A DNA stretch of 64,000 nt. Source: Oscillospiraceae bacterium (lineage in GTDB: Bacteria; Bacillota; Clostridia; UBA1212). The stretch covers positions 1-64,000 of the forward strand of contig SVJA01000010.1 of the NCBI GenBank assembly GCA_015069195.1, written 5' to 3'. Numbering within the stretch: position 1 is the stretch's first letter; every line of letters begins with the position of its first letter. The position numbers and the translations under genes were made by a program. Below are positions 1 through 64,000 of this stretch, one piece after another. The notes below the pieces were generated by a model, which saw only the letters and a program-made list of their open reading frames with translations, had not been told where the DNA came from and ran no database searches.

Positions 1-1388
1 TCACAATGGCTGTCGAGCAGGGTAAATACACCGCCCAACCGCAGATTATCCAAAGATTCCCGGATACAATGCTCCAATTCTGCTGCCGGGATCTGTTTGT
101 TATCCTCACCCAACAGCAAGAGGTTACCACGGCGCTTGATGTAGCAGCCCAGCACGCAGATTTTCGCCATCAATTCCCGGGCTTTTTCCGGTTCAGCAGA
201 AACACGCTTCATCAGTTCCTCTGCACGAATCAACTGAGGTGCTACCTCTCGTGCAATGCGATCATAGAGTCGGTTCTGTTCATCAATCTTTGCCTTATGC
301 TCGGTAAGTTCTACTTCTGCCTGCAGCAAAGTATTTTCCTCACTCATCTGCTCACGGATGTCCTGCAGTTGTTGACAGAGCGCATTTTGCGCCGTTATAT
401 CATCCTGCCACACCACACGACCGGCAGAAATAGGTGTAGAACGAAGCAACGTATTTTTCAGATGAACAGCACCGGTCTGTGTCTTTGCGATATCCGCCTC
501 CGAAACAGGCAATGCCCCTCCGGATACATAATGTGGCTGAAAATCCTCGTCCACGATCAGTAGCGGCACGGTAGTCATATTAAACAGTTCCCAGTGGTTA
601 GTATTGGAAGGAATCATGCCACTTTGAATGGCACTTTCCACCAAGCAAACAATCAGCAGACAATCCATTACCGTCAGGTCACAATTGATTATCTTCAATG
701 TATACAGTACCCAAAATACGATGGCCCCCAAAATAATATACAATGGTAGCCGCTGCATCTTTCTGCTTCCCGGAACACGGTTTTTTTTCAGTAGCATCAC
801 AACAAAATAGAGTCCGCCCAGAATGAACCAAGCCATTAAAATATAGTATGGAATACCGTATTTGTATTGAGTGTCAAACAGTTCGATACCTTTATGAAAA
901 CGGAATACTAACTGATGCAGATCGTTTGTAAACACCAACGCAAGCAACAACCCCGCCGGAATTGCCAAAAAGTTCATCCATTTGGGGTGGTAGTAATCTG
1001 CCGGCTTATCAATGTACTTCACAACAAAGAAACCAATCAGGGGTATCAGTACCATAGGAATATAATAGGAATACCAGATGTACCGACCAATAGGATTGGT
1101 ACGATCTACAATCAATTCATATTTCACAGTACGCACTGTCAGCCATAAAGCCATCAGAATACCTGCTGCCATCAAAAGATGCCGCACATGCCGATTGGTA
1201 ATGCGGCGCTGGATAGAAATACTCCATGCTATGAGCAGACAAATATGGATTATATAGCGCACCATCATTGCTGCAGAAATCAGTAGCGTTTGGTCAAGAT
1301 CATAAGGAAACACACGGATGACATATGCAATCAATATAGCAATGGCCGACCAAATTACAGAGTTTATGGTAGTTTTGTTCTTTATCAC
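1..1388 (-). CDS. Sensor histidine kinase-like membrane protein, 5' part only (runs off left edge)
   Basis: An open frame of about 462 codons starts at a GTG (1388) preceded by an AGAGGTG ribosome binding site and is still open at base 1, so the C-terminus is missing. The first ~230 residues are strongly hydrophobic with about seven predicted membrane spans, as in the 7TM sensor regions of some Firmicute histidine kinases. A soluble stretch with a short PAS-like segment follows, then a long charged helix resembling a dimerization coiled coil. No conserved phosphoacceptor histidine is visible in that helix; the segment reads IAREVAPQL. The ATP-binding domain, if present, lies outside the window. 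Codon use is richer in CTG and GCG than in the genes to the right, which suggests a different origin. Kinase identity is inferred from layout, not from seen catalytic boxes. Confidence 0.55.
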   Translation of the reverse strand, partial: MIKNKTTINSVIWSAIAILIAYVIRVFPYDLDQTLLISAAMMVRYIIHICLLIAWSISIQRRITNRHVRHLLMAAGILMALWLTVRTVKYELIVDRTNPIGRYIWYSYYIPMVLIPLIGFFVVKYIDKPADYYHPKWMNFLAIPAGLLLALVFTNDLHQLVFRFHKGIELFDTQYKYGIPYYILMAWFILGGLYFVVMLLKKNRVPGSRKMQRLPLYIILGAIVFWVLYTLKIINCDLTVMDCLLIVCLVESAIQSGMIPSNTNHWELFNMTTVPLLIVDEDFQPHYVSGGALPVSEADIAKTQTGAVHLKNTLLRSTPISAGRVVWQDDITAQNALCQQLQDIREQMSEENTLLQAEVELTEHKAKIDEQNRLYDRIAREVAPQLIRAEELMKRVSAEPEKARELMAKICVLGCYIKRRGNLLLLGEDNKQIPAAELEHCIRESLDNLRLGGVFTLLDSHC

Positions 1389-1728
1389 CGGTTTCACCTC
1401 TTATTAAAATTATAGCATCGTTAAAGTAGGGCGTCCACATCTATTATTTTTATAGCAAAAGAACCAACAATCTTGTGTAATTGAGCTATTCAGTTGTCAA
1501 GGAACGTGAAGCGGTTATCAAAAAAATAACCCCCTCACTTATTCCCACTGGGAGAAGGCAAAAGTTAACCCTAAAATGCAAAAAAATCAAAAAATTTTTT
1601 CAAAAGCCTTAAATTTTAGAAGATTTGTGACAATTAAATACGTTTTGCGAATTTATAATACAAGACAATAAAGTGATTAAAAAGGACATGGTAGAATGAA
1701 ATAGAACGATTATACGCACCCACTCAAT

Positions 1729-1821
1729 TTAGCAATATTTTTAGCACAAAGATTATGCTGATTAGCAGGGATATCCATTTCATTAGCAAAAATGACTTTT
1801 TCTTGCTAATTTCTATTAGCA
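1729..1821. repeat. Phased array of six TTAGCA hexamers
   Basis: TTAGCA occurs at 1729, 1741, 1762, 1783 and 1816, and its inverse TGCTAA at 1804. Start-to-start distances are 12, 21, 21, 21 and 12 bases. Twenty-one bases is two helical turns, so most copies face the same side of the DNA, and the pattern of distances is symmetric. This is what a cooperative protein-binding array looks like, for example integrase arm sites, excisionase sites or repressor sites. Which protein binds is unknown. Confidence 0.7.
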
Positions 1822-1896
1822 AGGATTTCTATAAATAGGTTTTACATCGTCAAAGAAAAAACATAATGAACACGGATTTTGAAAAGTTAGTAAAGT

Positions 1897-1945
1897 AATA
1901 AAAAAACAACGCCGAAAACCTAAAAAACAGCGGTTTTACGGCGTT
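1897..1945 (-). terminator. Rho-independent terminator of tRNA-Arg
   Basis: An inverted repeat (1908-1920 pairing with 1932-1945, one bulged base) is followed in the leftward direction by a run of T (bases 1901-1906 on the complement). It lies directly downstream of the tRNA gene. Confidence 0.75.
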
Positions 1946-1949
1946 TATT

Positions 1950-2026
1950 TGGCGTTCTCGCCCGGAATCGAACCGGGGGCATTCCGCTTAGGAGGCGGAC
2001 CCTCTATCCTACTGAGGTACGAGAAC
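1950..2026 (-). tRNA. tRNA-Arg (anticodon CCT)
   Basis: The complement reads as a full cloverleaf. The acceptor stem GTTCTCG pairs with CGAGAAC, the discriminator base is G (1953), and CCA is encoded in the DNA (1950-1952). The anticodon loop CTCCTAA carries CCT, reading AGG, and the T arm has the usual GGTTCGATTCC. tRNA 3' ends are common integration targets, and the foreign-looking DNA lies on exactly that side. Confidence 0.95.
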
Positions 2027-2046
2027 ATCTATGCAATTTTATCTAT

Positions 2047-2075
2047 ATTATCGCTTGCCTTTTTGATAAATGCAA
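2047..2075 (-). promoter_or_regulatory. Promoter for tRNA-Arg
   Basis: On the complement, TTGCAT (2070-2075) and GATAAT (2047-2052) are spaced by 17 bases and sit about 20 bases upstream of the tRNA 5' end. This fits a sigma-A promoter. Confidence 0.6.
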
Positions 2076-2212
2076 GCGGTTGAACACAACCTTAAGAGGG
2101 GTTTATTATATCCATTTAACTATGCAGGCAGATATAATGACAGTCAACTGACGGGAGTTATAATAACATTATATTCGGAATTTATCAAAGGTTATTTCAT
2201 ATATTTCCGATA

Positions 2213-2241
2213 TTGACAATCATTTATGCAGGGAATATACT
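2213..2241 (+). promoter_or_regulatory. Promoter of the Trp T-box transcript
   Basis: TTGACA (2213-2218) and TATACT (2236-2241) are separated by exactly 17 bases. This predicts a start near 2248, just before the T-box stem I. Confidence 0.8.
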
Positions 2242-2247
2242 TAACCA

Positions 2248-2552
2248 AAATTGAATAATGCAAACCGTTGAAGCGGAGATAACGGCGATGATGCCTTTAC
2301 AGAGAGCCTGTGTTGCTGAGAGTCAGGTGAGAAACAAGTCGTCAAATGGACCGCTGAGGGCGCAGTCAAATGTGTTTTACACAGAGTATTCTGCGACGTG
2401 GCAGGCATACGTCAGTTGCCGGGGATATGTTGGTATCCTGTTAAGTGCACAGGCTCACGCCTGTGAATTCAAGGTGGCACCGCGGATAATTTATTTATTG
2501 ATTTGTTCGTCCTTGACAGAAGAGTATCTTTCTGTCAAGGACGTTTTTATTT
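2248..2552 (+). promoter_or_regulatory. T-box leader, tryptophan specifier
   Basis: The highly conserved T-box sequence AAGGTGGCACCGCGG is at 2471-2485. It is followed by a strong terminator hairpin (2508-2521 pairing with 2530-2543) and a T run. The upstream part contains the AGAGAG element of stem I and, in the usual context before a CTGAG segment, the codon TGG at 2347-2349, the likely specifier. Uncharged tRNA-Trp should pair there and stabilise the antiterminator, so transcription continues into trpB when tryptophan is scarce. The specifier is read from sequence context; I have not folded the whole leader. Confidence 0.92.
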
Positions 2553-2558
2553 GATCAC

Positions 2559-2600
2559 GCCGCCCGCTTGGCAGAAACGGTCAGGCGGGCGGCTTTCATT
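2559..2600 (+). terminator. Second GC-rich hairpin after the T-box terminator
   Basis: GCCGCCCGC (2559-2567) pairs perfectly with GCGGGCGGC (2585-2593), followed by TTTCATTT. It is a probable extra terminator or a remnant of a longer operon. Having two hairpins in a row before the coding region is unusual for a simple T-box gene. Confidence 0.5.
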
Positions 2601-2610
2601 TACGGAGGAA

Positions 2611-2652
2611 ATGGTTATGGCATTATTGACAAAGCGATGGCGAAGCTGTTGA
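2611..2652 (+). other. Possible short leader ORF or gene remnant with one Trp codon
   Basis: A GGAGG at 2604-2608 precedes in-frame ATGs at 2611 and 2617, and the frame closes at TGA 2650-2652 after about a dozen codons, including one TGG. It could be a tiny leader peptide. It may equally be the fused ends of a deleted trp gene. Nothing proves that it is translated. Confidence 0.25.
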
Positions 2653-2698
2653 TTTGATTAAATTGAAAATAAATTATATTGATTCGGAGGAAACTAAA

Positions 2699-3919
2699 AT
2701 GGAATTTAATAATATTGATTTTGATACGTACTTTAAAAACTACCCTGACGAGAACGGATTTTTCGGAAAATACGGCGGCGTGTACATTTCGCCGGAGTTA
2801 AAAAAAGCAATGGAAGAAATCACATAATCCTATCAGACCATATGTAAGTCAAGCAAATTTATAAGCGAGTTGCGAAGAATACGAAAAGAGTTTCAGGGAC
2901 GCCCTACACCTATTTCGCATCTTGAGAGGCTTTCCGATAAAATCGGTACCGGTGTACAAATTTATGTTAAACGAGAAGATTTAAATCACACCGGAGCACA
3001 CAAACTCAATCACTGTATGGGAGAAGCGCTTCTGGCAAAATACATGGGAAAGAAAAAAGTCATTGCTGAGACAGGAGCAGGTCAGCACGGTGTTGCACTT
3101 GCTACAGCAGCAGCATATTTCGGACTTGAATGTGATATTTATATGGGAGCGGTTGATATAAAGAAGCAAGCGCCGAACGTTGCAAGAATGAAGATTTTGG
3201 GAGCTAATGTAATAGAGGTTACAGACGGTCTGCAAACACTAAAAGAGGCTGTCGATGCCGCATTTAAAGCTTATGCGGCAGAATATAACGATGCAATTTA
3301 CTGTATCGGCTCTGTATTAGGGCCGCACCCGTTCCCTATGATGGTACGTGATTTTCAGAGTGTAGTCGGAATCGAAGCAAGGGAGCAATTCATCGAAATG
3401 ACAGGTGAATTGCCTGATGCCATCGTTGCTTGCGTAGGCGGCGGTTCAAATGCTATAGGACTTTTCTCGGGATTCCTTAATGACCCCGTTGATATATACG
3501 GTGTTGAGCCGTTAGGACGCGGAACGGCGCTCGGCGACCATGCTGCAAGTCTTAAATACGGTACAGAGGGAATTATGCATGGTTTCAACAGCATTATGCT
3601 CAAAGACGAAAACGGCGAACCTGCTCCGGTTTATTCGGTAGCAAGCGGTCTTGATTACCCTTCTTCAGGTCCTGAGCACGCATTTCTGCACGACCTCGGA
3701 AGAGTCAAATATGATGTGGTTGATGACAACGAAACGATTGACGCATTCTTTGAACTTTCACGAATGGAAGGAATAATTCCGGCAATTGAAAGTTCCCACG
3801 CAGTTGCATATGCAATGAAACTAGCCAAGTCAATGAAAAAAGGCTCAATTCTTGTAAACCTCTCCGGCAGGGGCGACAAGGATATGGATTATATCATTGA
3901 AAAATACGGCATCAGATAA
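2699..3919 (+). pseudogene. trpB: Tryptophan synthase beta chain, interrupted by an in-frame TAA
   Basis: TrpB joins indole and serine to make tryptophan with pyridoxal phosphate. The frame opens at ATG 2699 behind a good GGAGG. It runs 42 codons with the family's N-terminal features (GFFGKYGG and the SPEL helix), hits TAA at 2825-2827, then continues in the same frame without a shift to 3919. The rest is intact: GRPTPI, the PLP lysine in HTGAHKLN, the catalytic glutamate in AETGAGQHG, the glycine-rich CVGGGSNA phosphate loop and the C-terminal LSGRGDKD. Total length of about 406 codons matches the family. The homologous position in relatives is often Glu, so GAA to TAA by one substitution is the simplest cause. 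A weak restart at TTG 2870 would omit the N-terminal domain. It could be a true nonsense mutation or a sequencing or assembly error. Confidence 0.85.
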
Positions 3920-3988
3920 TTGTATGTTGCTTTTATTTTAAAAATCAGTTATAAGTAAATCATTACTACAAGTTAGGAGAATCAATTT

Positions 3989-4930
3989 ATGAAACTGATT
4001 ACTTTTGATAATATCAAAGATCTCAACATATCACCGGTTGCATGTTATGACCTTGTTGCACAGATGATAAAAGACAAAAACACTGCGATTTTGCCGCCCA
4101 AAATCAGTATGAAACCTATGGACGGTGTGTTCTGCAATGTTATGCCTTGCATACTTGAACATGTAGGCGGTGTAAAAGTCGTTACGCGATATCCCGAAAG
4201 AAACCCCAGTCTCGACAGCAAACTTATGCTTTTTGATGTTGATAGCGGTGAATTTCTTGCAATTATGGACGCCAACTGGATTACAGCCATGCGTACGGGA
4301 GCCGTAGCGGCACACTCTATTTTACTTTTGGGCAAAACGGATTTCTCTACAATCGGTATTCTCGGTCTCGGAAATACTGCACGCGCCGCACTCTTGGTAC
4401 TTGCATCAAAACTTCCCTACAGAAAGTTCAAAGTTAAATTACGCAGTTACAAAGGCCAGGAAAAAATTTTTGCAGAAAGATTCTCAGAATTCTCCAACAT
4501 CGAGTTCACATACGTAGACTCAAATGAGGCACTTGTAAAAGGCTCCGATGTCGTAATTTCCGCAGCGACTTACCTTCCTGAAGATTTGTGCAGCGATGAA
4601 TGTTTTGACGAAGGCGTACTCGTCGTTCCGATCCACACACTAGGTTTCACAAACTGCGATCTGTTCTTTGACAAAGTTTACGCAGATGACTACGGACATG
4701 TTCATCATTTCAAAAACTTCGACAAATTCAGATACTTTGCAGAAGTCAGCGATGTTATCAACGGCAAAGCAGAAGGCCGCAAAAACGACAAGGAGAGAAT
4801 ACTTGCATACAATATCGGGGTTTCAATGCACGACATAAACTACGCCGCTTACATCTACAATATGATTAAAGACAATCCGGCATTGCAGAATATCGATATG
4901 CACGATCCCACCGACAAATTCTGGATTTGA
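3989..4930 (+). CDS. Ornithine cyclodeaminase / mu-crystallin family protein
   Basis: A 313-residue protein starts at ATG 3989 with TAGGAG upstream. The family comprises NAD(P)-dependent enzymes including ornithine cyclodeaminase, alanine dehydrogenase and ketimine reductase. The N-terminal half carries the family core (ILPPKISM, then DANWITAMRTGAVAA). The middle has the nucleotide-binding Rossmann loop GILGLGNTARAAL. It lies 70 bases after trpB on the same strand and ends at a strong terminator, so the two may share the T-box transcript. A role in tryptophan or another amino acid's metabolism follows only from this neighbourhood. The exact substrate cannot be told from the sequence. Confidence 0.85.
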   Translation: MKLITFDNIKDLNISPVACYDLVAQMIKDKNTAILPPKISMKPMDGVFCNVMPCILEHVGGVKVVTRYPERNPSLDSKLMLFDVDSGEFLAIMDANWITAMRTGAVAAHSILLLGKTDFSTIGILGLGNTARAALLVLASKLPYRKFKVKLRSYKGQEKIFAERFSEFSNIEFTYVDSNEALVKGSDVVISAATYLPEDLCSDECFDEGVLVVPIHTLGFTNCDLFFDKVYADDYGHVHHFKNFDKFRYFAEVSDVINGKAEGRKNDKERILAYNIGVSMHDINYAAYIYNMIKDNPALQNIDMHDPTDKFWI

Positions 4931-4953
4931 TTTAATTGCTTTTGCAATATAAC

Positions 4954-4980
4954 AAAGCCCGCGCCAACGGCGCGGGCTTT
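4954..4980. terminator. Bidirectional terminator
   Basis: A perfect 12-base stem with a 3-base loop (AAAGCCCGCGCC against its complement) is flanked by A and T, between convergent genes. It can work in both directions. Confidence 0.9.
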
Positions 4981-4999
4981 AAAATACACGTTAAGTGCT

Positions 5000-5041
5000 A
5001 AAAGCACATTTTGCATTATCTGCAAAATGTGCTTTTGTTTT
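5000..5041. terminator. Second convergent terminator
   Basis: A 16-base perfect inverted repeat (5000-5015 with 5021-5036) has a 5-base loop, with T-rich flanks on the plus strand and a matching A run on the other side. It backs up the preceding terminator between the convergent genes. Confidence 0.85.
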
Positions 5042-5055
5042 TAGAAATTATGATA

Positions 5056-6861
5056 TCAAAGAACCTCGCAAAGCGCTTTGATAAGCTTATCGTTGTCCTC
5101 GGTGTCTCTTACGGCAAGGCGCAAGAATTCACCGTTCTTTACTTTGGCGGACAAATCTTTTACAAACAAGTTGTACTCAACCAGAAGTTTCTTTGTTACA
5201 GCCTTTGCCGTAACACCGCCGGTCAACTCAACCATAACGTAATTTGCCTGCGAAGGAAACACTCTTATGCCGGACAATTTCTTCAGTTCGCATACCATAC
5301 GGGCACGCTCGGCACGGATAAGCTTGAGAGCTTTTACATAATCCTTTTGATATTTTTCTGCAATCTGCATGTAAAATTCACCGAATGAATTTATATTCCA
5401 GATAGCAACATCTTTTTTCATCTTTGAAATCATTTCAGTGTCTCCCGATGCCAAAATTCCGAGACGAATTCCGGGTACACCGTATGACTTTGAAATACTC
5501 TTCATCACATACAAATGCCTGTTTTCTGCGATAAACTCCTGAATTATCAAAGTAGAATCTTCTTCGTCCGCAAAGTCAACAAATGACTCGTCAAGGATGA
5601 GTCGGATGTTATTTTCTTTTGTCCACTCAACAAGTTTAACAAGGCCTGCTTTCGGGATATAGTTTCCTGTAGGGTTGTCCGGATTTACTATGAGCAATGT
5701 TTCGATTTCCTTATCAGCAAAGAAGTTCATAAGGTCTTCTGCCGTGTAAGAAAAATCTGCATTTGAAGGTGTGAATATCACAGTTTCTTCTTTGTTGTAT
5801 CGGTTCGGATATTCCTCGAATGTAGGACGAATGATACCTACTTTTCCTTTGAGTTGGCTCATCAAAGATTTTATAAGTTCCGCTGCACCGTTTCCTACTA
5901 CGATATTTTCCTGATGTACGTTGAAATTCTTTGCTGCAAGCAGTGAATTTACTCGCATACCGGAAGGATATTGTGTGAGCAATTTTTCAAAGTTTGCTTT
6001 CATCTCATCAATGAGTTTCTGCGGTGGGAAATAAGGATTTACCAAATAGCAGAAGTCAATAAGTTTCGGATATCTCCAATATCCGCCGTAACGATTCTGT
6101 AAAAGGTCCACTTTCTCATCAATGTCAGGTGTAAACATTGAAGTTGCGATATCAAGATCCTGTATATCATCAATCTCATACCAGAGCTGACCGTCAAGTC
6201 TCTTTGCTTTTATCTCCGGATCATCAAGCATTGTGATTACTCTGAGCACCTGCTCGTAATATTCGTTATCTCCGAGAGCCTTCATATACGCTTCTAAGAA
6301 AGGCACATAGTGAGTTATCGAAAAATGTGTGCTGAATTTATAAATATTTACTGTTTTGTAGTAATCTTTTATTTCATCAAATTTGAATTTCTTACCGGGT
6401 ACAAATGCTTCTATGCTATCATCAGCAGTAAGTTTGACACACGTACCATCCATCCAACTCTCATACTTATCAACAAGAGCAAGAGTATCGCGAGGATCAT
6501 TTAACAATGCATCAATTACAGAATCTTCAAATATCAGATCCGATTCAAATAAAAGAGTGTCCTCTTCGCACAGATAATCCTTTGCAAGTCCCAAAGAATA
6601 AATGTTGTTTGTTTTATCGTATATGGGATTGTTCACATACACTATCGGGGTTTTTATTCCGAGTGTCCCTATGTAATCTATAAGCTTCTGTCCTTCGTAA
6701 CCTACTACTATAACAATTTTAGAAAGATTACGTGCCTCAAGCTGATGTAACATTCTTTCAATAAGAGTAACACCATTTACTTTTACCATGCATTTTGTGT
6801 TATCTTGGGTAAGTTCTTTTAATCTTCTGCCCATGCCGGCAGCCAAAATCATTGCTTGCAT
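5056..6861 (-). CDS. LicC-like nucleotidyltransferase fused to a HisC/CobD-type PLP enzyme
   Basis: A 601-residue fusion. Residues 1 to ~235 form a sugar-nucleotide/choline-type cytidylyltransferase: AMILAAGMGRRLKEL, VIVVGY, NNIYSLGLA and the metal site FESDLIF closely follow LicC and phosphonate cytidylyltransferases. From ~250 to the end is a fold-type I PLP enzyme of the histidinol-phosphate aminotransferase/CobD group: VGNGAAELI, NPDNPTGNY, LILDESFVDF, the Schiff-base lysine in SISKSYG, and PGIRLGIL. Known parallels are PntC cytidylyltransferases fused to aminoethylphosphonate transaminase. The likely job is to make a phospho-amino-alcohol or phosphonate and load it on CMP. LicD, which would use such a CDP-linked donor, is the gene 15 bases upstream in the same operon. 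Substrate and order of steps are inference. Confidence 0.85.
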   Translation of the reverse strand: MQAMILAAGMGRRLKELTQDNTKCMVKVNGVTLIERMLHQLEARNLSKIVIVVGYEGQKLIDYIGTLGIKTPIVYVNNPIYDKTNNIYSLGLAKDYLCEEDTLLFESDLIFEDSVIDALLNDPRDTLALVDKYESWMDGTCVKLTADDSIEAFVPGKKFKFDEIKDYYKTVNIYKFSTHFSITHYVPFLEAYMKALGDNEYYEQVLRVITMLDDPEIKAKRLDGQLWYEIDDIQDLDIATSMFTPDIDEKVDLLQNRYGGYWRYPKLIDFCYLVNPYFPPQKLIDEMKANFEKLLTQYPSGMRVNSLLAAKNFNVHQENIVVGNGAAELIKSLMSQLKGKVGIIRPTFEEYPNRYNKEETVIFTPSNADFSYTAEDLMNFFADKEIETLLIVNPDNPTGNYIPKAGLVKLVEWTKENNIRLILDESFVDFADEEDSTLIIQEFIAENRHLYVMKSISKSYGVPGIRLGILASGDTEMISKMKKDVAIWNINSFGEFYMQIAEKYQKDYVKALKLIRAERARMVCELKKLSGIRVFPSQANYVMVELTGGVTAKAVTKKLLVEYNLFVKDLSAKVKNGEFLRLAVRDTEDNDKLIKALCEVL

Positions 6862-6876
6862 TGTAGAGCTCCTCTC

Positions 6877-7728
6877 TTATACAGCCTCTCCGTCGATTAT
6901 AACAGACATGTCCTTAGCGTGCATGGGAATTCTGTCTTCTTCAGGGGGTAATTTCATATAATCACCGTATATAGTGCTTAATATTTTATCGTATCCTGCC
7001 GGTATATTGTATTCCACACCGGCTATCACGCCCTTACTAACGTCTGCCATCCACTCTTTTTTAAAGTGTAGCTTCTGTCCGCGTATAGTGTAGTTACTGT
7101 AAAACAACTCGTCACATCTGTCATCATTATGGTATTTCGAAGAAACCTGATCGTATTTTTTTATAAGCGTATCTACCGACATCAATCTTCCGATTTTCTC
7201 AAAAAACCAAACCGCAACCTTTGTAACTCCACTATATTTTGTATAATCAATGTCATAGCGGTGACCCATAGCCATACCATAAAGACACATAAGCTGCAAA
7301 TGTTGCCACTTGCTGCCGAGCTTACTGTTTGCAACTCTGTCAATTACAAACAAATCCATACAAATTCGATTTACTTTACCGCCATAGAACCGTTCTTCTT
7401 CGTTATCATCGCGCAATCTACTCGGGATATATGCAATCTTAGGAATAAAATCAAAAAATGCATCATCTTTTAATTTCCCAGGTAGTACAAGTTCAAAATC
7501 CTCTCCGAGAAAATCCGGAGCCACTTCTATAAATTTTTCGTACTCATCCCTCGGGAAAGCCATATCTACATCATCATCCCACGGAATCAAATCCTGATGC
7601 CTTATAGCACCAAGCAATGTACCGGAATCAAGAAAATATTTTATTCCGTTAGCATCGCAAATACGCTTAACTTCATTGATCAACTTATAGTTAACTTCAT
7701 GTATTTTTGCGAATGTATTATCCTGCAT
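6877..7728 (-). CDS. LicD family phosphotransferase
   Basis: A 283-residue protein behind an AGGAG site. It shows the LicD/fukutin signature: LDSGTLLGAIRH followed by IPWDDDVDMAF, whose acidic residues bind metal and the nucleotide donor. LicD enzymes transfer phosphocholine or related groups from a CDP donor to teichoic acids or other surface glycans. It is the first gene of a two-gene operon with the LicC-like fusion protein, which probably supplies the donor. It is cytoplasmic with no signal peptide, as usual for the family. The transferred group need not be choline: no licA, licB or choline transporter gene is nearby. Confidence 0.88.
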   Translation of the reverse strand: MQDNTFAKIHEVNYKLINEVKRICDANGIKYFLDSGTLLGAIRHQDLIPWDDDVDMAFPRDEYEKFIEVAPDFLGEDFELVLPGKLKDDAFFDFIPKIAYIPSRLRDDNEEERFYGGKVNRICMDLFVIDRVANSKLGSKWQHLQLMCLYGMAMGHRYDIDYTKYSGVTKVAVWFFEKIGRLMSVDTLIKKYDQVSSKYHNDDRCDELFYSNYTIRGQKLHFKKEWMADVSKGVIAGVEYNIPAGYDKILSTIYGDYMKLPPEEDRIPMHAKDMSVIIDGEAV

Positions 7729-8026
7729 AAAAACTCCTGTTCTATCCGAATGGATATTTATTTTGTCTGTTTAATTTACACAAAAGAAAATGCATAAATC
7801 ACTAAAATTAACCTTTTAAATGATATCACAGCTACCAATTTATTGCAAGCAATGGTGCCGCTTGCAAAGGTGTCACCTTATACAAAAACACACATTAAAC
7901 ACTTTAAATTTAAAATAAAATAACCTTGCAAAATTTGTTAAAAAAATAATTTATTTAGAATAAATTATGTGGTAAAATGTGGCTAATATATTAAATTTGA
8001 GTGATCTATGAAAGAAGGCCTGTATT
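7729..8026. other. Divergent intergenic region licD-like / glgB
   Basis: A 298-base very AT-rich region must hold promoters for both the leftward licD-like operon and rightward glgB. Several TATAAT-like words are present, but no pair with good spacing stands out. No gene or repeat is visible. Confidence 0.5.
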
Positions 8027-10027
8027 ATGGCATATAAAATTTTTGAATATGACTCATATTTAAAGCCGTACGAAGCAGATATAGAACTTCGTATGCAAAA
8101 CTATGCAAACAAAAAAGCGTCACTTCTTACCGATGCCAAAAATCTTAAAGACTTTGCAAACGGCCACGAATATTTCGGTTTTCACAAGGTCGGAAAAGGT
8201 TGGTATTACAGGGAATGGGCACCGGGCGCTGATATGGTTTTCATAATGGGGGATATGAACGGTTGGGATAAGACAAGCCTTCCGCTCAAAAACATCGGAA
8301 ACGGAGTTCATGAAATTCACCTTGAAGGAGAACATAATCTCTACCCCGGTTGTAAGGTAAAGACTGTCATCGGCAAAAACGGAGAACTTCTTGAAAGAAT
8401 TCCGTTATATGCCAAGCGCGTTATACAGGATCCTGTCACATATAATTGGTGTGCGGAAATAGTAGACAGCACTCCTTACAAGTGGAAAAAGAAAAAATTC
8501 AAGGCTGACAAAAAACTTTTCATCTATGAATGTCATATCGGTATGGCGCAAGAAAAAGGCGCTGTCAGCACGTATACGGAATTCAGAGACTATACCCTTC
8601 CACGCATAAAGGAGGCGGGCTATAATACCATTCAGATTATGGCTATTATGGAACATCCCTACTACGGTTCTTTCGGATATCAGGTTTCATCTTTTTTTGC
8701 AGCGTCATCACGCTACGGAACGCCGGATGAACTTAAAAGTCTTATCGATACTGCACATCAGATGGGTATCGCAGTACTCTTGGATGTAGTTCACTCGCAT
8801 GCCGTAAAAAATACAGCAGAGGGTATAAATCAATTCGACGGAACCGATTACCAGTTCTTCCATGTAGGACCTCGTGGTGAACACCCAACTTGGGGTACAA
8901 AACTTTTCAATTATAACAAAAATGAAGTTATTCATTTTCTGCTTTCAAACTTAAAATTCTGGCTGGATGAGTATCATTTCGATGGTTTCAGATTCGACGG
9001 CGTAACTTCTATGCTATATCACGATCATGGTCTCGGAGTAGCATTCACAGACTACAGTAAATATTTCTCTATGAATACCGATACCGAAGCGGTCACTTAT
9101 TTGCAGCTTGCAAACGAACTTATTCGCGAGGTTAATCCCAATGCGGTTACAATTGCAGAGGATATGTCAGCTATGCCCGGTATGTGTCTTCCGATAGAAG
9201 ACGGTGGCATAGGTTTTGATTACAGACTTTCAATGGGTATTCCCGACCTATGGATCAAGCTCATAAAAGAAACTCCCGACGAATGTTGGAATATGTATCA
9301 TCTTTGGTACGAACTCACCGGCAGACGTCCGGGTGAAAAATACATAGGATATACCGAATCTCACGATCAGGCGCTTGTCGGTGACAAAACAATAATTTTC
9401 CGACTCTGCGACAGCGAAATGTATACTTCGATGTCAAAAGAATCACAAAGCTATATCATCGACCGTGGCATAGCTCTTCACAAAATGCTCAGACTTATAA
9501 CACTAAGCCTCGGCGGTGAAGGTTACTTAAACTTTATGGGCAACGAATTCGGTCATCCCGAATGGATAGATTTTCCGCGTGAAGGCAACGGTTGGAACCA
9601 CCACTACTGCCGCAGACAATGGCATCTTGCCGATGACAAGAATTTAAAATACGAATACTTATTAAACTTCGATAAGGCAATGCTTGAAATTGCAAAGAAG
9701 TACAAAATTTTTGACAAAACACCTGTTCAGCTTTATGTTGATCAGGACAAGCAAATTCTCATATATGAGCGAAACAATCTTGTGTTTGTATTCAATTTCA
9801 GCCCGTTCAATTCTTACGAATCGTACTTTGTTAAAGTTCCGAAAAAAGGCAACTACGAACCGATCCTCTCAACCGACCAATACTCTTTCGGCGGCTGGAA
9901 CAGAATTGAAATGCCGATGACTTACACGGCAACTCAAGAAAAAGGCAAAGATTGCGGTTTTAAAATGTATCTGCCTGCCAGAACAGCAGTTTGTATTGCT
10001 AAGGTTAATAAAATAAGCAAAAAATAA
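8027..10027 (+). CDS. glgB: 1,4-alpha-glucan branching enzyme (GH13_8, eukaryote-like type)
   Basis: A 666-residue enzyme that makes alpha-1,6 branches in glycogen. It has an N-terminal carbohydrate-binding module (WYYREWAPGAD, GDMNGW), a GH13 barrel and a C-terminal beta domain. The catalytic set is visible: nucleophile Asp in FRFDGVTS, acid/base Glu in IAEDMSAMPG, and the third acid in YTESHDQAL. The FDGVTSMLYHDHGLG stretch is typical of the GH13_8 subfamily found in eukaryotes and some Clostridia and Bacteroides, rather than the classical bacterial GH13_9. The start at ATG 8027 follows GAAAGAAGG at good spacing. No other glycogen gene is in the window, so it is transcribed alone. Confidence 0.95.
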   Translation: MAYKIFEYDSYLKPYEADIELRMQNYANKKASLLTDAKNLKDFANGHEYFGFHKVGKGWYYREWAPGADMVFIMGDMNGWDKTSLPLKNIGNGVHEIHLEGEHNLYPGCKVKTVIGKNGELLERIPLYAKRVIQDPVTYNWCAEIVDSTPYKWKKKKFKADKKLFIYECHIGMAQEKGAVSTYTEFRDYTLPRIKEAGYNTIQIMAIMEHPYYGSFGYQVSSFFAASSRYGTPDELKSLIDTAHQMGIAVLLDVVHSHAVKNTAEGINQFDGTDYQFFHVGPRGEHPTWGTKLFNYNKNEVIHFLLSNLKFWLDEYHFDGFRFDGVTSMLYHDHGLGVAFTDYSKYFSMNTDTEAVTYLQLANELIREVNPNAVTIAEDMSAMPGMCLPIEDGGIGFDYRLSMGIPDLWIKLIKETPDECWNMYHLWYELTGRRPGEKYIGYTESHDQALVGDKTIIFRLCDSEMYTSMSKESQSYIIDRGIALHKMLRLITLSLGGEGYLNFMGNEFGHPEWIDFPREGNGWNHHYCRRQWHLADDKNLKYEYLLNFDKAMLEIAKKYKIFDKTPVQLYVDQDKQILIYERNNLVFVFNFSPFNSYESYFVKVPKKGNYEPILSTDQYSFGGWNRIEMPMTYTATQEKGKDCGFKMYLPARTAVCIAKVNKISKK

Positions 10028-10079
10028 ACCGCTTCGCTGATTTGTAAAAAGGATTTAATATGTTAGCTGGCTGAAAAGA

Positions 10080-10118
10080 GGCTGTAAAAGAACACAAGTT
10101 CTTTTACAGCCCTCTGTT
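10080..10118 (+). terminator. Terminator after glgB
   Basis: GGCTGTAAAAGAAC pairs perfectly with its complement across a 4-base loop (10080-10111), followed by a pyrimidine-rich tail. It lies just after the glgB stop. Confidence 0.8.
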
Positions 10119-10129
10119 TATAGAAACGA

Positions 10130-10196
10130 AAAAAATCTTCCGTCATCTTATAGAAATCGATTTCGGGCGATTTCTAAAGGTGACGAAAGATTTTTT
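10130..10196. terminator. Long convergent terminator hairpin between glgB and spoIID
   Basis: An imperfect inverted repeat of about 29 bases per arm (10130-10159 with 10168-10196) starts with AAAAAATCTT and ends with its complement. Leftward spoIID transcripts end in T-rich sequence here, and rightward ones do as well. Confidence 0.8.
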
Positions 10197-10198
10197 CA

Positions 10199-11287
10199 TC
10201 AAAAAGAAAACTCACTGCAATCAACAATCGAAACACCCTGATAGTAGTGCAACAGTATTTCATCATACAAACTTCCCGAAGCTGCCATCACTCCTGCACC
10301 CCATTGGCTCATTCCGACACCGTGACCCGAACCAAAAACGACCACAATAATTTCACCGTATGCTGATTGGCGGAAGATAAAATTTGTTGAGCGAAGACCG
10401 AGGCAAGTACGAAGCTCCGTTCCTTTGAATCCCACTCCGCCTATTGTTATATTTTTAACTCTGCCGCTTTCACTTTTTTCGCAGTTTTCTATACTTTCAT
10501 ATATATCAGATGCCTCAATTTCAATTTCAGGTTTGAATGATTTTAGTTTTTCTTTAAACTCCTCCGGAGTAAATGTTTCGACCGTGCAATACGAATCAGA
10601 AGTTATGTCGCCTACACTCGGAACACTCTGCAAATATTCAATAGCATCACTGTCCCAGACATCCTCGATGCTTTCAGTGTAGCCACCGCCGTTTGAAAAA
10701 TAATATGCTTTGACGATTTCACCGTTATAGCTCATCACCTGACCTTTGGTGTCCTGCACGGCTTTCATCACTTTGTTATAATATTCATTTGCCTGTTTTT
10801 CCGGATAACTTGTAAAAATGGTATTGATATCCCGCCAAGCCTGGCAATGTGTATAGTCATCGCAAATCACCGCACCGTCTTTGTGACGCACATCTTCTGC
10901 TCCGCCGTTTAAAATTTTGTGCAAAGTATATGTTCTGGAGGCAACTGCCTGAGCCTTTATGGCTTCTACCCCGAAAGACAATCGCATCTCTCCGATTATT
11001 ACGCCCGCAATATATTCTTCAAGCAACATTTCCCGGGAAATATCCTCGCCCTTGAAATAAACTCTAATAATCGGCTCGTTTTTACCGCCGCTACTAAGTC
11101 CGGCATCTTCTATAGCTTTATCGATGCCCTCAGATCCTATCGACAACTGACCAATATCTGTCTGAGCATTTGATACGATCTCGTATTTTTTACCGATCCC
11201 GGTTGTTATTACCGTTGCCAATATCGTCGCCGGTAAAAGTATAAATGCAAACAAGAAACACACAAGGTAAACAGTCATTCTTTTCAT
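10199..11287 (-). CDS. spoIID: Stage II sporulation protein D (SpoIID/LytB)
   Basis: A 362-residue protein with one N-terminal membrane anchor (residues ~4-26) and an extracellular SpoIID domain. SpoIID is a lytic transglycosylase that degrades peptidoglycan during forespore engulfment, with SpoIIM and SpoIIP. Family motifs are seen: EEYIAGVIIGEM with the catalytic Glu, AIKAQAVASRTY, YYFSNGGGYTES, and C-terminal GSGHGVGMSQWGA. Length fits. ATG 11287 follows GGAGG at 10 bases. No spoIIIA or other sporulation genes adjoin it. Its presence implies a spore-forming lineage, although SpoIID-like proteins also occur in some non-spore-formers. Confidence 0.92.
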   Translation of the reverse strand: MKRMTVYLVCFLFAFILLPATILATVITTGIGKKYEIVSNAQTDIGQLSIGSEGIDKAIEDAGLSSGGKNEPIIRVYFKGEDISREMLLEEYIAGVIIGEMRLSFGVEAIKAQAVASRTYTLHKILNGGAEDVRHKDGAVICDDYTHCQAWRDINTIFTSYPEKQANEYYNKVMKAVQDTKGQVMSYNGEIVKAYYFSNGGGYTESIEDVWDSDAIEYLQSVPSVGDITSDSYCTVETFTPEEFKEKLKSFKPEIEIEASDIYESIENCEKSESGRVKNITIGGVGFKGTELRTCLGLRSTNFIFRQSAYGEIIVVVFGSGHGVGMSQWGAGVMAASGSLYDEILLHYYQGVSIVDCSEFSF

Positions 11288-11362
11288 TTTAAGTACACCT
11301 CCGAATTTTTCTTATGTTCATAAGATTTATATGCGGAGTCTACCCATTATAGGAGTTTTATA

Positions 11363-11560
11363 AACAAAAAAGTACACCATCTTTTAAAATCCTGGTTTGG
11401 CTTACGCCAAAAAGGATTTTAAAAGATGGTGTACTTTTTTGTTGCTTTATTCAGGTTTGGCTTACGCCAAAAAGGATTTTAAAAGATGGCGTACTTTTTG
11501 TTGTTATATTCAGGTTTGACTTATACTATAAATGATTATAAAAGAAGAGCGGTTTCGCGG
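11363..11560. repeat. Long hairpin with conserved core plus tandem partial copies
   Basis: Arms 11363-11392 and 11414-11443 are perfectly complementary over 30 bases. The 21 bases between them (11393-11413) contain a small inner hairpin, TTTGGC-TTAC-GCCAAA. The core plus right arm is then repeated about 60 bases on (11454-11503), almost identical, and again in degraded form (11513-11560). The element lies between the 3' end of the GH2-like gene and spoIID, so it may terminate leftward transcription; T runs flank both arms. The same core with a different stem recurs at 17233-17309. Confidence 0.85.
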
Positions 11561-11593
11561 AAAGGAAATACTTTCTTCTCTCAAGAATTCAAT

Positions 11594-13417
11594 TTATAGC
11601 ATTACAAAAGGAATTATCCTGGCTTCGCGTATTATATCTTCGTTCTCATAGAAAACAGCTTTGATAACAAAAGATGTCGCTATCATTTGGTTTTCATCAG
11701 GACTTATCAAAAGTGTAATCCCCGGCGAAATATTTTTTGTTTTTGTCGCTCCGCTCATCATCACATCAATTTTCGGCATCCCCTTAATAAACAGTCCGGG
11801 AACACGCTCACCGTACGAATATACCCAACGATTTTTTTTAAATTCTTCTCCTGAATAAGAAGCACTGTCATAGACACCGGCTCGGCTAACTCCTGAAACA
11901 GAAGCCTCGCCGTATACTTTGGTCTGTAAAAGAGTATCCGAAACAGGCAAAGAAAACATAATCGGATTTCCCTCAAAAATTGTCGCATCCTCGGTTATTC
12001 CGCTTACGGAAATACTTATCTCGCCGTCAGAGTACAAAATCGACAAAACGGACAAAGAAACCTCTCCTGCATCATTTTTTAGCGAATACAACGAAGACAC
12101 TCCTATGTGGTGTAAATCGCGGCTCATAACCATGCTGCGAATATGCTCTGCAGGAACTCCGCCGAATGTTATCACACTGTCTCCGTACAAAACATCGCAA
12201 TCTTCTTTCGTGATCTTCTCAAAGCAACCTTTTTCAAGATTGAAAACATTTTCAAAATTCACGCCTGACACACAAACCGTTCCGTTTGATACATCACACT
12301 TAAAAAATGCAGGCATATCAGCAGAAAGAGTTCTCTCGCAAGCAGTCTGTCTTACCGGTAATTTAAACTGACCGATAAACTCACCGTTTACTTTAAAATC
12401 AATAAAATATTCATAGAAAGAAAGTGACGGCGCATTGTGATTAATCATCACCCGGCAGACGTTTCCGCTTGCAAAACTAAGCGGACTTTCACCGTTTTGT
12501 AAGCTTCCGTTCTCTGCAAAAATATCGTATGACAAAGTTGCATTTTTACACTCGCTCAAAGTCATAACATCGAATATGCCCTGTTCAATATCCACCGCAT
12601 CTATCGTAAACTCTCTCGCACTGCCTGTATCATAGTCAGATATGTTTTCACCAATCGGCAAATCTGGTCTTACATGTAAATCCGTAGCTATCGGAATAAC
12701 TTCCTCTCCGCACACCAAAAGTATTAGTCTTACTTTGGTGGGAACGTCACATTTTATTTTACCCTCCCCTGCAATTTCCTTTTCGCAGGTTGCGACAAGA
12801 TTCAGTTCTTCGTCATATACTTCTGCCATAACCTTTGCAGGAATTCTTCTGCTCATATAAATATCCAAATTAACAGAATTATCATTAATTTGGCAAGAAT
12901 AATCCCGTATATGAACAAACTTCCTGGCTATTATGCTTGCCTTACACATAATGGGAAGCTCGTCCGGATTTATTTCCTCGGAAATAATTACTATCTCATT
13001 ATCAATCTCAAAATTCACGTGTGCCGTAATTTCAGTTTCGATATAGTCAATATCACCGTCAAAGCAGAAACTTACAAGCGAACCATTTATATATACCGTC
13101 GTTTTAGGTGAAATATTGTCGATAACAAGATAAAGGCGAAGACCTTTCATATTTTGCGCCAACTTGAATTTTCTTCTGACTGCACACGAATTCTCTTTAA
13201 TGATTTTTTCCCACGCACCGTCAAGTCCTCTGTATAGAAGACCCTTGTCACAACCGCCGCCGATAGCTTCGCAACGACAACTGTAGGGAATGTACTTTGT
13301 ACGACGATTTTCGACATTAAAAGTTTTGCCCTCGAACAAAACGTCCGAAGGCATACCTTTCTCTAATAATGAACTTATTCCATGATATCTTTCAAAAAAC
13401 TTTATTTTGGCTTCCAT
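11594..13417 (-). CDS. GH2 beta-galactosidase-like protein lacking the catalytic barrel
   Basis: A 607-residue protein with no signal peptide. ATG 13417 is chosen because the in-frame GTG three codons earlier lies inside the GGAGG site. Residues ~35-165 resemble the GH2 N-terminal jelly roll (CAVRRKFKL, VYINGSLVSFCFDGD, EIDNEIVII), and ~170-260 an Ig-like domain. From ~270 the sequence looks like the post-barrel domains: an Ig-like sheet (FYEYFIDFKVNG) then a beta-galactosidase small-chain-like sandwich (VSGVNFENVFNLEKGCFEKI, GDSVITFGGVPAEH). The TIM barrel with both catalytic glutamates, normally between them, is absent with no frameshift. The similarity is by eye. It could be a binding or scaffold protein, or an unrelated beta-sandwich protein. 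Confidence 0.5.
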   Translation of the reverse strand: MEAKIKFFERYHGISSLLEKGMPSDVLFEGKTFNVENRRTKYIPYSCRCEAIGGGCDKGLLYRGLDGAWEKIIKENSCAVRRKFKLAQNMKGLRLYLVIDNISPKTTVYINGSLVSFCFDGDIDYIETEITAHVNFEIDNEIVIISEEINPDELPIMCKASIIARKFVHIRDYSCQINDNSVNLDIYMSRRIPAKVMAEVYDEELNLVATCEKEIAGEGKIKCDVPTKVRLILLVCGEEVIPIATDLHVRPDLPIGENISDYDTGSAREFTIDAVDIEQGIFDVMTLSECKNATLSYDIFAENGSLQNGESPLSFASGNVCRVMINHNAPSLSFYEYFIDFKVNGEFIGQFKLPVRQTACERTLSADMPAFFKCDVSNGTVCVSGVNFENVFNLEKGCFEKITKEDCDVLYGDSVITFGGVPAEHIRSMVMSRDLHHIGVSSLYSLKNDAGEVSLSVLSILYSDGEISISVSGITEDATIFEGNPIMFSLPVSDTLLQTKVYGEASVSGVSRAGVYDSASYSGEEFKKNRWVYSYGERVPGLFIKGMPKIDVMMSGATKTKNISPGITLLISPDENQMIATSFVIKAVFYENEDIIREARIIPFVML

Positions 13418-13469
13418 AAAAGCCACCTCCGAAATTTTTCAGATAACAATTTAATTCATCAAATGCTCA

Positions 13470-15530
13470 TCAGTTTCCGTTATACATAACATGTGATGAA
13501 GACATCGCTCCCGTAGTTCCGCTCACGGTTATCAATCTTCCGCCAAGTGAATCGGAACGGCTTTCATCGTATGTGCCGGTCTTTACACCGTATGCACAGT
13601 ATATACTTGTACCGGAATAAGTGTAGCTGTAATTTCTAGTGTGTGTATGTCCGAAAAATACACCTTTAAGATTTCTGCTGTTAGCCTTTGACATAAATGT
13701 AGCATCTATATTTGAGTTAGAAGAGTCAGTCTGTATATGAACAAACATCAATGACGGAACATAAGCACCGCCATTCTTAGTAGCCAAAGCGTCCATATTG
13801 TTTATAATAAGATTCTTTGCATCAGCCTGTATACCGTAACCGATATATACATGTTCAAAGTCAGGATTGGATGTACGGATACCGTCTCCTATATCTTCAC
13901 GAATAACTCTTGTGCCGTTTGTGTCACCCATATAAAGCATATACTTTATTTTGCCGTTTTGTCTGAGTGCAATATTGTAGTTACTGTTACCGGTAACCAT
14001 GCCGGGACGGAATATACAGTATTTTGAATTTATAAGCATCTTATTCTGAGCCAGAACACCTACTGCCGATTCGTTATCATGGTTTCCGTAAGTAGCAGCC
14101 CACGGAATTTCGAAAGAGTCTATATAGTCGATCAGGTCCTGAAAAGCAAGTCCTGTATCGTCTGTTTCACCGTAAATGTTGTCACCTGTAAGAACTATGA
14201 AATCAGGGTTTGTCTGTTCTATAGAATTCTTTATATATTTGTAGCACTGTTCGTATGCAGAATATTCAGGTGCATCAAAATGAGCATTTCTCATTTCAAG
14301 ATAACGCTGATTTGTTCTTATATAGTTCATAGCTTCGATCTGTGTATCGGTAAGCTGAAGAATTTTAATATCATTGGAGTGTGCAAAATCTATCGCAAAA
14401 TCAACACCGTTTTCTCCTAAGTATTTCACATTCGGCATATAATCTTTACCGAGTGTGTATCTTGAACCATCGACAACGACATTAAGAGTCGCCATAACAT
14501 CAAGAACAGTCACATTTTTCTTTGTAGCAGTAAGCAATGCTGCATCACAATTCACACCGGAAAGATCATCGTTGAGAAGTCCTGAATAAACAGCTGCAGC
14601 ATCTGATACATCTACACTGCCGTCAGCATTTACATCACCGCCGATTATGACATTGTATGTAAATCTGTCTGCAATAATTTTCATACCGGTTTTGAGAACT
14701 GTATTTGAAGCAACATTCGCACCTTCCGAATCAGTTACGGTAATGCTGCTCATACAAAGTGCCTCACATATATCCGCAGTAGCATTAGCAACAGTACTTC
14801 CGGGAACAAGCATAATAGCATCAGTATTTGTCTTATATCCGGAACCGATACTTATAACTTTTCCGCTTGCAAAATTTATATTTCCGTATTCACGAACGCC
14901 TGTAAACTTGAAGTCTACAATAACATTTATTGTGTTACCTACCGTATTTGAATTCGGAGCAACCTTAAATGAAATAGTCTGCGCAGCACCACCGTTTGTA
15001 ACTTCTTTTCTGATACCGTCAAGAGATATAGCATCAATCGCATAATAATTTCCGGGTGTGATATTTACCGTAACGGTAGAGTTTGTAGGGAATACTCCTG
15101 ATTTTCTGCCGTCTGAAAGCAAAACAGTACCACTGCCAAGCTCTGTATGACATATAACCGTCATCTCTGCAGCAGGAGGATTAACCGATACAAACGTAAC
15201 CTGTATAGCAGTATTTCCTGTAACCGTAAACTTAAATACCTGAACAGTAGCATTTTCATTTACTGCCTGTGATGCACCACCGATATTTACAGTCTGAATA
15301 TAATAACCCGCACTCGCCTCTACCTGAAAGTTCGCAATAGCACCAACCGGATATTGTATGGTAGCAACATCAGTGCCGGCAGTCTCTCCTCCGAAGTGAA
15401 TGATACCACCCTCATTGTGAGTAAGCGTAAGTGTAGCAACTTCCGCCGCCATAGCAGATATAGCAGATCCGCTAAAGAAAGTAAAAAGCGTCACAAGTGC
15501 AACAACGAGACAAATAATTCTTCTTCGCAT
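13470..15530 (-). CDS. Secreted metallophosphoesterase with internal dockerin-like module
   Basis: A 686-residue secreted protein. ATG 15530 is used; the upstream TTG lies within the GGAG region. A signal peptide covers residues 1 to ~28 (ending SAMAAEV). Beta-rich repeats with Thr/Val fill ~30-290. A dockerin-like stretch at ~297-352 has one good calcium loop (DVNADGSVDVSD) and a second half without the calcium ligands. A calcineurin-type phosphoesterase occupies ~385-680 with LQLTDTQ, VLTGDNIYG, YGNHDNE and FFGHTHTRNY as metal motifs; Gln replaces the usual His in the first. Purple-acid-phosphatase-like relatives share this TDTQ form. It probably acts on an external phosphoester. It is convergent in order with the GH2-like gene, 52 bases apart on the same strand. 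Confidence 0.85.
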   Translation of the reverse strand: MRRRIICLVVALVTLFTFFSGSAISAMAAEVATLTLTHNEGGIIHFGGETAGTDVATIQYPVGAIANFQVEASAGYYIQTVNIGGASQAVNENATVQVFKFTVTGNTAIQVTFVSVNPPAAEMTVICHTELGSGTVLLSDGRKSGVFPTNSTVTVNITPGNYYAIDAISLDGIRKEVTNGGAAQTISFKVAPNSNTVGNTINVIVDFKFTGVREYGNINFASGKVISIGSGYKTNTDAIMLVPGSTVANATADICEALCMSSITVTDSEGANVASNTVLKTGMKIIADRFTYNVIIGGDVNADGSVDVSDAAAVYSGLLNDDLSGVNCDAALLTATKKNVTVLDVMATLNVVVDGSRYTLGKDYMPNVKYLGENGVDFAIDFAHSNDIKILQLTDTQIEAMNYIRTNQRYLEMRNAHFDAPEYSAYEQCYKYIKNSIEQTNPDFIVLTGDNIYGETDDTGLAFQDLIDYIDSFEIPWAATYGNHDNESAVGVLAQNKMLINSKYCIFRPGMVTGNSNYNIALRQNGKIKYMLYMGDTNGTRVIREDIGDGIRTSNPDFEHVYIGYGIQADAKNLIINNMDALATKNGGAYVPSLMFVHIQTDSSNSNIDATFMSKANSRNLKGVFFGHTHTRNYSYTYSGTSIYCAYGVKTGTYDESRSDSLGGRLITVSGTTGAMSSSHVMYNGN

Positions 15531-15572
15531 AAATATAAAATCTCCAATCAATACAAAACTGCAACCAGGATA

Positions 15573-16652
15573 TCATATTTTGTGTTCACTTTCAACTGTT
15601 GAACCGGACAAAGAAGCAATTTTAACAAAAAAGCAACATATGATTGCGTATGCAGGAACAGCAAGCAACATTCCTTTCAATCCAAAAAATTCGCCGCCGA
15701 CGAATACGGCAAGAATAGTTGCAACCGGATGAACGCCCAACTTACCTTCAATAATCTTAGGTGATATGAAATTGTTATCGATTTGCTGAACAGCCGTAAA
15801 CAAAAGTGCCGTAAGAAATGCCTTGAACGGGGATACGATAAATGCCGCTATAACAGCCGGTACCGCCCCGATAAAAGGTCCGAAGTACGGAATAAGATTT
15901 GATATTCCACCGATAATTCCGAAAAGTAAAGGATACGGCACTCCGATTGCCCATAATCCCAAACCTTCAAGAATTCCTATCACGAGTGCAATCAAAAGCT
16001 GTCCGCTTACAAACGATCTGAATATTTTCTCTATATCAAGGTATATTTCAATCAAAAATCCGCGCCACTTATAGGGAAAAAGAGCAAGCACCGTATTTCC
16101 CGCCTTTTCTTTGTCGCGCAATAGATAAAAGGTTATCACTGACGCAGTTACAGCATCGATAAACCCCACTGCAATACTTAATATATTTTTAGGTTTTGCT
16201 GCATCCGCGACATATGCACCAAGATTCTTTTCTATCGAAGAAACTATACCTGTGCCGTTTGCAAAATTCAGCGAAGAATAAATTTTATTTTTTATTAAAA
16301 CAAAATTTTCTTTAATCAAAGGAAGCTGCCTGAGAGCATCCGCCAAGTTCGCCTTTAACGACGGAATTATAAACATCACAATGCCGATGATTATCACTAT
16401 GGTTATCAAAAAGACAACCGCTATCGCTGCCGTCCTTTTTACGCGGCACTTTTTTTCCAATATATCAACGGCCGGTTCAAGTACAAAAAACATAATCACT
16501 CCGATAAAAAGCGGATTTATTACTCGAGCCAATCGATTGCGATAAATCAAAATAGTTGCTGCAATTATTATCACCGGCAATAAGTATAAAAAATTAAGCC
16601 ATGTCGCTTTTATTTTCGAACTTATCGAATTGTTTCTGTCCGAAATGTTCAT
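15573..16652 (-). CDS. AI-2E family permease
   Basis: A 359-residue integral membrane protein with about eight spans. The hydrophobic N-terminal pair (LNFLYLLPVIIIAATILI and VINPLFIGVIMFFVLEP), a soluble middle region and a C-terminal cluster with the family's PYPLLFGIIGGISNLIPYFG and QQIDNNFISPKI match the AI-2E transporter family (COG0628). Members include YtvI, linked to sporulation, and various exporters. The substrate cannot be assigned from sequence. The start follows a GGCGGTGG stretch, and it lies 26 bases downstream of the PRC-barrel gene, probably in one transcript. Confidence 0.9.
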   Translation of the reverse strand: MNISDRNNSISSKIKATWLNFLYLLPVIIIAATILIYRNRLARVINPLFIGVIMFFVLEPAVDILEKKCRVKRTAAIAVVFLITIVIIIGIVMFIIPSLKANLADALRQLPLIKENFVLIKNKIYSSLNFANGTGIVSSIEKNLGAYVADAAKPKNILSIAVGFIDAVTASVITFYLLRDKEKAGNTVLALFPYKWRGFLIEIYLDIEKIFRSFVSGQLLIALVIGILEGLGLWAIGVPYPLLFGIIGGISNLIPYFGPFIGAVPAVIAAFIVSPFKAFLTALLFTAVQQIDNNFISPKIIEGKLGVHPVATILAVFVGGEFFGLKGMLLAVPAYAIICCFFVKIASLSGSTVESEHKI

Positions 16653-16678
16653 ATATCCACCGCCCTGTCAGCAACCAT

Positions 16679-17173
16679 TCACTCTTTCCCTGCAATTATC
16701 CTTTCACGAAAAATTTCAAGGCCGTCACTGAAATAAATAACATTTCTTCCCTTAACTGCATCCTCTACAATACCCCGATAAAGTTCAAAGCCCTCGATAG
16801 TTCCTGTCTCCACATCAAACAACATATCACGGATCACTCCCAGACCTTTTCCGTCTCTTGACTCAACATTTTTTCCGATAAAAGTCGAATACCTGCAATT
16901 TTTCTTTATCCCGTCGTTTTTATCAAACTTCAATATGCTTTTATCACTGTAAATCACACAATTCTTACCGTTAATCTGCAATATTTCATCAAGAAGTATA
17001 ATTTTTTTCCTCAGCGAAATCCCGCTCTGTTCAAGTATAAATGCACAAATCTTATTTTCATTGTCATACAATGCATCGCCCACATACCCTACACGACTAT
17101 CATCCTTAAGGCACACCACCGGAACACCCTTTACACTCAATACACCGGTCAAACGACATCTACCCCTTTGCAT
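16679..17173 (-). CDS. PRC-barrel domain protein
   Basis: A protein of about 164 residues. Two PRC-barrel-like repeats are seen: one with SRVGYVGDALYDNENKICAF and one with GKGLGVIRDMLFDVETGTI. PRC barrels are small beta-barrels found in RimM, photosynthetic reaction-centre H subunits and many short bacterial proteins of unknown role, some tied to sporulation. The start is uncertain: ATG 17173 is listed, and an in-frame TTG at 17188 would add five residues. Neither has a strong ribosome site. It precedes the AI-2E permease in the same direction. Confidence 0.75.
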   Translation of the reverse strand: MQRGRCRLTGVLSVKGVPVVCLKDDSRVGYVGDALYDNENKICAFILEQSGISLRKKIILLDEILQINGKNCVIYSDKSILKFDKNDGIKKNCRYSTFIGKNVESRDGKGLGVIRDMLFDVETGTIEGFELYRGIVEDAVKGRNVIYFSDGLEIFRERIIAGKE

Positions 17174-17232
17174 ATTTATAGCAATCAATCTTTTATTGCA
17201 ATTTAGTTTTTGCAGGAAATAAGTTTTTTATG

Positions 17233-17309
17233 CACAGCAAGGCAGGCGGATGAAAAATCCTGGTTTAGCTTACGCTAAAAAGGATTTTTCATCCGTCTGC
17301 CTTGCTGTG
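17233..17309. repeat. Long hairpin, second copy of the conserved-core family
   Basis: Arms 17233-17260 and 17282-17309 are complementary over 28 bases with one mismatch. The central 21 bases (17261-17281) match the core at 11393-11413 except for two changes, which preserve pairing: TTTGGC/GCCAAA there is TTTAGC/GCTAAA here. Outside the core and the adjoining AAAATCC/GGATTTT the stem is unrelated to the first element. It lies downstream of the pyr operon terminator in the leftward direction. Confidence 0.85.
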
Positions 17310-17320
17310 TTTGGAATATA

Positions 17321-17352
17321 AAAAGCGGCTCGCTTAAGACGAGCCGCTCTTT
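17321..17352 (-). terminator. Terminator of the pyr operon
   Basis: AGCGGCTCG (17324-17332) pairs with CGAGCCGCT (17340-17348), with T-rich sequence on the leftward side, 18 bases after the pyrI stop. Confidence 0.85.
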
Positions 17353-17369
17353 GGATTTATATTAACTTT

Positions 17370-17807
17370 TTATTTCTCCTGCCACTTCTGTTTCTTTGCT
17401 TTTGTTTCGCAATAGATACATCTGTATACATGGTTTTCACGGTCGGCAAGTTTGAATATGTGAGGAAGTTCCTGCTCTACCGATGTGATGCAACGGGGGT
17501 TTTTACATTCGATTACTCCCTCGAGTTTTTTGGGAAGTGTCGGTTTGAATTTCTCCACACGCTGTCCATCACGAACAATATTTACTGTGATACCCGGGTC
17601 TACATATGCCAGGATATCAAAGTTAAGTGATGTTACCTCGTCAACCTTTATTATATCCTTCTTGACCATTTTGCCGCTCGGTGCATTCTTTATGATAGCA
17701 ACGGACGAATCCAATAAATCGAGGTTAAGAAGATTGTAAAGAACCATTCCTCTGCCGGCTGTTATATGGTCGATTACGATACCGTTTTTTATTTCATCAA
17801 TTACCAT
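17370..17807 (-). CDS. pyrI: Aspartate carbamoyltransferase regulatory subunit
   Basis: A 145-residue regulatory chain. The N-terminal allosteric domain (IKNGIVIDHITAGRG) binds nucleotides, and the C-terminal domain carries four zinc cysteines (CKNPRC and CIYC flanking HIFKLADRE) that contact PyrB. It sits three bases after the pyrB stop, with GGAGGTG before its ATG. This implies feedback control of the enzyme by CTP/ATP, as in the classical PyrB6-PyrI6 holoenzyme. It is the last gene of the operon. Confidence 0.96.
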   Translation of the reverse strand: MVIDEIKNGIVIDHITAGRGMVLYNLLNLDLLDSSVAIIKNAPSGKMVKKDIIKVDEVTSLNFDILAYVDPGITVNIVRDGQRVEKFKPTLPKKLEGVIECKNPRCITSVEQELPHIFKLADRENHVYRCIYCETKAKKQKWQEK

Positions 17808-17810
17808 AAC

Positions 17811-18719
17811 TTACACCTCCAAAAGCTTCAGAATAAGCGCCATTCTGATGAATTTGCCGTTTTGCACCTGTTTAAAGTAGCAAGCTCTCGGATCCTTGTC
17901 AACGCTTCTTGAAATCTCGTTCACTCTCGGTAACGGATGCATTATCGAGAGGTCTGCCTTTGCATTAACGAGCTTTGCATCCGTCAGAATGTAACTATCC
18001 TTAAGTCTGATGTAGTCAGCCTCGTTGAAGAACCTTTCGCGCTGTACTCTTGTCATATAGAGTATGTCGAGCTCGGGCATTGCACCTTCCAAATCAGTTG
18101 TCTCTGTATAGGAAATGCCTTTCTTTTCGATTTCCTCCAGGATGTACTCCGGCATGTGAAGCTCGTCGGGAGAAATGAATACAAACTTTATATTATTGTA
18201 TCTGGAAAGCGCACCTACGAGTGAGTGTACGGTTCTGCCGAACTTCAAGTCTCCGCAAAAACCTACAACGAGATTGTCAAATCTGCCTTTCTCTCTTGAT
18301 ATTGTGAGAAGGTCAGCAAGTGTCTGTGTCGGGTGGTTGTGACCGCCGTCGCCCGCATTGATTACAGGAATGTCGCAGTTGAGTGATGCTACATAAGGTG
18401 CGCCCTCTTTCGGATGACGCATTGCGATAATGTCAGCATAATAGCCGACAGTTCTTATAGTATCTGCTACGCTTTCACCCTTTGCTGCGGAACTGCTGTT
18501 TGCTTCGGAGAAACCGATTACGTTTCCGCCGAGTTCGTACATTGCCGCTTCAAAGCTGAGTCTTGTTCTTGTCGAAGGCTCAAAGAAAAGCGATGCAAGT
18601 TTCTTTCCGCGGCACTTTTCGGAATACTTTGCAGGATTTTCGATAATATCACCGGCAACCTTTATAAGCTCTTCGATTTCGTCTGTTGTAAGGTCAAGTA
18701 TGTCGATAAGACTTCTCAT
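17811..18719 (-). CDS. pyrB: Aspartate carbamoyltransferase catalytic subunit
   Basis: A 302-residue enzyme that joins carbamoyl phosphate and aspartate. The carbamoyl-phosphate motif [13 protein letters not shown], the HPTQTLADL motif and the C-terminal [10 protein letters not shown] aspartate loop are intact. Length is standard. It is followed at once by pyrI, so the regulated form of the enzyme is expected. Confidence 0.97.
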
Positions 18720-18756
18720 ATTAAAATCTCCGTTCCGACCGTTCTATTGTGGTCAA

Positions 18757-19401
18757 TTACGCTGTTATCCAACTCTCGTCAGAGGGATTGTTCCTGAATG
18801 CAATCAATCTCTTTATGTCTTCGTTCTTTATATAGCCGATCTCTGCTGCAACTTCTGCGATTACGTCAAAGTTTGTAAGGCTGATATTTTTTACGTCAGC
18901 AGCTGCAAGTCTGTCAAGACCTTTCTGCATTCCGTATGTGAAGATACTTACGATACCCAAAACTTCTGCACCTGCTTCACGAAGTACGTTTACAACTTCG
19001 ATAACGCTTCCGCCTGTTGAAATAAGATCCTCTACAACTACAACTTTCTGTCCTTTCTCAAGGCGTCCTTCTATCTGGTTTCCTCTGCCGTGATCCTTAG
19101 CCCCTGAACGTACATAACCCATAGGAAGTCCGAGAATATGTCCTGTAATAGCTGCGTGTGCGATACCTGCTGTGCTTGTTCCCATAAGAACTTCTACGTC
19201 AGGATAGTTTGCTTTGATTGTCTCTGCAAGTGCATTCTCAACATCGTTTCTTACTGCCGGAGCTGTAAGTGTAAGTCTGTTGTCGCAGTATACAGGGCTC
19301 TTTATACCGCTTGCCCATGTGAAAGGCTCGTCCGGTCTGAAGAATACCGCCTTTATTTCAAGTAAATCTTTAGCTATAAGCTTCTGAAAATCTGTTGCCA
19401 T
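18757..19401 (-). CDS. pyrE: Orotate phosphoribosyltransferase
   Basis: A 214-residue enzyme that converts orotate and PRPP to OMP. The PRPP-binding loop [13 protein letters not shown] and the mobile loop [13 protein letters not shown] are clear. ATG 19401 follows AAAGGAG. It lies between pyrF and pyrB. Confidence 0.96.
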
Positions 19402-19444
19402 TTTAATTTTCTCCTTTTAATTTTTATATTTTCTGTCAACTTTA

Positions 19445-20143
19445 TCAGTCAACGAATTCTCTTACACATCTTCTGTATGCTTCTACAGGGTTCTCAGCTT
19501 TTGTTACGGGACGGCCTACCACAATGTAGTCAGAACCATTGAGTTTTGCCTGTGCAGGTGTCATTATTCTCTTCTGGTCGCCTACGTCACCGTCTGCAAA
19601 TCTTACGCCGGGTGTTACTGTTATGAAATTCTGACCGCAACATTCTTTTACTTTTGCCGCCTCGAGCGGTGAACATACAATACCGTCAAGACCTGCTTTT
19701 CTTGCATTGTCTGCATAATGCATTACAACTTTGTCAATAGGCTCATTTATGAGAAGATCCTGAGTCATCTGCTCCTGAGATGTCGAAGTGAGCTGAGTAA
19801 CCGCGATTAAAAGCGGTCTTGTTCCGTCTTCTCTTGTAAGACCTTTGAGAGCTGCTTCCATCATCGGAATTGTACCGGCTGCATGAAGGTTTGTCATATC
19901 TACATCAAGTGATGAAAGAACTGCCATACTCTTCATAACCGTGTTCGGAATGTCGTGAAGTTTTAGATCGAGAAATATTTTGTGTCCTCTCTTCTTTATC
20001 TCTTTAACAATCTCCGGACCTGCGCCGTAGAAAAGTTCCATTCCTATTTTTACGTAAGGCTTCTCCTCAGTAAATAAATCCAAGAATTCGAATACTTCTT
20101 TTTTGCTGCTGAAATCGCATGCTACAATTACATCTTTGCCCAT
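19445..20143 (-). CDS. pyrF: Orotidine 5'-phosphate decarboxylase
   Basis: A 232-residue barrel enzyme that makes UMP. It has the catalytic DLKLHDIPNTV motif and the phosphate site in the C-terminal GSDYIVVGRPV. Its ATG shares a base with the pyrD stop (TGATG), so translation is probably coupled. Confidence 0.96.
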   Translation of the reverse strand: MGKDVIVACDFSSKKEVFEFLDLFTEEKPYVKIGMELFYGAGPEIVKEIKKRGHKIFLDLKLHDIPNTVMKSMAVLSSLDVDMTNLHAAGTIPMMEAALKGLTREDGTRPLLIAVTQLTSTSQEQMTQDLLINEPIDKVVMHYADNARKAGLDGIVCSPLEAAKVKECCGQNFITVTPGVRFADGDVGDQKRIMTPAQAKLNGSDYIVVGRPVTKAENPVEAYRRCVREFVD

Positions 20144-21054
20144 CAGTGTGCGCCTCCTATTATATCATTTAAACTTTTTATACCGTATTTTTCCATAGCC
20201 GCAGGGAGCGACTCGATTATATTTTTACAAGCGTACGGATCTACGAGATTAGCAGCACCTACCTGTACTCCCGTTGCACCTGCAAGCATCATTTCAATTA
20301 CATTTTCGGCTGTCGATACGCCACCCATTCCTATTATCGGAATCTTTACAGCCTCGTATACCTGATATACCATTCTGACTGCTACGGGGAATATCGCACT
20401 GCCTGAGAAACCGCCCATCTTGTTTGCGATAACAGGCTTCTTTGTTTTGAGGTTTATTCTCATACCGAGCAATGTATTTATAAGGCTGATACCGTCTGCG
20501 CCTGCCGCTTCACAAGCCTTTGCAATCTCGGTGATATCGGTAACATTCGGGCTGAGCTTTATGTAGACAGGTTTTGTTGTAACTTTTTTTACAGCTGCCG
20601 TAACTTCTTCTGCGGCTTTTGCATTTGTACCGAAAGCCATACCGCCGTTGTGAACGTTCGGGCAACTGATATTTACTTCAATAATTCCGACCTGATCTTC
20701 TTTATCAATTCTTTCACAGCAATACACATACTCATCAAGAGAAAATCCGCCGATGTTTGCTATGACTTTTTTATCAAAGCACTTTGCAAGTTTCGGAAGT
20801 TCAGTATCTATAACTCTGTCGATACCGGGATTCTGGAGTCCCACTGAATTTATCATACCCGCAGGGCACTCTGCTATTCTCGGAAGAGGATTTCCGAAAC
20901 GCGGTTCTTTTGTAGTACCTTTGAAAGAAAAGGAACCGAGTACATTTATATCATACAATTCTGCAAATTCGTAGCCGAAGCCGAAAGTACCGCTTGCAGG
21001 AATAATAGGATTGTCAAGTTCCAATCCGCTGAGTGTTACTTTTGTATTTACCAT
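20143..21054 (-). CDS. pyrD: Dihydroorotate dehydrogenase B, catalytic subunit
   Basis: A 303-residue class 1B enzyme. The catalytic cysteine lies in EVNISCPNVHNGG, and FMN-binding segments IGMGGV and GATGVQVGAANL are present. Class 1B enzymes pair with PyrK to use NAD. The frame overlaps the end of pyrK by 7 bases, with a GGAGG inside the pyrK end. Confidence 0.96.
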   Translation of the reverse strand: MVNTKVTLSGLELDNPIIPASGTFGFGYEFAELYDINVLGSFSFKGTTKEPRFGNPLPRIAECPAGMINSVGLQNPGIDRVIDTELPKLAKCFDKKVIANIGGFSLDEYVYCCERIDKEDQVGIIEVNISCPNVHNGGMAFGTNAKAAEEVTAAVKKVTTKPVYIKLSPNVTDITEIAKACEAAGADGISLINTLLGMRINLKTKKPVIANKMGGFSGSAIFPVAVRMVYQVYEAVKIPIIGMGGVSTAENVIEMMLAGATGVQVGAANLVDPYACKNIIESLPAAMEKYGIKSLNDIIGGAH

Positions 21055-21782
21055 ATTACTTCCTCCTTAACAAGCACGGGACCGTCTTTACAAATTCTCT
21101 TGTTACCGTATTTAGTCTTACAACTGCAACCCATGCAAGCGCCGAATCCGCAACCCATTCGCTCCTCAAAGCTGAGTTCTCCACTCGTAACAGTACCGTC
21201 GTAGACTGCCTTGAGCATCGGAAGAGGTCCGCAAGTGTAGAAATATGAATATTCTTTTCCGGACTGCTTTATGGCGTCTGTTACAAAACCTTTTATTCCG
21301 TAACTGCCGTCAACGGTTGTTATCATAACTTCGCATCCGAGTGCCTTGAATTCTGCTTCGTAGAAAACATCATCCTTTGAAGCAAATCCGAGAACTACCA
21401 GAGGCTTCAAACCTTTTGCAACAAGCTTCTTTGCAAGTCCGTACATGGGAGGAGTACCTACTCCTCCTCCTATAAGAAGCGGAGCATCGCCGCTCTTTGA
21501 AACATCAAAACCGTTTCCGAGACCTACAAGTACATCAAGCACGCCGTCTGTCATCTCAGCCATTTTTTCTGTACCCTCTCCGACTACTTTGTATATAATC
21601 GTAATCGTATTTTCTGTCCAATCACATATCGAAATCGGGCGTCTCAAAAACAATCCGTCAAGTTTTATATTTATAAACTGACCGGAATCCGTAATCGCAG
21701 AAGTGTCGCCTTCAAGAATCATCTTGTAAACATCTTTTGCTATTTTGTAATTTTCTATTATCTTGTACAAACCTTGTGTCAT
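21048..21782 (-). CDS. pyrK: Dihydroorotate dehydrogenase B, electron-transfer subunit
   Basis: A 244-residue FAD/[2Fe-2S] protein that passes electrons from PyrD to NAD. FAD site RRPISICD, a nucleotide loop GGGVGTPPMYG, and the iron-sulfur cysteines in CGFGACMGCSCK plus a later Cys in RICKDGP are all present. GGAGG precedes ATG 21782. Confidence 0.95.
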   Translation of the reverse strand: MTQGLYKIIENYKIAKDVYKMILEGDTSAITDSGQFINIKLDGLFLRRPISICDWTENTITIIYKVVGEGTEKMAEMTDGVLDVLVGLGNGFDVSKSGDAPLLIGGGVGTPPMYGLAKKLVAKGLKPLVVLGFASKDDVFYEAEFKALGCEVMITTVDGSYGIKGFVTDAIKQSGKEYSYFYTCGPLPMLKAVYDGTVTSGELSFEERMGCGFGACMGCSCKTKYGNKRICKDGPVLVKEEVIW

Positions 21783-21812
21783 AAATATCCTCCGTTTAAT
21801 ATCGGTTTTGTG

Positions 21813-23096
21813 TTATGCTTTCCAAACAATCTGGCCGTCGCATACGGTCATCATACATTTGCCGTAAACTTTCATACCTGTGAAAGGAGAGCTTTTGCCC
21901 TTCGATAAAAAGTCTTTCGGGTCTATTTCATACTCTTTGCCCAAATCGTACACCGTGAAATCTGCGGGTTGACCGACTTTGAGTTCGCCTCCGATGCCGA
22001 AACGCTTTGAAGCATTTGTATTTAAGAGTTCACAAAGTTTTTCGAGTGTGATAACTCCGGTCTTTACCAAATGTGTGTAAAGAACAGGGAATGCAGTTTC
22101 TATTCCGACTACACCCATAGCACTCTTTTCGAGACCTTTTGACTTTTCTTCAGCCGAATGAGGTGCGTGGTCAGTTGCTATCATATCGACAGTGCCATCT
22201 TTTATACCCTCTATAAGCGCAAGTCTGTCCTCTTCGCTTCTTATCGGAGGATTCATTTTAAATCTGCCATCCTCCTGAAGCATCATATCATTAAATACAA
22301 GGTAATGCGGTCCGGTTTCACAAGTAATATCGACACCGCTTGCCTTTGCCTGTCGTATAACATCTATGCTCTCTTTCGCTGAAACGTGGCACACATGATA
22401 TCGGCAACCTGTTTCTTTCAAAAGTTCAACATCTCTTGCGATAGGTCCCCACTCGCTCTCCGAGCAAATACCTTTGTGCCCGTGAACCTTCGCATATTCG
22501 CCGTCATGTATATATCCGCCGAAAAGAAGGTCATTATCCTCACAATGTGATGCAATGATAGAACCGTTTGCTTTTACTTTCTCCATAGCAGCACGCATCA
22601 TATCTCCGTGCTGAACACCTTTTCCGTCATCCGAAAAACCGACAGCCTCTTTAGAAAGTGCATCAATGTCGGTAAGTTCTTTTCCCATCTGCCCAACGGT
22701 AATCGAAGCATATGGGTAAACCTTTATCACCGCATCATTCTTTATAATATCCTTCTGGAGTCTGATGTTCTCCACAGAATCCGGAACAGGGTTTAAGTTC
22801 GGCATTGTGCAAACGCTGGTGTAACCGCCTCTCGCCGCCGCTCTGCTGCCTGTCGAGATAGTTTCTTTGTACGAAAAACCCGGCTCTCTGAAATGCACAT
22901 GCACATCAATAAAACCGGGGAATATATAGCAATCGTCAAAATTATAAAAAGCAATATCCTTATCGGCATAAACTTCTGCAACAAAAGCATCATCCGAATA
23001 TAATATCTCTGAAATAACACCGTCGCGAACGACTATATCCGCTTTTCGGAAGCATCCGTCCGTATAAATTTTTGCGCCGTTAAGACGATAAAACAT
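21813..23096 (-). CDS. pyrC: Dihydroorotase
   Basis: A dihydroorotase of about 427 residues (class I, zinc amidohydrolase). It has the metal motif DVHVHFREPG, later His in ASHCED and VCHVS, and the catalytic Asp in ATDHAPHS. ATG 23096 is preferred, because the in-frame TTG at 23108 abuts the GGAGG. It is the first gene of the pyr operon, about 35 bases after the predicted transcription start. That leaves no room for a PyrR-type attenuator. Confidence 0.95.
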   Translation of the reverse strand: MFYRLNGAKIYTDGCFRKADIVVRDGVISEILYSDDAFVAEVYADKDIAFYNFDDCYIFPGFIDVHVHFREPGFSYKETISTGSRAAARGGYTSVCTMPNLNPVPDSVENIRLQKDIIKNDAVIKVYPYASITVGQMGKELTDIDALSKEAVGFSDDGKGVQHGDMMRAAMEKVKANGSIIASHCEDNDLLFGGYIHDGEYAKVHGHKGICSESEWGPIARDVELLKETGCRYHVCHVSAKESIDVIRQAKASGVDITCETGPHYLVFNDMMLQEDGRFKMNPPIRSEEDRLALIEGIKDGTVDMIATDHAPHSAEEKSKGLEKSAMGVVGIETAFPVLYTHLVKTGVITLEKLCELLNTNASKRFGIGGELKVGQPADFTVYDLGKEYEIDPKDFLSKGKSSPFTGMKVYGKCMMTVCDGQIVWKA

Positions 23097-23138
23097 AATA
23101 CTCTGCAACCTCCGTCTGAATAAAATTACCTTCTTGTT

Positions 23139-23167
23139 ATTATGTTATATTTAGCATTTTCTGTCAA
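23139..23167 (-). promoter_or_regulatory. Promoter of the pyr operon
   Basis: On the complement, TTGACA (23162-23167) and CATAAT (23139-23144) are spaced by 17 bases. The short leader has no hairpin cascade or PyrR-binding loop that I can see. Confidence 0.8.
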
Positions 23168-23231
23168 GAATTAACTTGTGTGACCGGTACGTATTTTAAC
23201 ATTATTTTCAATACTTTCATAACTTGTTTGC

Positions 23232-23261
23232 TTGACCTATGTAATACGTATTTGGTATAAT
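23232..23261 (+). promoter_or_regulatory. Promoter of the orphan membrane protein gene
   Basis: TTGACC (23232-23237) and TATAAT (23256-23261) are separated by 18 bases, about 48 bases before ATG 23310. Confidence 0.8.
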
Positions 23262-23309
23262 CGTGCAAATATGTTTTGTCAACGATTTTGACAAAAGACA
23301 GGAGTTCTT

Positions 23310-24146
23310 ATGATACAGGAAAGTAAAACAAAAAGATATATTGTCTATCCTAAATCCTTGATTGACGCAGCTTTCGAAAGTGCTTACACAGACGGTCAGG
23401 ACGGACCCGTGATAAATAAGCCGGATTTGGCGGTTACCGTTACCGGTGTTTTCAGTATGCTTATTATGACAGCGATGTATTTATATACATTCTTCGAGAA
23501 AGGCAAGTCAGACAAACTTTGGCTCATACTTATGGCAGTTTGTGCTGCTGTTACGGTTTTTATCGTTTACAAGTATTTTAAAAATTTGAAAACTTATAAA
23601 AATTACAACAGCACAGATAACAGTAAACACGCAAAAAAAATGGAGTTCTTTGCTCTCTTCGGAGATGACATCCCCGAGGAAATCGAAGCATCTGCTTTCT
23701 TAAAGAAAGTGACTTCTATCGCGACAAAACCCGTCGTTGTGCAAAAGCCCACTTTCAAAGGTGCTATGTTCCAGCTTGTGAATATGCTTAACTCAAAGAA
23801 TAATCCTTCGGATCTTCTTTGTAAAAATATAACCGTTTACGGAAGTGTCCTCACACAGGCGCGCCACAGATACTATATAAAGCGCGAAAATAACACTTTT
23901 GTTTTCTATGATCAGGATTTTATGAACCCCGCAGGCGAGATTATATGTGACGAAAAAGAAGTTCTCTCATACGGACGTTTTTCAGCATACCCCGCTTCGA
24001 TAAACAAGTCCGGCGGAAAAGTTCATCAGGATTCTTACGTAGTCGAAATCGACGCAGGTGACGGAGAGAAAATTTATTTTGAAATCAACGGCAGAGAAGC
24101 CGAAAAAATCAAGAAAACATTTAAAGGCATAAAAGAAGTTAAATAA
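23310..24146 (+). CDS. Unrecognised membrane protein with C-terminal PH-like sheet
   Basis: A 278-residue protein I do not recognise. It has two membrane spans (about 43-64 and 72-92: LAVTVTGVFSMLIMTAMYLY and LWLILMAVCAAVTVFIVY). A basic loop and a soluble domain follow. Its end, SYVVEIDAGDGEKIYFEING and then a charged helix, resembles the last strands and helix of a PH-like (YcxB-type) domain. ATG 23310 follows AGGAG. It is transcribed alone from its own promoter, divergent from the pyr operon, and ends at a terminator. Function unknown. Confidence 0.8.
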   Translation: MIQESKTKRYIVYPKSLIDAAFESAYTDGQDGPVINKPDLAVTVTGVFSMLIMTAMYLYTFFEKGKSDKLWLILMAVCAAVTVFIVYKYFKNLKTYKNYNSTDNSKHAKKMEFFALFGDDIPEEIEASAFLKKVTSIATKPVVVQKPTFKGAMFQLVNMLNSKNNPSDLLCKNITVYGSVLTQARHRYYIKRENNTFVFYDQDFMNPAGEIICDEKEVLSYGRFSAYPASINKSGGKVHQDSYVVEIDAGDGEKIYFEINGREAEKIKKTFKGIKEVK

Positions 24147-24159
24147 TATATTCGCGATA

Positions 24160-24200
24160 AAAGACATTGGCTTATCACTTGGCGGTCGATGTCTTTTTTA
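24160..24200 (+). terminator. Terminator between orphan gene and glycosidase
   Basis: AAAAGACAT (24160-24168) pairs with ATGTCTTTT (24190-24198) and T continues to 24200. The glycosidase ATG lies only 22 bases further on. Confidence 0.65.
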
Positions 24201-24221
24201 CAGGCAGGAAGGAATTTTTGT

Positions 24222-26321
24222 ATGATTGAGAAAAAAGTTGAAATCCACACACAAAATTTTGACATCGGAGAGTACGATTTTGAAAGCGGCGCTACCGTAT
24301 GTGAAATAAAATTTTCCGGAGCTGACAACACGGCACTTGTTACAATCTTTTCGGACGGAACTCCGATAGGTGTTTGCGCATTGTCAAATGGCAAGCACCC
24401 TGAAATTATACGTTTCGAAATTGACAAAACATCCGGGAAACATAACCTCACAATAACGTCTGACAGACCTGTATTGATTTACACAATAAGGTTTGATAAC
24501 GACGAAATTTACCCGGGATTGTCATACACTCCCATTACTAAAATAGAGGACAACGGTGCTGACACATGGGAAGCTACCGATATGCTCGGCAGAAAAATCG
24601 CTTCCGTCGAAGACGTACGTGCAAAGAAAGACAGACGCGTAGGTATTTTCTATTGGTCTTGGAGAGACTTACACACTCCTCTCCGTCCGGTGAATGTTGT
24701 CGAGACACTCAGCAAATACCCGGCAGCAGAATTCAACGAGAATCATCCGGCATGGGGCGACAGAAGAATCCAATGTCACTGGAACGAGCCGCTTTACGGT
24801 TATTACAGAAATGACGACCCGTACATCATAAGAAGACACGCTGTTATGCTTGCAGATGCCGGTATTGATATGATTATGTTTGACTGCACAAATACAGCAC
24901 TTCTTTGGAGAAGCGCATACGAAGCCATTCTCAAAGGATTTTACGAAGCTAAGAAAGACGGTATAAAAACTCCGCAGGTTGCATTTATGCTCAACTTCGG
25001 ACCGCTTCCGGAAACAGAAAGTATGCTCCGCGCACTCTATCAGAATCTTTACAGACCCGGACTTTACGAAGATATGTGGTTTAAAGTAGACGGCAAACCG
25101 CTCATAATGGCGTACCCCGAAGCACTTCCCAAAGAAGGTAAATGCGAAGCAGACACAAAAATCCTCAACGAGATCAGAAACTTCTTCACGTTCAGACCGG
25201 GACAGCCGATGTATGCAGGCGGACCTTGGAGAAACGATCAGTGGGGCTGGCTTGAAATATTCCCACAGAACAAATACGTTGTAAGAGATGACGGTTCATG
25301 CGAAATGATGGTTGTCGGCGTAGGACAGAACGCCCGTGAAGGCAGAATATGTACATACTTCAACGACGAAGGTACGTTCGGCAGAAGCTACACAAAAAAA
25401 GACGGTCATTCACGTGTAACTGAAGATTCTTACAAATACGGTTACAATGTGCAGGAACAATGGGACAGAGCTATAGACATTGACCCCGACTTCATATTCA
25501 TCACAGGTTGGAATGAATGGATGATGGGACAATTCCACGAGCCTTGGATTTTAGACCCCGACTCCACACAGCTTGCGATGGTTGACCAATACGACAGAGA
25601 GCACAGCCGTGACATCGAGCCTGACAAAGACGGATACCTTGATACATACTATCTCCAGATGGTAAACAACATAAGACGTTACAAAGGCGCGACTCCCAGA
25701 TCAAAGACTTCTCCTCGCAAGACGATAAATATCGCAGGCTCGCTCCGTCAATGGAAAGACGTCACTCCTTACTACAAGAACAGCAAAGGTACTACAATCC
25801 ATCGTGATTGGAACGGTTTCGCAGGTTGCCACTATGAAAACACAACCGGCAGAAACGACATCGTAGGCGCCAAAGTCACATCCGACGAAAATAATATTTA
25901 TTTCTATGTAGAATGTTCTGATGACATCACAGCTCCGACAGAAGAAGGCTGGATGACACTCTACATTGATGCTGACAGAAGCAAGAAAACAGGTTGGGAA
26001 GGCTATGACTTTGCAATAAACCGTATCGCACCTAAGTCAAGCAAAGCAGTTGTTGAAAAATACTTGCCGACAACAGAATCAGGCAGCTACACCTGGTCGA
26101 AAATCGGAGATGCTAAAATCAAAGTCAAAGGTAACGTTCTCATGCTCGAAATTCCGAAGACACTTCTTATCAGCGACAGCATCACTGTTGAAAAGAACGG
26201 CAAGCTCGAATTCGAATTCAAATGGAGCGACAACCTTCAGGAGAAATCCGCTATCGACTTCTACGTAAACGGTGACACAGCACCGAGCGGAAGATTCAAT
26301 TATTTGTTTAAAGAAAATTGA
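24222..26321 (+). CDS. Cytoplasmic GH71/99-like glycosidase with C-terminal CBM9-like domain
   Basis: A 699-residue protein. ATG 24222 is chosen for its GGAAGGA site; the longer frame from 24189 would start inside the preceding terminator. Residues 1-110 form a beta-sandwich. From ~130 to 500 a barrel-like region reads VGIFYWSWRD, HWNEPLYGYY, GIDMIMFDCTN and ITGWNEWMMGQFHEPW, a pattern seen in GH71/GH99-like families and related lipopolysaccharide-modifying proteins. The last ~150 residues (NNIYFYVECSDD, MTLYIDADRSKKTGW) look like a CBM9-type domain. No signal peptide is present, which is odd for a protein with carbohydrate-binding modules. Substrate unknown; catalytic residues are not assigned with certainty. 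Confidence 0.75.
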   Translation: MIEKKVEIHTQNFDIGEYDFESGATVCEIKFSGADNTALVTIFSDGTPIGVCALSNGKHPEIIRFEIDKTSGKHNLTITSDRPVLIYTIRFDNDEIYPGLSYTPITKIEDNGADTWEATDMLGRKIASVEDVRAKKDRRVGIFYWSWRDLHTPLRPVNVVETLSKYPAAEFNENHPAWGDRRIQCHWNEPLYGYYRNDDPYIIRRHAVMLADAGIDMIMFDCTNTALLWRSAYEAILKGFYEAKKDGIKTPQVAFMLNFGPLPETESMLRALYQNLYRPGLYEDMWFKVDGKPLIMAYPEALPKEGKCEADTKILNEIRNFFTFRPGQPMYAGGPWRNDQWGWLEIFPQNKYVVRDDGSCEMMVVGVGQNAREGRICTYFNDEGTFGRSYTKKDGHSRVTEDSYKYGYNVQEQWDRAIDIDPDFIFITGWNEWMMGQFHEPWILDPDSTQLAMVDQYDREHSRDIEPDKDGYLDTYYLQMVNNIRRYKGATPRSKTSPRKTINIAGSLRQWKDVTPYYKNSKGTTIHRDWNGFAGCHYENTTGRNDIVGAKVTSDENNIYFYVECSDDITAPTEEGWMTLYIDADRSKKTGWEGYDFAINRIAPKSSKAVVEKYLPTTESGSYTWSKIGDAKIKVKGNVLMLEIPKTLLISDSITVEKNGKLEFEFKWSDNLQEKSAIDFYVNGDTAPSGRFNYLFKEN

Positions 26322-26332
26322 TTTAAAAGTAT

Positions 26333-26375
26333 GCAGCGGGTTTAAACAAAAGTTTCAACCCGCTGCTTTTTGTTT
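26333..26375 (+). terminator. Terminator after the glycosidase
   Basis: GCAGCGGGTT (26333-26342) pairs with AACCCGCTGC (26357-26366), followed by TTTTTGTTT. Confidence 0.88.
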
Positions 26376-26417
26376 AACTCATATTCGCAGAATATGTACC
26401 GATTAATATCTTCCGGA

Positions 26418-27200
26418 TTACACTGTAAATTTCACCGCCGCCTCAAAACAACAATGTTCTTCAGTACCGTCATTGACCATACCACGCACATACGATTTCC
26501 CGGGAAATTCATTGTCGGAAATTGTTTCCATCGTTACATTTTCAGCGAATTTGATTTCCTTGTGATACTTTATATTGAAAGTTTTGATATCGGCGTTTTC
26601 GTATGCCGTTGTATCAAAAAGATTTTCAATCCATTCAACATACTTTGCATTATTTACATGACCATTGTAATCGAGGTCATTGTATGTTGCAATATGAATA
26701 TTTGTTTGCTTTTCGGAAGATTCAACAAGTTCGCACGGAATTTTCAGTTTCGGCATGTTGCAACCGATATCAAGATGAGATGTATCAACCCACGGCAAAT
26801 CATATTTGTTCGCCCATACTATAGTTCTTGAAGTCATGTCCATAAGCACGCATTGCACCGTCGCTTTACCGTAAAGTTCACCTGTTTCTGCATCCTCAAA
26901 AACGAAGTATCTTGTGATAATGGCGCGTTTTGCGTTGTCTGGCCAAGTAGATACTTTTACTTTAGTGTAGCAAGGCGGATATTTGGTCATTTCTACGTGC
27001 GTTTGAACAAGGACAAGACACACATTGAAACGATCTTTTAATTCGTTCCATCCCCAACCCAAAAGGTTTGAATGTTCCCCTGCCACAGCAAGCATATGCT
27101 TTATTACCGAGGAAATTTTCCACTTGTTACGGAAATCCGTATCAGTTGCCTCGAGGACTTTTATTTCACTGTACTTTGGTATCAACTCTTTCTCTGCCAC
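26418..27200 (-). CDS. Acyl-ACP thioesterase
   Basis: A thioesterase of about 260 residues with two hot-dog domains, of the plant FatA/FatB-like bacterial type. It releases fatty acids from acyl carrier protein. The second domain carries the catalytic segment DLDYNGHVNNAKYVEWIEN with its Asn-His pair. The first contains HSNLLGWGW. GTG 27200 is chosen for the AAAGG spacing; GTG 27209 is possible. It lies just downstream of the pfkB-type gene on the same strand, so it ends the ftsH-pfkB run. Such enzymes occur in many gut Clostridia, usually without a fixed neighbour. Confidence 0.92.
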   Translation of the reverse strand: MAEKELIPKYSEIKVLEATDTDFRNKWKISSVIKHMLAVAGEHSNLLGWGWNELKDRFNVCLVLVQTHVEMTKYPPCYTKVKVSTWPDNAKRAIITRYFVFEDAETGELYGKATVQCVLMDMTSRTIVWANKYDLPWVDTSHLDIGCNMPKLKIPCELVESSEKQTNIHIATYNDLDYNGHVNNAKYVEWIENLFDTTAYENADIKTFNIKYHKEIKFAENVTMETISDNEFPGKSYVRGMVNDGTEEHCCFEAAVKFTV

Positions 27201-27216
27201 CTGTTTCACCTTTAAA

Positions 27217-28143
27217 TTAATACTGCACCAATTTTATTTCCGGCAAAATTCTCATTACATTTTCAATACTCGGAGGAACCGTGCCGTATTCAAGGCACGA
27301 AGCGCTACCGAACGCTGCACCTATTTTCAGGCAGTTTGTAAAATCAAAGTTATTGTACAACCCGAACAACAAGCCGGCAATGGTGTTGTCGCCCGCTCCT
27401 ACCGTAGACTTTGCTTCATTCTGAGGAACTTTCACCTCTGCCTCACCGTACTCGCCGGCATATACAAATCCGTCAGGTCCAAGGCTTATAATTACGTTAC
27501 GGGCACACTTTTTCTGCAAAAGAAGTTTCGCAGCTGAAAGTCCGCATGCACTGCCGTTTGAAAGTCCGAGCAGCGCATTTGCCTCGTCACGGTTTGGCTT
27601 TATGAGCCAAGGATTTGCCGAGCAAAGTTCATCTGCATTAAGCGATGCAGTATCAAGGATTAACTTTCCGCAAAAATTTCTGCAAGCAAGAGTAAATGCC
27701 TTCTTGTCGATACTCTCAGGTATTTTACCCGATACCGCAATGTAAGCGTCCGAAGTACACTCGCTGTTTACAAGAGTTGCCGCCTGCGCAAGTAAGTCGT
27801 TTGACGGTTTGAACGTGTCAGTAATTACTCTAGTCTCCGGAATTCCCTTTACATTCAGAGAAATGGATTCCCTTATCTTACCGTCGGAAAGAATGTAACT
27901 GCACTCTACACCGTCTTCTTTCAGCATATTCAAAAACCAATCGGCATTGTCTTTTCCGAGTAATGCTACTGCCTTGCTTTTTATGCCGAACTTTACCAAT
28001 GCCCGGGAAATATTTATACCCTTTCCGGCAGCGTTTGTTATTACCGATGACGGTTTGTTTTCTTCTGCTATTTTAAAATTTTCAAACTGGTAGTGAGTAT
28101 CAATTACGGGATTAAGCGTAAGTGTTACTATCTTCGGTTTCAT
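27217..28143 (-). CDS. 1-phosphofructokinase-like PfkB family kinase
   Basis: A kinase of about 308 residues. The N-terminal TLNPVIDTHY and NAAGKGINISRAL glycine motif and the C-terminal STVGAGDNTIAGLLFG with the catalytic Asp place it in the 1-phosphofructokinase/tagatose-6-phosphate kinase branch. ATG 28143 lies one base after the ftsH TGA (TGAAATG), with AAAGGAA upstream inside ftsH, so it is translationally coupled to ftsH. No PTS fructose transporter is next to it, so the natural substrate is open. Confidence 0.88.
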   Translation of the reverse strand: MKPKIVTLTLNPVIDTHYQFENFKIAEENKPSSVITNAAGKGINISRALVKFGIKSKAVALLGKDNADWFLNMLKEDGVECSYILSDGKIRESISLNVKGIPETRVITDTFKPSNDLLAQAATLVNSECTSDAYIAVSGKIPESIDKKAFTLACRNFCGKLILDTASLNADELCSANPWLIKPNRDEANALLGLSNGSACGLSAAKLLLQKKCARNVIISLGPDGFVYAGEYGEAEVKVPQNEAKSTVGAGDNTIAGLLFGLYNNFDFTNCLKIGAAFGSASCLEYGTVPPSIENVMRILPEIKLVQY

Positions 28144-28144
28144 T

Positions 28145-30145
28145 TCACTCATTTCCTTTGGTTTCGGTTGAAGCATCTACGGCTGTATCTTCCGGCTCAG
28201 CTGTCTCGGAATTTGCTTCAACAGCCTCTTCCGTCAAAGTTGCCGCAACAACTTCTCCTGTCTCAGTCTCTTCCGCAGTGTCATTTTCAGCAATTCCGAA
28301 TACTTCTTCTGCTGATTTTCCTTCGAGAAGTGCCATAAACTCTTCTCCTGTAATATTCTCTTTTTCATAAAGAATACCTGCAAGCAAATCCAGTTTATCT
28401 TTATTTTCAGTCAGAAGCTGCACAGCCCTGTTGTAACATTCTGTAATAACTCTGTGAATTTCTTTGTCCACCCTTGCGGCAGTTTCATCAGAACAATTAA
28501 GTCTGCTCTGCTCTCCGAGGTACATATTGGTTCTCTGCACAAGATTTACAAATCCGAATTCGTCACTCATTCCGTATGCTGTTATCATTTCACGTGCATA
28601 CGCTGTCGCGCGCTCAATATCGTTTGCGGCACCCGTTGTGATAGAATCAAATTCTATCTGTTCAGCGGCACGACCGCCGGCAAATACACATATTTTTTCG
28701 AGGGCTTCGTCACGGCTGAGCAAATGTTTTTCGTCCTCTGATACCTGCATTGTATAACCGAGCGCACCCGAAGTTCTTGGGATAATTGTTATCTTATGTA
28801 CAGGCTCGGTGTTTTTGAGAAGTGCCGCAACAAGTGCATGTCCTATCTCGTGGTATGCTACGATTTTCTTTTCCTTGTCCGAGAGCACTGTACTCTTTTT
28901 AGCTTCACCTGCGAGAATAACGTCTACTGCCTCTGCAAGCTCTGCTTGAGTAACCATCTGTTTCTTTGCTCTTACCGCACGGAGTGCCGCCTCGTTTATG
29001 ATGTTTTCAAGGTCTGCACCGGAAGCACCTGGCGTAGATTTTGCGATAGCAGACAAGTCTACATTGTCATCCTTTTTCACCTTACGTGCATGCACCTCAA
29101 GAATGGCCTTTCTTCCCGCCAAATCAGGCAGATCGACAATTATCCTTCTGTCAAATCTTCCTGGTCTTAAAAGGGCTTTATCGAGCACCTCAGGGCGGTT
29201 TGTAGCAGCAAGCAACACGACACCCTTTGATGAATCAAAACCGTCCATTTCGGCAAGTAACTGATTAAGAGTCTGTTCTCTTTCATCGTTTCCGCCCATA
29301 AAGTTATCACGGCTTTTACCGATAGCATCTATCTCGTCAATGAACACTATACACGGAGCTTTTTCCACAGCCTGTCTGAACAAGTCTCTTACACGCGATG
29401 CACCGACACCGACAAACATTTCAACAAATTCAGAACCGGATATTGAGAAAAACGGAACACCTGCCTCACCTGCAACGGCTTTTGCGAGCAAGGTTTTACC
29501 TGTTCCGGGAGGTCCTACCAAAAGCGCCCCCTTTGGAAGCTTTGCACCGATTTCAGCATACTTCTTAGGATTGTTAAGGAAATCTACTATTTCGAGGAGA
29601 GATTCTTTTGCCTCGTCCTGTCCTGCCACATCGTCAAAGGTTTTCTTTGTAGAATTTTCCGCATAAATTTTTCCGGTATTTTTACCGAACGACATCACCT
29701 CGCCGCCCATTTTCTTTCCCAAAAAGCGAGTGAATACAAATATCAACAAATATCCTATAACCAGCATCAGCAACATCGGGAGCAGCGAACTCCAGATAGT
29801 CATTTCCTCTATGGGCGAACCGAATTTTACCTTATGCTCCAGCAAAAGTGTTACTATCTCCGAATCTTCCACACGGAGTCTGCCCGTTTCATAATACACG
29901 GGATTCGTCTTGTCAGCATCTTTGGGAACAATCGTTATCTTGGTGGAACTGATATCAGCCTTTTCGACCTTATCCTCTTTTACCATTGTCAAAAATTCGC
30001 TGTATGTAATCTCCTTGTATTCAGGAGCTCTCATTTTAGGAATTATCACAAACGATATCAAAAGTACGACAATCGTTATAATCGCATAGTAAACTATTAT
30101 CGGAATTTTTTTCTTTCCGTTTTTAGGTTGTTTATTTTCAGACAT
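28145..30145 (-). CDS. ftsH: ATP-dependent zinc metalloprotease FtsH
   Basis: A protease of about 666 residues. Two membrane spans (near residues 15-37 and 118-141) frame a short external domain. The AAA module has GPPGTGKT (Walker A), FIDEIDAIG (Walker B) and the pore loop [15 protein letters not shown]. The zinc protease site is HEIGH, where most family members have HEAGH, but both zinc histidines and the Glu are kept. The acidic tail of ~60 residues, rich in Glu, Thr and Ala, is probably disordered. ATG 30145 follows AAAGGA; the in-frame TTG upstream overlaps that site. It degrades misfolded membrane proteins and regulators. Confidence 0.96.
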
Positions 30146-30242
30146 GTATGTATCCTTTCTCAAAATCCTATAAAATCTTTGAATGATTTTTAAATATTAT
30201 TATAGTTTGAATTCTTAAAACTCTCTTAAATGTATTTTATAA

Positions 30243-30282
30243 AAAAAACACAGACTGCACAATACCCACTTGGCATTGTGCA
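30243..30282 (-). terminator. Terminator of the DUF368 gene
   Basis: CTGCACAAT (30254-30262) pairs with ATTGTGCAG (30274-30282). Leftward transcription then meets a long T run (bases 30240-30247 on the complement). Confidence 0.88.
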
Positions 30283-30310
30283 GCCCGAAATTCTCAAACA
30301 TGAATAAAAA

Positions 30311-31192
30311 TTATTTTCCGTGTTTTTCTTCAATCTTGGACAATCCCCAGAAAGCAAGGAAACCTACCGCAAGTGCAATGATACAAAAAGGAAGATCCTG
30401 CAATAATCTGCCATACTGCATACCTACGTCATCTATGGTTTCAGGCTGGAACAACTGATACAAGGATCCTGCTACAAAACCGAGTATTATCATATAAACT
30501 CTTGTCGGAAATTTTTTCATAACTACATCAAGACCCTTGGTTGTAAGGAAAATACCAATTACTGCACCCAGACCTAGAGTTCCCAAAAACAAGAAATCAA
30601 AACCTTTTACGGCAGTCATCAATACGCTGTGAATTCCGAAAACCTTAAGTAAATGCGACGTGCTTATACCCGGCAATACCAATCCGACGGAAATGAAAAT
30701 ACCGACAATAAAAAGTATGATGTAATAAACCCAACTGCCCGCAAATCCTGTTATGTTAGGCATAAAGAATATTATAACCATTACACAGGCAATACCGATA
30801 AGTATGTCAAAAGGAATTTTCCAGGAAAACTTCTTTATCTGTGACTCCCTTATTATGCAAGGGATTCCTCCTGCTATAACACCGACAAAGAAAAACAACA
30901 CCGGATTCGGTATAATTTCAAGTAATTTCGAAAGCGGATACGCCATCGCCAAAAGACCTAAACAACCACCCACAGCCATGAAAAGAAGAAACAGTATATT
31001 TCTCTTCATATTCTTTCTGAATGAACCTACCGCATCCAGGAGTTTGTCGTACTCTCCGAGAAGCATAGCCATAGTACCACCGCTTACACCCGGAACGAGC
31101 ATCGTACCCCCTATAATAAAGCCGTTCAATATAGTCATTATATGTTCTTTTACGGTTTTAAAAAAACCTTTCTTTTCTTGTTTATCTTCCAT
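30311..31192 (-). CDS. popT: DUF368 membrane protein (PopT-like undecaprenyl phosphate translocase)
   Basis: A 293-residue membrane protein with about eight spans. The DUF368 hallmark GGTMLVPGVSGGTMAMLLG occurs near residue 30, and an inverted related motif, GLVLPGISTSHLL, near 170. Characterised DUF368 proteins (PopT) return undecaprenyl phosphate to the cytoplasmic face for reuse in wall synthesis. GGAGG precedes ATG 31192. It is monocistronic with a strong terminator. Function is taken from the family; nothing local adds to it. Confidence 0.88.
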   Translation of the reverse strand: MEDKQEKKGFFKTVKEHIMTILNGFIIGGTMLVPGVSGGTMAMLLGEYDKLLDAVGSFRKNMKRNILFLLFMAVGGCLGLLAMAYPLSKLLEIIPNPVLFFFVGVIAGGIPCIIRESQIKKFSWKIPFDILIGIACVMVIIFFMPNITGFAGSWVYYIILFIVGIFISVGLVLPGISTSHLLKVFGIHSVLMTAVKGFDFLFLGTLGLGAVIGIFLTTKGLDVVMKKFPTRVYMIILGFVAGSLYQLFQPETIDDVGMQYGRLLQDLPFCIIALAVGFLAFWGLSKIEEKHGK

Positions 31193-31280
31193 GATTTGCC
31201 TCCGAAGTAATCAGTACCGATTTAGGATATAAAAAATATCATAAGATGTCAAACAATATATATGCTATTTACCCATATTT

Positions 31281-32498
31281 TCATTCTTTGTTATCACTTC
31301 CGTCAATAAGTACGGCATTCTTTACGGAATCATTTCCGTATTTCCTACGCAATGAATCTACAACGGAATCAATTTTTTCTATCTTCTCGTCTTTTATATA
31401 ATCACCGAACATATCGGGCATACAAAATCCCGGCTGAGTAAGATCAACTGCCGTCACAGTCACAGTTCTTATACCATGAAGCCATTTATGTTTCTTTTCA
31501 AAAACATCTCTTGCTCCGTTTGCTATGACAGTGGGACTTTGTGTAGGATTTTTAAATCGCTGTCTGTAAGAAACGTTTTTCATTGTATTATCTTTTACTG
31601 AAACGCACACACCGCTTGCCGCAAGACATTCATCACGGAGCCTTGAACCGATTTCTGCCGAAAGAGACAATATAACCTTCCATACTCCGTCGTTATCTGT
31701 AAGATCCGCAGGCGTAGTAATTCCGTGTCCGATACTTTTCGGCACTTCTTTTTCGCCGTATTTAGATACCGTTCTTTCATCGATTCCGTTTGCAAACTGT
31801 TTTAATTGCACACCGTTTATGCCGAGCAATCTCTGCAAAAGATTTTCGTCTGCCGCCGCAAGTTCGCCTATCGTACAAATTCCGTATTCATTTAATTTTT
31901 CACACGATGATCGACCGACTCCCACCAAGTCACCTACAGGAAGAATCCACACTTTTTGTTTGAAATGCTCTTTTGTTATACAAGTGACGGCATCAGGCTT
32001 CTTCATATCCGAGCCGAGTTTTGCAAAAATTTTACAGAATGACACTCCCACGGAAATCGTAAGACCGAGTTCCTTTTTCACGGCATCTTTTATAGAATAG
32101 GCAATTTCCTCTCCGCTCCCGAAAAGCGCAGTACTTCCTGTAACATCAAGGAAACATTCATCGATACTGGCAGGCTCTACCTGATCGGTGTAGCGGTAAT
32201 AGATGTCCTGCACCTTCTGTGAATATTCACGGTAAAGTTCATGATGCGGAGGTACTGTAACAAGTTCGGGACACTTGCGTTTAGCTCTCCATATAGGCTC
32301 CGCTGTCATCACTCCGCATGCTTTTGCCTTCTCGTTTTTTGCAAGAACAATGCCGCGGCGGTCCGCTTCCGAACCGCACACGGCAACATATTTGTCTTTG
32401 AGCTCCGGATTCAGTACACACTCCACCGAAGCAAAAAAGTTATTTAGGTCACAATGAAGAATTATTCTGTCCCGATTAACTTTTTCAGTTCTCATCAT
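31281..32498 (-). CDS. dinB: DNA polymerase IV (Y family)
   Basis: A 405-residue lesion-bypass polymerase. It has the metal motifs HCDLNNFFASVE and ASIDECFLDVT, a palm and fingers of normal length, a helix-hairpin-helix thumb (LVGVGRSSCEKLNEYG) and a little-finger domain. No clear beta-clamp-binding motif is seen at the C-terminus. ATG 32498 follows AAAGGAG. It lies 29 bases downstream of aspS on the same strand and may be co-transcribed. No LexA box was identified. Confidence 0.95.
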   Translation of the reverse strand: MMRTEKVNRDRIILHCDLNNFFASVECVLNPELKDKYVAVCGSEADRRGIVLAKNEKAKACGVMTAEPIWRAKRKCPELVTVPPHHELYREYSQKVQDIYYRYTDQVEPASIDECFLDVTGSTALFGSGEEIAYSIKDAVKKELGLTISVGVSFCKIFAKLGSDMKKPDAVTCITKEHFKQKVWILPVGDLVGVGRSSCEKLNEYGICTIGELAAADENLLQRLLGINGVQLKQFANGIDERTVSKYGEKEVPKSIGHGITTPADLTDNDGVWKVILSLSAEIGSRLRDECLAASGVCVSVKDNTMKNVSYRQRFKNPTQSPTVIANGARDVFEKKHKWLHGIRTVTVTAVDLTQPGFCMPDMFGDYIKDEKIEKIDSVVDSLRRKYGNDSVKNAVLIDGSDNKE

Positions 32499-32527
32499 TG
32501 CAACTCCTTTTTCAAACCCCGTAAAAA

Positions 32528-33853
32528 TCAGGGATTAAGTCTGTTAGGACCTCTGAAAATGTACATAACTTCTTTTATTCCGAGACCGAGGAAAAGCATT
32601 GTGAGACGGTCAACACCGAGACCAAAACCGCCGTGCGGAGGACATCCGTATTTAAAGAATTCAAGGTAGAACTTAACATCTTCTGTGAGTCCCTTCTCAT
32701 CGCACTGTGCTTTGAGAACATCGTATCTGTGCTCTCTCTGTGCGCCCGTTGTAATCTCTACGCCTCTCCAGATAAGGTCGTAACCCATCGGAACACCGTT
32801 CTCGTCTCTCATGTGATAGAATGCTCTCTTTTCCGCATCGTAATCAGTTATGAACAAGAACTCGTGATCGTATTTTTCCTGTACCCATTTGTAGCTGAGT
32901 TTCTCCGCCTCAGTTGTAAGGTCGCCCTTTTCGCTGTCATCAACTTTGTAACCGTAGTTTTTCTCAAGCTCGTCATAAAGGTCAGCAAGCTTTATAACCG
33001 GGAACGGTGTTGTCGGGACTTTTACTTCGAGACCGTAAAGTCTCTCGATTTCGTCTCCGAATTTCTCTTTAACCTTTGTAAGCATATCAGTCAAAAGTTC
33101 TTCTTCGAGTTTCATTACATCACGGAAAGAATCAATGTAGCTGAACTCAAGGTCGAATCCGGTAAATTCTGTAGCATGCTTACTTGTAAATGATTTCTCT
33201 GCACGAAACACAGGACCTACTTCGAAAATTCTTTCGAGACCGCTCGCCATTGCCATCTGTTTGTAAAACTGCGGGCTCTGTGAAAGGTATGCTTTTCTGT
33301 CAAAGTAAGTAAGTTCAAAAACGTCTGAACCGCTCTCGCTCGCAGCACCGATAAGTTTAGGTGAATGAATTTCGAGGAAGTTTCTGTCTGAAAGAAAATC
33401 TCTCATAACTTTTACCATATAAGTCTGGAGTTTGAATATGAGCTGGTTCTGCTCTGTTCTCAAGTCGATCCATCTGTAGTCAAGTCTCTGGTCAATAGAA
33501 GAACGCTCAAGGTCTTTTGCCTTTCCGCCCTTTATCTCGTCACGTTGAATAGGAAGTGCCTCTGCGATAGACTCGATCTTTATGCTTGTCGGAAGCATTT
33601 CGATTCCGTTAAGCTTTACATATTCGTTTGCAATAACAGGTCCTTCAAAAGTGACAACAGAGTCAAGTGTAAGCTTGTCTACTTCTGCCGCAATCTCCGG
33701 ATATTTTTCTTTTTCTACGGTAACCTGTACCTTTCCGCTCAAATCCTTTATAACAAGGAACGCCATTGTTCTTTTATTTCTGAGATTTTCTACATAACCC
33801 TGAATTTTACATGTAGTATCGGGTTTCAAATCTGCAATATAAGTTCTATCCAT
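32528..33853 (-). CDS. aspS: Aspartyl-tRNA synthetase, archaeal type (AspRS2)
   Basis: A 441-residue class II synthetase. It has an N-terminal OB fold that binds the anticodon (IQGYVENLRNKRTMAFLVIKD), then the catalytic domain with motif 2 VGPVFRAEKSFTSKHATEFT and motif 3 GLGVDRLTMLFLG. It is about 150 residues shorter than standard bacterial AspRS and lacks the GAD insertion. This marks it as the archaeal/eukaryotic-like form held by some Clostridia. Such enzymes often charge both tRNA-Asp and tRNA-Asn, with GatCAB completing Asn-tRNA; that specificity is an inference here. GGAGG precedes the ATG. Confidence 0.93.
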   Translation of the reverse strand: MDRTYIADLKPDTTCKIQGYVENLRNKRTMAFLVIKDLSGKVQVTVEKEKYPEIAAEVDKLTLDSVVTFEGPVIANEYVKLNGIEMLPTSIKIESIAEALPIQRDEIKGGKAKDLERSSIDQRLDYRWIDLRTEQNQLIFKLQTYMVKVMRDFLSDRNFLEIHSPKLIGAASESGSDVFELTYFDRKAYLSQSPQFYKQMAMASGLERIFEVGPVFRAEKSFTSKHATEFTGFDLEFSYIDSFRDVMKLEEELLTDMLTKVKEKFGDEIERLYGLEVKVPTTPFPVIKLADLYDELEKNYGYKVDDSEKGDLTTEAEKLSYKWVQEKYDHEFLFITDYDAEKRAFYHMRDENGVPMGYDLIWRGVEITTGAQREHRYDVLKAQCDEKGLTEDVKFYLEFFKYGCPPHGGFGLGVDRLTMLFLGLGIKEVMYIFRGPNRLNP

Positions 33854-33948
33854 AATTAACCTCCGTTAATGTAAATTACTTTTAATTTTTGCCGTTCCGA
33901 CGACTTTTTAATTATACAGCAAGCAATGTTTTCTTTTCAAGCTTGCAG

Positions 33949-34716
33949 TTAATATTTTACTTCTTTTAATATAAGTCCGCACGCAGGAGCTTTAAAACCT
34001 GCCGATGCTCTGTCACGCTTCTTAACAGTTTCGGTAATACTTTCGACTGAGCGCTGTCCTATTCCAATTTCAATCAATGTACCCGCCATAATACGCACCG
34101 TATTATAAAGGAAACCGCTACCCTCAAAAGTCATACGGACTTCCTCTCCGATACGCTCAACTTTTATGCGATCAATGCGCCTCACGGTCGAACGACCTTT
34201 TTTGTCATACCCTTTAAGCTGAGAGGGAACGCAAAACGATGCTAAATCACATTCGCCTTTCAGCAAGTCAGCCGCCTTTTGCATCTTTCCACAATCAATT
34301 ATGCTCTCAGCATAGTGATAAAGGTACGGATATTCAAAAACATTACGAGTGTCGCTGTTCCACACTCTGTAAACGTAAACTTTACCTTTGGCGGAAAGTC
34401 TTGCGTGAAAATCATTTTCTGCAATCTCAGCCGATGTCACGCAAATCCTCGCAGGAAGATATTTGTTAAGATAACTTTTTACGAAATCCGGCTCTTTAAA
34501 ATTACGAAGTTTGAAAGAAGCCACCTGACCTTCTGCGTGAACGCCTGCGTCAGTACGACCTGCTCCGTGGATTTCAACGGTTTCGCCGGACATCTCCGAA
34601 AGTATGCTTTCAAGTTTTTCCTGAATGGTATTTTTGGTGTTGCCCTGTTTCTGCCATCCGGAAAAAGATGTGCCGTCATACTGTAATATAATTTTATAAT
34701 TAGTTGCTTCGCCCAT
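33949..34716 (-). CDS. truA: tRNA pseudouridine synthase A
   Basis: A 255-residue enzyme that makes pseudouridine at tRNA positions 38-40. Catalytic Asp is in GAGRTDAGVHAEGQVASF, and the FLYNTVRIMAGTLIEIG motif lies near the end. Its ATG lies one base after the hslO TGA, so translation is coupled. Confidence 0.96.
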   Translation of the reverse strand: MGEATNYKIILQYDGTSFSGWQKQGNTKNTIQEKLESILSEMSGETVEIHGAGRTDAGVHAEGQVASFKLRNFKEPDFVKSYLNKYLPARICVTSAEIAENDFHARLSAKGKVYVYRVWNSDTRNVFEYPYLYHYAESIIDCGKMQKAADLLKGECDLASFCVPSQLKGYDKKGRSTVRRIDRIKVERIGEEVRMTFEGSGFLYNTVRIMAGTLIEIGIGQRSVESITETVKKRDRASAGFKAPACGLILKEVKY

Positions 34717-34717
34717 T

Positions 34718-35620
34718 TCACTTTTTATCGGCGTTATCTAAAAGCTCAATCATTTCCTCGGTGGTGAAGAAATATCTGCCGTTGCAATACTGACAGCAAA
34801 GCTCCGCGCCGTTCTTGTCGTCAATGATTTCCTGCAAATCTTTTCTGCCGATGCTTATCAAAGTTTCTTCCATCTTCTCGCGAGAGCAAGTACATTTGTA
34901 CGAGCAGGGACGAGTTTCTTTGAGTTCAAAACCGTTGCCTATCAATATATCTTCTACGATATTTTCTATGCTCTCACCTGCGTCCATAAGTGATGTAACG
35001 GAAGGCAAGCATCTGATCTGTCGTTCGAGATCATCTATAAGAGAATCCGGTGCTCCGGGCATAAGCTGGAGAATGTAACCGCCGGCACATTGTACGATAA
35101 ACGGTTTTATGCCTTCCGGATCCGGCGCGAGGCGGACGCCGAGCGCCACAACCGACGGAATCTGCTCCGATACCGCCAGGTAATATGTCAGATCCTCTGC
35201 TATTTCACCCGAAATAAGTTCACATGTTCCGATATAAGGCTCTTTGAGACCCAAATCCTTTATAACCGTGAGCTGACCTTTGCCGATACCTGCTCCGACA
35301 TCAATTTTTCCGTCGTCACGAATCGGTAAATCTTCGAAAGGCTCGTCCACGTAGCCCCTTACCGTAGCATCTGCCTTGGCTACAGCAATAACGCTTCTGA
35401 GCGGACCGTCTCCTTTAAATTTTAATGTAAGGCTGTCGGTATCGTTCTTTAAATGTTTGGATAGCAATACACCTCCCGTGAGTGCTCTGCCGAGTGCTGC
35501 CGTTGCAAGCGGCGACATCCCATGAAGCTCAACTGCCTTTCTAACTATATCCGTAGTATCTGCGCCGATGACTCTGACAAGTCCCTCTGCACCGATAGCT
35601 GTTATAAGTCTGTCTGCCAT
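34718..35620 (-). CDS. hslO: Hsp33 redox-regulated chaperone
   Basis: A 300-residue chaperone activated by oxidation. The C-terminal zinc switch has CTC (in YKCTCSRE) and CQYC, the family's four cysteines about 30 residues apart. The N-terminal chaperone domain includes GRALTGGVLLSKHLK. GGTG precedes ATG 35620. It fits with the flavodiiron protein nearby as part of oxidative defence in an anaerobe. Confidence 0.96.
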   Translation of the reverse strand: MADRLITAIGAEGLVRVIGADTTDIVRKAVELHGMSPLATAALGRALTGGVLLSKHLKNDTDSLTLKFKGDGPLRSVIAVAKADATVRGYVDEPFEDLPIRDDGKIDVGAGIGKGQLTVIKDLGLKEPYIGTCELISGEIAEDLTYYLAVSEQIPSVVALGVRLAPDPEGIKPFIVQCAGGYILQLMPGAPDSLIDDLERQIRCLPSVTSLMDAGESIENIVEDILIGNGFELKETRPCSYKCTCSREKMEETLISIGRKDLQEIIDDKNGAELCCQYCNGRYFFTTEEMIELLDNADKK

Positions 35621-35719
35621 AATAATTCACCTTAAATTATATAAAATCAAATGTCGCAAAAACCGACTTGTATATAATACAATAAATTCGATAAATAATC
35701 AAAAAAACATTGCATTTAT

Positions 35720-35748
35720 TTGACCGCAACCTCTTTATTTGTTAAAAT
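35720..35748 (+). promoter_or_regulatory. Promoter of the NSS transporter
   Basis: TTGACC (35720-35725) and TAAAAT (35743-35748) are separated by 17 bases, about 30 bases before the ATG. Confidence 0.75.
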
Positions 35749-35779
35749 CAGTTGATTTTTTTGTAAGGAGCTTACTTTT

Positions 35780-37177
35780 ATGGAAAGAGAACGTTTGGGC
35801 AGCCGTTTGGGATTTATATTGCTTAGCGCGGGCTGTGCCATCGGTGTAGGAAATGTATGGAAATTTCCTTGGATGGTCGGTCAAAACGGCGGCGGTGCAT
35901 TTGTATGTTTTTATCTTTTATTTTTGGTTATTATAGGTCTTCCGATAATGCTCGTTGAATTTTCACTCGGAAGAGCAAGCCGAAAAAGTATTGCAGGACT
36001 TTATCAGGTTCTTGAAAAGCCCGGTCAAAAATGGCATTTGCATGGTTCGTTTGCTCTCGTTGCAAACATCCTGCTTATGATGTTCTACACTTCTGTATCC
36101 GGTTGGATTTTGTACTATTTTGTAAATTTCCTTGCAGGGAATATGACAGGGCTGACAGATGCGCAATCTACGGAACTTTTCCCGAATATGCAATCAAATC
36201 CCTACATAATGGTCGGATTTATGGCAATTGTTGTAGTCCTCGGATTTTTTATACTTTCATTCGGACTTCAAAAAGGCGTTGAACGAGTTACAAAATATAT
36301 GATGATTGTTTTGCTTTTGCTTATGATTGTTCTTGCCGTGTACGGTTTCACCCTGTCAGGTGCAAAAGAAGCGATTACATTCTATTTGAAGCCTGACTTT
36401 TCAAAAATCAACGGCAGCGTAGTCGTTGCGGCAATGAACCAGGCGTTCTTTACACTCAGCCTCGGTGTCGGTTCAATGACAATCTTCGGAAGTTATATCG
36501 GAAAAGAGCGTTCACTGCTCGGTGAATCGGTTAACATTCTGGTACTCGACACATTCGTAGCAATCGTTGCAGGACTTATTGTATTTCCGTCTTGCTTCAC
36601 GTTTGATATCGAGCCTTCAGCAGGTCCGAAGTTGCTTTTCGTAGCACTTGCACGAGTATTCAATAAAATGCCCGGAGGCAGATGGTGGGGTTCACTCTTC
36701 TTCCTGTTTATGTTCTTCGCAGCAATGTCTACTGTCATCGCAGTGTTCGAAAATATTCTTGCTTGTGTAAGAGAAATCAAAGGTTGGGGACGCATTAAAG
36801 GATGTATAATCTGCGGTATTGCAATTTTAATTCTTTCAATTCCGTGTGCTCTCGGCTACAACCTGTGGGCAGACTTCAAACCGTTTACCTCTACGTCCTC
36901 AGTACTTGATTTAGAGGATTTTCTTGTAACAAACTGTCTGCTTCCTATCGGTGCTCTTTGGGCGCTTCTCTTCTGCGTAAGCAAGAAAGGCTGGGGCTTT
37001 GAAAACTTTATGAACGAAGTCAATACCGGCAAAGGTCTTAAAATCGGCAAATGGCTCAGACCTTATATGACATATGTTTTGCCTGCCGTAATTGTTATAA
37101 TCTTTTTCATCGGAATAGCGACATTTGAATTTTCTGACGGATTTACGATTATGGGTTGGGTGAAAGAGTTGTTTTAA
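35780..37177 (+). CDS. Sodium-dependent transporter (NSS/SNF family)
   Basis: A 465-residue permease with about eleven to twelve spans. The first span carries the sodium/substrate site ILLSAGCAIGVGNVWKFPW, then GQNGGGAFVCFYL, exactly as in LeuT-like transporters. Many bacterial members carry amino acids such as tryptophan, tyrosine or leucine. The substrate here is not determined; no regulator or enzyme gene adjoins it. TAAGGAG lies before ATG 35780. Confidence 0.93.
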   Translation: MERERLGSRLGFILLSAGCAIGVGNVWKFPWMVGQNGGGAFVCFYLLFLVIIGLPIMLVEFSLGRASRKSIAGLYQVLEKPGQKWHLHGSFALVANILLMMFYTSVSGWILYYFVNFLAGNMTGLTDAQSTELFPNMQSNPYIMVGFMAIVVVLGFFILSFGLQKGVERVTKYMMIVLLLLMIVLAVYGFTLSGAKEAITFYLKPDFSKINGSVVVAAMNQAFFTLSLGVGSMTIFGSYIGKERSLLGESVNILVLDTFVAIVAGLIVFPSCFTFDIEPSAGPKLLFVALARVFNKMPGGRWWGSLFFLFMFFAAMSTVIAVFENILACVREIKGWGRIKGCIICGIAILILSIPCALGYNLWADFKPFTSTSSVLDLEDFLVTNCLLPIGALWALLFCVSKKGWGFENFMNEVNTGKGLKIGKWLRPYMTYVLPAVIVIIFFIGIATFEFSDGFTIMGWVKELF

Positions 37178-37225
37178 AGAAAAAACCTTGTTATACTTTG
37201 TTTATAAAAACTTCGAGGTGACTAT

Positions 37226-37600
37226 ATGATTTGCAAGAATTGTTCTTCTGGAAATCCCGATACCAATACTTTTTGTTCTAGCTGTGATACCGAACTGACA
37301 GATGTCTATGAACATGATTCTGCTGACACACCTGATTGCACTCAAGAACAAAAAGCAAGTACGCAAGAAAATACCGATCAGAATTCTCATATATCTCCGT
37401 GGGTTTATGCAGGTTATTATTTTCTGTATTCTATACCGATTGCAGGACTTATTCTTCTTATCATCTTTTCACTTAGTAACAAAAACATAGGTCGTAGGAA
37501 TTTTGCAAGAGCTTATTGGTGTGTACTGCTGATTTTTCTTTCCTATATATCCCTGGCTCTTCCGTATTTCATTATGCTGTATATCCAAAAACATATATAA
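37226..37600 (+). CDS. Small zinc-ribbon membrane protein
   Basis: A 124-residue protein. An N-terminal zinc ribbon (MICKNC, then FCSSC) is followed by a polar linker and two membrane spans (about 58-82 and 97-119: YYFLYSIPIAGLILLIIF and WCVLLIFLSYISLALPYF). Such one-ribbon, two-span proteins are common in Clostridia and lack a defined role. GAGGTG precedes the ATG, 48 bases after the NSS gene, so it may be co-transcribed with it. Confidence 0.85.
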   Translation: MICKNCSSGNPDTNTFCSSCDTELTDVYEHDSADTPDCTQEQKASTQENTDQNSHISPWVYAGYYFLYSIPIAGLILLIIFSLSNKNIGRRNFARAYWCVLLIFLSYISLALPYFIMLYIQKHI

Positions 37601-37616
37601 TATATAATACGCAACC

Positions 37617-37658
37617 ACGCCCGAAGATTTCGTATGAAATCTTCGGGCGTATCTTTTA
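37617..37658. terminator. Bidirectional terminator
   Basis: A perfect 15-base stem with a 4-base loop (37617-37631 with 37636-37650) is followed by ATCTTTT. It lies between convergent genes. Confidence 0.85.
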
Positions 37659-37702
37659 TCCCGTCAGGGATTACATTTTAAATACAATCTAATCGAAACA
37701 AA

Positions 37703-37903
37703 TTATATTTTCTTTACGTTTGCAGCCTGAGGACCTTTAGCGCCGTCAACAACTTCGAACTCGACAGCGTCGCCCTCTGAGAGAGTTTTAAAGCCGTCCA
37801 TACTGATTGCTGAAAAATGTACGAAAACATCGTCTCCGCCCTCGCGCTCAATAAATCCAAAACCCTTATCGGCATTGAACCATTTTACTTTACCGGTTTC
37901 CAT
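37703..37903 (-). CDS. Cold-shock protein (CspA family)
   Basis: A 66-residue single cold-shock domain. RNA-binding motifs KGFGFIER and DVFVHFSAI are present. It is an RNA chaperone of the cytoplasm. GGAGG precedes the ATG, with an untranslated leader of about 70 bases from its own promoter. Leaders of this kind often control Csp translation, though the usual Cold-box is not recognised here. Confidence 0.97.
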
Positions 37904-37980
37904 AAATACAGCCTCCTATATTTCTGCCGAGACTGATTTTGCATACTGAAAAATAATACAATTTGCCTCGCGCGTTGCAT

Positions 37981-38009
37981 AGAATACCACTCTTCGCGCC
38001 GCAAGTCAA
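37981..38009 (-). promoter_or_regulatory. Promoter of the cold-shock gene
   Basis: On the complement, TTGACT (38004-38009) and TATTCT (37981-37986) are spaced by 17 bases. The spacer and the leader are GC-rich (GCGGCGCG, CGCGCG), unlike the surrounding DNA. Confidence 0.8.
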
Positions 38010-38070
38010 TTTTTATTTTGATTATTATTAGAACATTTTTCTTGCAAAATTGTGTGCATTTCTCGGTGCA

Positions 38071-39792
38071 TCAATTATCGGCAAGCACCAAAGAAGCATA
38101 CACTCCGTTCAATGCCATAAGCTCGTCGTGAGTTCCGGCTTCCGTGATTCCGTCCTCGCCTACAACAGCTATGATATCTGCATTTCTGACCGTTGAAAGT
38201 CTGTGGGCAATCAATATCGTTGTGCGACCTATACGAAGCTCATTTAATGATTGTTGTATGAGTTTTTCTGTCCTTGTATCAACCGATGCAGTTGCTTCAT
38301 CAAGGATAAGTATCGGACAATTTCTGAGTACAGCTCTGGCAATGCTTATACGTTGCTTCTGACCGCCTGAAAGCCTCATTCCGCGCTCGCCTACCAATGT
38401 GTCGTAGCCGTTCTCGGTCTCCATAATGAAGTCATGTGCGTTTGCTGCCTTTGCCGCCGCTATAACTTGCTCCTTCGTTGCACCCGGCACACCGAATGCA
38501 ATATTTTCTTCTATGCTTCCGTGGAAAAGAAACACATCCTGAAGAACAAGGCTCATTGCATCATGAAGTGAACCGAGTGTGTACTTTTTGATATTTTCTC
38601 CGTCTATAAGTATCTCGCCGCTGTCCACATCATAAAATCTTGTAAGCAAGTTTATAAATGTTGTCTTACCTATACCGGTCGGGCCTACAAGAGCCAAAGT
38701 CTTACCTGCATCAACTTTTATCGAAACATTGTTCAGAACATTTCGGCCTTCTTTGTATGCAAATGAAACATCTTTGTATTCAATAGTTCCCTTTACATCT
38801 TTTCCGCTGAGTATTTCGCTGCCGTCTTTCACCGGACTTTCCTCGTCCAGAATTTCAAAAGACCTTTCAGCAGCTGTAAGAGCAGTATTTATCTGCTCGC
38901 TTATCTGAGCAAAGCTCAGAATTGGCTGATAGAAATATGAAACATACAAACTGAATGCAACAATGTCAGCGGCATCAATATCACCTTTTGCCGCCAAAAA
39001 TCCGCCTGCGATGATTACGATTACCATACTTAAATTGTTTGTGAAAAGTATTATCGGGTTGCAGATAGCGCCTCTTACAAGTGAACCCAATATAAAAAAT
39101 CTATGGGCATTACTCGATGCTTTTACTTTGCCTGCCGCATCGTCGTATTTGTTAAAAATCTGTATTTCTTTTACTCCCGAAAGGTTGTCCTGTATGGTGG
39201 CATTAAGATCGCCCATTTTCTCATGTGATTTCTTAAACATCGGACGAACCTTTTTGGAATAAATATATACACATATCACGGTAAACGGAACCGTAAGCAT
39301 CGTATAAAGCGCAAGTTGCACATTTATTGAGAAAAGTATAACAGCACTGCCGACAAGCAATACACCGTTTACTATCAGGTCAGGCAAAGCATGTGCTATA
39401 AGCGGTTCTAAATTTGTCGTATCGTTCGTGATACGCGACATAAGCTGACCGGTCTGCTTATCGTGGAAAAATCCCATCGACATATTCTGAATGTGTCCAT
39501 AGAGCTTCTGTCTGAATTCATCAATAAAATTCCACGCCGCATAGTGCGAAAAATACGATTTACAGAACTGTCCTGCCGCCTGGAATACATAAACAACAAG
39601 CAGTATCAATCCGAGATACAGAGCAGTAGTCTTTATATTCTCGTCGTTATCCTGCACAAGTTGTATGAGCTTTCGGATTATCGCAGGTGAACAAAGTTGC
39701 GCCGCAGACATCATAAACATTCCTATCAGCGACAACACCAGGTATACATAATATTTTTTCAGTAATTTCAGTAATTTAAAAAGTGTTTTCAT
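38071..39792 (-). CDS. ABC exporter, fused permease and ATPase
   Basis: A 573-residue half-transporter of the MsbA/LmrA type. It has six N-terminal spans (residues ~15-310), then an ATPase with GPTGIGKTTF (Walker A), LSGGQKQRIS (signature), CPILILDEAT (Walker B) and the switch His in LIAHRLS. As a half-size protein it should form a homodimer, since no partner gene is adjacent. Its ATG overlaps the nadE stop by four bases (ATGA). Substrate unknown: lipid, drug or peptide. Confidence 0.93.
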   Translation of the reverse strand: MKTLFKLLKLLKKYYVYLVLSLIGMFMMSAAQLCSPAIIRKLIQLVQDNDENIKTTALYLGLILLVVYVFQAAGQFCKSYFSHYAAWNFIDEFRQKLYGHIQNMSMGFFHDKQTGQLMSRITNDTTNLEPLIAHALPDLIVNGVLLVGSAVILFSINVQLALYTMLTVPFTVICVYIYSKKVRPMFKKSHEKMGDLNATIQDNLSGVKEIQIFNKYDDAAGKVKASSNAHRFFILGSLVRGAICNPIILFTNNLSMVIVIIAGGFLAAKGDIDAADIVAFSLYVSYFYQPILSFAQISEQINTALTAAERSFEILDEESPVKDGSEILSGKDVKGTIEYKDVSFAYKEGRNVLNNVSIKVDAGKTLALVGPTGIGKTTFINLLTRFYDVDSGEILIDGENIKKYTLGSLHDAMSLVLQDVFLFHGSIEENIAFGVPGATKEQVIAAAKAANAHDFIMETENGYDTLVGERGMRLSGGQKQRISIARAVLRNCPILILDEATASVDTRTEKLIQQSLNELRIGRTTILIAHRLSTVRNADIIAVVGEDGITEAGTHDELMALNGVYASLVLADN

Positions 39793-40532
39793 TTTTCCGG
39801 ATCGTAGGGGAAACTCGGCATAAGCTGTAACTTAAAGAGGTTTCTCCTGTGCATTGTATCAATCTTTTCTTTCTTTTCCGCGTCATCGCATACGCCTGTG
39901 CGAATGTATTTATCAAGCATCGCATAAGTGAAACCGAGATTATCCTCGTCTGTTTTCCCGCAAAGTCCGTCTATCGGAACCTTGTCTACCAGAACATCGG
40001 GAATTCCCGATACCCTGCCGATTTCTTTTACCTCGGTAACGGTAAGATTTGAAAGCGGGCTGAAATCACCTACGCTGTCACCGTAACGTGTGGAATAACC
40101 TACCCAATCCTCGGAAAGATTACAAGTGTTTACAACTCTGCCGTTCTTTGATTGTGATACTGCATATAAAACTGTCATTCTGATTCTGGGGGGAAGATTC
40201 TGACGGGACATCTCCGTAAATCCGCCGAGTTTTTCTGTAACTTGCGTAGAAATTGCGTCGAATGCATCTTTTATATTTATTGTAACACTTTCTATTCCGA
40301 GATGACTTACCAAAAGCTCTGCCATATCTATGTCGTGTTGTGTTCCGTTCGGCATCAATACTCCGAATACTCTTTCCTTTCCGAGCGCCTCAACACATAG
40401 TGCCGCTGCGACCGAAGAATCCTTACCGCCGGAAATACCTATGACAGCATTACATCCGGGACCGTTTTGTTCAAACCACTCACGAATCCACTTTACAATA
40501 TCGTTTTTTACCTTTATTGCGTCAAAAGGCAT
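39789..40532 (-). CDS. nadE: NAD synthase, ammonia-dependent
   Basis: A 247-residue enzyme that amidates deamido-NAD with ammonia. It has the PP-loop GISGGKDSSVAAAL, the NTCNLSEDWVGYSTRYGD segment, and GLCGKTDEDNLGFTY. There is no glutaminase domain, so free ammonia is the nitrogen donor. ATG 40532 is chosen for the GAGGTG spacing over the GTG three codons earlier. It is coupled to the ABC exporter. Confidence 0.94.
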   Translation of the reverse strand: MPFDAIKVKNDIVKWIREWFEQNGPGCNAVIGISGGKDSSVAAALCVEALGKERVFGVLMPNGTQHDIDMAELLVSHLGIESVTINIKDAFDAISTQVTEKLGGFTEMSRQNLPPRIRMTVLYAVSQSKNGRVVNTCNLSEDWVGYSTRYGDSVGDFSPLSNLTVTEVKEIGRVSGIPDVLVDKVPIDGLCGKTDEDNLGFTYAMLDKYIRTGVCDDAEKKEKIDTMHRRNLFKLQLMPSFPYDPEK

Positions 40533-40703
40533 ACGATACACCTCTTTTTCAAATATTTAAGTGTTTATTAAACACTTATTAAAAATATACTCTCCATTAA
40601 AAGTAATGTCAAACAACTTGATTATTATAATTGTTAAATTTATAATAACTTTCGTATAGATTCGCTTTTGGCGAAATCAGAACTCATCCGAAAGGAGTTT
40701 TTT

Positions 40704-41438
40704 ATGTCTCAGACAGTTCTCATAACAGGCGCATCAGGGGGGATCGGAAGTGCTACGGCAAAGGCGTTTGCCTCAGCAGGATACAAAGTTGCAATCCATT
40801 ATAACAGTAACGCAGATGCAGCAAATTCACTCAAAAAAGAAATCAATGTTCTCGGCGGCGAGTGTGCTGTTTTCAAAGCAGATATCTCTGATTCAACACA
40901 AGTTAAAACTATGTTTCACGACATAAAAAAAACTCTCGGAGAAGTTGATGTTTTAGTAAACAATGCCGGAACAGGCAGACAAATTATGTTTCAGGACATA
41001 TCTGATGAGCTGTGGCACAATACATTCGGGGTAAACGTCGATGGTGCATTTTATTGTTGTCGCGAGGCACTCTCTGATATGATAAGAAAAAAATCGGGCA
41101 GAATAATAAATATATCGTCAATTTGGGGCGTCACCGGTGCATCGTGCGAGGTTCACTACTCTGCGGCCAAAGCGGCAGTTATCGGACTCACAAAAGCACT
41201 TGCAAAAGAACTCGGGCCGTCAGGCATCACGGTAAATTGCGTAGCACCCGGAGTGATTGACACAAAAATGAATTCACATCTCGGAGAGGAAACTCTCAAA
41301 GAACTTGCTGAAGAAACACCGCTTTCAAAGCTCGGAACACCCGAAGACGTTGCAGAATCAATACTTTTTCTGGCATCAGACAAAGCATCGTTTATTACGG
41401 GACAAATTTTAGGAGTAAACGGTGGTTTCGTTATTTAA
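40704..41438 (+). CDS. Short-chain dehydrogenase (FabG-like)
   Basis: A 244-residue SDR. It has the cofactor loop TGASGGIGSATA, NNAG, catalytic Ser in INISSIWG, then Tyr and Lys in YSAAKAAVIG, and a C-terminal SFITGQILGVNGGFV typical of 3-oxoacyl-ACP reductases. ATG 40704 follows AAAGGAG; the longer frame has no ribosome site. No fatty-acid synthesis gene adjoins it, so another ketone substrate is possible. Confidence 0.88.
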   Translation: MSQTVLITGASGGIGSATAKAFASAGYKVAIHYNSNADAANSLKKEINVLGGECAVFKADISDSTQVKTMFHDIKKTLGEVDVLVNNAGTGRQIMFQDISDELWHNTFGVNVDGAFYCCREALSDMIRKKSGRIINISSIWGVTGASCEVHYSAAKAAVIGLTKALAKELGPSGITVNCVAPGVIDTKMNSHLGEETLKELAEETPLSKLGTPEDVAESILFLASDKASFITGQILGVNGGFVI

Positions 41439-41495
41439 TAAAATACACGACTGTGATATAATTCACATCAGAAAAATCCACGGAGGTTTTATTTT

Positions 41496-43289
41496 ATGAA
41501 AGTTACAAACGATATTTTTTACGTAGGTGTAAATGACCACATCACAGATTTGTTTGAAGGACAATACATCGTACCTAACGGTATGGCATACAATTCTTAC
41601 GTCGTTATGGATGATAAGATTACTGTTTTTGATACAGTAGATATACGTTTCACAAATGAATGGCTTGACAACATTGCAGAAGTTCTCGGCGACAGAAAGC
41701 CCGACTACCTGGTTGTACAGCATATGGAACCGGACCATTCGGCAAATATTCAGAATTTCATAAAAGCATATCCGGACGCTGTTATTGTCGGGAATGACAA
41801 GACTTTCAAATTTATGGAGCAGTTTTTCGGAACAACTTTTGCAAATACCCTTGTTGTAAAAGACGGAGAAACACTCTGCACCGGTAAACACACATTTACT
41901 TTTGTATTTGCTCCGATGGTTCATTGGCCGGAAGTTATGATGACTTACGACAGTTTCGACAAAGTTCTCTTCTCCGCAGACGGTTTCGGAAAATTCGGAG
42001 CCCTTGATGTAGAAGAAGATTGGGCGTGCGAAGCGAGAAGATATTACATCGGTATCGTAGGCAAATACGGCGCACAGGTACAGGCAGTTCTTAAAAAAGC
42101 CGCAAGTCTTGACATTCAGGCTATATGTCCTCTCCACGGACCGGTTCTCACGGAAAACCTGGGATATTATATTTCCCTTTATGACACATGGTCATCCTAC
42201 AGACCGGAGACAAAGGGCGTTCTCATAGCATATACTTCAATTTATGGAAACACTAAAAAAGCGGCAATGCTTCTTGCGGAAAAATTAAAAGCATACGGCT
42301 GTCCGAAGATTGCGATACAAGATCTTGCCAGAGACGATATGGCAGAAGCTATCGAAGATGCGTTCCGTTATGACAAAATAGTTTTTGCATCCACAACGTA
42401 TAACAACGACCTTTTCCCGTTTATGAAAACATTCATCGACGGACTCACAGAAAGGAACTATCAGAACAGAACCGTCGGTATCATCGAAAACGGCACGTGG
42501 GCACCCAATGTTGCAAAAAATATCAAGTCACTTTTGGAAAAATCCAAAAATATCACTTTTGCAGAAACCACTGTTACAATAAAGTCTGCTATGAATGATG
42601 ACAACAAAGCACAGATCGATGCACTTGCAAAAGAACTCTGCGCAGACTACGCGGACGATGAAACAAAAGCTCCGGCAAAGCTTGATTCAAAGGCACTCTT
42701 TAATATTGGCTACGGGCTTTATGTCGTGACGTCCAACGACGGAAAAAAAGATAATGCACTCATAGTAAACACGGTAGCGCAGGTTACGAGCAACCCTGAA
42801 AGACTTACTGTCACAATTAACAAAGACAACTACTCTCACCACATCATAAAGAAAACAGGTAAGCTCAACGTAAACTGTCTTTCCGTCGAAGCACCGTTTA
42901 AAGTATTCGAAGATTTCGGGTTTAAGAGCGGCAGAACCGTTGATAAATTTACAGAAACCCCTTACGCAGAGATACGTTCAGAAAACGGTTTGAGAATAAT
43001 TCCCGATGTAATAAATGCATATATGTCACTCGAAGTTGAGGACTACGTAGACCTCGGCACACACGGAATGTTTATATGTTCCGTTACTGAGTCAAAAGTA
43101 ATCGACACCCGTGAAACGATGACTTACACTTATTACCAGAAAAATGTAAAACCAAAGCCGCAGACAGAAGGCAAAAAAGGTTATGTTTGTAAGATTTGCG
43201 GTTACGTCTACGAAGGAGATCCGCTTCCGGAAGACTTCATTTGCCCTCTCTGCAAACACGGAGCGGCAGACTTTGAACCGATAAAATAA
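41496..43289 (+). CDS. Flavodiiron protein with fused flavin reductase and rubredoxin
   Basis: A 597-residue fusion. Residues 1 to ~245 are the metallo-beta-lactamase-like diiron domain with all ligands (HMEPDHS, VHWPEV, FSADGFG, CPLHGPV). Residues ~250-390 are a flavodoxin domain (YTSIYGNTKKAA), ~400-545 a flavin-reductase domain (VTSNDGKKDNALIVNT), and ~560-597 a rubredoxin with CKIC and CPLC. The family reduces oxygen to water or nitric oxide to N2O. Having reductase and rubredoxin on one chain suggests electrons pass from NAD(P)H internally. GGAGG lies before the ATG. It is likely to protect a strict anaerobe from oxygen or NO. Confidence 0.94.
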   Translation: MKVTNDIFYVGVNDHITDLFEGQYIVPNGMAYNSYVVMDDKITVFDTVDIRFTNEWLDNIAEVLGDRKPDYLVVQHMEPDHSANIQNFIKAYPDAVIVGNDKTFKFMEQFFGTTFANTLVVKDGETLCTGKHTFTFVFAPMVHWPEVMMTYDSFDKVLFSADGFGKFGALDVEEDWACEARRYYIGIVGKYGAQVQAVLKKAASLDIQAICPLHGPVLTENLGYYISLYDTWSSYRPETKGVLIAYTSIYGNTKKAAMLLAEKLKAYGCPKIAIQDLARDDMAEAIEDAFRYDKIVFASTTYNNDLFPFMKTFIDGLTERNYQNRTVGIIENGTWAPNVAKNIKSLLEKSKNITFAETTVTIKSAMNDDNKAQIDALAKELCADYADDETKAPAKLDSKALFNIGYGLYVVTSNDGKKDNALIVNTVAQVTSNPERLTVTINKDNYSHHIIKKTGKLNVNCLSVEAPFKVFEDFGFKSGRTVDKFTETPYAEIRSENGLRIIPDVINAYMSLEVEDYVDLGTHGMFICSVTESKVIDTRETMTYTYYQKNVKPKPQTEGKKGYVCKICGYVYEGDPLPEDFICPLCKHGAADFEPIK

Positions 43290-43319
43290 TTGACATAATA
43301 AGTACAGGACGAAACACAA

Positions 43320-44336
43320 ATGGCAGACATTTTAACTCTCGGAATCGAAAGCAGTTGTGATGAAACATCTGCATCTGTAATAAAAAACGGAAGGATTATA
43401 CTATCAAATGTAATATCCACCCAAATAGACCTTCACAAAGTATACGGAGGCGTTGTGCCGGAGCTTGCGTCAAGAAAACACGTTGAATTCATAATTCAGG
43501 TGATAGACGAAGCACTCGCCAAAGCCGGTGTAAAAAAAGAAGAAATTGATCAGATCGGTGTCACCTTCGGTCCCGGTCTTGTCGGAGCACTTCTTGTAGG
43601 ACTTTCGGCAGCCAAAGCGATGGCATTTGCACTTAACAAACCGCTTATAGGCGTTCACCACATCGAAGGTCACATTTCCGCAAACTTTCTCGAAAACCCC
43701 GAACTCGAACCGCCGTTTGTATGCCTTGTTGCATCCGGCGGGCACAGCCATATAGTAGACTGTTACGACTACGGCAAATTCAGAATTTTAGGAAGAACCC
43801 GTGACGATGCCGCAGGCGAAGCATTCGATAAAATTTCCCGGGAAATAGGTCTCGGCTACCCCGGCGGTCCTGCAATCGACCGAGAAGCAAAAAAAGGCAA
43901 CCCCGAAGCCATCAAATTCCCCCGTGTCCACATGGGCGATTCGCTTGACTTCAGTTTCAGCGGTGTGAAAACTGCTGTTCTCAATTATCTGAATAAAGAG
44001 CGTATGCAAGGACACGAAATACCCGTAGCAGATGTCTGCGCATCTTTCCAGAAAGCGGTTACAGACATTCTTACCGAAAACACATTCAAGGCAGCAGAAA
44101 TGTGTGGTTACCGTAAAGTAGCTCTCGCAGGAGGCGTCGCTTCAAACTCAGCACTCCGCAATGCTTTTGAAACAACTGCAGCAAAAAAAGGATTTGAATT
44201 TTATCGACCTTCGCCTATTCTTTGTACTGACAACGCGGCAATGATCGGTTGTGCTGCACACTATGCATCACTTAAAGGACGTTTCTCACAACTTAGCTTA
44301 AACGCCCAACCGAATATATCATTAGAAGAAATCTAA
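43320..44336 (+). CDS. tsaD: tRNA threonylcarbamoyladenosine transferase TsaD
   Basis: A 338-residue enzyme that forms t6A37 in tRNA with TsaB, TsaC and TsaE. It has the metal site [27 protein letters not shown] and the C-terminal CTDNAAMIG. It is 30 bases after the flavodiiron gene on the same strand and ends at a strong terminator; partners are not in view. Confidence 0.96.
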
Positions 44337-44371
44337 AAGAGTAGGTGAAAATTATTTTCACCTACTCTTTT
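44335..44371 (+). terminator. Terminator after tsaD
   Basis: A 17-base perfect stem with a 3-base loop overlaps the tsaD stop codon and ends in TTTT. Confidence 0.9.
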
Positions 44372-44495
44372 AGATTTCCCGGATTATCCGTTGTACGACC
44401 CTTGGTTGTAAGAATACTCTGTTTTATCGGCAACTCTATAAAACATTTATGCTAAAATATTTAAACGATTCAAAAATTTTCGAGGTAGATTTCAT

Positions 44496-46568
44496 ATGAT
44501 AAAAAAATTTATTTCAGTAATGCTAGCAGGACTCATACTTATTACGGTACCGGCGTGTTCCGCAGATGCTAACAAAAAAACAAATGGCCCCGACGATCAC
44601 TCCGTCGTTGACATTGTCAATGAACTGGGTCTTACAAGTGACAAAAAAGAGGCCGGCAAATACACTGTTGCCATAAACTCAGCGATTTACTCATTGCTCG
44701 ATTTTGAAAATACACAGGAATCAGACTTTGCGACAAAAGGTCTTATTGATGCACCGAAAACACTGGAATTGACCGACGACAGCGGAAAAGTAATCTGGAG
44801 TCAGGATGCATACAGTTTTCTTGAGAACTACGATAAATCGCCCGATACGGTAAATCCGAGTCTCTGGGAAAACACAAAAAATAACCACGCTTACGGGCTG
44901 TTTGAAGTTACGGAAGGAATTTACCAGGTAAGAGGCTATGATATGGCAAATTTTACCGTTATAAAGGGCAAAACAGGCTGGATTGTCTTTGATCCGCTTA
45001 TGAGTATCGAATGTTCTGAAGCCGCAATGCAACTTATTGAAAAAAATCTCGGAAAGTATCCTATAAAAGCAGTAATCATTTCACATCCGCATGTTGACCA
45101 TTTCGGCGGTATCAAAGGCATTATGACAAATAACGACGCAGCGGACAAATCGCTCTCCATACAAGATCAGCTTGCAAGCGGTAAGATTCCGGTAATCGTG
45201 CCCGAAGGATTCACGGAGCACGCCACATCGGAAAATATTTACGCCGGCACAGCGATGACACGCCGCTCACAATATCAGTACGGCACACTTCTTACAGAAG
45301 GTATTCAGGGAACACTTGCAATGGGTATCGGAATGGGACAGTCACAAGGCACGGTTACATTCATCGAACCGACTTACGAAATAAAGACCACGAGAGAAGT
45401 CATCACAATCGACGGAATTGAAATGGAATTCCAACTCACCCCCGGCACAGAAGCACCTGCCGAGATGAATACATGGCTCCCGCAGTTCAAAGCATTGTGG
45501 GTTGCAGAAAACTGTACCTCTACATTGCATAATCTTTACACACTCCGCGGAGCACAAATACGTGACGGCGCCGCTTGGGCAAAATATATTACCGAAGCAA
45601 TAACTTTATACGGAGACGAGACGGAAGTTACATTCCAGTCACACAACTGGCCGCACTGGGGAAAAGATATCGTAAACGAATATTTAACCAACACCGCCGC
45701 TGTATATAAATTTATAAACGACCAGACATTGACATATATAAACCAAGGCTACACATCAGATGAAATTTCAAATATGATCAAACTCCCTGACGAACTTGCA
45801 AAAAATTGGTATACACGCCAGTATTACGGCACCGTAGCACACAATTCCAAGGCAGTTTATCAGAAATATATGGGTTGGTACGATGCAAACCCGGTAAACC
45901 TCAATCCTCTGACGCCCTCGGACAGCGCAAAGAAATGGGTGGAATATCTCGGCGATATTGACGAAGTTCTCCGTCTTGCAAAAAAAGATTATGACAATGG
46001 TGAATATCAATGGGTTGCAGAAATTACAAATGTTTTGGTTTACGCAGACCCGAGCAACACAGCCGCAAGACTTCTCTGCGCAGATGCGCTTGAGCAATTA
46101 GGATACCAGGCAGAATCAGGACCGTGGCGCAACGCATACCTGACTGCCGCACTCGAGCTTCGCGAAGGAAATCAGGCAATAAAAACAACAACCGTTCAAT
46201 CAGACGGCAGCCTGCAGTTGGGCATGACACCGGCTATGATATTTGACTATATGGGCATACGTCTCGACAAAGCTGCGTTGTCAGAACACAACTTCACCAT
46301 AAACATCAAGCTCACCGACACCGGAGAGAAACATATGATCAGGATAAAAAACGGTGTTCTGTTGCATTATGAAAACGGTGCGGCAGACAAGCCGGACATA
46401 AGCCTTACCTGCCCTAAAAATGCACTTTTCTATATTCTCCAAAACAATACAGACGGCGTTGCAAAGGCAATTAAGGTAGACGGAGACAAAGACTTGCTTG
46501 GATTACTCATGAGCAAACTAAATCAATTCAGTGCTAACTCTGCAAACTTCAATATTATTGAACCGTAA
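44496..46568 (+). CDS. Alkylsulfatase-type metallo-beta-lactamase lipoprotein
   Basis: A 690-residue exported lipoprotein; the lipobox TVPAC puts the lipidated Cys at residue ~21. It matches class III alkylsulfatases (SdsA/BDS1 type). The metal site HPHVDHFGG is near residue 190, AMGIGMGQSQG and LTPGTEAPAEMN follow, FQSHNWPHWG lies further on, then come a helical dimerization region and a C-terminal SCP2-like domain. The first motif has HPH where most have HSH. These enzymes cleave primary alkyl sulfates such as SDS by inverting hydrolysis. A lipid-anchored form in a gut anaerobe is uncommon; host or dietary sulfate esters are possible substrates. It is followed closely by a ferredoxin protein. 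Confidence 0.88.
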   Translation: MIKKFISVMLAGLILITVPACSADANKKTNGPDDHSVVDIVNELGLTSDKKEAGKYTVAINSAIYSLLDFENTQESDFATKGLIDAPKTLELTDDSGKVIWSQDAYSFLENYDKSPDTVNPSLWENTKNNHAYGLFEVTEGIYQVRGYDMANFTVIKGKTGWIVFDPLMSIECSEAAMQLIEKNLGKYPIKAVIISHPHVDHFGGIKGIMTNNDAADKSLSIQDQLASGKIPVIVPEGFTEHATSENIYAGTAMTRRSQYQYGTLLTEGIQGTLAMGIGMGQSQGTVTFIEPTYEIKTTREVITIDGIEMEFQLTPGTEAPAEMNTWLPQFKALWVAENCTSTLHNLYTLRGAQIRDGAAWAKYITEAITLYGDETEVTFQSHNWPHWGKDIVNEYLTNTAAVYKFINDQTLTYINQGYTSDEISNMIKLPDELAKNWYTRQYYGTVAHNSKAVYQKYMGWYDANPVNLNPLTPSDSAKKWVEYLGDIDEVLRLAKKDYDNGEYQWVAEITNVLVYADPSNTAARLLCADALEQLGYQAESGPWRNAYLTAALELREGNQAIKTTTVQSDGSLQLGMTPAMIFDYMGIRLDKAALSEHNFTINIKLTDTGEKHMIRIKNGVLLHYENGAADKPDISLTCPKNALFYILQNNTDGVAKAIKVDGDKDLLGLLMSKLNQFSANSANFNIIEP

Positions 46569-46593
46569 AGATTTCGAAAGGAATAATTTCAAA

Positions 46594-47292
46594 ATGCTAA
46601 GGAAAATCATAAGAATTGATGAAAATAAATGTAACGGTTGCGGTGCATGCGCTGCCGCGTGCCACGAAGGTGCAATCGAAATGATAAACGGAAAAGCAAA
46701 ACTCACGAGAGAAGACTACTGCGACGGATTAGGCGATTGTCTTCCGGCTTGTCCCACAAATGCAATCACATTCGAGGAACGCGAAGCTCCTGAATACAAC
46801 GAAGCCGCAGTAATTGCCTCAAAAAGCAAAAAATCAGTACAAAAAGTTCCTTGTGGTTGCCCCGGCACACAATCTAAAGCAATTACTCAAAGCGAGCTTA
46901 CAGATCCCGGCTGCGCAGTTCCGACGCAAAGCCGTCTTTCTCAATGGCCTGTTCAAATAAAACTCGCACCGGTAAATGCGGCATACTTTGACAATGCAAA
47001 CTTATTGATTGCAGCAGACTGCACAGCCTACGCTTACGGAAATTTCCATAACGACTTTATGCGCAATCGTATAACACTTATCGGATGTCCCAAACTTGAC
47101 GAAGGTGACTACACCGACAAACTCACGCAAATTATTGCAAGCAACAACATCAAAAGCGTTACAATTGTCCGCATGCAAGTCCCCTGTTGCGGCGGTATCG
47201 AAAATGCCGCAAAACGCGCCTTGCAGGCAAGCGGAAAATTCATTCCGTGGCAAGTCGTAACAATTTCAACAGACGGAAGAATTTTGGATTGA
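46594..47292 (+). CDS. 2x[4Fe-4S] ferredoxin-domain protein
   Basis: A 232-residue protein. ATG 46594 follows AAAGGA; the longer frame overlaps the previous gene. The N-terminal ~65 residues hold two iron-sulfur motifs (CNGCGACAAAC and YCDGLGDCLPACP). The second motif is spaced more widely than usual (C-x5-C-x3-C), as in a known group of ferredoxin-like proteins in Clostridia. A Cys-rich linker (CGCPGTQ) and a C-terminal domain follow, with ADCTAYAYG, LIGCPKLDEGDY and VPCCGGIENAA. Several cysteines in that domain may bind another cluster or metal. It is probably an electron carrier or sensor; its partner is not known. Confidence 0.88.
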   Translation: MLRKIIRIDENKCNGCGACAAACHEGAIEMINGKAKLTREDYCDGLGDCLPACPTNAITFEEREAPEYNEAAVIASKSKKSVQKVPCGCPGTQSKAITQSELTDPGCAVPTQSRLSQWPVQIKLAPVNAAYFDNANLLIAADCTAYAYGNFHNDFMRNRITLIGCPKLDEGDYTDKLTQIIASNNIKSVTIVRMQVPCCGGIENAAKRALQASGKFIPWQVVTISTDGRILD

Positions 47293-47315
47293 TAATAAGG
47301 TTATAAGAAATAAAT

Positions 47316-47365
47316 AGAAGGGGCTCGCATCGGATGTGCGTATCCGATGCGAGCCCCTTCTGTGC
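47316..47365. terminator. Bidirectional terminator
   Basis: A 20-base perfect stem (47316-47335 with 47342-47361) and a 6-base loop lie between the convergent ferredoxin and adhesin genes. Confidence 0.9.
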
Positions 47366-47376
47366 GCTATTAGTTA

Positions 47377-50300
47377 TCAAGCTTTATCTTCTCTTTTTTT
47401 CTTACCGAACATTGTTATTCCGACAAGTGTTCCACCTGTTGCAAAGAACACTGCGAGCCACATTCCGATATTTGTCGTGTCGTCGGTCCCGGGGTTCGGT
47501 ACAACCGGAGATTTCGGAGCTTCATAGGTGTTCACAAATTCTATGCTAGTAGCCTTCGCATCATTTTTACCTAAGATTTCAAACTCGGCACTTAGTGTAC
47601 CTTTCAAGTCATCAGTTACGGTAACAATTACTTTATAAACAGTTTCGTCATAAGTAATGCCTTCGGCGTTATCTGTTGTATCCTCTTTTACAAGGTAGTA
47701 ATAAGTTCCTGCTTCATCGAAAGTAATCTCGTCAAATCCGAATTTGCCGTCTGCTGCATTTACAGCGATGTCAATAGGATCGTCGTTAAAAGTAAACTCT
47801 TCGTCTGTTTCGTACAGATTGAATTTGAATTCGTGTTCTGTAAGAGTTCTGCCGTTCAGAGTCTTTGTTCCTTCAATTGTTACGGTTGCGTTATTCACGA
47901 TCGAATAGATATTTACGAAGCTTATTTCTTCCTGAGGAATATCATTCTCATCATATATATGAATCTCTTTGTGGAGCTGACCTACGAAGTCATCAGTTAC
48001 GATAACTCTAACTCTGTATACAGTTTCATCGTATGTCACACCGTCAATCATTTCTCCGCCGTGGAGTTCTTTAACAACGTACTTATAGCTACCTGCTTTA
48101 TCAAACTCAATCGCTGTGAAATTAATTGTGCCATTTGCTTTGTTTGTCACGGTTTCAATCTTTTTAGCCGCACTCCAGCCGAGATCACTCTCGTAAAGTT
48201 CGAATGTATACTCACCGTTTGCAAGAACTTTTCCTGTAAGAGTTTTGTTACCGTTAAGTTCTGCCGAAACAGGATTCGGAACATACTTATTGTTGAAAAC
48301 TATCGAATTCACCTTGTCGCCGTTCAAAACTTTATATATAGTCTCGGTTACTTCAAGTTCTCCATCCAAATTGTCTTCTACAACAACAGTTACAATATAT
48401 ATAGTGTGGTCGAATACTATTCCATAATCGCTTGCACCTTCGTTCAACTCAGTTACAGCGTAGTAATAAGTACCTGACTTTGTATAATGAATTTCATGGA
48501 AACTGAAATGTCCGTCAAGGAAATTCTTTACTCTTTCGATATGTCCGCCGATCTTAACAGTACCAATTTCATTTTCGAGTTCTATAATTTCAAAAGTAAA
48601 TTCATCATTCAAAAGAACTCTGCCTTTGAGATTTTTCTTTCCTTCAATTCTTACTGATGTCGGAGCCGCGATATATTCATTTTCGAAAATTACTTCATCT
48701 CCCACAGCACTCACAAGCGAGTATGTTGCATCAAGCACACCGTTTTTATCGACTACAGTAACGGTTATTCTGTGTACACTCTTATCAGTAATGATACCGT
48801 TGCCGTCCTCAGATGTTTCAACGATGTCAAAGTAGAAAGTTCCGAGCTGCTCGAATTTCAAAGTTCCGTCAAAGATTACATTTCCATCAACGTCGTTCTT
48901 ACCTTCGAGAACAGTTTTGCCTTCTGCATTCAATACCGCAAATTCAAACTCATTTGCATTTAAATCTCTTCCCGAAAGTTCTTTACTTACAAAATCAATT
49001 GCAAGCTCGGCTTCTTTCGGTGCATAAATATTTTCAAATGTTACCGATACAGATTTTTCCGGATTTGTAGGCTGTGTATTGCCGGTGTATATAACTGCTT
49101 CAAACTGTCCGGAACCGTTATCAGATACAATTACCGTTACAGGTATTTCCTGTGTGCTGTAAGCCCAGCCGGCAGGAACTGTTGTAGGAACTATCTCTTT
49201 CAATGTGTAGTTATAAGTTCCGGCTGCAGTATACTCAAGCACAAATCTTGCAAAACCTCTGTCAGTAGTAGCAGGGGATATAAATACAGGAGTGCTGCTT
49301 GAATCTTCGTACAAACCGAATGTAAATCCGTCTAATGTCGCATCCGGACTTCCGCTTTCATTTACCACTGTCTTGTTAAGATCTATGGTTACTGTCGCAG
49401 AACCGCTTACTTTATATGTGTTGTTGAAGTCAACATCTACATGCCAGCTGTTTGTATCAGGCTGTGTCACATGAGTTGTATCAGGTCTTGAAGATCTCAC
49501 TTCAGAAATTTCAAGCTGTCCGTCCATATCCGTGTCAGTTACATATACCGAGAATGAGTGAACTGTCTTATCGTAAGTAACTCCGCCCAATGCACCTGTT
49601 GTCGGTTCGATTTCTACAACACGGTAGTAATATCTGCCTGTCTGAGTATATTCTTCTGTATCAAAAGCACCACTGAAATCAAAAGTTTTATTTGCATCTT
49701 CATAGCTGATTGTAGCTGCGCTGAGAACTTTCCATGTGTTGTCTGCATCCAATCTCTGCAATTCGAATGTAAATTCATCACCGTCTGCCCAATCACGACC
49801 TGTCAATGTTTTTGTTCCCGATACATCGATATTTACTGGGTAAACTTTTGCAGGTGTGTAGTCATTCACTACAATGACATACTCTGTCTGATGACCTGTA
49901 ATAGTAACGGTTCCGTTGCCCAACACACCATCATCGTAATACTGTGCAGTAAATCCTGTTCCCGGCTCTGTTTCAACAACAGTTGCAACAGTTCCCTCAG
50001 GCAAACCAAACAATTCAAACTGTTCGTTATGCTTTAATGATATTTCCAAGCTTCCGGCTTGGTCTGTCGTTACACTTGTAATATTTGTTCCGGCTTGTTT
50101 TGCTTCAAAAGTTTTATTAGCAGTACCTATGCCACTCAATTTAACGGTTATGTCAAATGTCTTGTCAGAAGGAATGTCATATTCTGTGCCGAAATCGTGT
50201 GTTACAACCTTAGCTATTGTCAGATTTCCTACCTGCTTGTCAGCATTTACAAATGTTGCAGAAGCAAAAGTCTTTTCGCTTACAGCTAATGTAATATCAT

Positions 50301-53136
50301 CCGCAACTATATTATTTATGGATTTTACAACATATTCTGCATTTTCAGCCTCTGAAACTTTAATTTGTGTGCGGGACGTCATTCCGCCGATGTAGATAGT
50401 TTCGTCGGCTTTCAGACCGACATTGGCAGTTCCCTGAGAGAATGTTACTACTGTTTTTCTGCCCTCTCCGTCCGCATCAATTATGTATGCGGGATAAGCA
50501 GAAACATCATCAGTATCTGATACATTTTCGAGAACGAATATAAATGTCTCATCAGTATCAGTAGCCGTATCATCGAGAACTTTTGTAATTTTTATACCGG
50601 TCTCGGGAGTAAGTGTAAGTTTACCGTTGTTTCCGTGAGTCGCACCTACATAAAATTCATAACCTTCTTCATCAATAGAGTGATTCTGGGTATCTACGAA
50701 AGGTACAAAAACTTGTGTAAGTGTAGCAGTTTTGTTGTCAGTTTTATTAACTGTATATCCGTCAAGGTTAACATGTACATTACCTTTTTTGATGTGCCAA
50801 TTATTTGTGCCTTCTGTCTTTACGGAAGTTGCAAGTGCAGCATCAGAAAGGCGTCTGTAAACAGTTTCTGTTGTCAATGTCGCACCGTCTTTTTTGTATA
50901 CAGTATATCTGCGGTATTTTTCGCCTGTCGGCTGAGTTGTGCCGGAGTACAATGTGCCTTGTTTATCAGAATATACATCTGCATCGGCAGTGTAATAATA
51001 TCTGTCGTTCTGGCGTGACGGATTGTAATAGCTGTAAGTATTAACAGTTCCGTAACCTGCGACATTTGAGTGATCCCACTGGTTTGTATAGAAGTTCACA
51101 TTACCGTCTGCATCTGTGTTATGCACGTCTGCAAGATACTCGGCAGAAACCATATCTTTAACAGTAAATGCATTTATCTCTTTTTTAAGAGCTGTCTCAT
51201 AAACTAATCTTATCGGTTGAGTTGCGCCTGTTGCTTTGAGATCTGTAAGAGTTCCGTTATCATTTAATGTAACTTCATAAGTTATTATCGGTATCAATGC
51301 CGCAGGTATCGCAAATGTTACAAGCTGCTCACCGCTTTTAATATTCTCTCGAACCTGAACCGTAGCGTACATCATATCCGATTTGCCCACACCGTGAGCT
51401 TCATCTACTTCACCTAAGTATCCGTATGACTTAACGGTAAACGCAGGATCAGTAGTGACATTACCCGTAGCTTCCGGAAGCTCCGTCAAGCCTTCGTGGT
51501 AGAAACCGAGGAACTGTCCTGCCGCATTTGCATACCAACCGATGTAGTTTGAAAATTCGCCCGTATCTTCATCATAATTGAGCTGTCCGTTTTCATAAGC
51601 AAGACCTATAAGAGTTCTTGCGGTATCATCATCAGCAATTCCGAGTCTTTCGCGCACCGCCATAACCATCTCATGACCAAGTGCGGTAGGATTATCATAT
51701 GTACCGAGATTTCCGCCGCCGGGAACAAAATTTGATGCAAGATCTGCTCCGGAAAACAAATCATTATGAATCAATATACCCTTTACATCGGTAACTTCCA
51801 TATATTCACCGATTCGGTCTACGAAAGACACATAACCGGAAAGTTCATCGTTGTCAGATATAAGTGTGGGATAATATTTTGATTGGAGCTGAATCGTCCC
51901 GACAATATCTTTGAACGCATCTTTAAGTCCTTGCGCAAGGTCAGATGAATTTTCATTCACATCAAAATATTTATCTGCATAATTTCTTTCAAGAGTTTCG
52001 GAAATCTTAGTAACTCTTCTTGCATTATTACCACTGCCGGAAACGGTAACCGTTCCGCCTACAGTCGCGTTGTTGTATGATGTCCAAAAATCATTTATAG
52101 CAGTAGATGATTGTGAAGGATTAAGAACGCTTCTTGCGACTGAATCAGATGTTACACCAAGGCCGAGAGTATATATCAAGCAATCCTGACCGTATTTTTC
52201 TTCAATCCTGTTCTTTGCATACGCCAAGCTGAGCTGAGTTACAAAGCCAAGAGCCGCACTTGTATTGTCGCCGTCTCCTAAATTGTATGATCCGGGATTA
52301 GTAAAATTCGTACTTCCGAGAGTCGGAGCACCGTCAGACATAAGAACTACAACAGGCATACGTTCCAACGTACTGCCGCCGTCATCAACAGTCGTACTGT
52401 TTGAATTTGCAGTGAAAATATCAACAGCCTCCATAACACCCCTCTGAATGTATGTAGCACCTGATACCTCTTTGCTTCTTCGTGCAGGGCGTGTATTGGT
52501 TCCTTCGTAAACAACATCACGATCAATACTTACTGTCTCTGTTGAACCAAGAATACCATATGATATATCATAGCTAAGATATTCTCCGTCCGAACCTGTT
52601 GTGTATCGTCCGAGAGGCAACATTTCAACCGCTGCGCTATCTCCGCTGCCGGAGTAAAGAATAACACCTATACGGTTGTGTTTTCCGATAGAAAGAAGCC
52701 CTGCAATACTGTCATTAGCAGCCTCAACCAAGTCTTCTGCAACATCGTTATTTCCCCAGTTATCATTCATCGAGCCGGAAACATCGAGTACAAGAATTGT
52801 ATCTGACGGTACCTGTGATGTACCCGTAACCACCATATTTGATGCAATGGCAGAAAGAGCAACAAGGAAGCTATCGTCTCCGGTCATTGTTATTCCGCTC
52901 TGATCAAATGCCGACGCATCGGTAAATACTGATTTATCAGTCCATACTCCGCCCGCATTTTCCGTCGAAAGAACATCCTGTAAAAAGAAGTCTTTCCAAC
53001 CATCCATTGTGGACGGGTCCGCTGTGCGTGTAATGTTCGTATCAGGTGCTGCAAAAACCGTTGTAGGCAAATATGTAATTATCAATGCGATACAAAGCAT
53101 TACACTTATAAATCTTTTAGAAAACTTTTTAAACAT
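47377..53136 (-). CDS. Giant wall-anchored VWA adhesin with isopeptide pilin-type repeats
   Basis: A 1919-residue surface protein. Signal peptide ~1-29. A von Willebrand A domain from ~112 to 410 has the metal site LVLDVSGSMND (Asp118, Ser120, Ser122). A long middle region leads to two Cna-B/DUF7601-like domains (~870-1200). Six Spy0128-type isopeptide domains of ~110 residues (~1205-1870) follow, each starting with a Lys (GTKTLTGR, GKKNLKGR, GNKTLTGK and similar) and holding a YYY/KYVVKE glutamate strand. The tail has the sorting signal PNPGTDD, a hydrophobic span and KKKRED; it is not a standard LPXTG. Domain order recalls tip pilins and collagen-binding adhesins. ATG 53136 overlaps the upstream small gene by eight bases. 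Confidence 0.92.
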   Translation of the reverse strand: MFKKFSKRFISVMLCIALIITYLPTTVFAAPDTNITRTADPSTMDGWKDFFLQDVLSTENAGGVWTDKSVFTDASAFDQSGITMTGDDSFLVALSAIASNMVVTGTSQVPSDTILVLDVSGSMNDNWGNNDVAEDLVEAANDSIAGLLSIGKHNRIGVILYSGSGDSAAVEMLPLGRYTTGSDGEYLSYDISYGILGSTETVSIDRDVVYEGTNTRPARRSKEVSGATYIQRGVMEAVDIFTANSNSTTVDDGGSTLERMPVVVLMSDGAPTLGSTNFTNPGSYNLGDGDNTSAALGFVTQLSLAYAKNRIEEKYGQDCLIYTLGLGVTSDSVARSVLNPSQSSTAINDFWTSYNNATVGGTVTVSGSGNNARRVTKISETLERNYADKYFDVNENSSDLAQGLKDAFKDIVGTIQLQSKYYPTLISDNDELSGYVSFVDRIGEYMEVTDVKGILIHNDLFSGADLASNFVPGGGNLGTYDNPTALGHEMVMAVRERLGIADDDTARTLIGLAYENGQLNYDEDTGEFSNYIGWYANAAGQFLGFYHEGLTELPEATGNVTTDPAFTVKSYGYLGEVDEAHGVGKSDMMYATVQVRENIKSGEQLVTFAIPAALIPIITYEVTLNDNGTLTDLKATGATQPIRLVYETALKKEINAFTVKDMVSAEYLADVHNTDADGNVNFYTNQWDHSNVAGYGTVNTYSYYNPSRQNDRYYYTADADVYSDKQGTLYSGTTQPTGEKYRRYTVYKKDGATLTTETVYRRLSDAALATSVKTEGTNNWHIKKGNVHVNLDGYTVNKTDNKTATLTQVFVPFVDTQNHSIDEEGYEFYVGATHGNNGKLTLTPETGIKITKVLDDTATDTDETFIFVLENVSDTDDVSAYPAYIIDADGEGRKTVVTFSQGTANVGLKADETIYIGGMTSRTQIKVSEAENAEYVVKSINNIVADDITLAVSEKTFASATFVNADKQVGNLTIAKVVTHDFGTEYDIPSDKTFDITVKLSGIGTANKTFEAKQAGTNITSVTTDQAGSLEISLKHNEQFELFGLPEGTVATVVETEPGTGFTAQYYDDGVLGNGTVTITGHQTEYVIVVNDYTPAKVYPVNIDVSGTKTLTGRDWADGDEFTFELQRLDADNTWKVLSAATISYEDANKTFDFSGAFDTEEYTQTGRYYYRVVEIEPTTGALGGVTYDKTVHSFSVYVTDTDMDGQLEISEVRSSRPDTTHVTQPDTNSWHVDVDFNNTYKVSGSATVTIDLNKTVVNESGSPDATLDGFTFGLYEDSSSTPVFISPATTDRGFARFVLEYTAAGTYNYTLKEIVPTTVPAGWAYSTQEIPVTVIVSDNGSGQFEAVIYTGNTQPTNPEKSVSVTFENIYAPKEAELAIDFVSKELSGRDLNANEFEFAVLNAEGKTVLEGKNDVDGNVIFDGTLKFEQLGTFYFDIVETSEDGNGIITDKSVHRITVTVVDKNGVLDATYSLVSAVGDEVIFENEYIAAPTSVRIEGKKNLKGRVLLNDEFTFEIIELENEIGTVKIGGHIERVKNFLDGHFSFHEIHYTKSGTYYYAVTELNEGASDYGIVFDHTIYIVTVVVEDNLDGELEVTETIYKVLNGDKVNSIVFNNKYVPNPVSAELNGNKTLTGKVLANGEYTFELYESDLGWSAAKKIETVTNKANGTINFTAIEFDKAGSYKYVVKELHGGEMIDGVTYDETVYRVRVIVTDDFVGQLHKEIHIYDENDIPQEEISFVNIYSIVNNATVTIEGTKTLNGRTLTEHEFKFNLYETDEEFTFNDDPIDIAVNAADGKFGFDEITFDEAGTYYYLVKEDTTDNAEGITYDETVYKVIVTVTDDLKGTLSAEFEILGKNDAKATSIEFVNTYEAPKSPVVPNPGTDDTTNIGMWLAVFFATGGTLVGITMFGKKKREDKA

Positions 53137-53476
53137 TTTCCGTTCCTCCTTGTTTTAACTCTCTTTTATTCTCGTTCCGGCAAACGCCGATTTCTTTTTC
53201 TTCATAAAAAAAATAAATGCAATCCGAGCACCATTCTTCGGCAGGTAATGTTTCCGTTTTGTAATATTCACAACTGTCCTGAACCTGGGATACTATCCGA
53301 TACCCGTCTTCCGTAAATATTTTTTCTTTTTCAAGATCCGGATATATTACTACCGGCGGTCCGTTCTGCCGTTCATATTCTTCGTAATACCCATACCTTA
53401 ATTCAAATATATGTCCGGATATCGTTATCTCTTTGTAAAGATCTCCTTCTTTAGGAATTGAAGAGTCATTTTTCAT
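53129..53476 (-). CDS. Small cysteine-containing protein coupled to the adhesin gene
   Basis: A 115-residue protein with no signal peptide that I do not recognise. ATG 53476 has GGGAG at 7 bases; longer frames start in the preceding hairpin. The body is acidic and aromatic (FELRYGYYEEYERQ). The C-terminal third has CSDC, then a third Cys in GVCRNEN, a pattern that could bind zinc or form a redox site, plus an earlier Cys in DSCEYY. It overlaps the adhesin start by eight bases, and the adhesin's GGAGG lies inside it, so the two are made together. It might be an assembly factor or a regulator of the adhesin; this is inferred only from coupling. Confidence 0.75.
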   Translation of the reverse strand: MKNDSSIPKEGDLYKEITISGHIFELRYGYYEEYERQNGPPVVIYPDLEKEKIFTEDGYRIVSQVQDSCEYYKTETLPAEEWCSDCIYFFYEEKEIGVCRNENKRELKQGGTENV

Positions 53477-53515
53477 TAGCCGTCTCCCTTTCATTTGGGC
53501 AGTAGGAACAAAGAA

Positions 53516-53551
53516 ACCCCTACGCCGTTGCTGTAGCAACAGTATAGGGGT
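53516..53551 (-). terminator. Hairpin between regulator and adhesin operon
   Basis: ACCCCTA (53516-53522) pairs with TAGGGGT (53545-53551), with a nested GTTGCT/AGCAAC pair. Leftward transcripts meet TTTCTTTG next. It may separate regulator from adhesin transcripts, or act as an attenuator, because it sits 40 bases before the small gene's start. Confidence 0.65.
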
Positions 53552-53602
53552 AAATAATTTAATTTACATCAATCTTTCAAACCTAAAAAAAGATTAAAAA
53601 TT

Positions 53603-54832
53603 TTAAATGTATGCAATAAGTTCTGATCTTTTTATAGACCCGGTTTTGTTCTTTGCCATTGATATAAGAGACTTAACCGTAGACTTTGAGATGTTGAGTC
53701 GTTCTGCAATCTCGCTGTCAGATAAGCCGAACAACGCAAGTCTTACGACTTCTCGCTCACGCATGGTAATAGCAGTAGTCACATTGTTATCAAGTACTTT
53801 GTTATGTATTGTAACCCATCCTTCATGTAGCTGTCTGTGCAAAGTCTTTACTTTTTTCAGAGCATCTTCACTTACAAGTGCTAAACGCTCATCAAGCAAA
53901 TAACCAAGCTGTCTTCGGTGTTCTACCAATGTACCCAAAAAACCATCAGCAAGTGCAATCGTAATAGCCTTATCGATTTGCATAACTGCCATATCCTGAT
54001 TTCCGCTGTTTTTATAAGTAATCGCAGCCAAAAGTCTCATGTAAAGCTCTGCCATAACAGTTTTATCAACAACAGCCTGTGTTATAAAAGGCTCTACAAT
54101 GTGCGGCAACATATTTATAATACCCATTCGTTCCACACCGCTTTGCTGTCGTTTTTCCATAGCGACTTCCTGTGCAAAAGTCATGAGATACTTTACATAG
54201 TACATTCTCGCAACCGGATGTGCATCTGCAGGCAAATTCAAAAAACTGCCCCTTTTAAACCACTCGGGAAATTCTTTTGTATCACGTATATCAAGATTTA
54301 TAACCGATAGTGAAAGATCCAATATATCTCTGTCAATATCATTACGGCACGGAGCTTCGCAAATATGAAGTTTTGCCTTTTTCCAAAGATCAATATCACC
54401 TTTCCACAAAGCACACATTGCAAGCAATACACCGCCTGCAATTATCGCATAGAAGCCTGTATGATTTTCTAAAAAGTAGTTTGCGTACGCATAAACTTTA
54501 TCGATTTCTCCGCGGCTGTATGCGATTTCCGCTAAATATAACGCTTTTGCCTCTTGGTGACCGTCTAGTTTTTTCGCACATTCATCTGCGTTTCCTATCT
54601 CATCATAAATGTCTGTCATATCAAGGAAAGGAGTTTTTCTCGGCATCTTCAGATTCGGGCTGAACGTTTGATTTTTATTCTTTTTAGACGGGTACTCTGC
54701 ATCCAACGGTATCATCCAAGTGCGTTCCCAAAGCTGTGCACCTACGATATCGCCTTTTTTACAAAGTTCCTGAACCCGGCGCGGAGTAACCCCCCACTTC
54801 TCTGCCGCTTGTTTTACTGTCATTTTGCCCAT
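53603..54832 (-). CDS. Regulator with excisionase/MerR-like N-terminus, helical repeats and LuxR-type HTH
   Basis: A 409-residue protein. Residues ~4-45 (MTVKQAAEKWGVTPRRVQEL, then a wing with TWMIPLDAEYP) form an excisionase/MerR-like winged helix. The middle ~300 residues are helical and TPR-like (GHQEAKALYLAEIAYSRGEI, NSGNQDMAVMQIDKAI). The last ~55 residues are a LuxR/GerE helix-turn-helix (MREREVVRLALFGLSDSEIA, KSTVKSLISMAKNKTG). Having DNA-binding domains at both ends is unusual. ATG 54832 is used for its GGAG spacing. Two palindromic operators lie in its promoter, and it sits directly upstream of the adhesin operon in the same direction, so it may control itself and the adhesin. Confidence 0.85.
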   Translation of the reverse strand: MGKMTVKQAAEKWGVTPRRVQELCKKGDIVGAQLWERTWMIPLDAEYPSKKNKNQTFSPNLKMPRKTPFLDMTDIYDEIGNADECAKKLDGHQEAKALYLAEIAYSRGEIDKVYAYANYFLENHTGFYAIIAGGVLLAMCALWKGDIDLWKKAKLHICEAPCRNDIDRDILDLSLSVINLDIRDTKEFPEWFKRGSFLNLPADAHPVARMYYVKYLMTFAQEVAMEKRQQSGVERMGIINMLPHIVEPFITQAVVDKTVMAELYMRLLAAITYKNSGNQDMAVMQIDKAITIALADGFLGTLVEHRRQLGYLLDERLALVSEDALKKVKTLHRQLHEGWVTIHNKVLDNNVTTAITMREREVVRLALFGLSDSEIAERLNISKSTVKSLISMAKNKTGSIKRSELIAYI

Positions 54833-54850
54833 ATGCATACTCCTCTTTTC

Positions 54851-54908
54851 TTCGTTTAAACGAAGTGTTTGTCTTATAAATTATACTTCGTTCGAACGAA
54901 ATCGTCAA
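54851..54908 (-). promoter_or_regulatory. Promoter with twin palindromic operators
   Basis: On the complement, TTGACG (54903-54908) and TATAAT (54880-54885) are spaced by 17 bases. A perfect palindrome TTCGTTCGAACGAA (54887-54900) fills the spacer. A near-identical one, TTCGTTTAAACGAA (54851-54864), lies about 10-20 bases after the predicted start. Their centres are 36 bases apart. This is a classical layout for repression by a dimeric regulator. Confidence 0.85.
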
Positions 54909-54973
54909 GGAATTCAAAAAATTTGCCGCAGTCAAATATACTTTTAATATTTCAACTGCGACATTTAACTTTA

Positions 54974-55687
54974 TCATTTATTCAACCCATCAATATACGC
55001 AATCAACTCTTCAAACGAGCCCTGCGGATACTTTGATATGTCTGCGTCGGTCCTGTTTATAAGGCAATCAGTAAGCAAAAAAACTTTCATGCCCAGTTTT
55101 TCAGCAACCATATCATCGTGCACATCGTTGCCTACCATAAGACACTCTTCAGGAGTTACACCCAGACGCTTTGTAACATCTATATAGTAGTCAAGGTTAG
55201 GTTTACAGTAACTTGTATCTTCATAAGTCGTGACCAATTCAAACTCATCAGGACTAAGTCCGGCCCATGCTATGCGCAATTCGGTAGCAATTTCGGGGAA
55301 CAGAGGGTTCGTTGCCAATGCCACACGGAAACCTTTTTCTTTGACTTTATGTATGATCTCTGCTGCGGAAGAATTGTAGCCGCAGACATTTTTTACCTTG
55401 TCAAACTCCTGCTCGTAAAACTCTTCAAACTTCGGCATATGTGCTAAAACACCTTCACCGAGAACAGAAGCAAAAGCCTGCCAGAACATTTCTTCGTTTG
55501 TCTTTGCTCCGTCATTCTTGATCATTGCTTTTATGCCTTTCCACATTGCACTTAAAAATGCTTCCGGCTCATATCCGCACGGTGCAATTTGGGCAGCAAG
55601 TCTCGAAAAATAGTCTTTTATAAATAAATCCTGATCCATCGGCACCAAAGTTCCGTCAAGATCAAACAAAATTGTTGTTATATTCAT
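54974..55687 (-). CDS. HAD family hydrolase
   Basis: A 237-residue haloacid-dehalogenase phosphatase. Motif I is ILFDLDGTLVPMD, motif II is ALATNP, the Lys is in YCKPNLDYY and motif IV is LMVGNDVHDDM. The helical cap lies between motifs I and II. The substrate is unknown; relatives include phosphoglycolate phosphatase-like and nucleotidase enzymes. It follows the S4 protein gene at 22 bases. Confidence 0.9.
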   Translation of the reverse strand: MNITTILFDLDGTLVPMDQDLFIKDYFSRLAAQIAPCGYEPEAFLSAMWKGIKAMIKNDGAKTNEEMFWQAFASVLGEGVLAHMPKFEEFYEQEFDKVKNVCGYNSSAAEIIHKVKEKGFRVALATNPLFPEIATELRIAWAGLSPDEFELVTTYEDTSYCKPNLDYYIDVTKRLGVTPEECLMVGNDVHDDMVAEKLGMKVFLLTDCLINRTDADISKYPQGSFEELIAYIDGLNK

Positions 55688-55709
55688 TGCTTTTCTTTAC
55701 CCTTCATTA

Positions 55710-56450
55710 TCAGATATTGATTTCAATAAATGTTTTCCCTTTGCGACTTTGACCGCCTATGCCTGCAAGTGTAATCCTGCCCTTTCCGCGCAAAGTGATC
55801 ACATCACCTACTTTGACCGTGTATGACGGAGATTCTTTTTGCACCCAATTGACAAAACATAATCCGTCACGAATCATTTCCGCAGCTTGCGTTCGCGAAA
55901 TATTGAAACCATCGGAAACAATTATATCAAGTCTCATAGATGCGACCGATACGCTTAACTTCTTCGGTTCTGCCTTTTGAAAAACTATCTCATCGCAAGA
56001 CTCAACTTTTACGCCCAACCGACCGACCCGCTCAAGATTTCCAACAATATAGTCAGCTATACCGGATTCACAAATAACGATACACTCATTATCTGTAATC
56101 AATATATCTCCGATTTTCCCCCTCGATATGCCCAGTCCCAAAACAGAACCGAGAACATCACGGTGAGTAAGCTCTCCCATACGGCATCGAATCTTTACAT
56201 ACTTTATAGGATCTTCCGTTTCATAATCAAAATCTATGGGATAAAACTTTGCACGAACCCTTTCAGCATCATCATATCCTCCTATAAAATCAATACGACA
56301 CATACTCTGTAATTCTTTCATACAAAGCAACCAAGAACGCTCCGCCGGTGTAAGAAAATCCGAGAAACAAATTTTTCCTTTTTCAGCGGAACACCCAAGA
56401 TCTTTCATCCTTGAAGTAAATAATTTTTCATCACTACATGAGTCACTCAT
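55710..56450 (-). CDS. YlmH-like S4 domain RNA-binding protein
   Basis: A protein of about 246 residues. The N-terminal part (FSDFLTPAERSWL, FIGGYDDAERVRAKFYP) and middle (THRDVLGSVLGLGISRGKIGDI) match the YlmH family. The C-terminal S4 fold (MRLDIIVSDGFNISRTQAAEMI) binds RNA. YlmH proteins act on stalled ribosomes and sit near cell-division genes in many Firmicutes; here the neighbours are a HAD phosphatase and an M20 operon. ATG 56450 is preferred over the upstream GTG frame. Confidence 0.88.
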   Translation of the reverse strand: MSDSCSDEKLFTSRMKDLGCSAEKGKICFSDFLTPAERSWLLCMKELQSMCRIDFIGGYDDAERVRAKFYPIDFDYETEDPIKYVKIRCRMGELTHRDVLGSVLGLGISRGKIGDILITDNECIVICESGIADYIVGNLERVGRLGVKVESCDEIVFQKAEPKKLSVSVASMRLDIIVSDGFNISRTQAAEMIRDGLCFVNWVQKESPSYTVKVGDVITLRGKGRITLAGIGGQSRKGKTFIEINI

Positions 56451-56528
56451 AAAACAAAAGAACTTCCTTTCATAGCCAAATGAGTGTATCACATTTCAAC
56501 AAGAGGAACAACATTTTATCGAATTAAA

Positions 56529-56573
56529 ACAAATGAACGCTCCGAGAACCGAGAGTTAGGTTACCGGAGCGTT
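56529..56573 (-). terminator. Terminator of the DUF5058/M20 operon
   Basis: AACGCTCCG (56536-56544) pairs with CGGAGCGTT (56565-56573). The leftward tail is CATTTGTTTT. Confidence 0.7.
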
Positions 56574-56597
56574 TTCCTTCTAATCGTACTTTTTTCT

Positions 56598-58037
56598 TTA
56601 ACAGCTTCTCATAAGCCTTATATAAAACTCAACCGCACTTTTTGCAGTTTCTATACGAATTGCTTCATTGTTTCCGTGAATGCTTGCACGCTCTTCAGAA
56701 GTCAGATCCATCGCAGAGAAACGATATACTTTATCAGAAATTCTTCCGTAATGGCGTGAATCAGAACATTGTACCATAAGATACGGTGATACTATTGTAC
56801 CTTTCCATGTAGAAGCCACAGCAGATGCGACTTTATCCCAAGCCACACAATCAGTTTGGGAAATACGGCTAGGCTCCATTCCGTACAAAATCTCAACGTT
56901 TACGTTTTCATCGTCGATAGTTTCTCTTAAATATTCAAGAGCTTTTTCAACTCTGTCATACGGATTAAGTCTTATGTTAGAAACTATGCTCGCTTCCGGA
57001 GGTATAACATTCGGAGCCTTGCTACCGTTCATCTGTGTAAATGCTACCGTAGTTCTGACAAGTGCATTAAGCTCGCCACCAGATTTTTTACATATCATAT
57101 CCAAAACCGGATAGAACACGAACAAATTCGCAAAAATCATACGATAAAGAAATGTTGAATGTCTTCCGAGAGTATCAAACATCTTTGCCACAGGAGGTGT
57201 TATGTGTGAATCAAAAGGATTTTTCACAACATTCACACAAGCTTTTGCCAATGTGTCCACAGGAGTTTTCGGTTTCGGAGCAGATGCATGACCGCCGCTG
57301 GACTTAACTGTATACTTGACATTCATCATACCCTTTTCGGCAATTCCGACCATTCCGCACGGTGATTTTACGCCGGGGAATACATTTTCAACAACAGCGC
57401 CGCCCTCGTCGACAACCATTGAAAGTTTTATATTATTTTCTTCAAAATATGTAACTATATTTAAAGCACCGTCACCGTTTATTTCTTCTCCTCCGGAAAA
57501 CGCGAAGTACACAGTCTGTGCCGGAACAAAACCCTCTTTTATAAGATGCTCTGCCGCAAACATTATTCCGTTGAAAGTAACCTTTGTATCAAGAGTGCCT
57601 CTGCCCCATATTCTGCCGTCTTTTAAAACAGCCTCAAACGGGGGAACATCCCAGAACTCTTCATCGACAGGAACCACATCATAATGAGCCATCATAACTG
57701 CAGCTTCGCTGTCATCCTTGCCCTGCCACTTAAAAAGCAATGCTCTTTCCGGAAGTTGTTTAAACTCACAAGTCTTAAAAACTTCAGGATAGATACCGGG
57801 AAGTGCCACCACAAAAGCATCAAACTCTTCGTCATCTTCAAGAGAATGATCTTTATATGAAACAGTTTTGAAACGGACAAGTTCACGCAAATTTTCTACC
57901 GCACGATCACCGTCAAAGATCTCCTCTGTATCCGACACTTTAACATTATTTTTCGGTTTGAAGCACAAGGTCCTGATGAATATTACAGCAAGGAAAAGTG
58001 CTATCAATGCAATCAATACCCAAAACACCCAAAGCAT
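56598..58037 (-). CDS. Membrane-anchored M20 family peptidase (PM20D1-like)
   Basis: A metallopeptidase of about 479 residues with one N-terminal span (residues ~2-26). The M20 metal ligands are visible: His in MMAHYDVVPV, Asp in GRGTLDTKVT, the general base Glu pair in SGGEEINGDG, and His near the end in SIHGNNE. A lid/dimer domain contains SGGHASAPKP. Relatives include N-acyl-amino-acid hydrolase PM20D1 and carboxypeptidase S. ATG 58037 lies two bases after the stop of the upstream membrane gene. With two transporter-like genes before it, it probably hydrolyses an imported or exported peptide or N-acyl amino acid. Confidence 0.9.
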   Translation of the reverse strand: MLWVFWVLIALIALFLAVIFIRTLCFKPKNNVKVSDTEEIFDGDRAVENLRELVRFKTVSYKDHSLEDDEEFDAFVVALPGIYPEVFKTCEFKQLPERALLFKWQGKDDSEAAVMMAHYDVVPVDEEFWDVPPFEAVLKDGRIWGRGTLDTKVTFNGIMFAAEHLIKEGFVPAQTVYFAFSGGEEINGDGALNIVTYFEENNIKLSMVVDEGGAVVENVFPGVKSPCGMVGIAEKGMMNVKYTVKSSGGHASAPKPKTPVDTLAKACVNVVKNPFDSHITPPVAKMFDTLGRHSTFLYRMIFANLFVFYPVLDMICKKSGGELNALVRTTVAFTQMNGSKAPNVIPPEASIVSNIRLNPYDRVEKALEYLRETIDDENVNVEILYGMEPSRISQTDCVAWDKVASAVASTWKGTIVSPYLMVQCSDSRHYGRISDKVYRFSAMDLTSEERASIHGNNEAIRIETAKSAVEFYIRLMRSC

Positions 58038-58039
58038 TA

Positions 58040-58711
58040 TCAAAGCATTCCTTTCTTATACATCACTCTTGCGACGATAACCGTAAAGATTACACCTACG
58101 GGAACCATAATTCCGACAGTACCTGCATTAAGTGCAGGCACGAATATAAACAATGCAAGCATAAGTATTATCGGTGCTATCGAAAGCTTAAGATTCTTTG
58201 ACACAAATACAACGGCAAGACCGCCGAAAAGTGCAGGAAGTATCATGTCAAATGCAGGAATTAAAACCTTTGATTCAAGTATCGGTGTAAGCGGAACGAT
58301 GCAAATAACTCCGATGATTATTATAAGTGTTGTCACAATACTTGATACTGCAATGGATATTGTCGAAATAACTTCGCCTTCTTCGCTTGTAGCCTTAACT
58401 TCCGCTCTGTTCATCGCATCTACCGCACACGGAAGTTTCAGGTTTGAGATATTTCCCGTTACAAATGAAAGATATGTTCCGCCTGCACCGAGCATAGGTA
58501 CGTATGTAAAAATCTCAACTATTCCGACTGCCCAATACATAGGCGCAGTAGCCAGAATACCCTGCGCAAGAACTTTCCAATCGGGAACTACGCTGAATAT
58601 AATTGATACTGCTAAAGGGAATAAAAAAAGTGTAATCGCAACTATAATTCCCCATATGCGACCGTCACGATGAACACTGTCCATATATGATAAATTTGAA
58701 TTTTTTTTCAT
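58040..58711 (-). CDS. Multi-span membrane protein paired with DUF5058
   Basis: A 223-residue protein with about six spans that I cannot name with certainty. Segments include IIVAITLFLFPLAVSIIF, MYWAVGIVEIFTYVPMLGAG, and ILPALFGGLAVVFVSKNL. The central motif GAGGTYLSFVTGNISNLKLP, between spans, looks like a substrate or ion path. It is 12 bases downstream of the DUF5058 gene and just before the M20 peptidase, so the two membrane proteins likely form a hetero-oligomeric carrier. GGAGG precedes the ATG. Confidence 0.75.
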   Translation of the reverse strand: MKKNSNLSYMDSVHRDGRIWGIIVAITLFLFPLAVSIIFSVVPDWKVLAQGILATAPMYWAVGIVEIFTYVPMLGAGGTYLSFVTGNISNLKLPCAVDAMNRAEVKATSEEGEVISTISIAVSSIVTTLIIIIGVICIVPLTPILESKVLIPAFDMILPALFGGLAVVFVSKNLKLSIAPIILMLALFIFVPALNAGTVGIMVPVGVIFTVIVARVMYKKGML

Positions 58712-58723
58712 AACGATACCTCC

Positions 58724-59458
58724 TTAACCAAGCCATGCTGTTATCGGAATAGCAGCCGCCATTCCGCCTACAAGACTGAGCGGCAATGCATAATCAGTAA
58801 GCCACCTCACTTTAAGTTTTCCGGCAAGTATTCCGCAGATAGCCATTATTATCGCAGATACAAACATTACACACACAGGCACAAGACCCGAAGTGTCACC
58901 TTTAAACACTAAAGAAACGTCACAGAAAACATAACCCAAGAAGGCGGATATCATACCGAGAAACATAGCATTATTGAAAATCTCGCCCCACTTTTTATCT
59001 TTAAGACCAATATTTGACATACCGCTCTGGATTTTCTTTGTTACGAAAGGCACAAGAACAAGCCCTGCCGCAATACCTACAGTCATTACCCAGATAATTG
59101 CGGTGAATACGGATGCATCGGTAATATTTGTTCCGGCACTTAAACCTGCAGCCTCAAGAGCATTTCCCGCAGCGACTGTTTCATAAGTTATCGAACCGAT
59201 TACTGAAAGTCTGAGCCACGGAACCGCAATTCCCAAACTCTTTGAAAGTGCAACAACACCTACCAATACCGCGATCGCCGGAGCTACAGTAAATACCGCA
59301 GACGATGTTATTGTCTTTCTTACAACTTCCTTCTTTATTCCCAACTCTTTTGCTCTCTTGAGAGCCTTTACGAGAAAGAATACCGATTGTGCCATAACAA
59401 CGGCAATTATCAATCCGACGATCACAAACAAAATCGGATGATTCACACTGAATTTCAT
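58724..59458 (-). CDS. DUF5058 family membrane protein
   Basis: A 244-residue protein with about six or seven spans, matching by eye the DUF5058 family. Features are the N-terminal span followed by KRAKELGIKKEVVRKTITSS, then FTVAPAIAVLVGVVALSKSL, WLRLSVIGSITYETVAAGNA, and a C-terminal PLSLVGGMAAAIPIT. No function is established for the family that I can cite. It is the first gene of a three-gene operon with a second membrane protein and an M20 peptidase, divergent from a MarR regulator. GGAGG precedes the ATG. Confidence 0.75.
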   Translation of the reverse strand: MKFSVNHPILFVIVGLIIAVVMAQSVFFLVKALKRAKELGIKKEVVRKTITSSAVFTVAPAIAVLVGVVALSKSLGIAVPWLRLSVIGSITYETVAAGNALEAAGLSAGTNITDASVFTAIIWVMTVGIAAGLVLVPFVTKKIQSGMSNIGLKDKKWGEIFNNAMFLGMISAFLGYVFCDVSLVFKGDTSGLVPVCVMFVSAIIMAICGILAGKLKVRWLTDYALPLSLVGGMAAAIPITAWLG

Positions 59459-59600
59459 AAAATGCCTCCTCTATTTACCTGACTTCTTCTGAGCCTTTTC
59501 TACCCTCATTTTATCATTCGAAAATTTCTTTTACTTGCCGAAAAAGATTTAAAATTAGCATAATGATGATACCATAGAAGTACCGGTTTTATCAAGTTTG

Positions 59601-59629
59601 TTGACATCTCATCAATTTAGCAATATAAT
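59601..59629 (+). promoter_or_regulatory. Promoter of the MarR gene
   Basis: TTGACA (59601-59606) and TATAAT (59624-59629) are spaced by exactly 17 bases, about 35 bases before ATG 59664. This rules out the longer reading frame that begins at 59598. Confidence 0.88.
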
Positions 59630-59663
59630 TCAATCGTTAATACAAGAAAGAAGGGTTTTGGGG

Positions 59664-60122
59664 ATGACAAGACGAGGTTTTGACCGTTTTTCTTCATTAA
59701 TAAACAACATATCAAAAGAATTGCTCAAATTAAAGCTTTCCGTTATGCGTGATTACGGGCTCGGAAGTGCTCACACAGCTTGTATGAGAATTCTTTACGA
59801 TAATATTGACGGACTTACGCAAAATGAAATTTCAAAAAAAAGCGAAGTCGACAAAGCTCAGACATCAAGAGTTTTAGGCGAGCTTCTCGAAAAAAAGTAT
59901 GTTGTATCGTCTGAAACGGACAAAATTTACAACAAAATATACAAATTGACCGACGAGGGGCTTAAGATTGCAGAAGATATAAACAAACACGTCGTAGAAA
60001 TTTGTACCTTCGTCAGCGGCGATATTTCTGACGAAGAAATGGATTCGTTCTATCGTACACTTGAAAAAATCAGCAGTAGAATCGTAGATTCCGAAACTGT
60101 TTTTTTCAGTAGTAAAAAATAA
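59664..60122 (+). CDS. MarR family transcriptional regulator
   Basis: A 152-residue winged-helix regulator with the MarR core: ACMRILYDNIDGLTQNEISK, the recognition helix VDKAQTSRVLGELLEKKYV, then a wing and YKLTDEGLKIA. ATG 59664 follows AGAAGGG and lies downstream of the promoter. It is divergent from the DUF5058/M20 operon, whose start is about 200 bases away, making that operon the likely target. It is followed at 41 bases by degV. The ligand is unknown. Confidence 0.9.
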   Translation: MTRRGFDRFSSLINNISKELLKLKLSVMRDYGLGSAHTACMRILYDNIDGLTQNEISKKSEVDKAQTSRVLGELLEKKYVVSSETDKIYNKIYKLTDEGLKIAEDINKHVVEICTFVSGDISDEEMDSFYRTLEKISSRIVDSETVFFSSKK

Positions 60123-60130
60123 AATATATG

Positions 60131-60166
60131 AAAGGAGCGTACGGCTCGTCCGTACAAAATATTATG
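60131..60166 (+). promoter_or_regulatory. Ribosome binding site with hairpin in the spacer (degV)
   Basis: AAAGGAG (60131-60137) lies 26 bases before the conserved DegV start ATG (60164), too far to work in linear form. Between them GTACGG (60139-60144) and CCGTAC (60150-60155) can form a 6-base stem with a 5-base loop. Folding brings the effective spacing to 9 bases. Confidence 0.55.
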
Positions 60167-61024
60167 AGAGATTATTTGATTGTTACCGATTCGTCGGCAG
60201 ACCTTACAGCTGAGCAGATAAAAGAATTCGGAATTGCTTCGATTCCGCTGGATGTTGTAATAGACGGAAACCCTATTCCAAATGACAAGGTTGATGTAAA
60301 AGAAGTTTATGCACAACTTCGTGCAAAAAAGACAATGACAACTTCTGCTGCTACAATACAGCGTTTCACTGATTTTTTCGAAGAAATTCTGAAAGATGAT
60401 GTCGATCTTTTGTATCTCGGTTTTTCATCAGGCCTCAGCAGCACTTACAGCTCAGGAGCAGTTGCTCTAAAAAATCTTCAGGAAAAATATCCCGACAGAA
60501 AACTCTACGCAGTTGACACACTCTGCGCTTCACTTGGTCAGGGACTTTTGGTATACCATGCTTGCCAAGAAAAAGCTAAAGGAAAAACAATAGAAGAAGT
60601 AAGAGATTGGACAGAATCAAATAAGCTTAACCTTGCACACTGGTTCACTGTTGACGATTTGTTCTTCCTCAAAAGAGGCGGCAGAGTCAGCGCTACATCA
60701 GCGGTTGTCGGAACAATGCTCAGCATAAAACCAGTAATGCACATGGACAACGCCGGCAAACTCATTCCGATGGACAAAGTACGCGGCAGAAAAACATCAA
60801 TCGATGCATTGGTTGCAAAAATGAAAAACTCCACTATAAATCCGATAGATTCTCCTGTATTTATCAGCCACGGAGATTGTATCGAGGATGCAGAATATCT
60901 CGCATCAAAAATAAAGAACGAGCTTGGTATACAAGAAGTTGTTATTGGTTACGTAGGACCGGTTATCGGATCGCACTCAGGCCCCGGAACACTCGCATTG
61001 TTCTTCTTGGCAAAAGAAAGGTAA
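60164..61024 (+). CDS. DegV family fatty-acid-binding protein
   Basis: A 286-residue protein. Family features are the N-terminal LIVTDSSADLT, TSAATIQRFTDFFEE, the fatty-acid-site segments GFSSGLSSTYSSG and VDTLCASLGQGLL, and the C-terminal SGPGTLALFFL. DegV/FakB proteins present fatty acids to FakA kinase for entry to phospholipids. The start is set at ATG 60164 because homologues begin near MRDYLIVTDSS; the in-frame ATG 60128 has no ribosome site. It is probably co-transcribed with the MarR gene. Confidence 0.92.
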   Translation: MRDYLIVTDSSADLTAEQIKEFGIASIPLDVVIDGNPIPNDKVDVKEVYAQLRAKKTMTTSAATIQRFTDFFEEILKDDVDLLYLGFSSGLSSTYSSGAVALKNLQEKYPDRKLYAVDTLCASLGQGLLVYHACQEKAKGKTIEEVRDWTESNKLNLAHWFTVDDLFFLKRGGRVSATSAVVGTMLSIKPVMHMDNAGKLIPMDKVRGRKTSIDALVAKMKNSTINPIDSPVFISHGDCIEDAEYLASKIKNELGIQEVVIGYVGPVIGSHSGPGTLALFFLAKER

Positions 61025-61051
61025 TAAACAAAAATATCGCTATTATAAATA

Positions 61052-61088
61052 CCCGGGTTGCCTGCTATTAAGGCAACCCGGGCATGTT
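61052..61088. terminator. Bidirectional terminator
   Basis: CCCGGGTTGCCT (61052-61063) pairs perfectly with its complement (61071-61082), between convergent genes. It is followed by CATGTTTAT. Confidence 0.85.
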
Positions 61089-61879
61089 TATATTTCAACT
61101 ACATCTCCGCATGATATGTATTCCAAATTATTCATTTGTTTTTTCAAATATTCAAATTGTTCTTCACCGGTGCAATGGCAAGTATAATACGAAGTATCAT
61201 AGTCATTAAGAACAGTAGCCGCAGCATCCAAAAACTCCGATTTGCCATCGCTTATATCAACCTTGAAGAAATGGAAACCGCCTACCAACACATCCGGTTT
61301 TGTCCACTCCATAATATTTAATATACCTTTGTGCGAACAACCGCTTATAAGGATTCTTTTACCGTTTTCATTAATCATCAAGTATTGTTCGTGACGGAAA
61401 TCTTCTTCTATAAATTCTCCGTCAATTTTTGCAGTAAGTGCAAATACCTCAGTCTTATACATTCGCTCACATTCATTAAATGAAAACAATTCAAAGGCAT
61501 CTGAAATTTTCAAGTAATCTCCGGCAAAAACGAGATGGTTATTTTCTTCAAGCGACCGATCGATTCCTATAAATCTTGCAGAATTATCCGCATAGTGTTC
61601 TCCAAATGCATACTTACTTAAATATACCGGTGCAGTTTCATTCAGCTCCAAGAACTTTTTCAATCCGCCTCCATGGTCATAATGGCCATGCGACAACACA
61701 GCAAAATCAATACCCGGGATATCTACATCCAAATGCTGTGCATTTCTTACAAACGCATCAGTTTTGCCCATATCAAAAAGTATTTTCTTACCATTTGCTT
61801 CTATATACAAGCTCAGACCGTGTTCCGCAATAAAATCGTCATTTGCCACACGGTTCTCAGCTAAAACTTTAATTTTCAT
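61088..61879 (-). CDS. Metallo-beta-lactamase fold hydrolase (COG1237-like)
   Basis: A 263-residue soluble enzyme. The metal motif is LSHGHYDHGGG, with further ligands in ISGCSHKGILN and the late GGFHFF and TCHCTG segments. This pattern matches the COG1237 group annotated as dihydropterin-ribofuranosyl-aminobenzene-phosphate synthase-like; most members have unknown roles. It is not a classical beta-lactamase. It lies leftward of the polysaccharide-type genes, 73 bases away. Confidence 0.88.
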   Translation of the reverse strand: MKIKVLAENRVANDDFIAEHGLSLYIEANGKKILFDMGKTDAFVRNAQHLDVDIPGIDFAVLSHGHYDHGGGLKKFLELNETAPVYLSKYAFGEHYADNSARFIGIDRSLEENNHLVFAGDYLKISDAFELFSFNECERMYKTEVFALTAKIDGEFIEEDFRHEQYLMINENGKRILISGCSHKGILNIMEWTKPDVLVGGFHFFKVDISDGKSEFLDAAATVLNDYDTSYYTCHCTGEEQFEYLKKQMNNLEYISCGDVVEI

Positions 61880-61952
61880 AAAAACACCAATCTCATTATA
61901 TTTTTAAGCAAATTTTTCACATAACAGCAGTTAAATCATTCAAAATGTACTT

Positions 61953-63020
61953 TCAGATTCTGAATTCAAGACCCGATGTAAGTCGGTCAGAACAACCTAT
62001 GTCATGCTTATACTTCTCACCGCCTCGCGTAAAATCAAATGCAGCTATGTCATTGCGACCGGCTTCATAGTATTCTTTCAAAAAAAGATATAGGTGGCTG
62101 ATACAAGGTGAATACCATTCGTAATCACGGTCTACCCCGGCTAAAATAACATAATACTCTTTTTTATACTCATTTTTTATGCCCCAATAGTAGCCTATAA
62201 TCCGTTCACCATCTTTAACACAAAAACACCACTGATTGCAAGCCTCTTTCATTATATCTTGCTTTTCATTGAAAAGTTTTTTAACTATCATTCCGCAATC
62301 ATTATATATGCGGCCCAAAAAAGAAGCCTTTTTCTTACTCTTTTTTATTTTATCACCCAACCGTTTCTCACGCATAAGCATCAACTCTTTTCGAGTTTCA
62401 TCGTCAAGATCAAATATAATTTCATGAGTCAATGTTATATTATTCTTGTTCGCACGATTAATAGCTGTTCTTATATTTTGTCTCATACTTTTTGAGAGAG
62501 ATTGATGATATTCCTCAAAAGTATCCGGCAAAACAAGCGAAGCACAACTTAATGGAATTTTTCTAGCATTGTATTTAGAAAGCATAAACTTATGCAATTC
62601 AGAAGACTCCATCACTTGCTCAAACCGGAAATATTCACAATTATATTTACTATGTAAATATTGTATTACATACTCAACTGCATCAGTATCAAAATCATTA
62701 TATATAAAATTCATATAGTCTGAATAACCTTCACGTCCTATAAAGTATGCACCTCTTCTTATTCCGTGTCGTCCGATATGAAAACCTACTTTCACTATCT
62801 GAATAGGTGCAATCATAATCGGATTGTCATTATCATCTGTAACTAAAAAATAAATCCATTTTCTAAAAAGTTTTTTTGTCTTTTCACGGAAAAACAATGT
62901 ATTAACATTTCTATACCAATCATATAGCTGAAAACCCGTCATATCCTTACCATTTTCAATCTTTTTCCAATAAGGTTCAAGCTCTGAGAAATTTGACGGA
63001 TAAAATTCTTTAATTTTCAT
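61953..63020 (-). CDS. FemAB/CelD-like GNAT acyltransferase
   Basis: A 355-residue protein with two GNAT-like halves, as in the BioF2/CelD acyltransferases found in polysaccharide gene clusters. Features are FFREKTKKLFRKWIYFLVTD, the conserved KSMRQNIRTAINRANK segment, and the C-terminal FDFTRGGEKYKHDIG typical of this group. It probably acylates a sugar or carries an amino-acid group onto a glycan. It overlaps no neighbour but lies four bases from the next gene, so they share a transcript that extends beyond the right end. Confidence 0.82.
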   Translation of the reverse strand: MKIKEFYPSNFSELEPYWKKIENGKDMTGFQLYDWYRNVNTLFFREKTKKLFRKWIYFLVTDDNDNPIMIAPIQIVKVGFHIGRHGIRRGAYFIGREGYSDYMNFIYNDFDTDAVEYVIQYLHSKYNCEYFRFEQVMESSELHKFMLSKYNARKIPLSCASLVLPDTFEEYHQSLSKSMRQNIRTAINRANKNNITLTHEIIFDLDDETRKELMLMREKRLGDKIKKSKKKASFLGRIYNDCGMIVKKLFNEKQDIMKEACNQWCFCVKDGERIIGYYWGIKNEYKKEYYVILAGVDRDYEWYSPCISHLYLFLKEYYEAGRNDIAAFDFTRGGEKYKHDIGCSDRLTSGLEFRI

Positions 63021-63024
63021 AGAT

Positions 63025-63918
63025 TCAACCTCTCTTTAATGCTGAAATAATTTTTTGCAACGGTTTTGTAATATAAAACCGATTATATAGGTAATCAACA
63101 ACTTCAATATTATTTGTCCTGTTAAAAGTGTGTGTTTTCGTAATATGTGACAGTTTAGGAGTCAGCTCAATATTTTTTGTTTCAACAGATCCAATCTTAG
63201 TTTCACAGTAGAGCTTATCTGTGTCCTCATCTTTCATATATATATAAACACGTTCACCATAAGTATTTTTACAATCCTGCACCGCACGGTAGGTTTGCTT
63301 GCCAACAGTAAACGCATTTCCCGCAGGACGTTCATCAACAATACAATACTTCGTTTCGTCTAAGGGAAGTAATGATTTGCTTTTCATATCAATTTGATAA
63401 TAAAAACTTTTTTTTGTTTCGATGCTGTAAACAAATAAATAAAACATGCCATCTTCAATGTAAAATGAAGAATCCACCCATTTAACGTTCTCAGCTAAAA
63501 TTGTATCCTTTTCCCAATTATAAGGGAACGAGGTAGCTTTATATAAAATCAATTGGTTTGCAGCATTTGTTTCTGGTATCATGTAGTATTCATTTTCGTA
63601 TATAAAAACATTAGGATACGACATATGAAAAGGTTCCTTGATACATTCTTTAAAACTTCCGAACTTCCCGTTTATCAACTCAGACACCGCAATAGAACCT
63701 ATTCCGCGAGCTCTTTTCATATACTCTACAAACAAATAGGTTTTGCCCTCCTCTGTCGTAATACAAAACGGATCCGCATAATAACAATTATACGGCGGAA
63801 TAATATTTTGATATTTAACTATTGTATCACCTATCGGCAAACGCTCTTCAGGTTCAATAAATCTCCAACCTATGCCCCAACAATGGTTATAAAAAAGCTT
63901 TCTCAAAACAGAACTCAT
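63025..63918 (-). CDS. Beta-propeller protein of the glucosamine inositolphosphorylceramide transferase-N/GH43-like type
   Basis: A protein of about 297 residues. ATG 63918 follows GGAGG at six bases; the longer frame has no ribosome site. It shows repeated beta blades: YADPFCITTEEGKTYLFVEY, SYPNVFIYENEYYMIPE, WVDSSFYIEDGMFYLFVYS. These match the five-bladed, GH43-like domain found beside formyltransferases and in GINT1-type proteins of surface-glycan loci. The usual reading is a glycan-processing or recognition domain; catalytic acids are not certain. The opening lies 80 bases from the window end, and further cluster genes are expected beyond it. Confidence 0.75.
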   Translation of the reverse strand: MSSVLRKLFYNHCWGIGWRFIEPEERLPIGDTIVKYQNIIPPYNCYYADPFCITTEEGKTYLFVEYMKRARGIGSIAVSELINGKFGSFKECIKEPFHMSYPNVFIYENEYYMIPETNAANQLILYKATSFPYNWEKDTILAENVKWVDSSFYIEDGMFYLFVYSIETKKSFYYQIDMKSKSLLPLDETKYCIVDERPAGNAFTVGKQTYRAVQDCKNTYGERVYIYMKDEDTDKLYCETKIGSVETKNIELTPKLSHITKTHTFNRTNNIEVVDYLYNRFYITKPLQKIISALKRG

Positions 63919-64000
63919 GCCAATCCTCCAAAATGACAAATATACTTTAAATTTAAACAAACTAATCAATACCGCTTACCTGATTTACAGTAATTTCACA

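What the first reader, a model, noticed from the sequence alone, without database searches (positions are those of the whole stretch)
11363..17309. Hairpin family: covarying apical core, unrelated long stems
Two elements (11363-11443 and 17233-17309) share a 21-base centre in which TTTGGC/GCCAAA becomes TTTAGC/GCTAAA, a compensatory change. Their outer stems of 28-30 base pairs are nearly perfect yet unrelated in sequence beyond the adjoining AAAATCC. Normal repeats spread with their stems; here only the tip is shared. This suggests a process that copies the flank into an inverted repeat around a fixed core, for example template-switch or snap-back synthesis, or selection on a folded terminator with a bound tip.
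Basis: seen in the sequence. Interest (0 to 1): 0.7.

Follow-up and report, generated by a model that had tools for sequence, protein, structure and literature searches.

The report
Mirror hairpins at gene ends
Just after the ends of many genes, this uncultured gut Clostridia bacterium carries very uniform 29-base-pair DNA hairpins that share only their tips; their two arms change together over evolution, which suggests that a DNA-copying process keeps one arm the mirror image of the other.

Summary
The two hairpins belong to a class seen in this genome (G000) and in its genus mate (G002). In about 2.0 Mb I examined 40 elements. Their arms are near-perfect, mostly 26-31 bp (mode 29). A GG...AA junction carries one of at least four tip families. 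The left arm usually starts at the stop codon of the gene in front (28/40 within -6..+7 nt; control hairpins 11/60). In 22/35, copies of [tip + right arm] follow downstream in tandem; none lie upstream. The copies lack a left arm.

Stem sequences occur only at their own locus. The arms of one hairpin agree at 97-99%, while right arms of tandem units agree at 81% and orthologous arms at 54-80%, with mirrored indels. Wobble pairs are rare (1.2-1.6% against 7-13% in other 3' hairpins), so complementarity looks held at DNA level. At other orthologous sites G002 has plain terminators.

Best reading: terminator-like 3' hairpins whose arms are re-copied by tip-primed (snap-back) template switching. 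Arm-copying is inferred; termination and the tip's role are untested. I found no description of this class.

The parts
11363..11393 (+). element 1, left arm (31 nt)
   Evidence: 100% complementary to 11413-11443; fold
11394..11412 (+). element 1, tip GGTTTGGCTTACGCCAAAA (family A)
   Evidence: genome-wide tip family
11413..11443 (+). element 1, right arm (31 nt)
11454..11472 (+). unit 2 tip, period 60 nt after unit 1
11473..11503 (+). unit 2 right-arm copy (R1-R2 29/31), no left arm
   Evidence: (I3)
11513..11549 (+). decayed third unit (degenerate tip and right arm)
   Evidence: read directly from the sequence
17233..17261 (+). element 2, left arm (29 nt)
   Evidence: 97% complementary to 17281-17309
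17262..17280 (+). element 2, tip GGTTTAGCTTACGCTAAAA (family A)
17281..17309 (+). element 2, right arm (29 nt)
17324..17348 (.). ordinary terminator-like hairpin next to element 2; G002 has a plain terminator here but not the element

Best explanation
These are terminator-like 3' hairpins, usually beginning at the stop codon of the gene they follow, with a fixed build: about 29 bp of stem, a GG...AA junction and mostly a small self-complementary tip. SHOWN: the build, the placement, the one-sided arrays, the concerted change of the arms and the lack of wobble pairs. INFERRED: the arms are kept complementary by copying at DNA level. During replication the nascent strand folds back at the tip and re-copies one arm from the other (quasi-palindrome or snap-back template switching), so a mutation or indel in one arm soon appears in both; stem sequence drifts fast while pairing and length persist. 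INFERRED: tandem [tip + right arm] units arise by slippage or break repair starting at the tip, and then decay because nothing mirrors them. INFERRED: tips stay similar because the tip is what folds and primes, or because tips are exchanged between hairpins (one case, element 1 against its G002 ortholog). A role as intrinsic terminators is inferred from position, from a GC-rich block followed by a T-rich stretch in the right arm, and from plain terminators at the orthologous sites.
For: 27 tips in G000 with locus-specific stems. Arm length 26-31 in 37 of 40. Stop codon within -6..+7 of the left-arm start in 28/40, controls 11/60. Downstream-only tandem units in 22/35. Arms of unit 1 99.1% alike against 81.3% for right arms of neighbouring units. 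Four orthologous hairpins: 54-80% between species, 90-100% complementary within, with mirrored indels. Wobble G-T 4 and A-C 7 of 1153 columns; main-helix G-U 1.6% for tip-found elements against 7.5-13.4% in other 3' hairpins. Plain terminators at several orthologous sites. Right-arm composition: G+C-rich at 13-16, T-rich at 17-28. Published precedent for template switching creating and maintaining hairpins (PMC8794818).
Against: No copying event was caught in the act and the source arm is unknown. Template switching alone does not explain a 29-bp ruler, the stop-codon placement or tips shared between loci. Family D tips (GGGAAA) are not self-complementary, so they could prime fold-back only through the stem itself. 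35 of the 40 elements were found by a scan that favours perfect pairing (the tip-only set is the unbiased one). Elements 1 and 2 themselves are not at a same-strand stop codon.
Confidence: 0.5

Rival explanations
1. Selection alone: long terminators or RNA 3'-end shields in which only pairing matters. Point mutations are compensated one by one over a long divergence, and the tip is constrained because something binds it.
For: Plain terminators of the same genus also show compensated or wholly changed stems. Placement at gene ends fits an RNA function. G000 and G002 are diverged enough (about 74-89% nucleotide identity in matched flanks) for neutral sites to be near saturation.
Against: G-U pairs are almost absent, and no commoner than A-C mismatches, although G-U is tolerated in other 3' hairpins. 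Mirrored indels. No single protein is expected to bind four unlike tip families.
Confidence: 0.25
2. A mobile tip module: a unit of about 30 nt moves into, or is exchanged between, the tips of existing terminator hairpins, which supply the unrelated stems.
For: Identical tips on unrelated stems. Element 1 and its G002 ortholog share an A-rich outer stem and position but carry tips A and B. G002 has plain terminators at several element sites.
Against: Native terminators of these genomes have short helices, mostly 9-17 bp, so inserting a tip would not give a uniform 29 bp. No transposase is linked to the tips. Three orthologous pairs are old and vertical.
Confidence: 0.12
3. Multi-chance terminator: a ribosome finishing at the stop codon covers the left arm while right arm 1 is made, and the downstream right arms give the same left arm later chances to form the terminator. 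The arrays are then functional.
For: One left arm at the stop codon and several downstream right arms. L1:R2 duplexes are often far stronger than shuffled ones. Pair-keeping transitions 23 per 236 sites against pair-breaking ones 19 per 431.
Against: Several second units barely pair with L1 (L237:11811, L232:5216, L127). Elements with no gene ending in front of them also have arrays. Similarity of R2 to R1 by descent explains most of the pairing.
Confidence: 0.1

Closest known systems
Intrinsic (Rho-independent) transcription terminators
   Same: Hairpin just after a gene, G+C-rich block followed by a T-rich stretch; plain terminators stand at several orthologous sites.
   Different: Fixed 26-31 bp arms, shared tip families on locus-specific stems, almost no G-U pairs, tandem right arms downstream; the T-rich stretch lies inside the stem. 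Termination not tested.
Quasi-palindrome / template-switch mutation (PMC8794818; PMC7202029)
   Same: Perfect hairpins whose two arms change together; fold-back at an existing hairpin as primer.
   Different: Known as scattered mutation events or short corrections in RNA genes; here dozens of loci of one geometry, tied to stop codons and with polar arrays. Individual events not observed.
REP elements (GTAG and CGTC families, PMC3733652)
   Same: Dispersed extragenic palindromes near genes, sometimes supplying stop codons, with modular tips.
   Different: REPs have 6-13 bp stems described family by family and a terminal GTAG or CGTC tag; here the stems are locus-specific and about 29 bp, and only the tip is shared.

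Membership tests
Intrinsic transcription terminator | Stable hairpin located just downstream of a gene | tested here: met
   Fold z about -13; stop codon within -6..+7 in 28/40; not met for elements 1 and 2 themselves
Intrinsic transcription terminator | G+C-rich stem followed by a T tract | tested here: inconclusive
   Class average: G+C-rich 13-16, T-rich 17-28 of the right arm, but the T tract is paired; a simple terminator scan did not list elements 1 and 2 (its loop limit of 3-8 excludes them)
Intrinsic transcription terminator | RNA 3' ends at the T tract | not testable with these tools
   No RNA data
Template-switch (quasi-palindrome) hairpins | Both arms change together, including multi-base and indel changes | tested here: met
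   Four orthologous pairs; L1-R1 99.1% against R1-R2 81.3%
Template-switch (quasi-palindrome) hairpins | A single switch event recovered with an unmirrored ancestor | tested here: inconclusive
   Element 2's empty site in G002 is too diverged to identify a source arm
REP (GTAG/CGTC) elements | Terminal GTAG or CGTC tag and short conserved stem | tested here: not met
   No such tag in the listed elements and no shared stem; definition from PMC3733652
REP elements mobilised by a RAYT (Y1 transposase) | Y1 transposase with the repeats beside it | tested here: not met
   Two Y1_Tnp matches in G000, one with a stop inside, none found in G002 (69% complete); the locus examined has no family A tip
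Retroelement or diversity-generating element | A reverse transcriptase in the genome | tested here: not met
   PF00078: no match in G000 or G002, controls ring
Curated RNA family (Rfam 15) | Match above the gathering score | tested here: not met
   Only sub-threshold hits to unrelated microRNA-type hairpins

The most novel reading that the evidence does not exclude
A dedicated process maintains and renews gene-end hairpins: a tip used as a unit drives copying of about 29 nt of gene-end sequence into its mirror image, so that each gene carries its own unique mirror stem, and the polar arrays are the record of past rounds.
Probability: 0.15. Interest if true: 0.9.

Novelty: new variant of a known kind. 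Interest (0 to 1): 0.62.

Why it matters
How long RNA stems stay perfect while their sequence changes is an open question; template switching has been proposed, and for maintenance the published evidence is called circumstantial by its own authors (PMC8794818). Here are dozens of loci of one geometry in two species, and each array holds an internal control: right arms with and without a mirror. They make arm-copying directly testable and could show how gene ends in gut Clostridia are renewed.

Tried and rejected
Stems captured from elsewhere in the genome: no second source. Viral spread: exact tip patterns absent from the viral contigs. Wider spread of family A: none in the 29 other genomes of the order. 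Reverse transcription: no RT. Rfam: nothing above threshold. A shared spacer motif TAGCGG in the arrays: not enriched. A homologous stem with the tip inserted at the C2 paralogs (AAAGCCC-AT): too short and common to count, and the matching plain terminator has a plain G000 counterpart. Element 2's empty site in G002 is too diverged to say which arm is original. Assembly artefact: unlikely, because two separate genomes show the class at shared positions. Literature searches found no description of such a class, within an open-access library only.

Full report
WHAT WAS CLAIMED AND WHETHER IT IS THERE. The tip is a genome-wide family: 27 exact matches to GGTTTRGCN{2,6}GCYAAAAAG in 2.0 Mb, none for the reversed pattern. 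Among the genomes of the order that are held, only the genus mate G002 has it. G002's contig C12 has the length of JAFTXP010000019.1, a contig of a roe-deer colon MAG that also turned up by name.

STEMS. Aligning the arms outward from the tip shows either about 29 bp of near-perfect pairing that ends sharply, or almost none. A query of the stems finds each only at its own locus. So "only the tip is shared" is correct within G000.

A CLASS, NOT ONE FAMILY. A tip-independent palindrome scan of 0.86 Mb of G000 and 1.14 Mb of G002 found further tips on the same kind of stem: A (GGTTTAGC..GCTAAAA), B (GGCAAAATTC..GAATTTTCAA), C (GGTTTAC..GTAAAA) and D (GGGAAA or GGAGAAA). I selected class members by a GG...AA-like tip pattern, so that feature is partly by definition; arm length, placement and arrays were not used in the selection beyond a minimum score of 18. 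Five further elements were added from the tip search. Hairpins with score >=18 run at about 50 per Mb in G000 and 46 in G002, against about 7 per Mb in 1.26 Mb of other Clostridia contigs.

RULER AND PLACEMENT. 37 of 40 elements have 26-31 bp arms, mode 29; other hairpins fall off steadily from the threshold of 18. In 28 of 40 the stop codon of a long same-strand reading frame lies -6..+7 nt from the start of the left arm; for 60 other hairpins, even choosing the nearer side, it is 11. Elements 1 and 2 are exceptions to this placement.

POLAR ARRAYS. In 22 of 35 elements, copies of tip plus right arm follow downstream on the same strand; none lie upstream. The copies lack a left arm. One G002 array is a 70-bp unit in ten copies. 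Upstream sequence is often coding, which could by itself forbid copies there, but element 1, its G002 ortholog and three elements on G002 contig C9 have no long same-strand reading frame ending at them and still show downstream copies only.

CONCERTED ARMS. In 21 arrays the first unit's arms agree at 99.1%, while right arm 1 and the best-matching later right arm agree at 81.3%, and the tips at 88.1%. In four orthologous hairpins the arms are 54-80% identical between species yet 90-100% complementary within each, with mirrored indels. Differences between units are concentrated mid-stem. In one pair the arm begins in the last codon and stop of the gene, and the right arm mirrors TGA in one species and TAA in the other. 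Wobble pairs are as rare as A-C mismatches (4 and 7 of 1153 columns). For elements found by tip alone, main-helix G-U is 1.6%, against 13.4% in other 3' hairpins of at least 9 bp and 7.5% in those of at least 18 bp. Selection at RNA level working through G-U intermediates would not be expected to give this; copying between arms at DNA level would.

WHAT STANDS AT THE ORTHOLOGOUS SITES. Three hairpins have the same tip family in G002 (L025/L200 and L026/L127 family A; L219/L173 family D). Element 1's site holds a hairpin with a similar outer stem, a family B tip and its own array; the shared outer stem is A-rich, so convergence is possible. Several sites hold only an ordinary terminator. Element 2's site holds only the neighbouring terminator position that both species have. 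As a control, an ordinary terminator pair also has unrelated stems (L219:4743 vs L207:5368), and another shows compensated substitutions (L237:8422 vs L171:3320). Fast stem turnover is therefore general in this genus; fixed length, shared tips, arrays and lack of wobble set the class apart.

MECHANISM. The best account combines two known things: terminator-like 3' hairpins, and snap-back template switching, which is published as a way to create and maintain perfect hairpins (PMC8794818). The tip would be the fold-back point. Not shown: any single copying event, which arm is the source, termination itself, why 29 bp, and how tips come to be shared. No reverse transcriptase was found. Y1 transposase remains are few, and the one examined is not linked to the hairpins.

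BREADTH. One hairpin in another Clostridia genome (L090:1443, 31-bp arms, stop codon at -5, right-arm copies downstream at about 33-nt period) has the same build. That genome also carries a different dispersed repeat sharing part of the right arm, so I count it only as a possible member.

VERDICT. Its terminator nature is ordinary; the uniform mirror arms with shared tips and one-sided arrays are not. I rate it a new variant of known kinds (terminator hairpins maintained by template switching), with a smaller chance of something dedicated.

Noticed in passing
L279, L280, L284, L285, L288 (genome G031), centre of each locus: Dispersed repeat CAATCCCTCCG-[variable small hairpin]-CACCTCCCTTTRCACAAGGGAGGCTTTTTGTTT; the inner hairpin differs from copy to copy while the flanks are shared.
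   Followed up: partly
window 44328-44378: Perfect 25-bp palindrome with a 1-nt loop at the end of a 344-codon same-strand frame (stop codon at +6): same placement as the class but no tip.
   Followed up: no
L200:17310-17369 and 18856-18899 (G002 contig C10): Two hairpins with the same stem (ACTTTCGCAAATTTTGCGTA) 1.5 kb apart, a case where a stem did spread locally.
   Followed up: no
L248:2326-2407 and 2961-3045 (G000 contig C22): Two 27-28 bp hairpins with a related 28-29 nt tip (CCGAAAACTTACAGTTTTCTAATGA type) and unrelated stems: possibly a fifth tip family outside the GG...AA pattern.
   Followed up: no
G000:C18:79255-79557 (L289): Remnant of an IS200-like Y1 transposase (115 aa frame), apparently decayed and not beside the hairpins.
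   Followed up: partly
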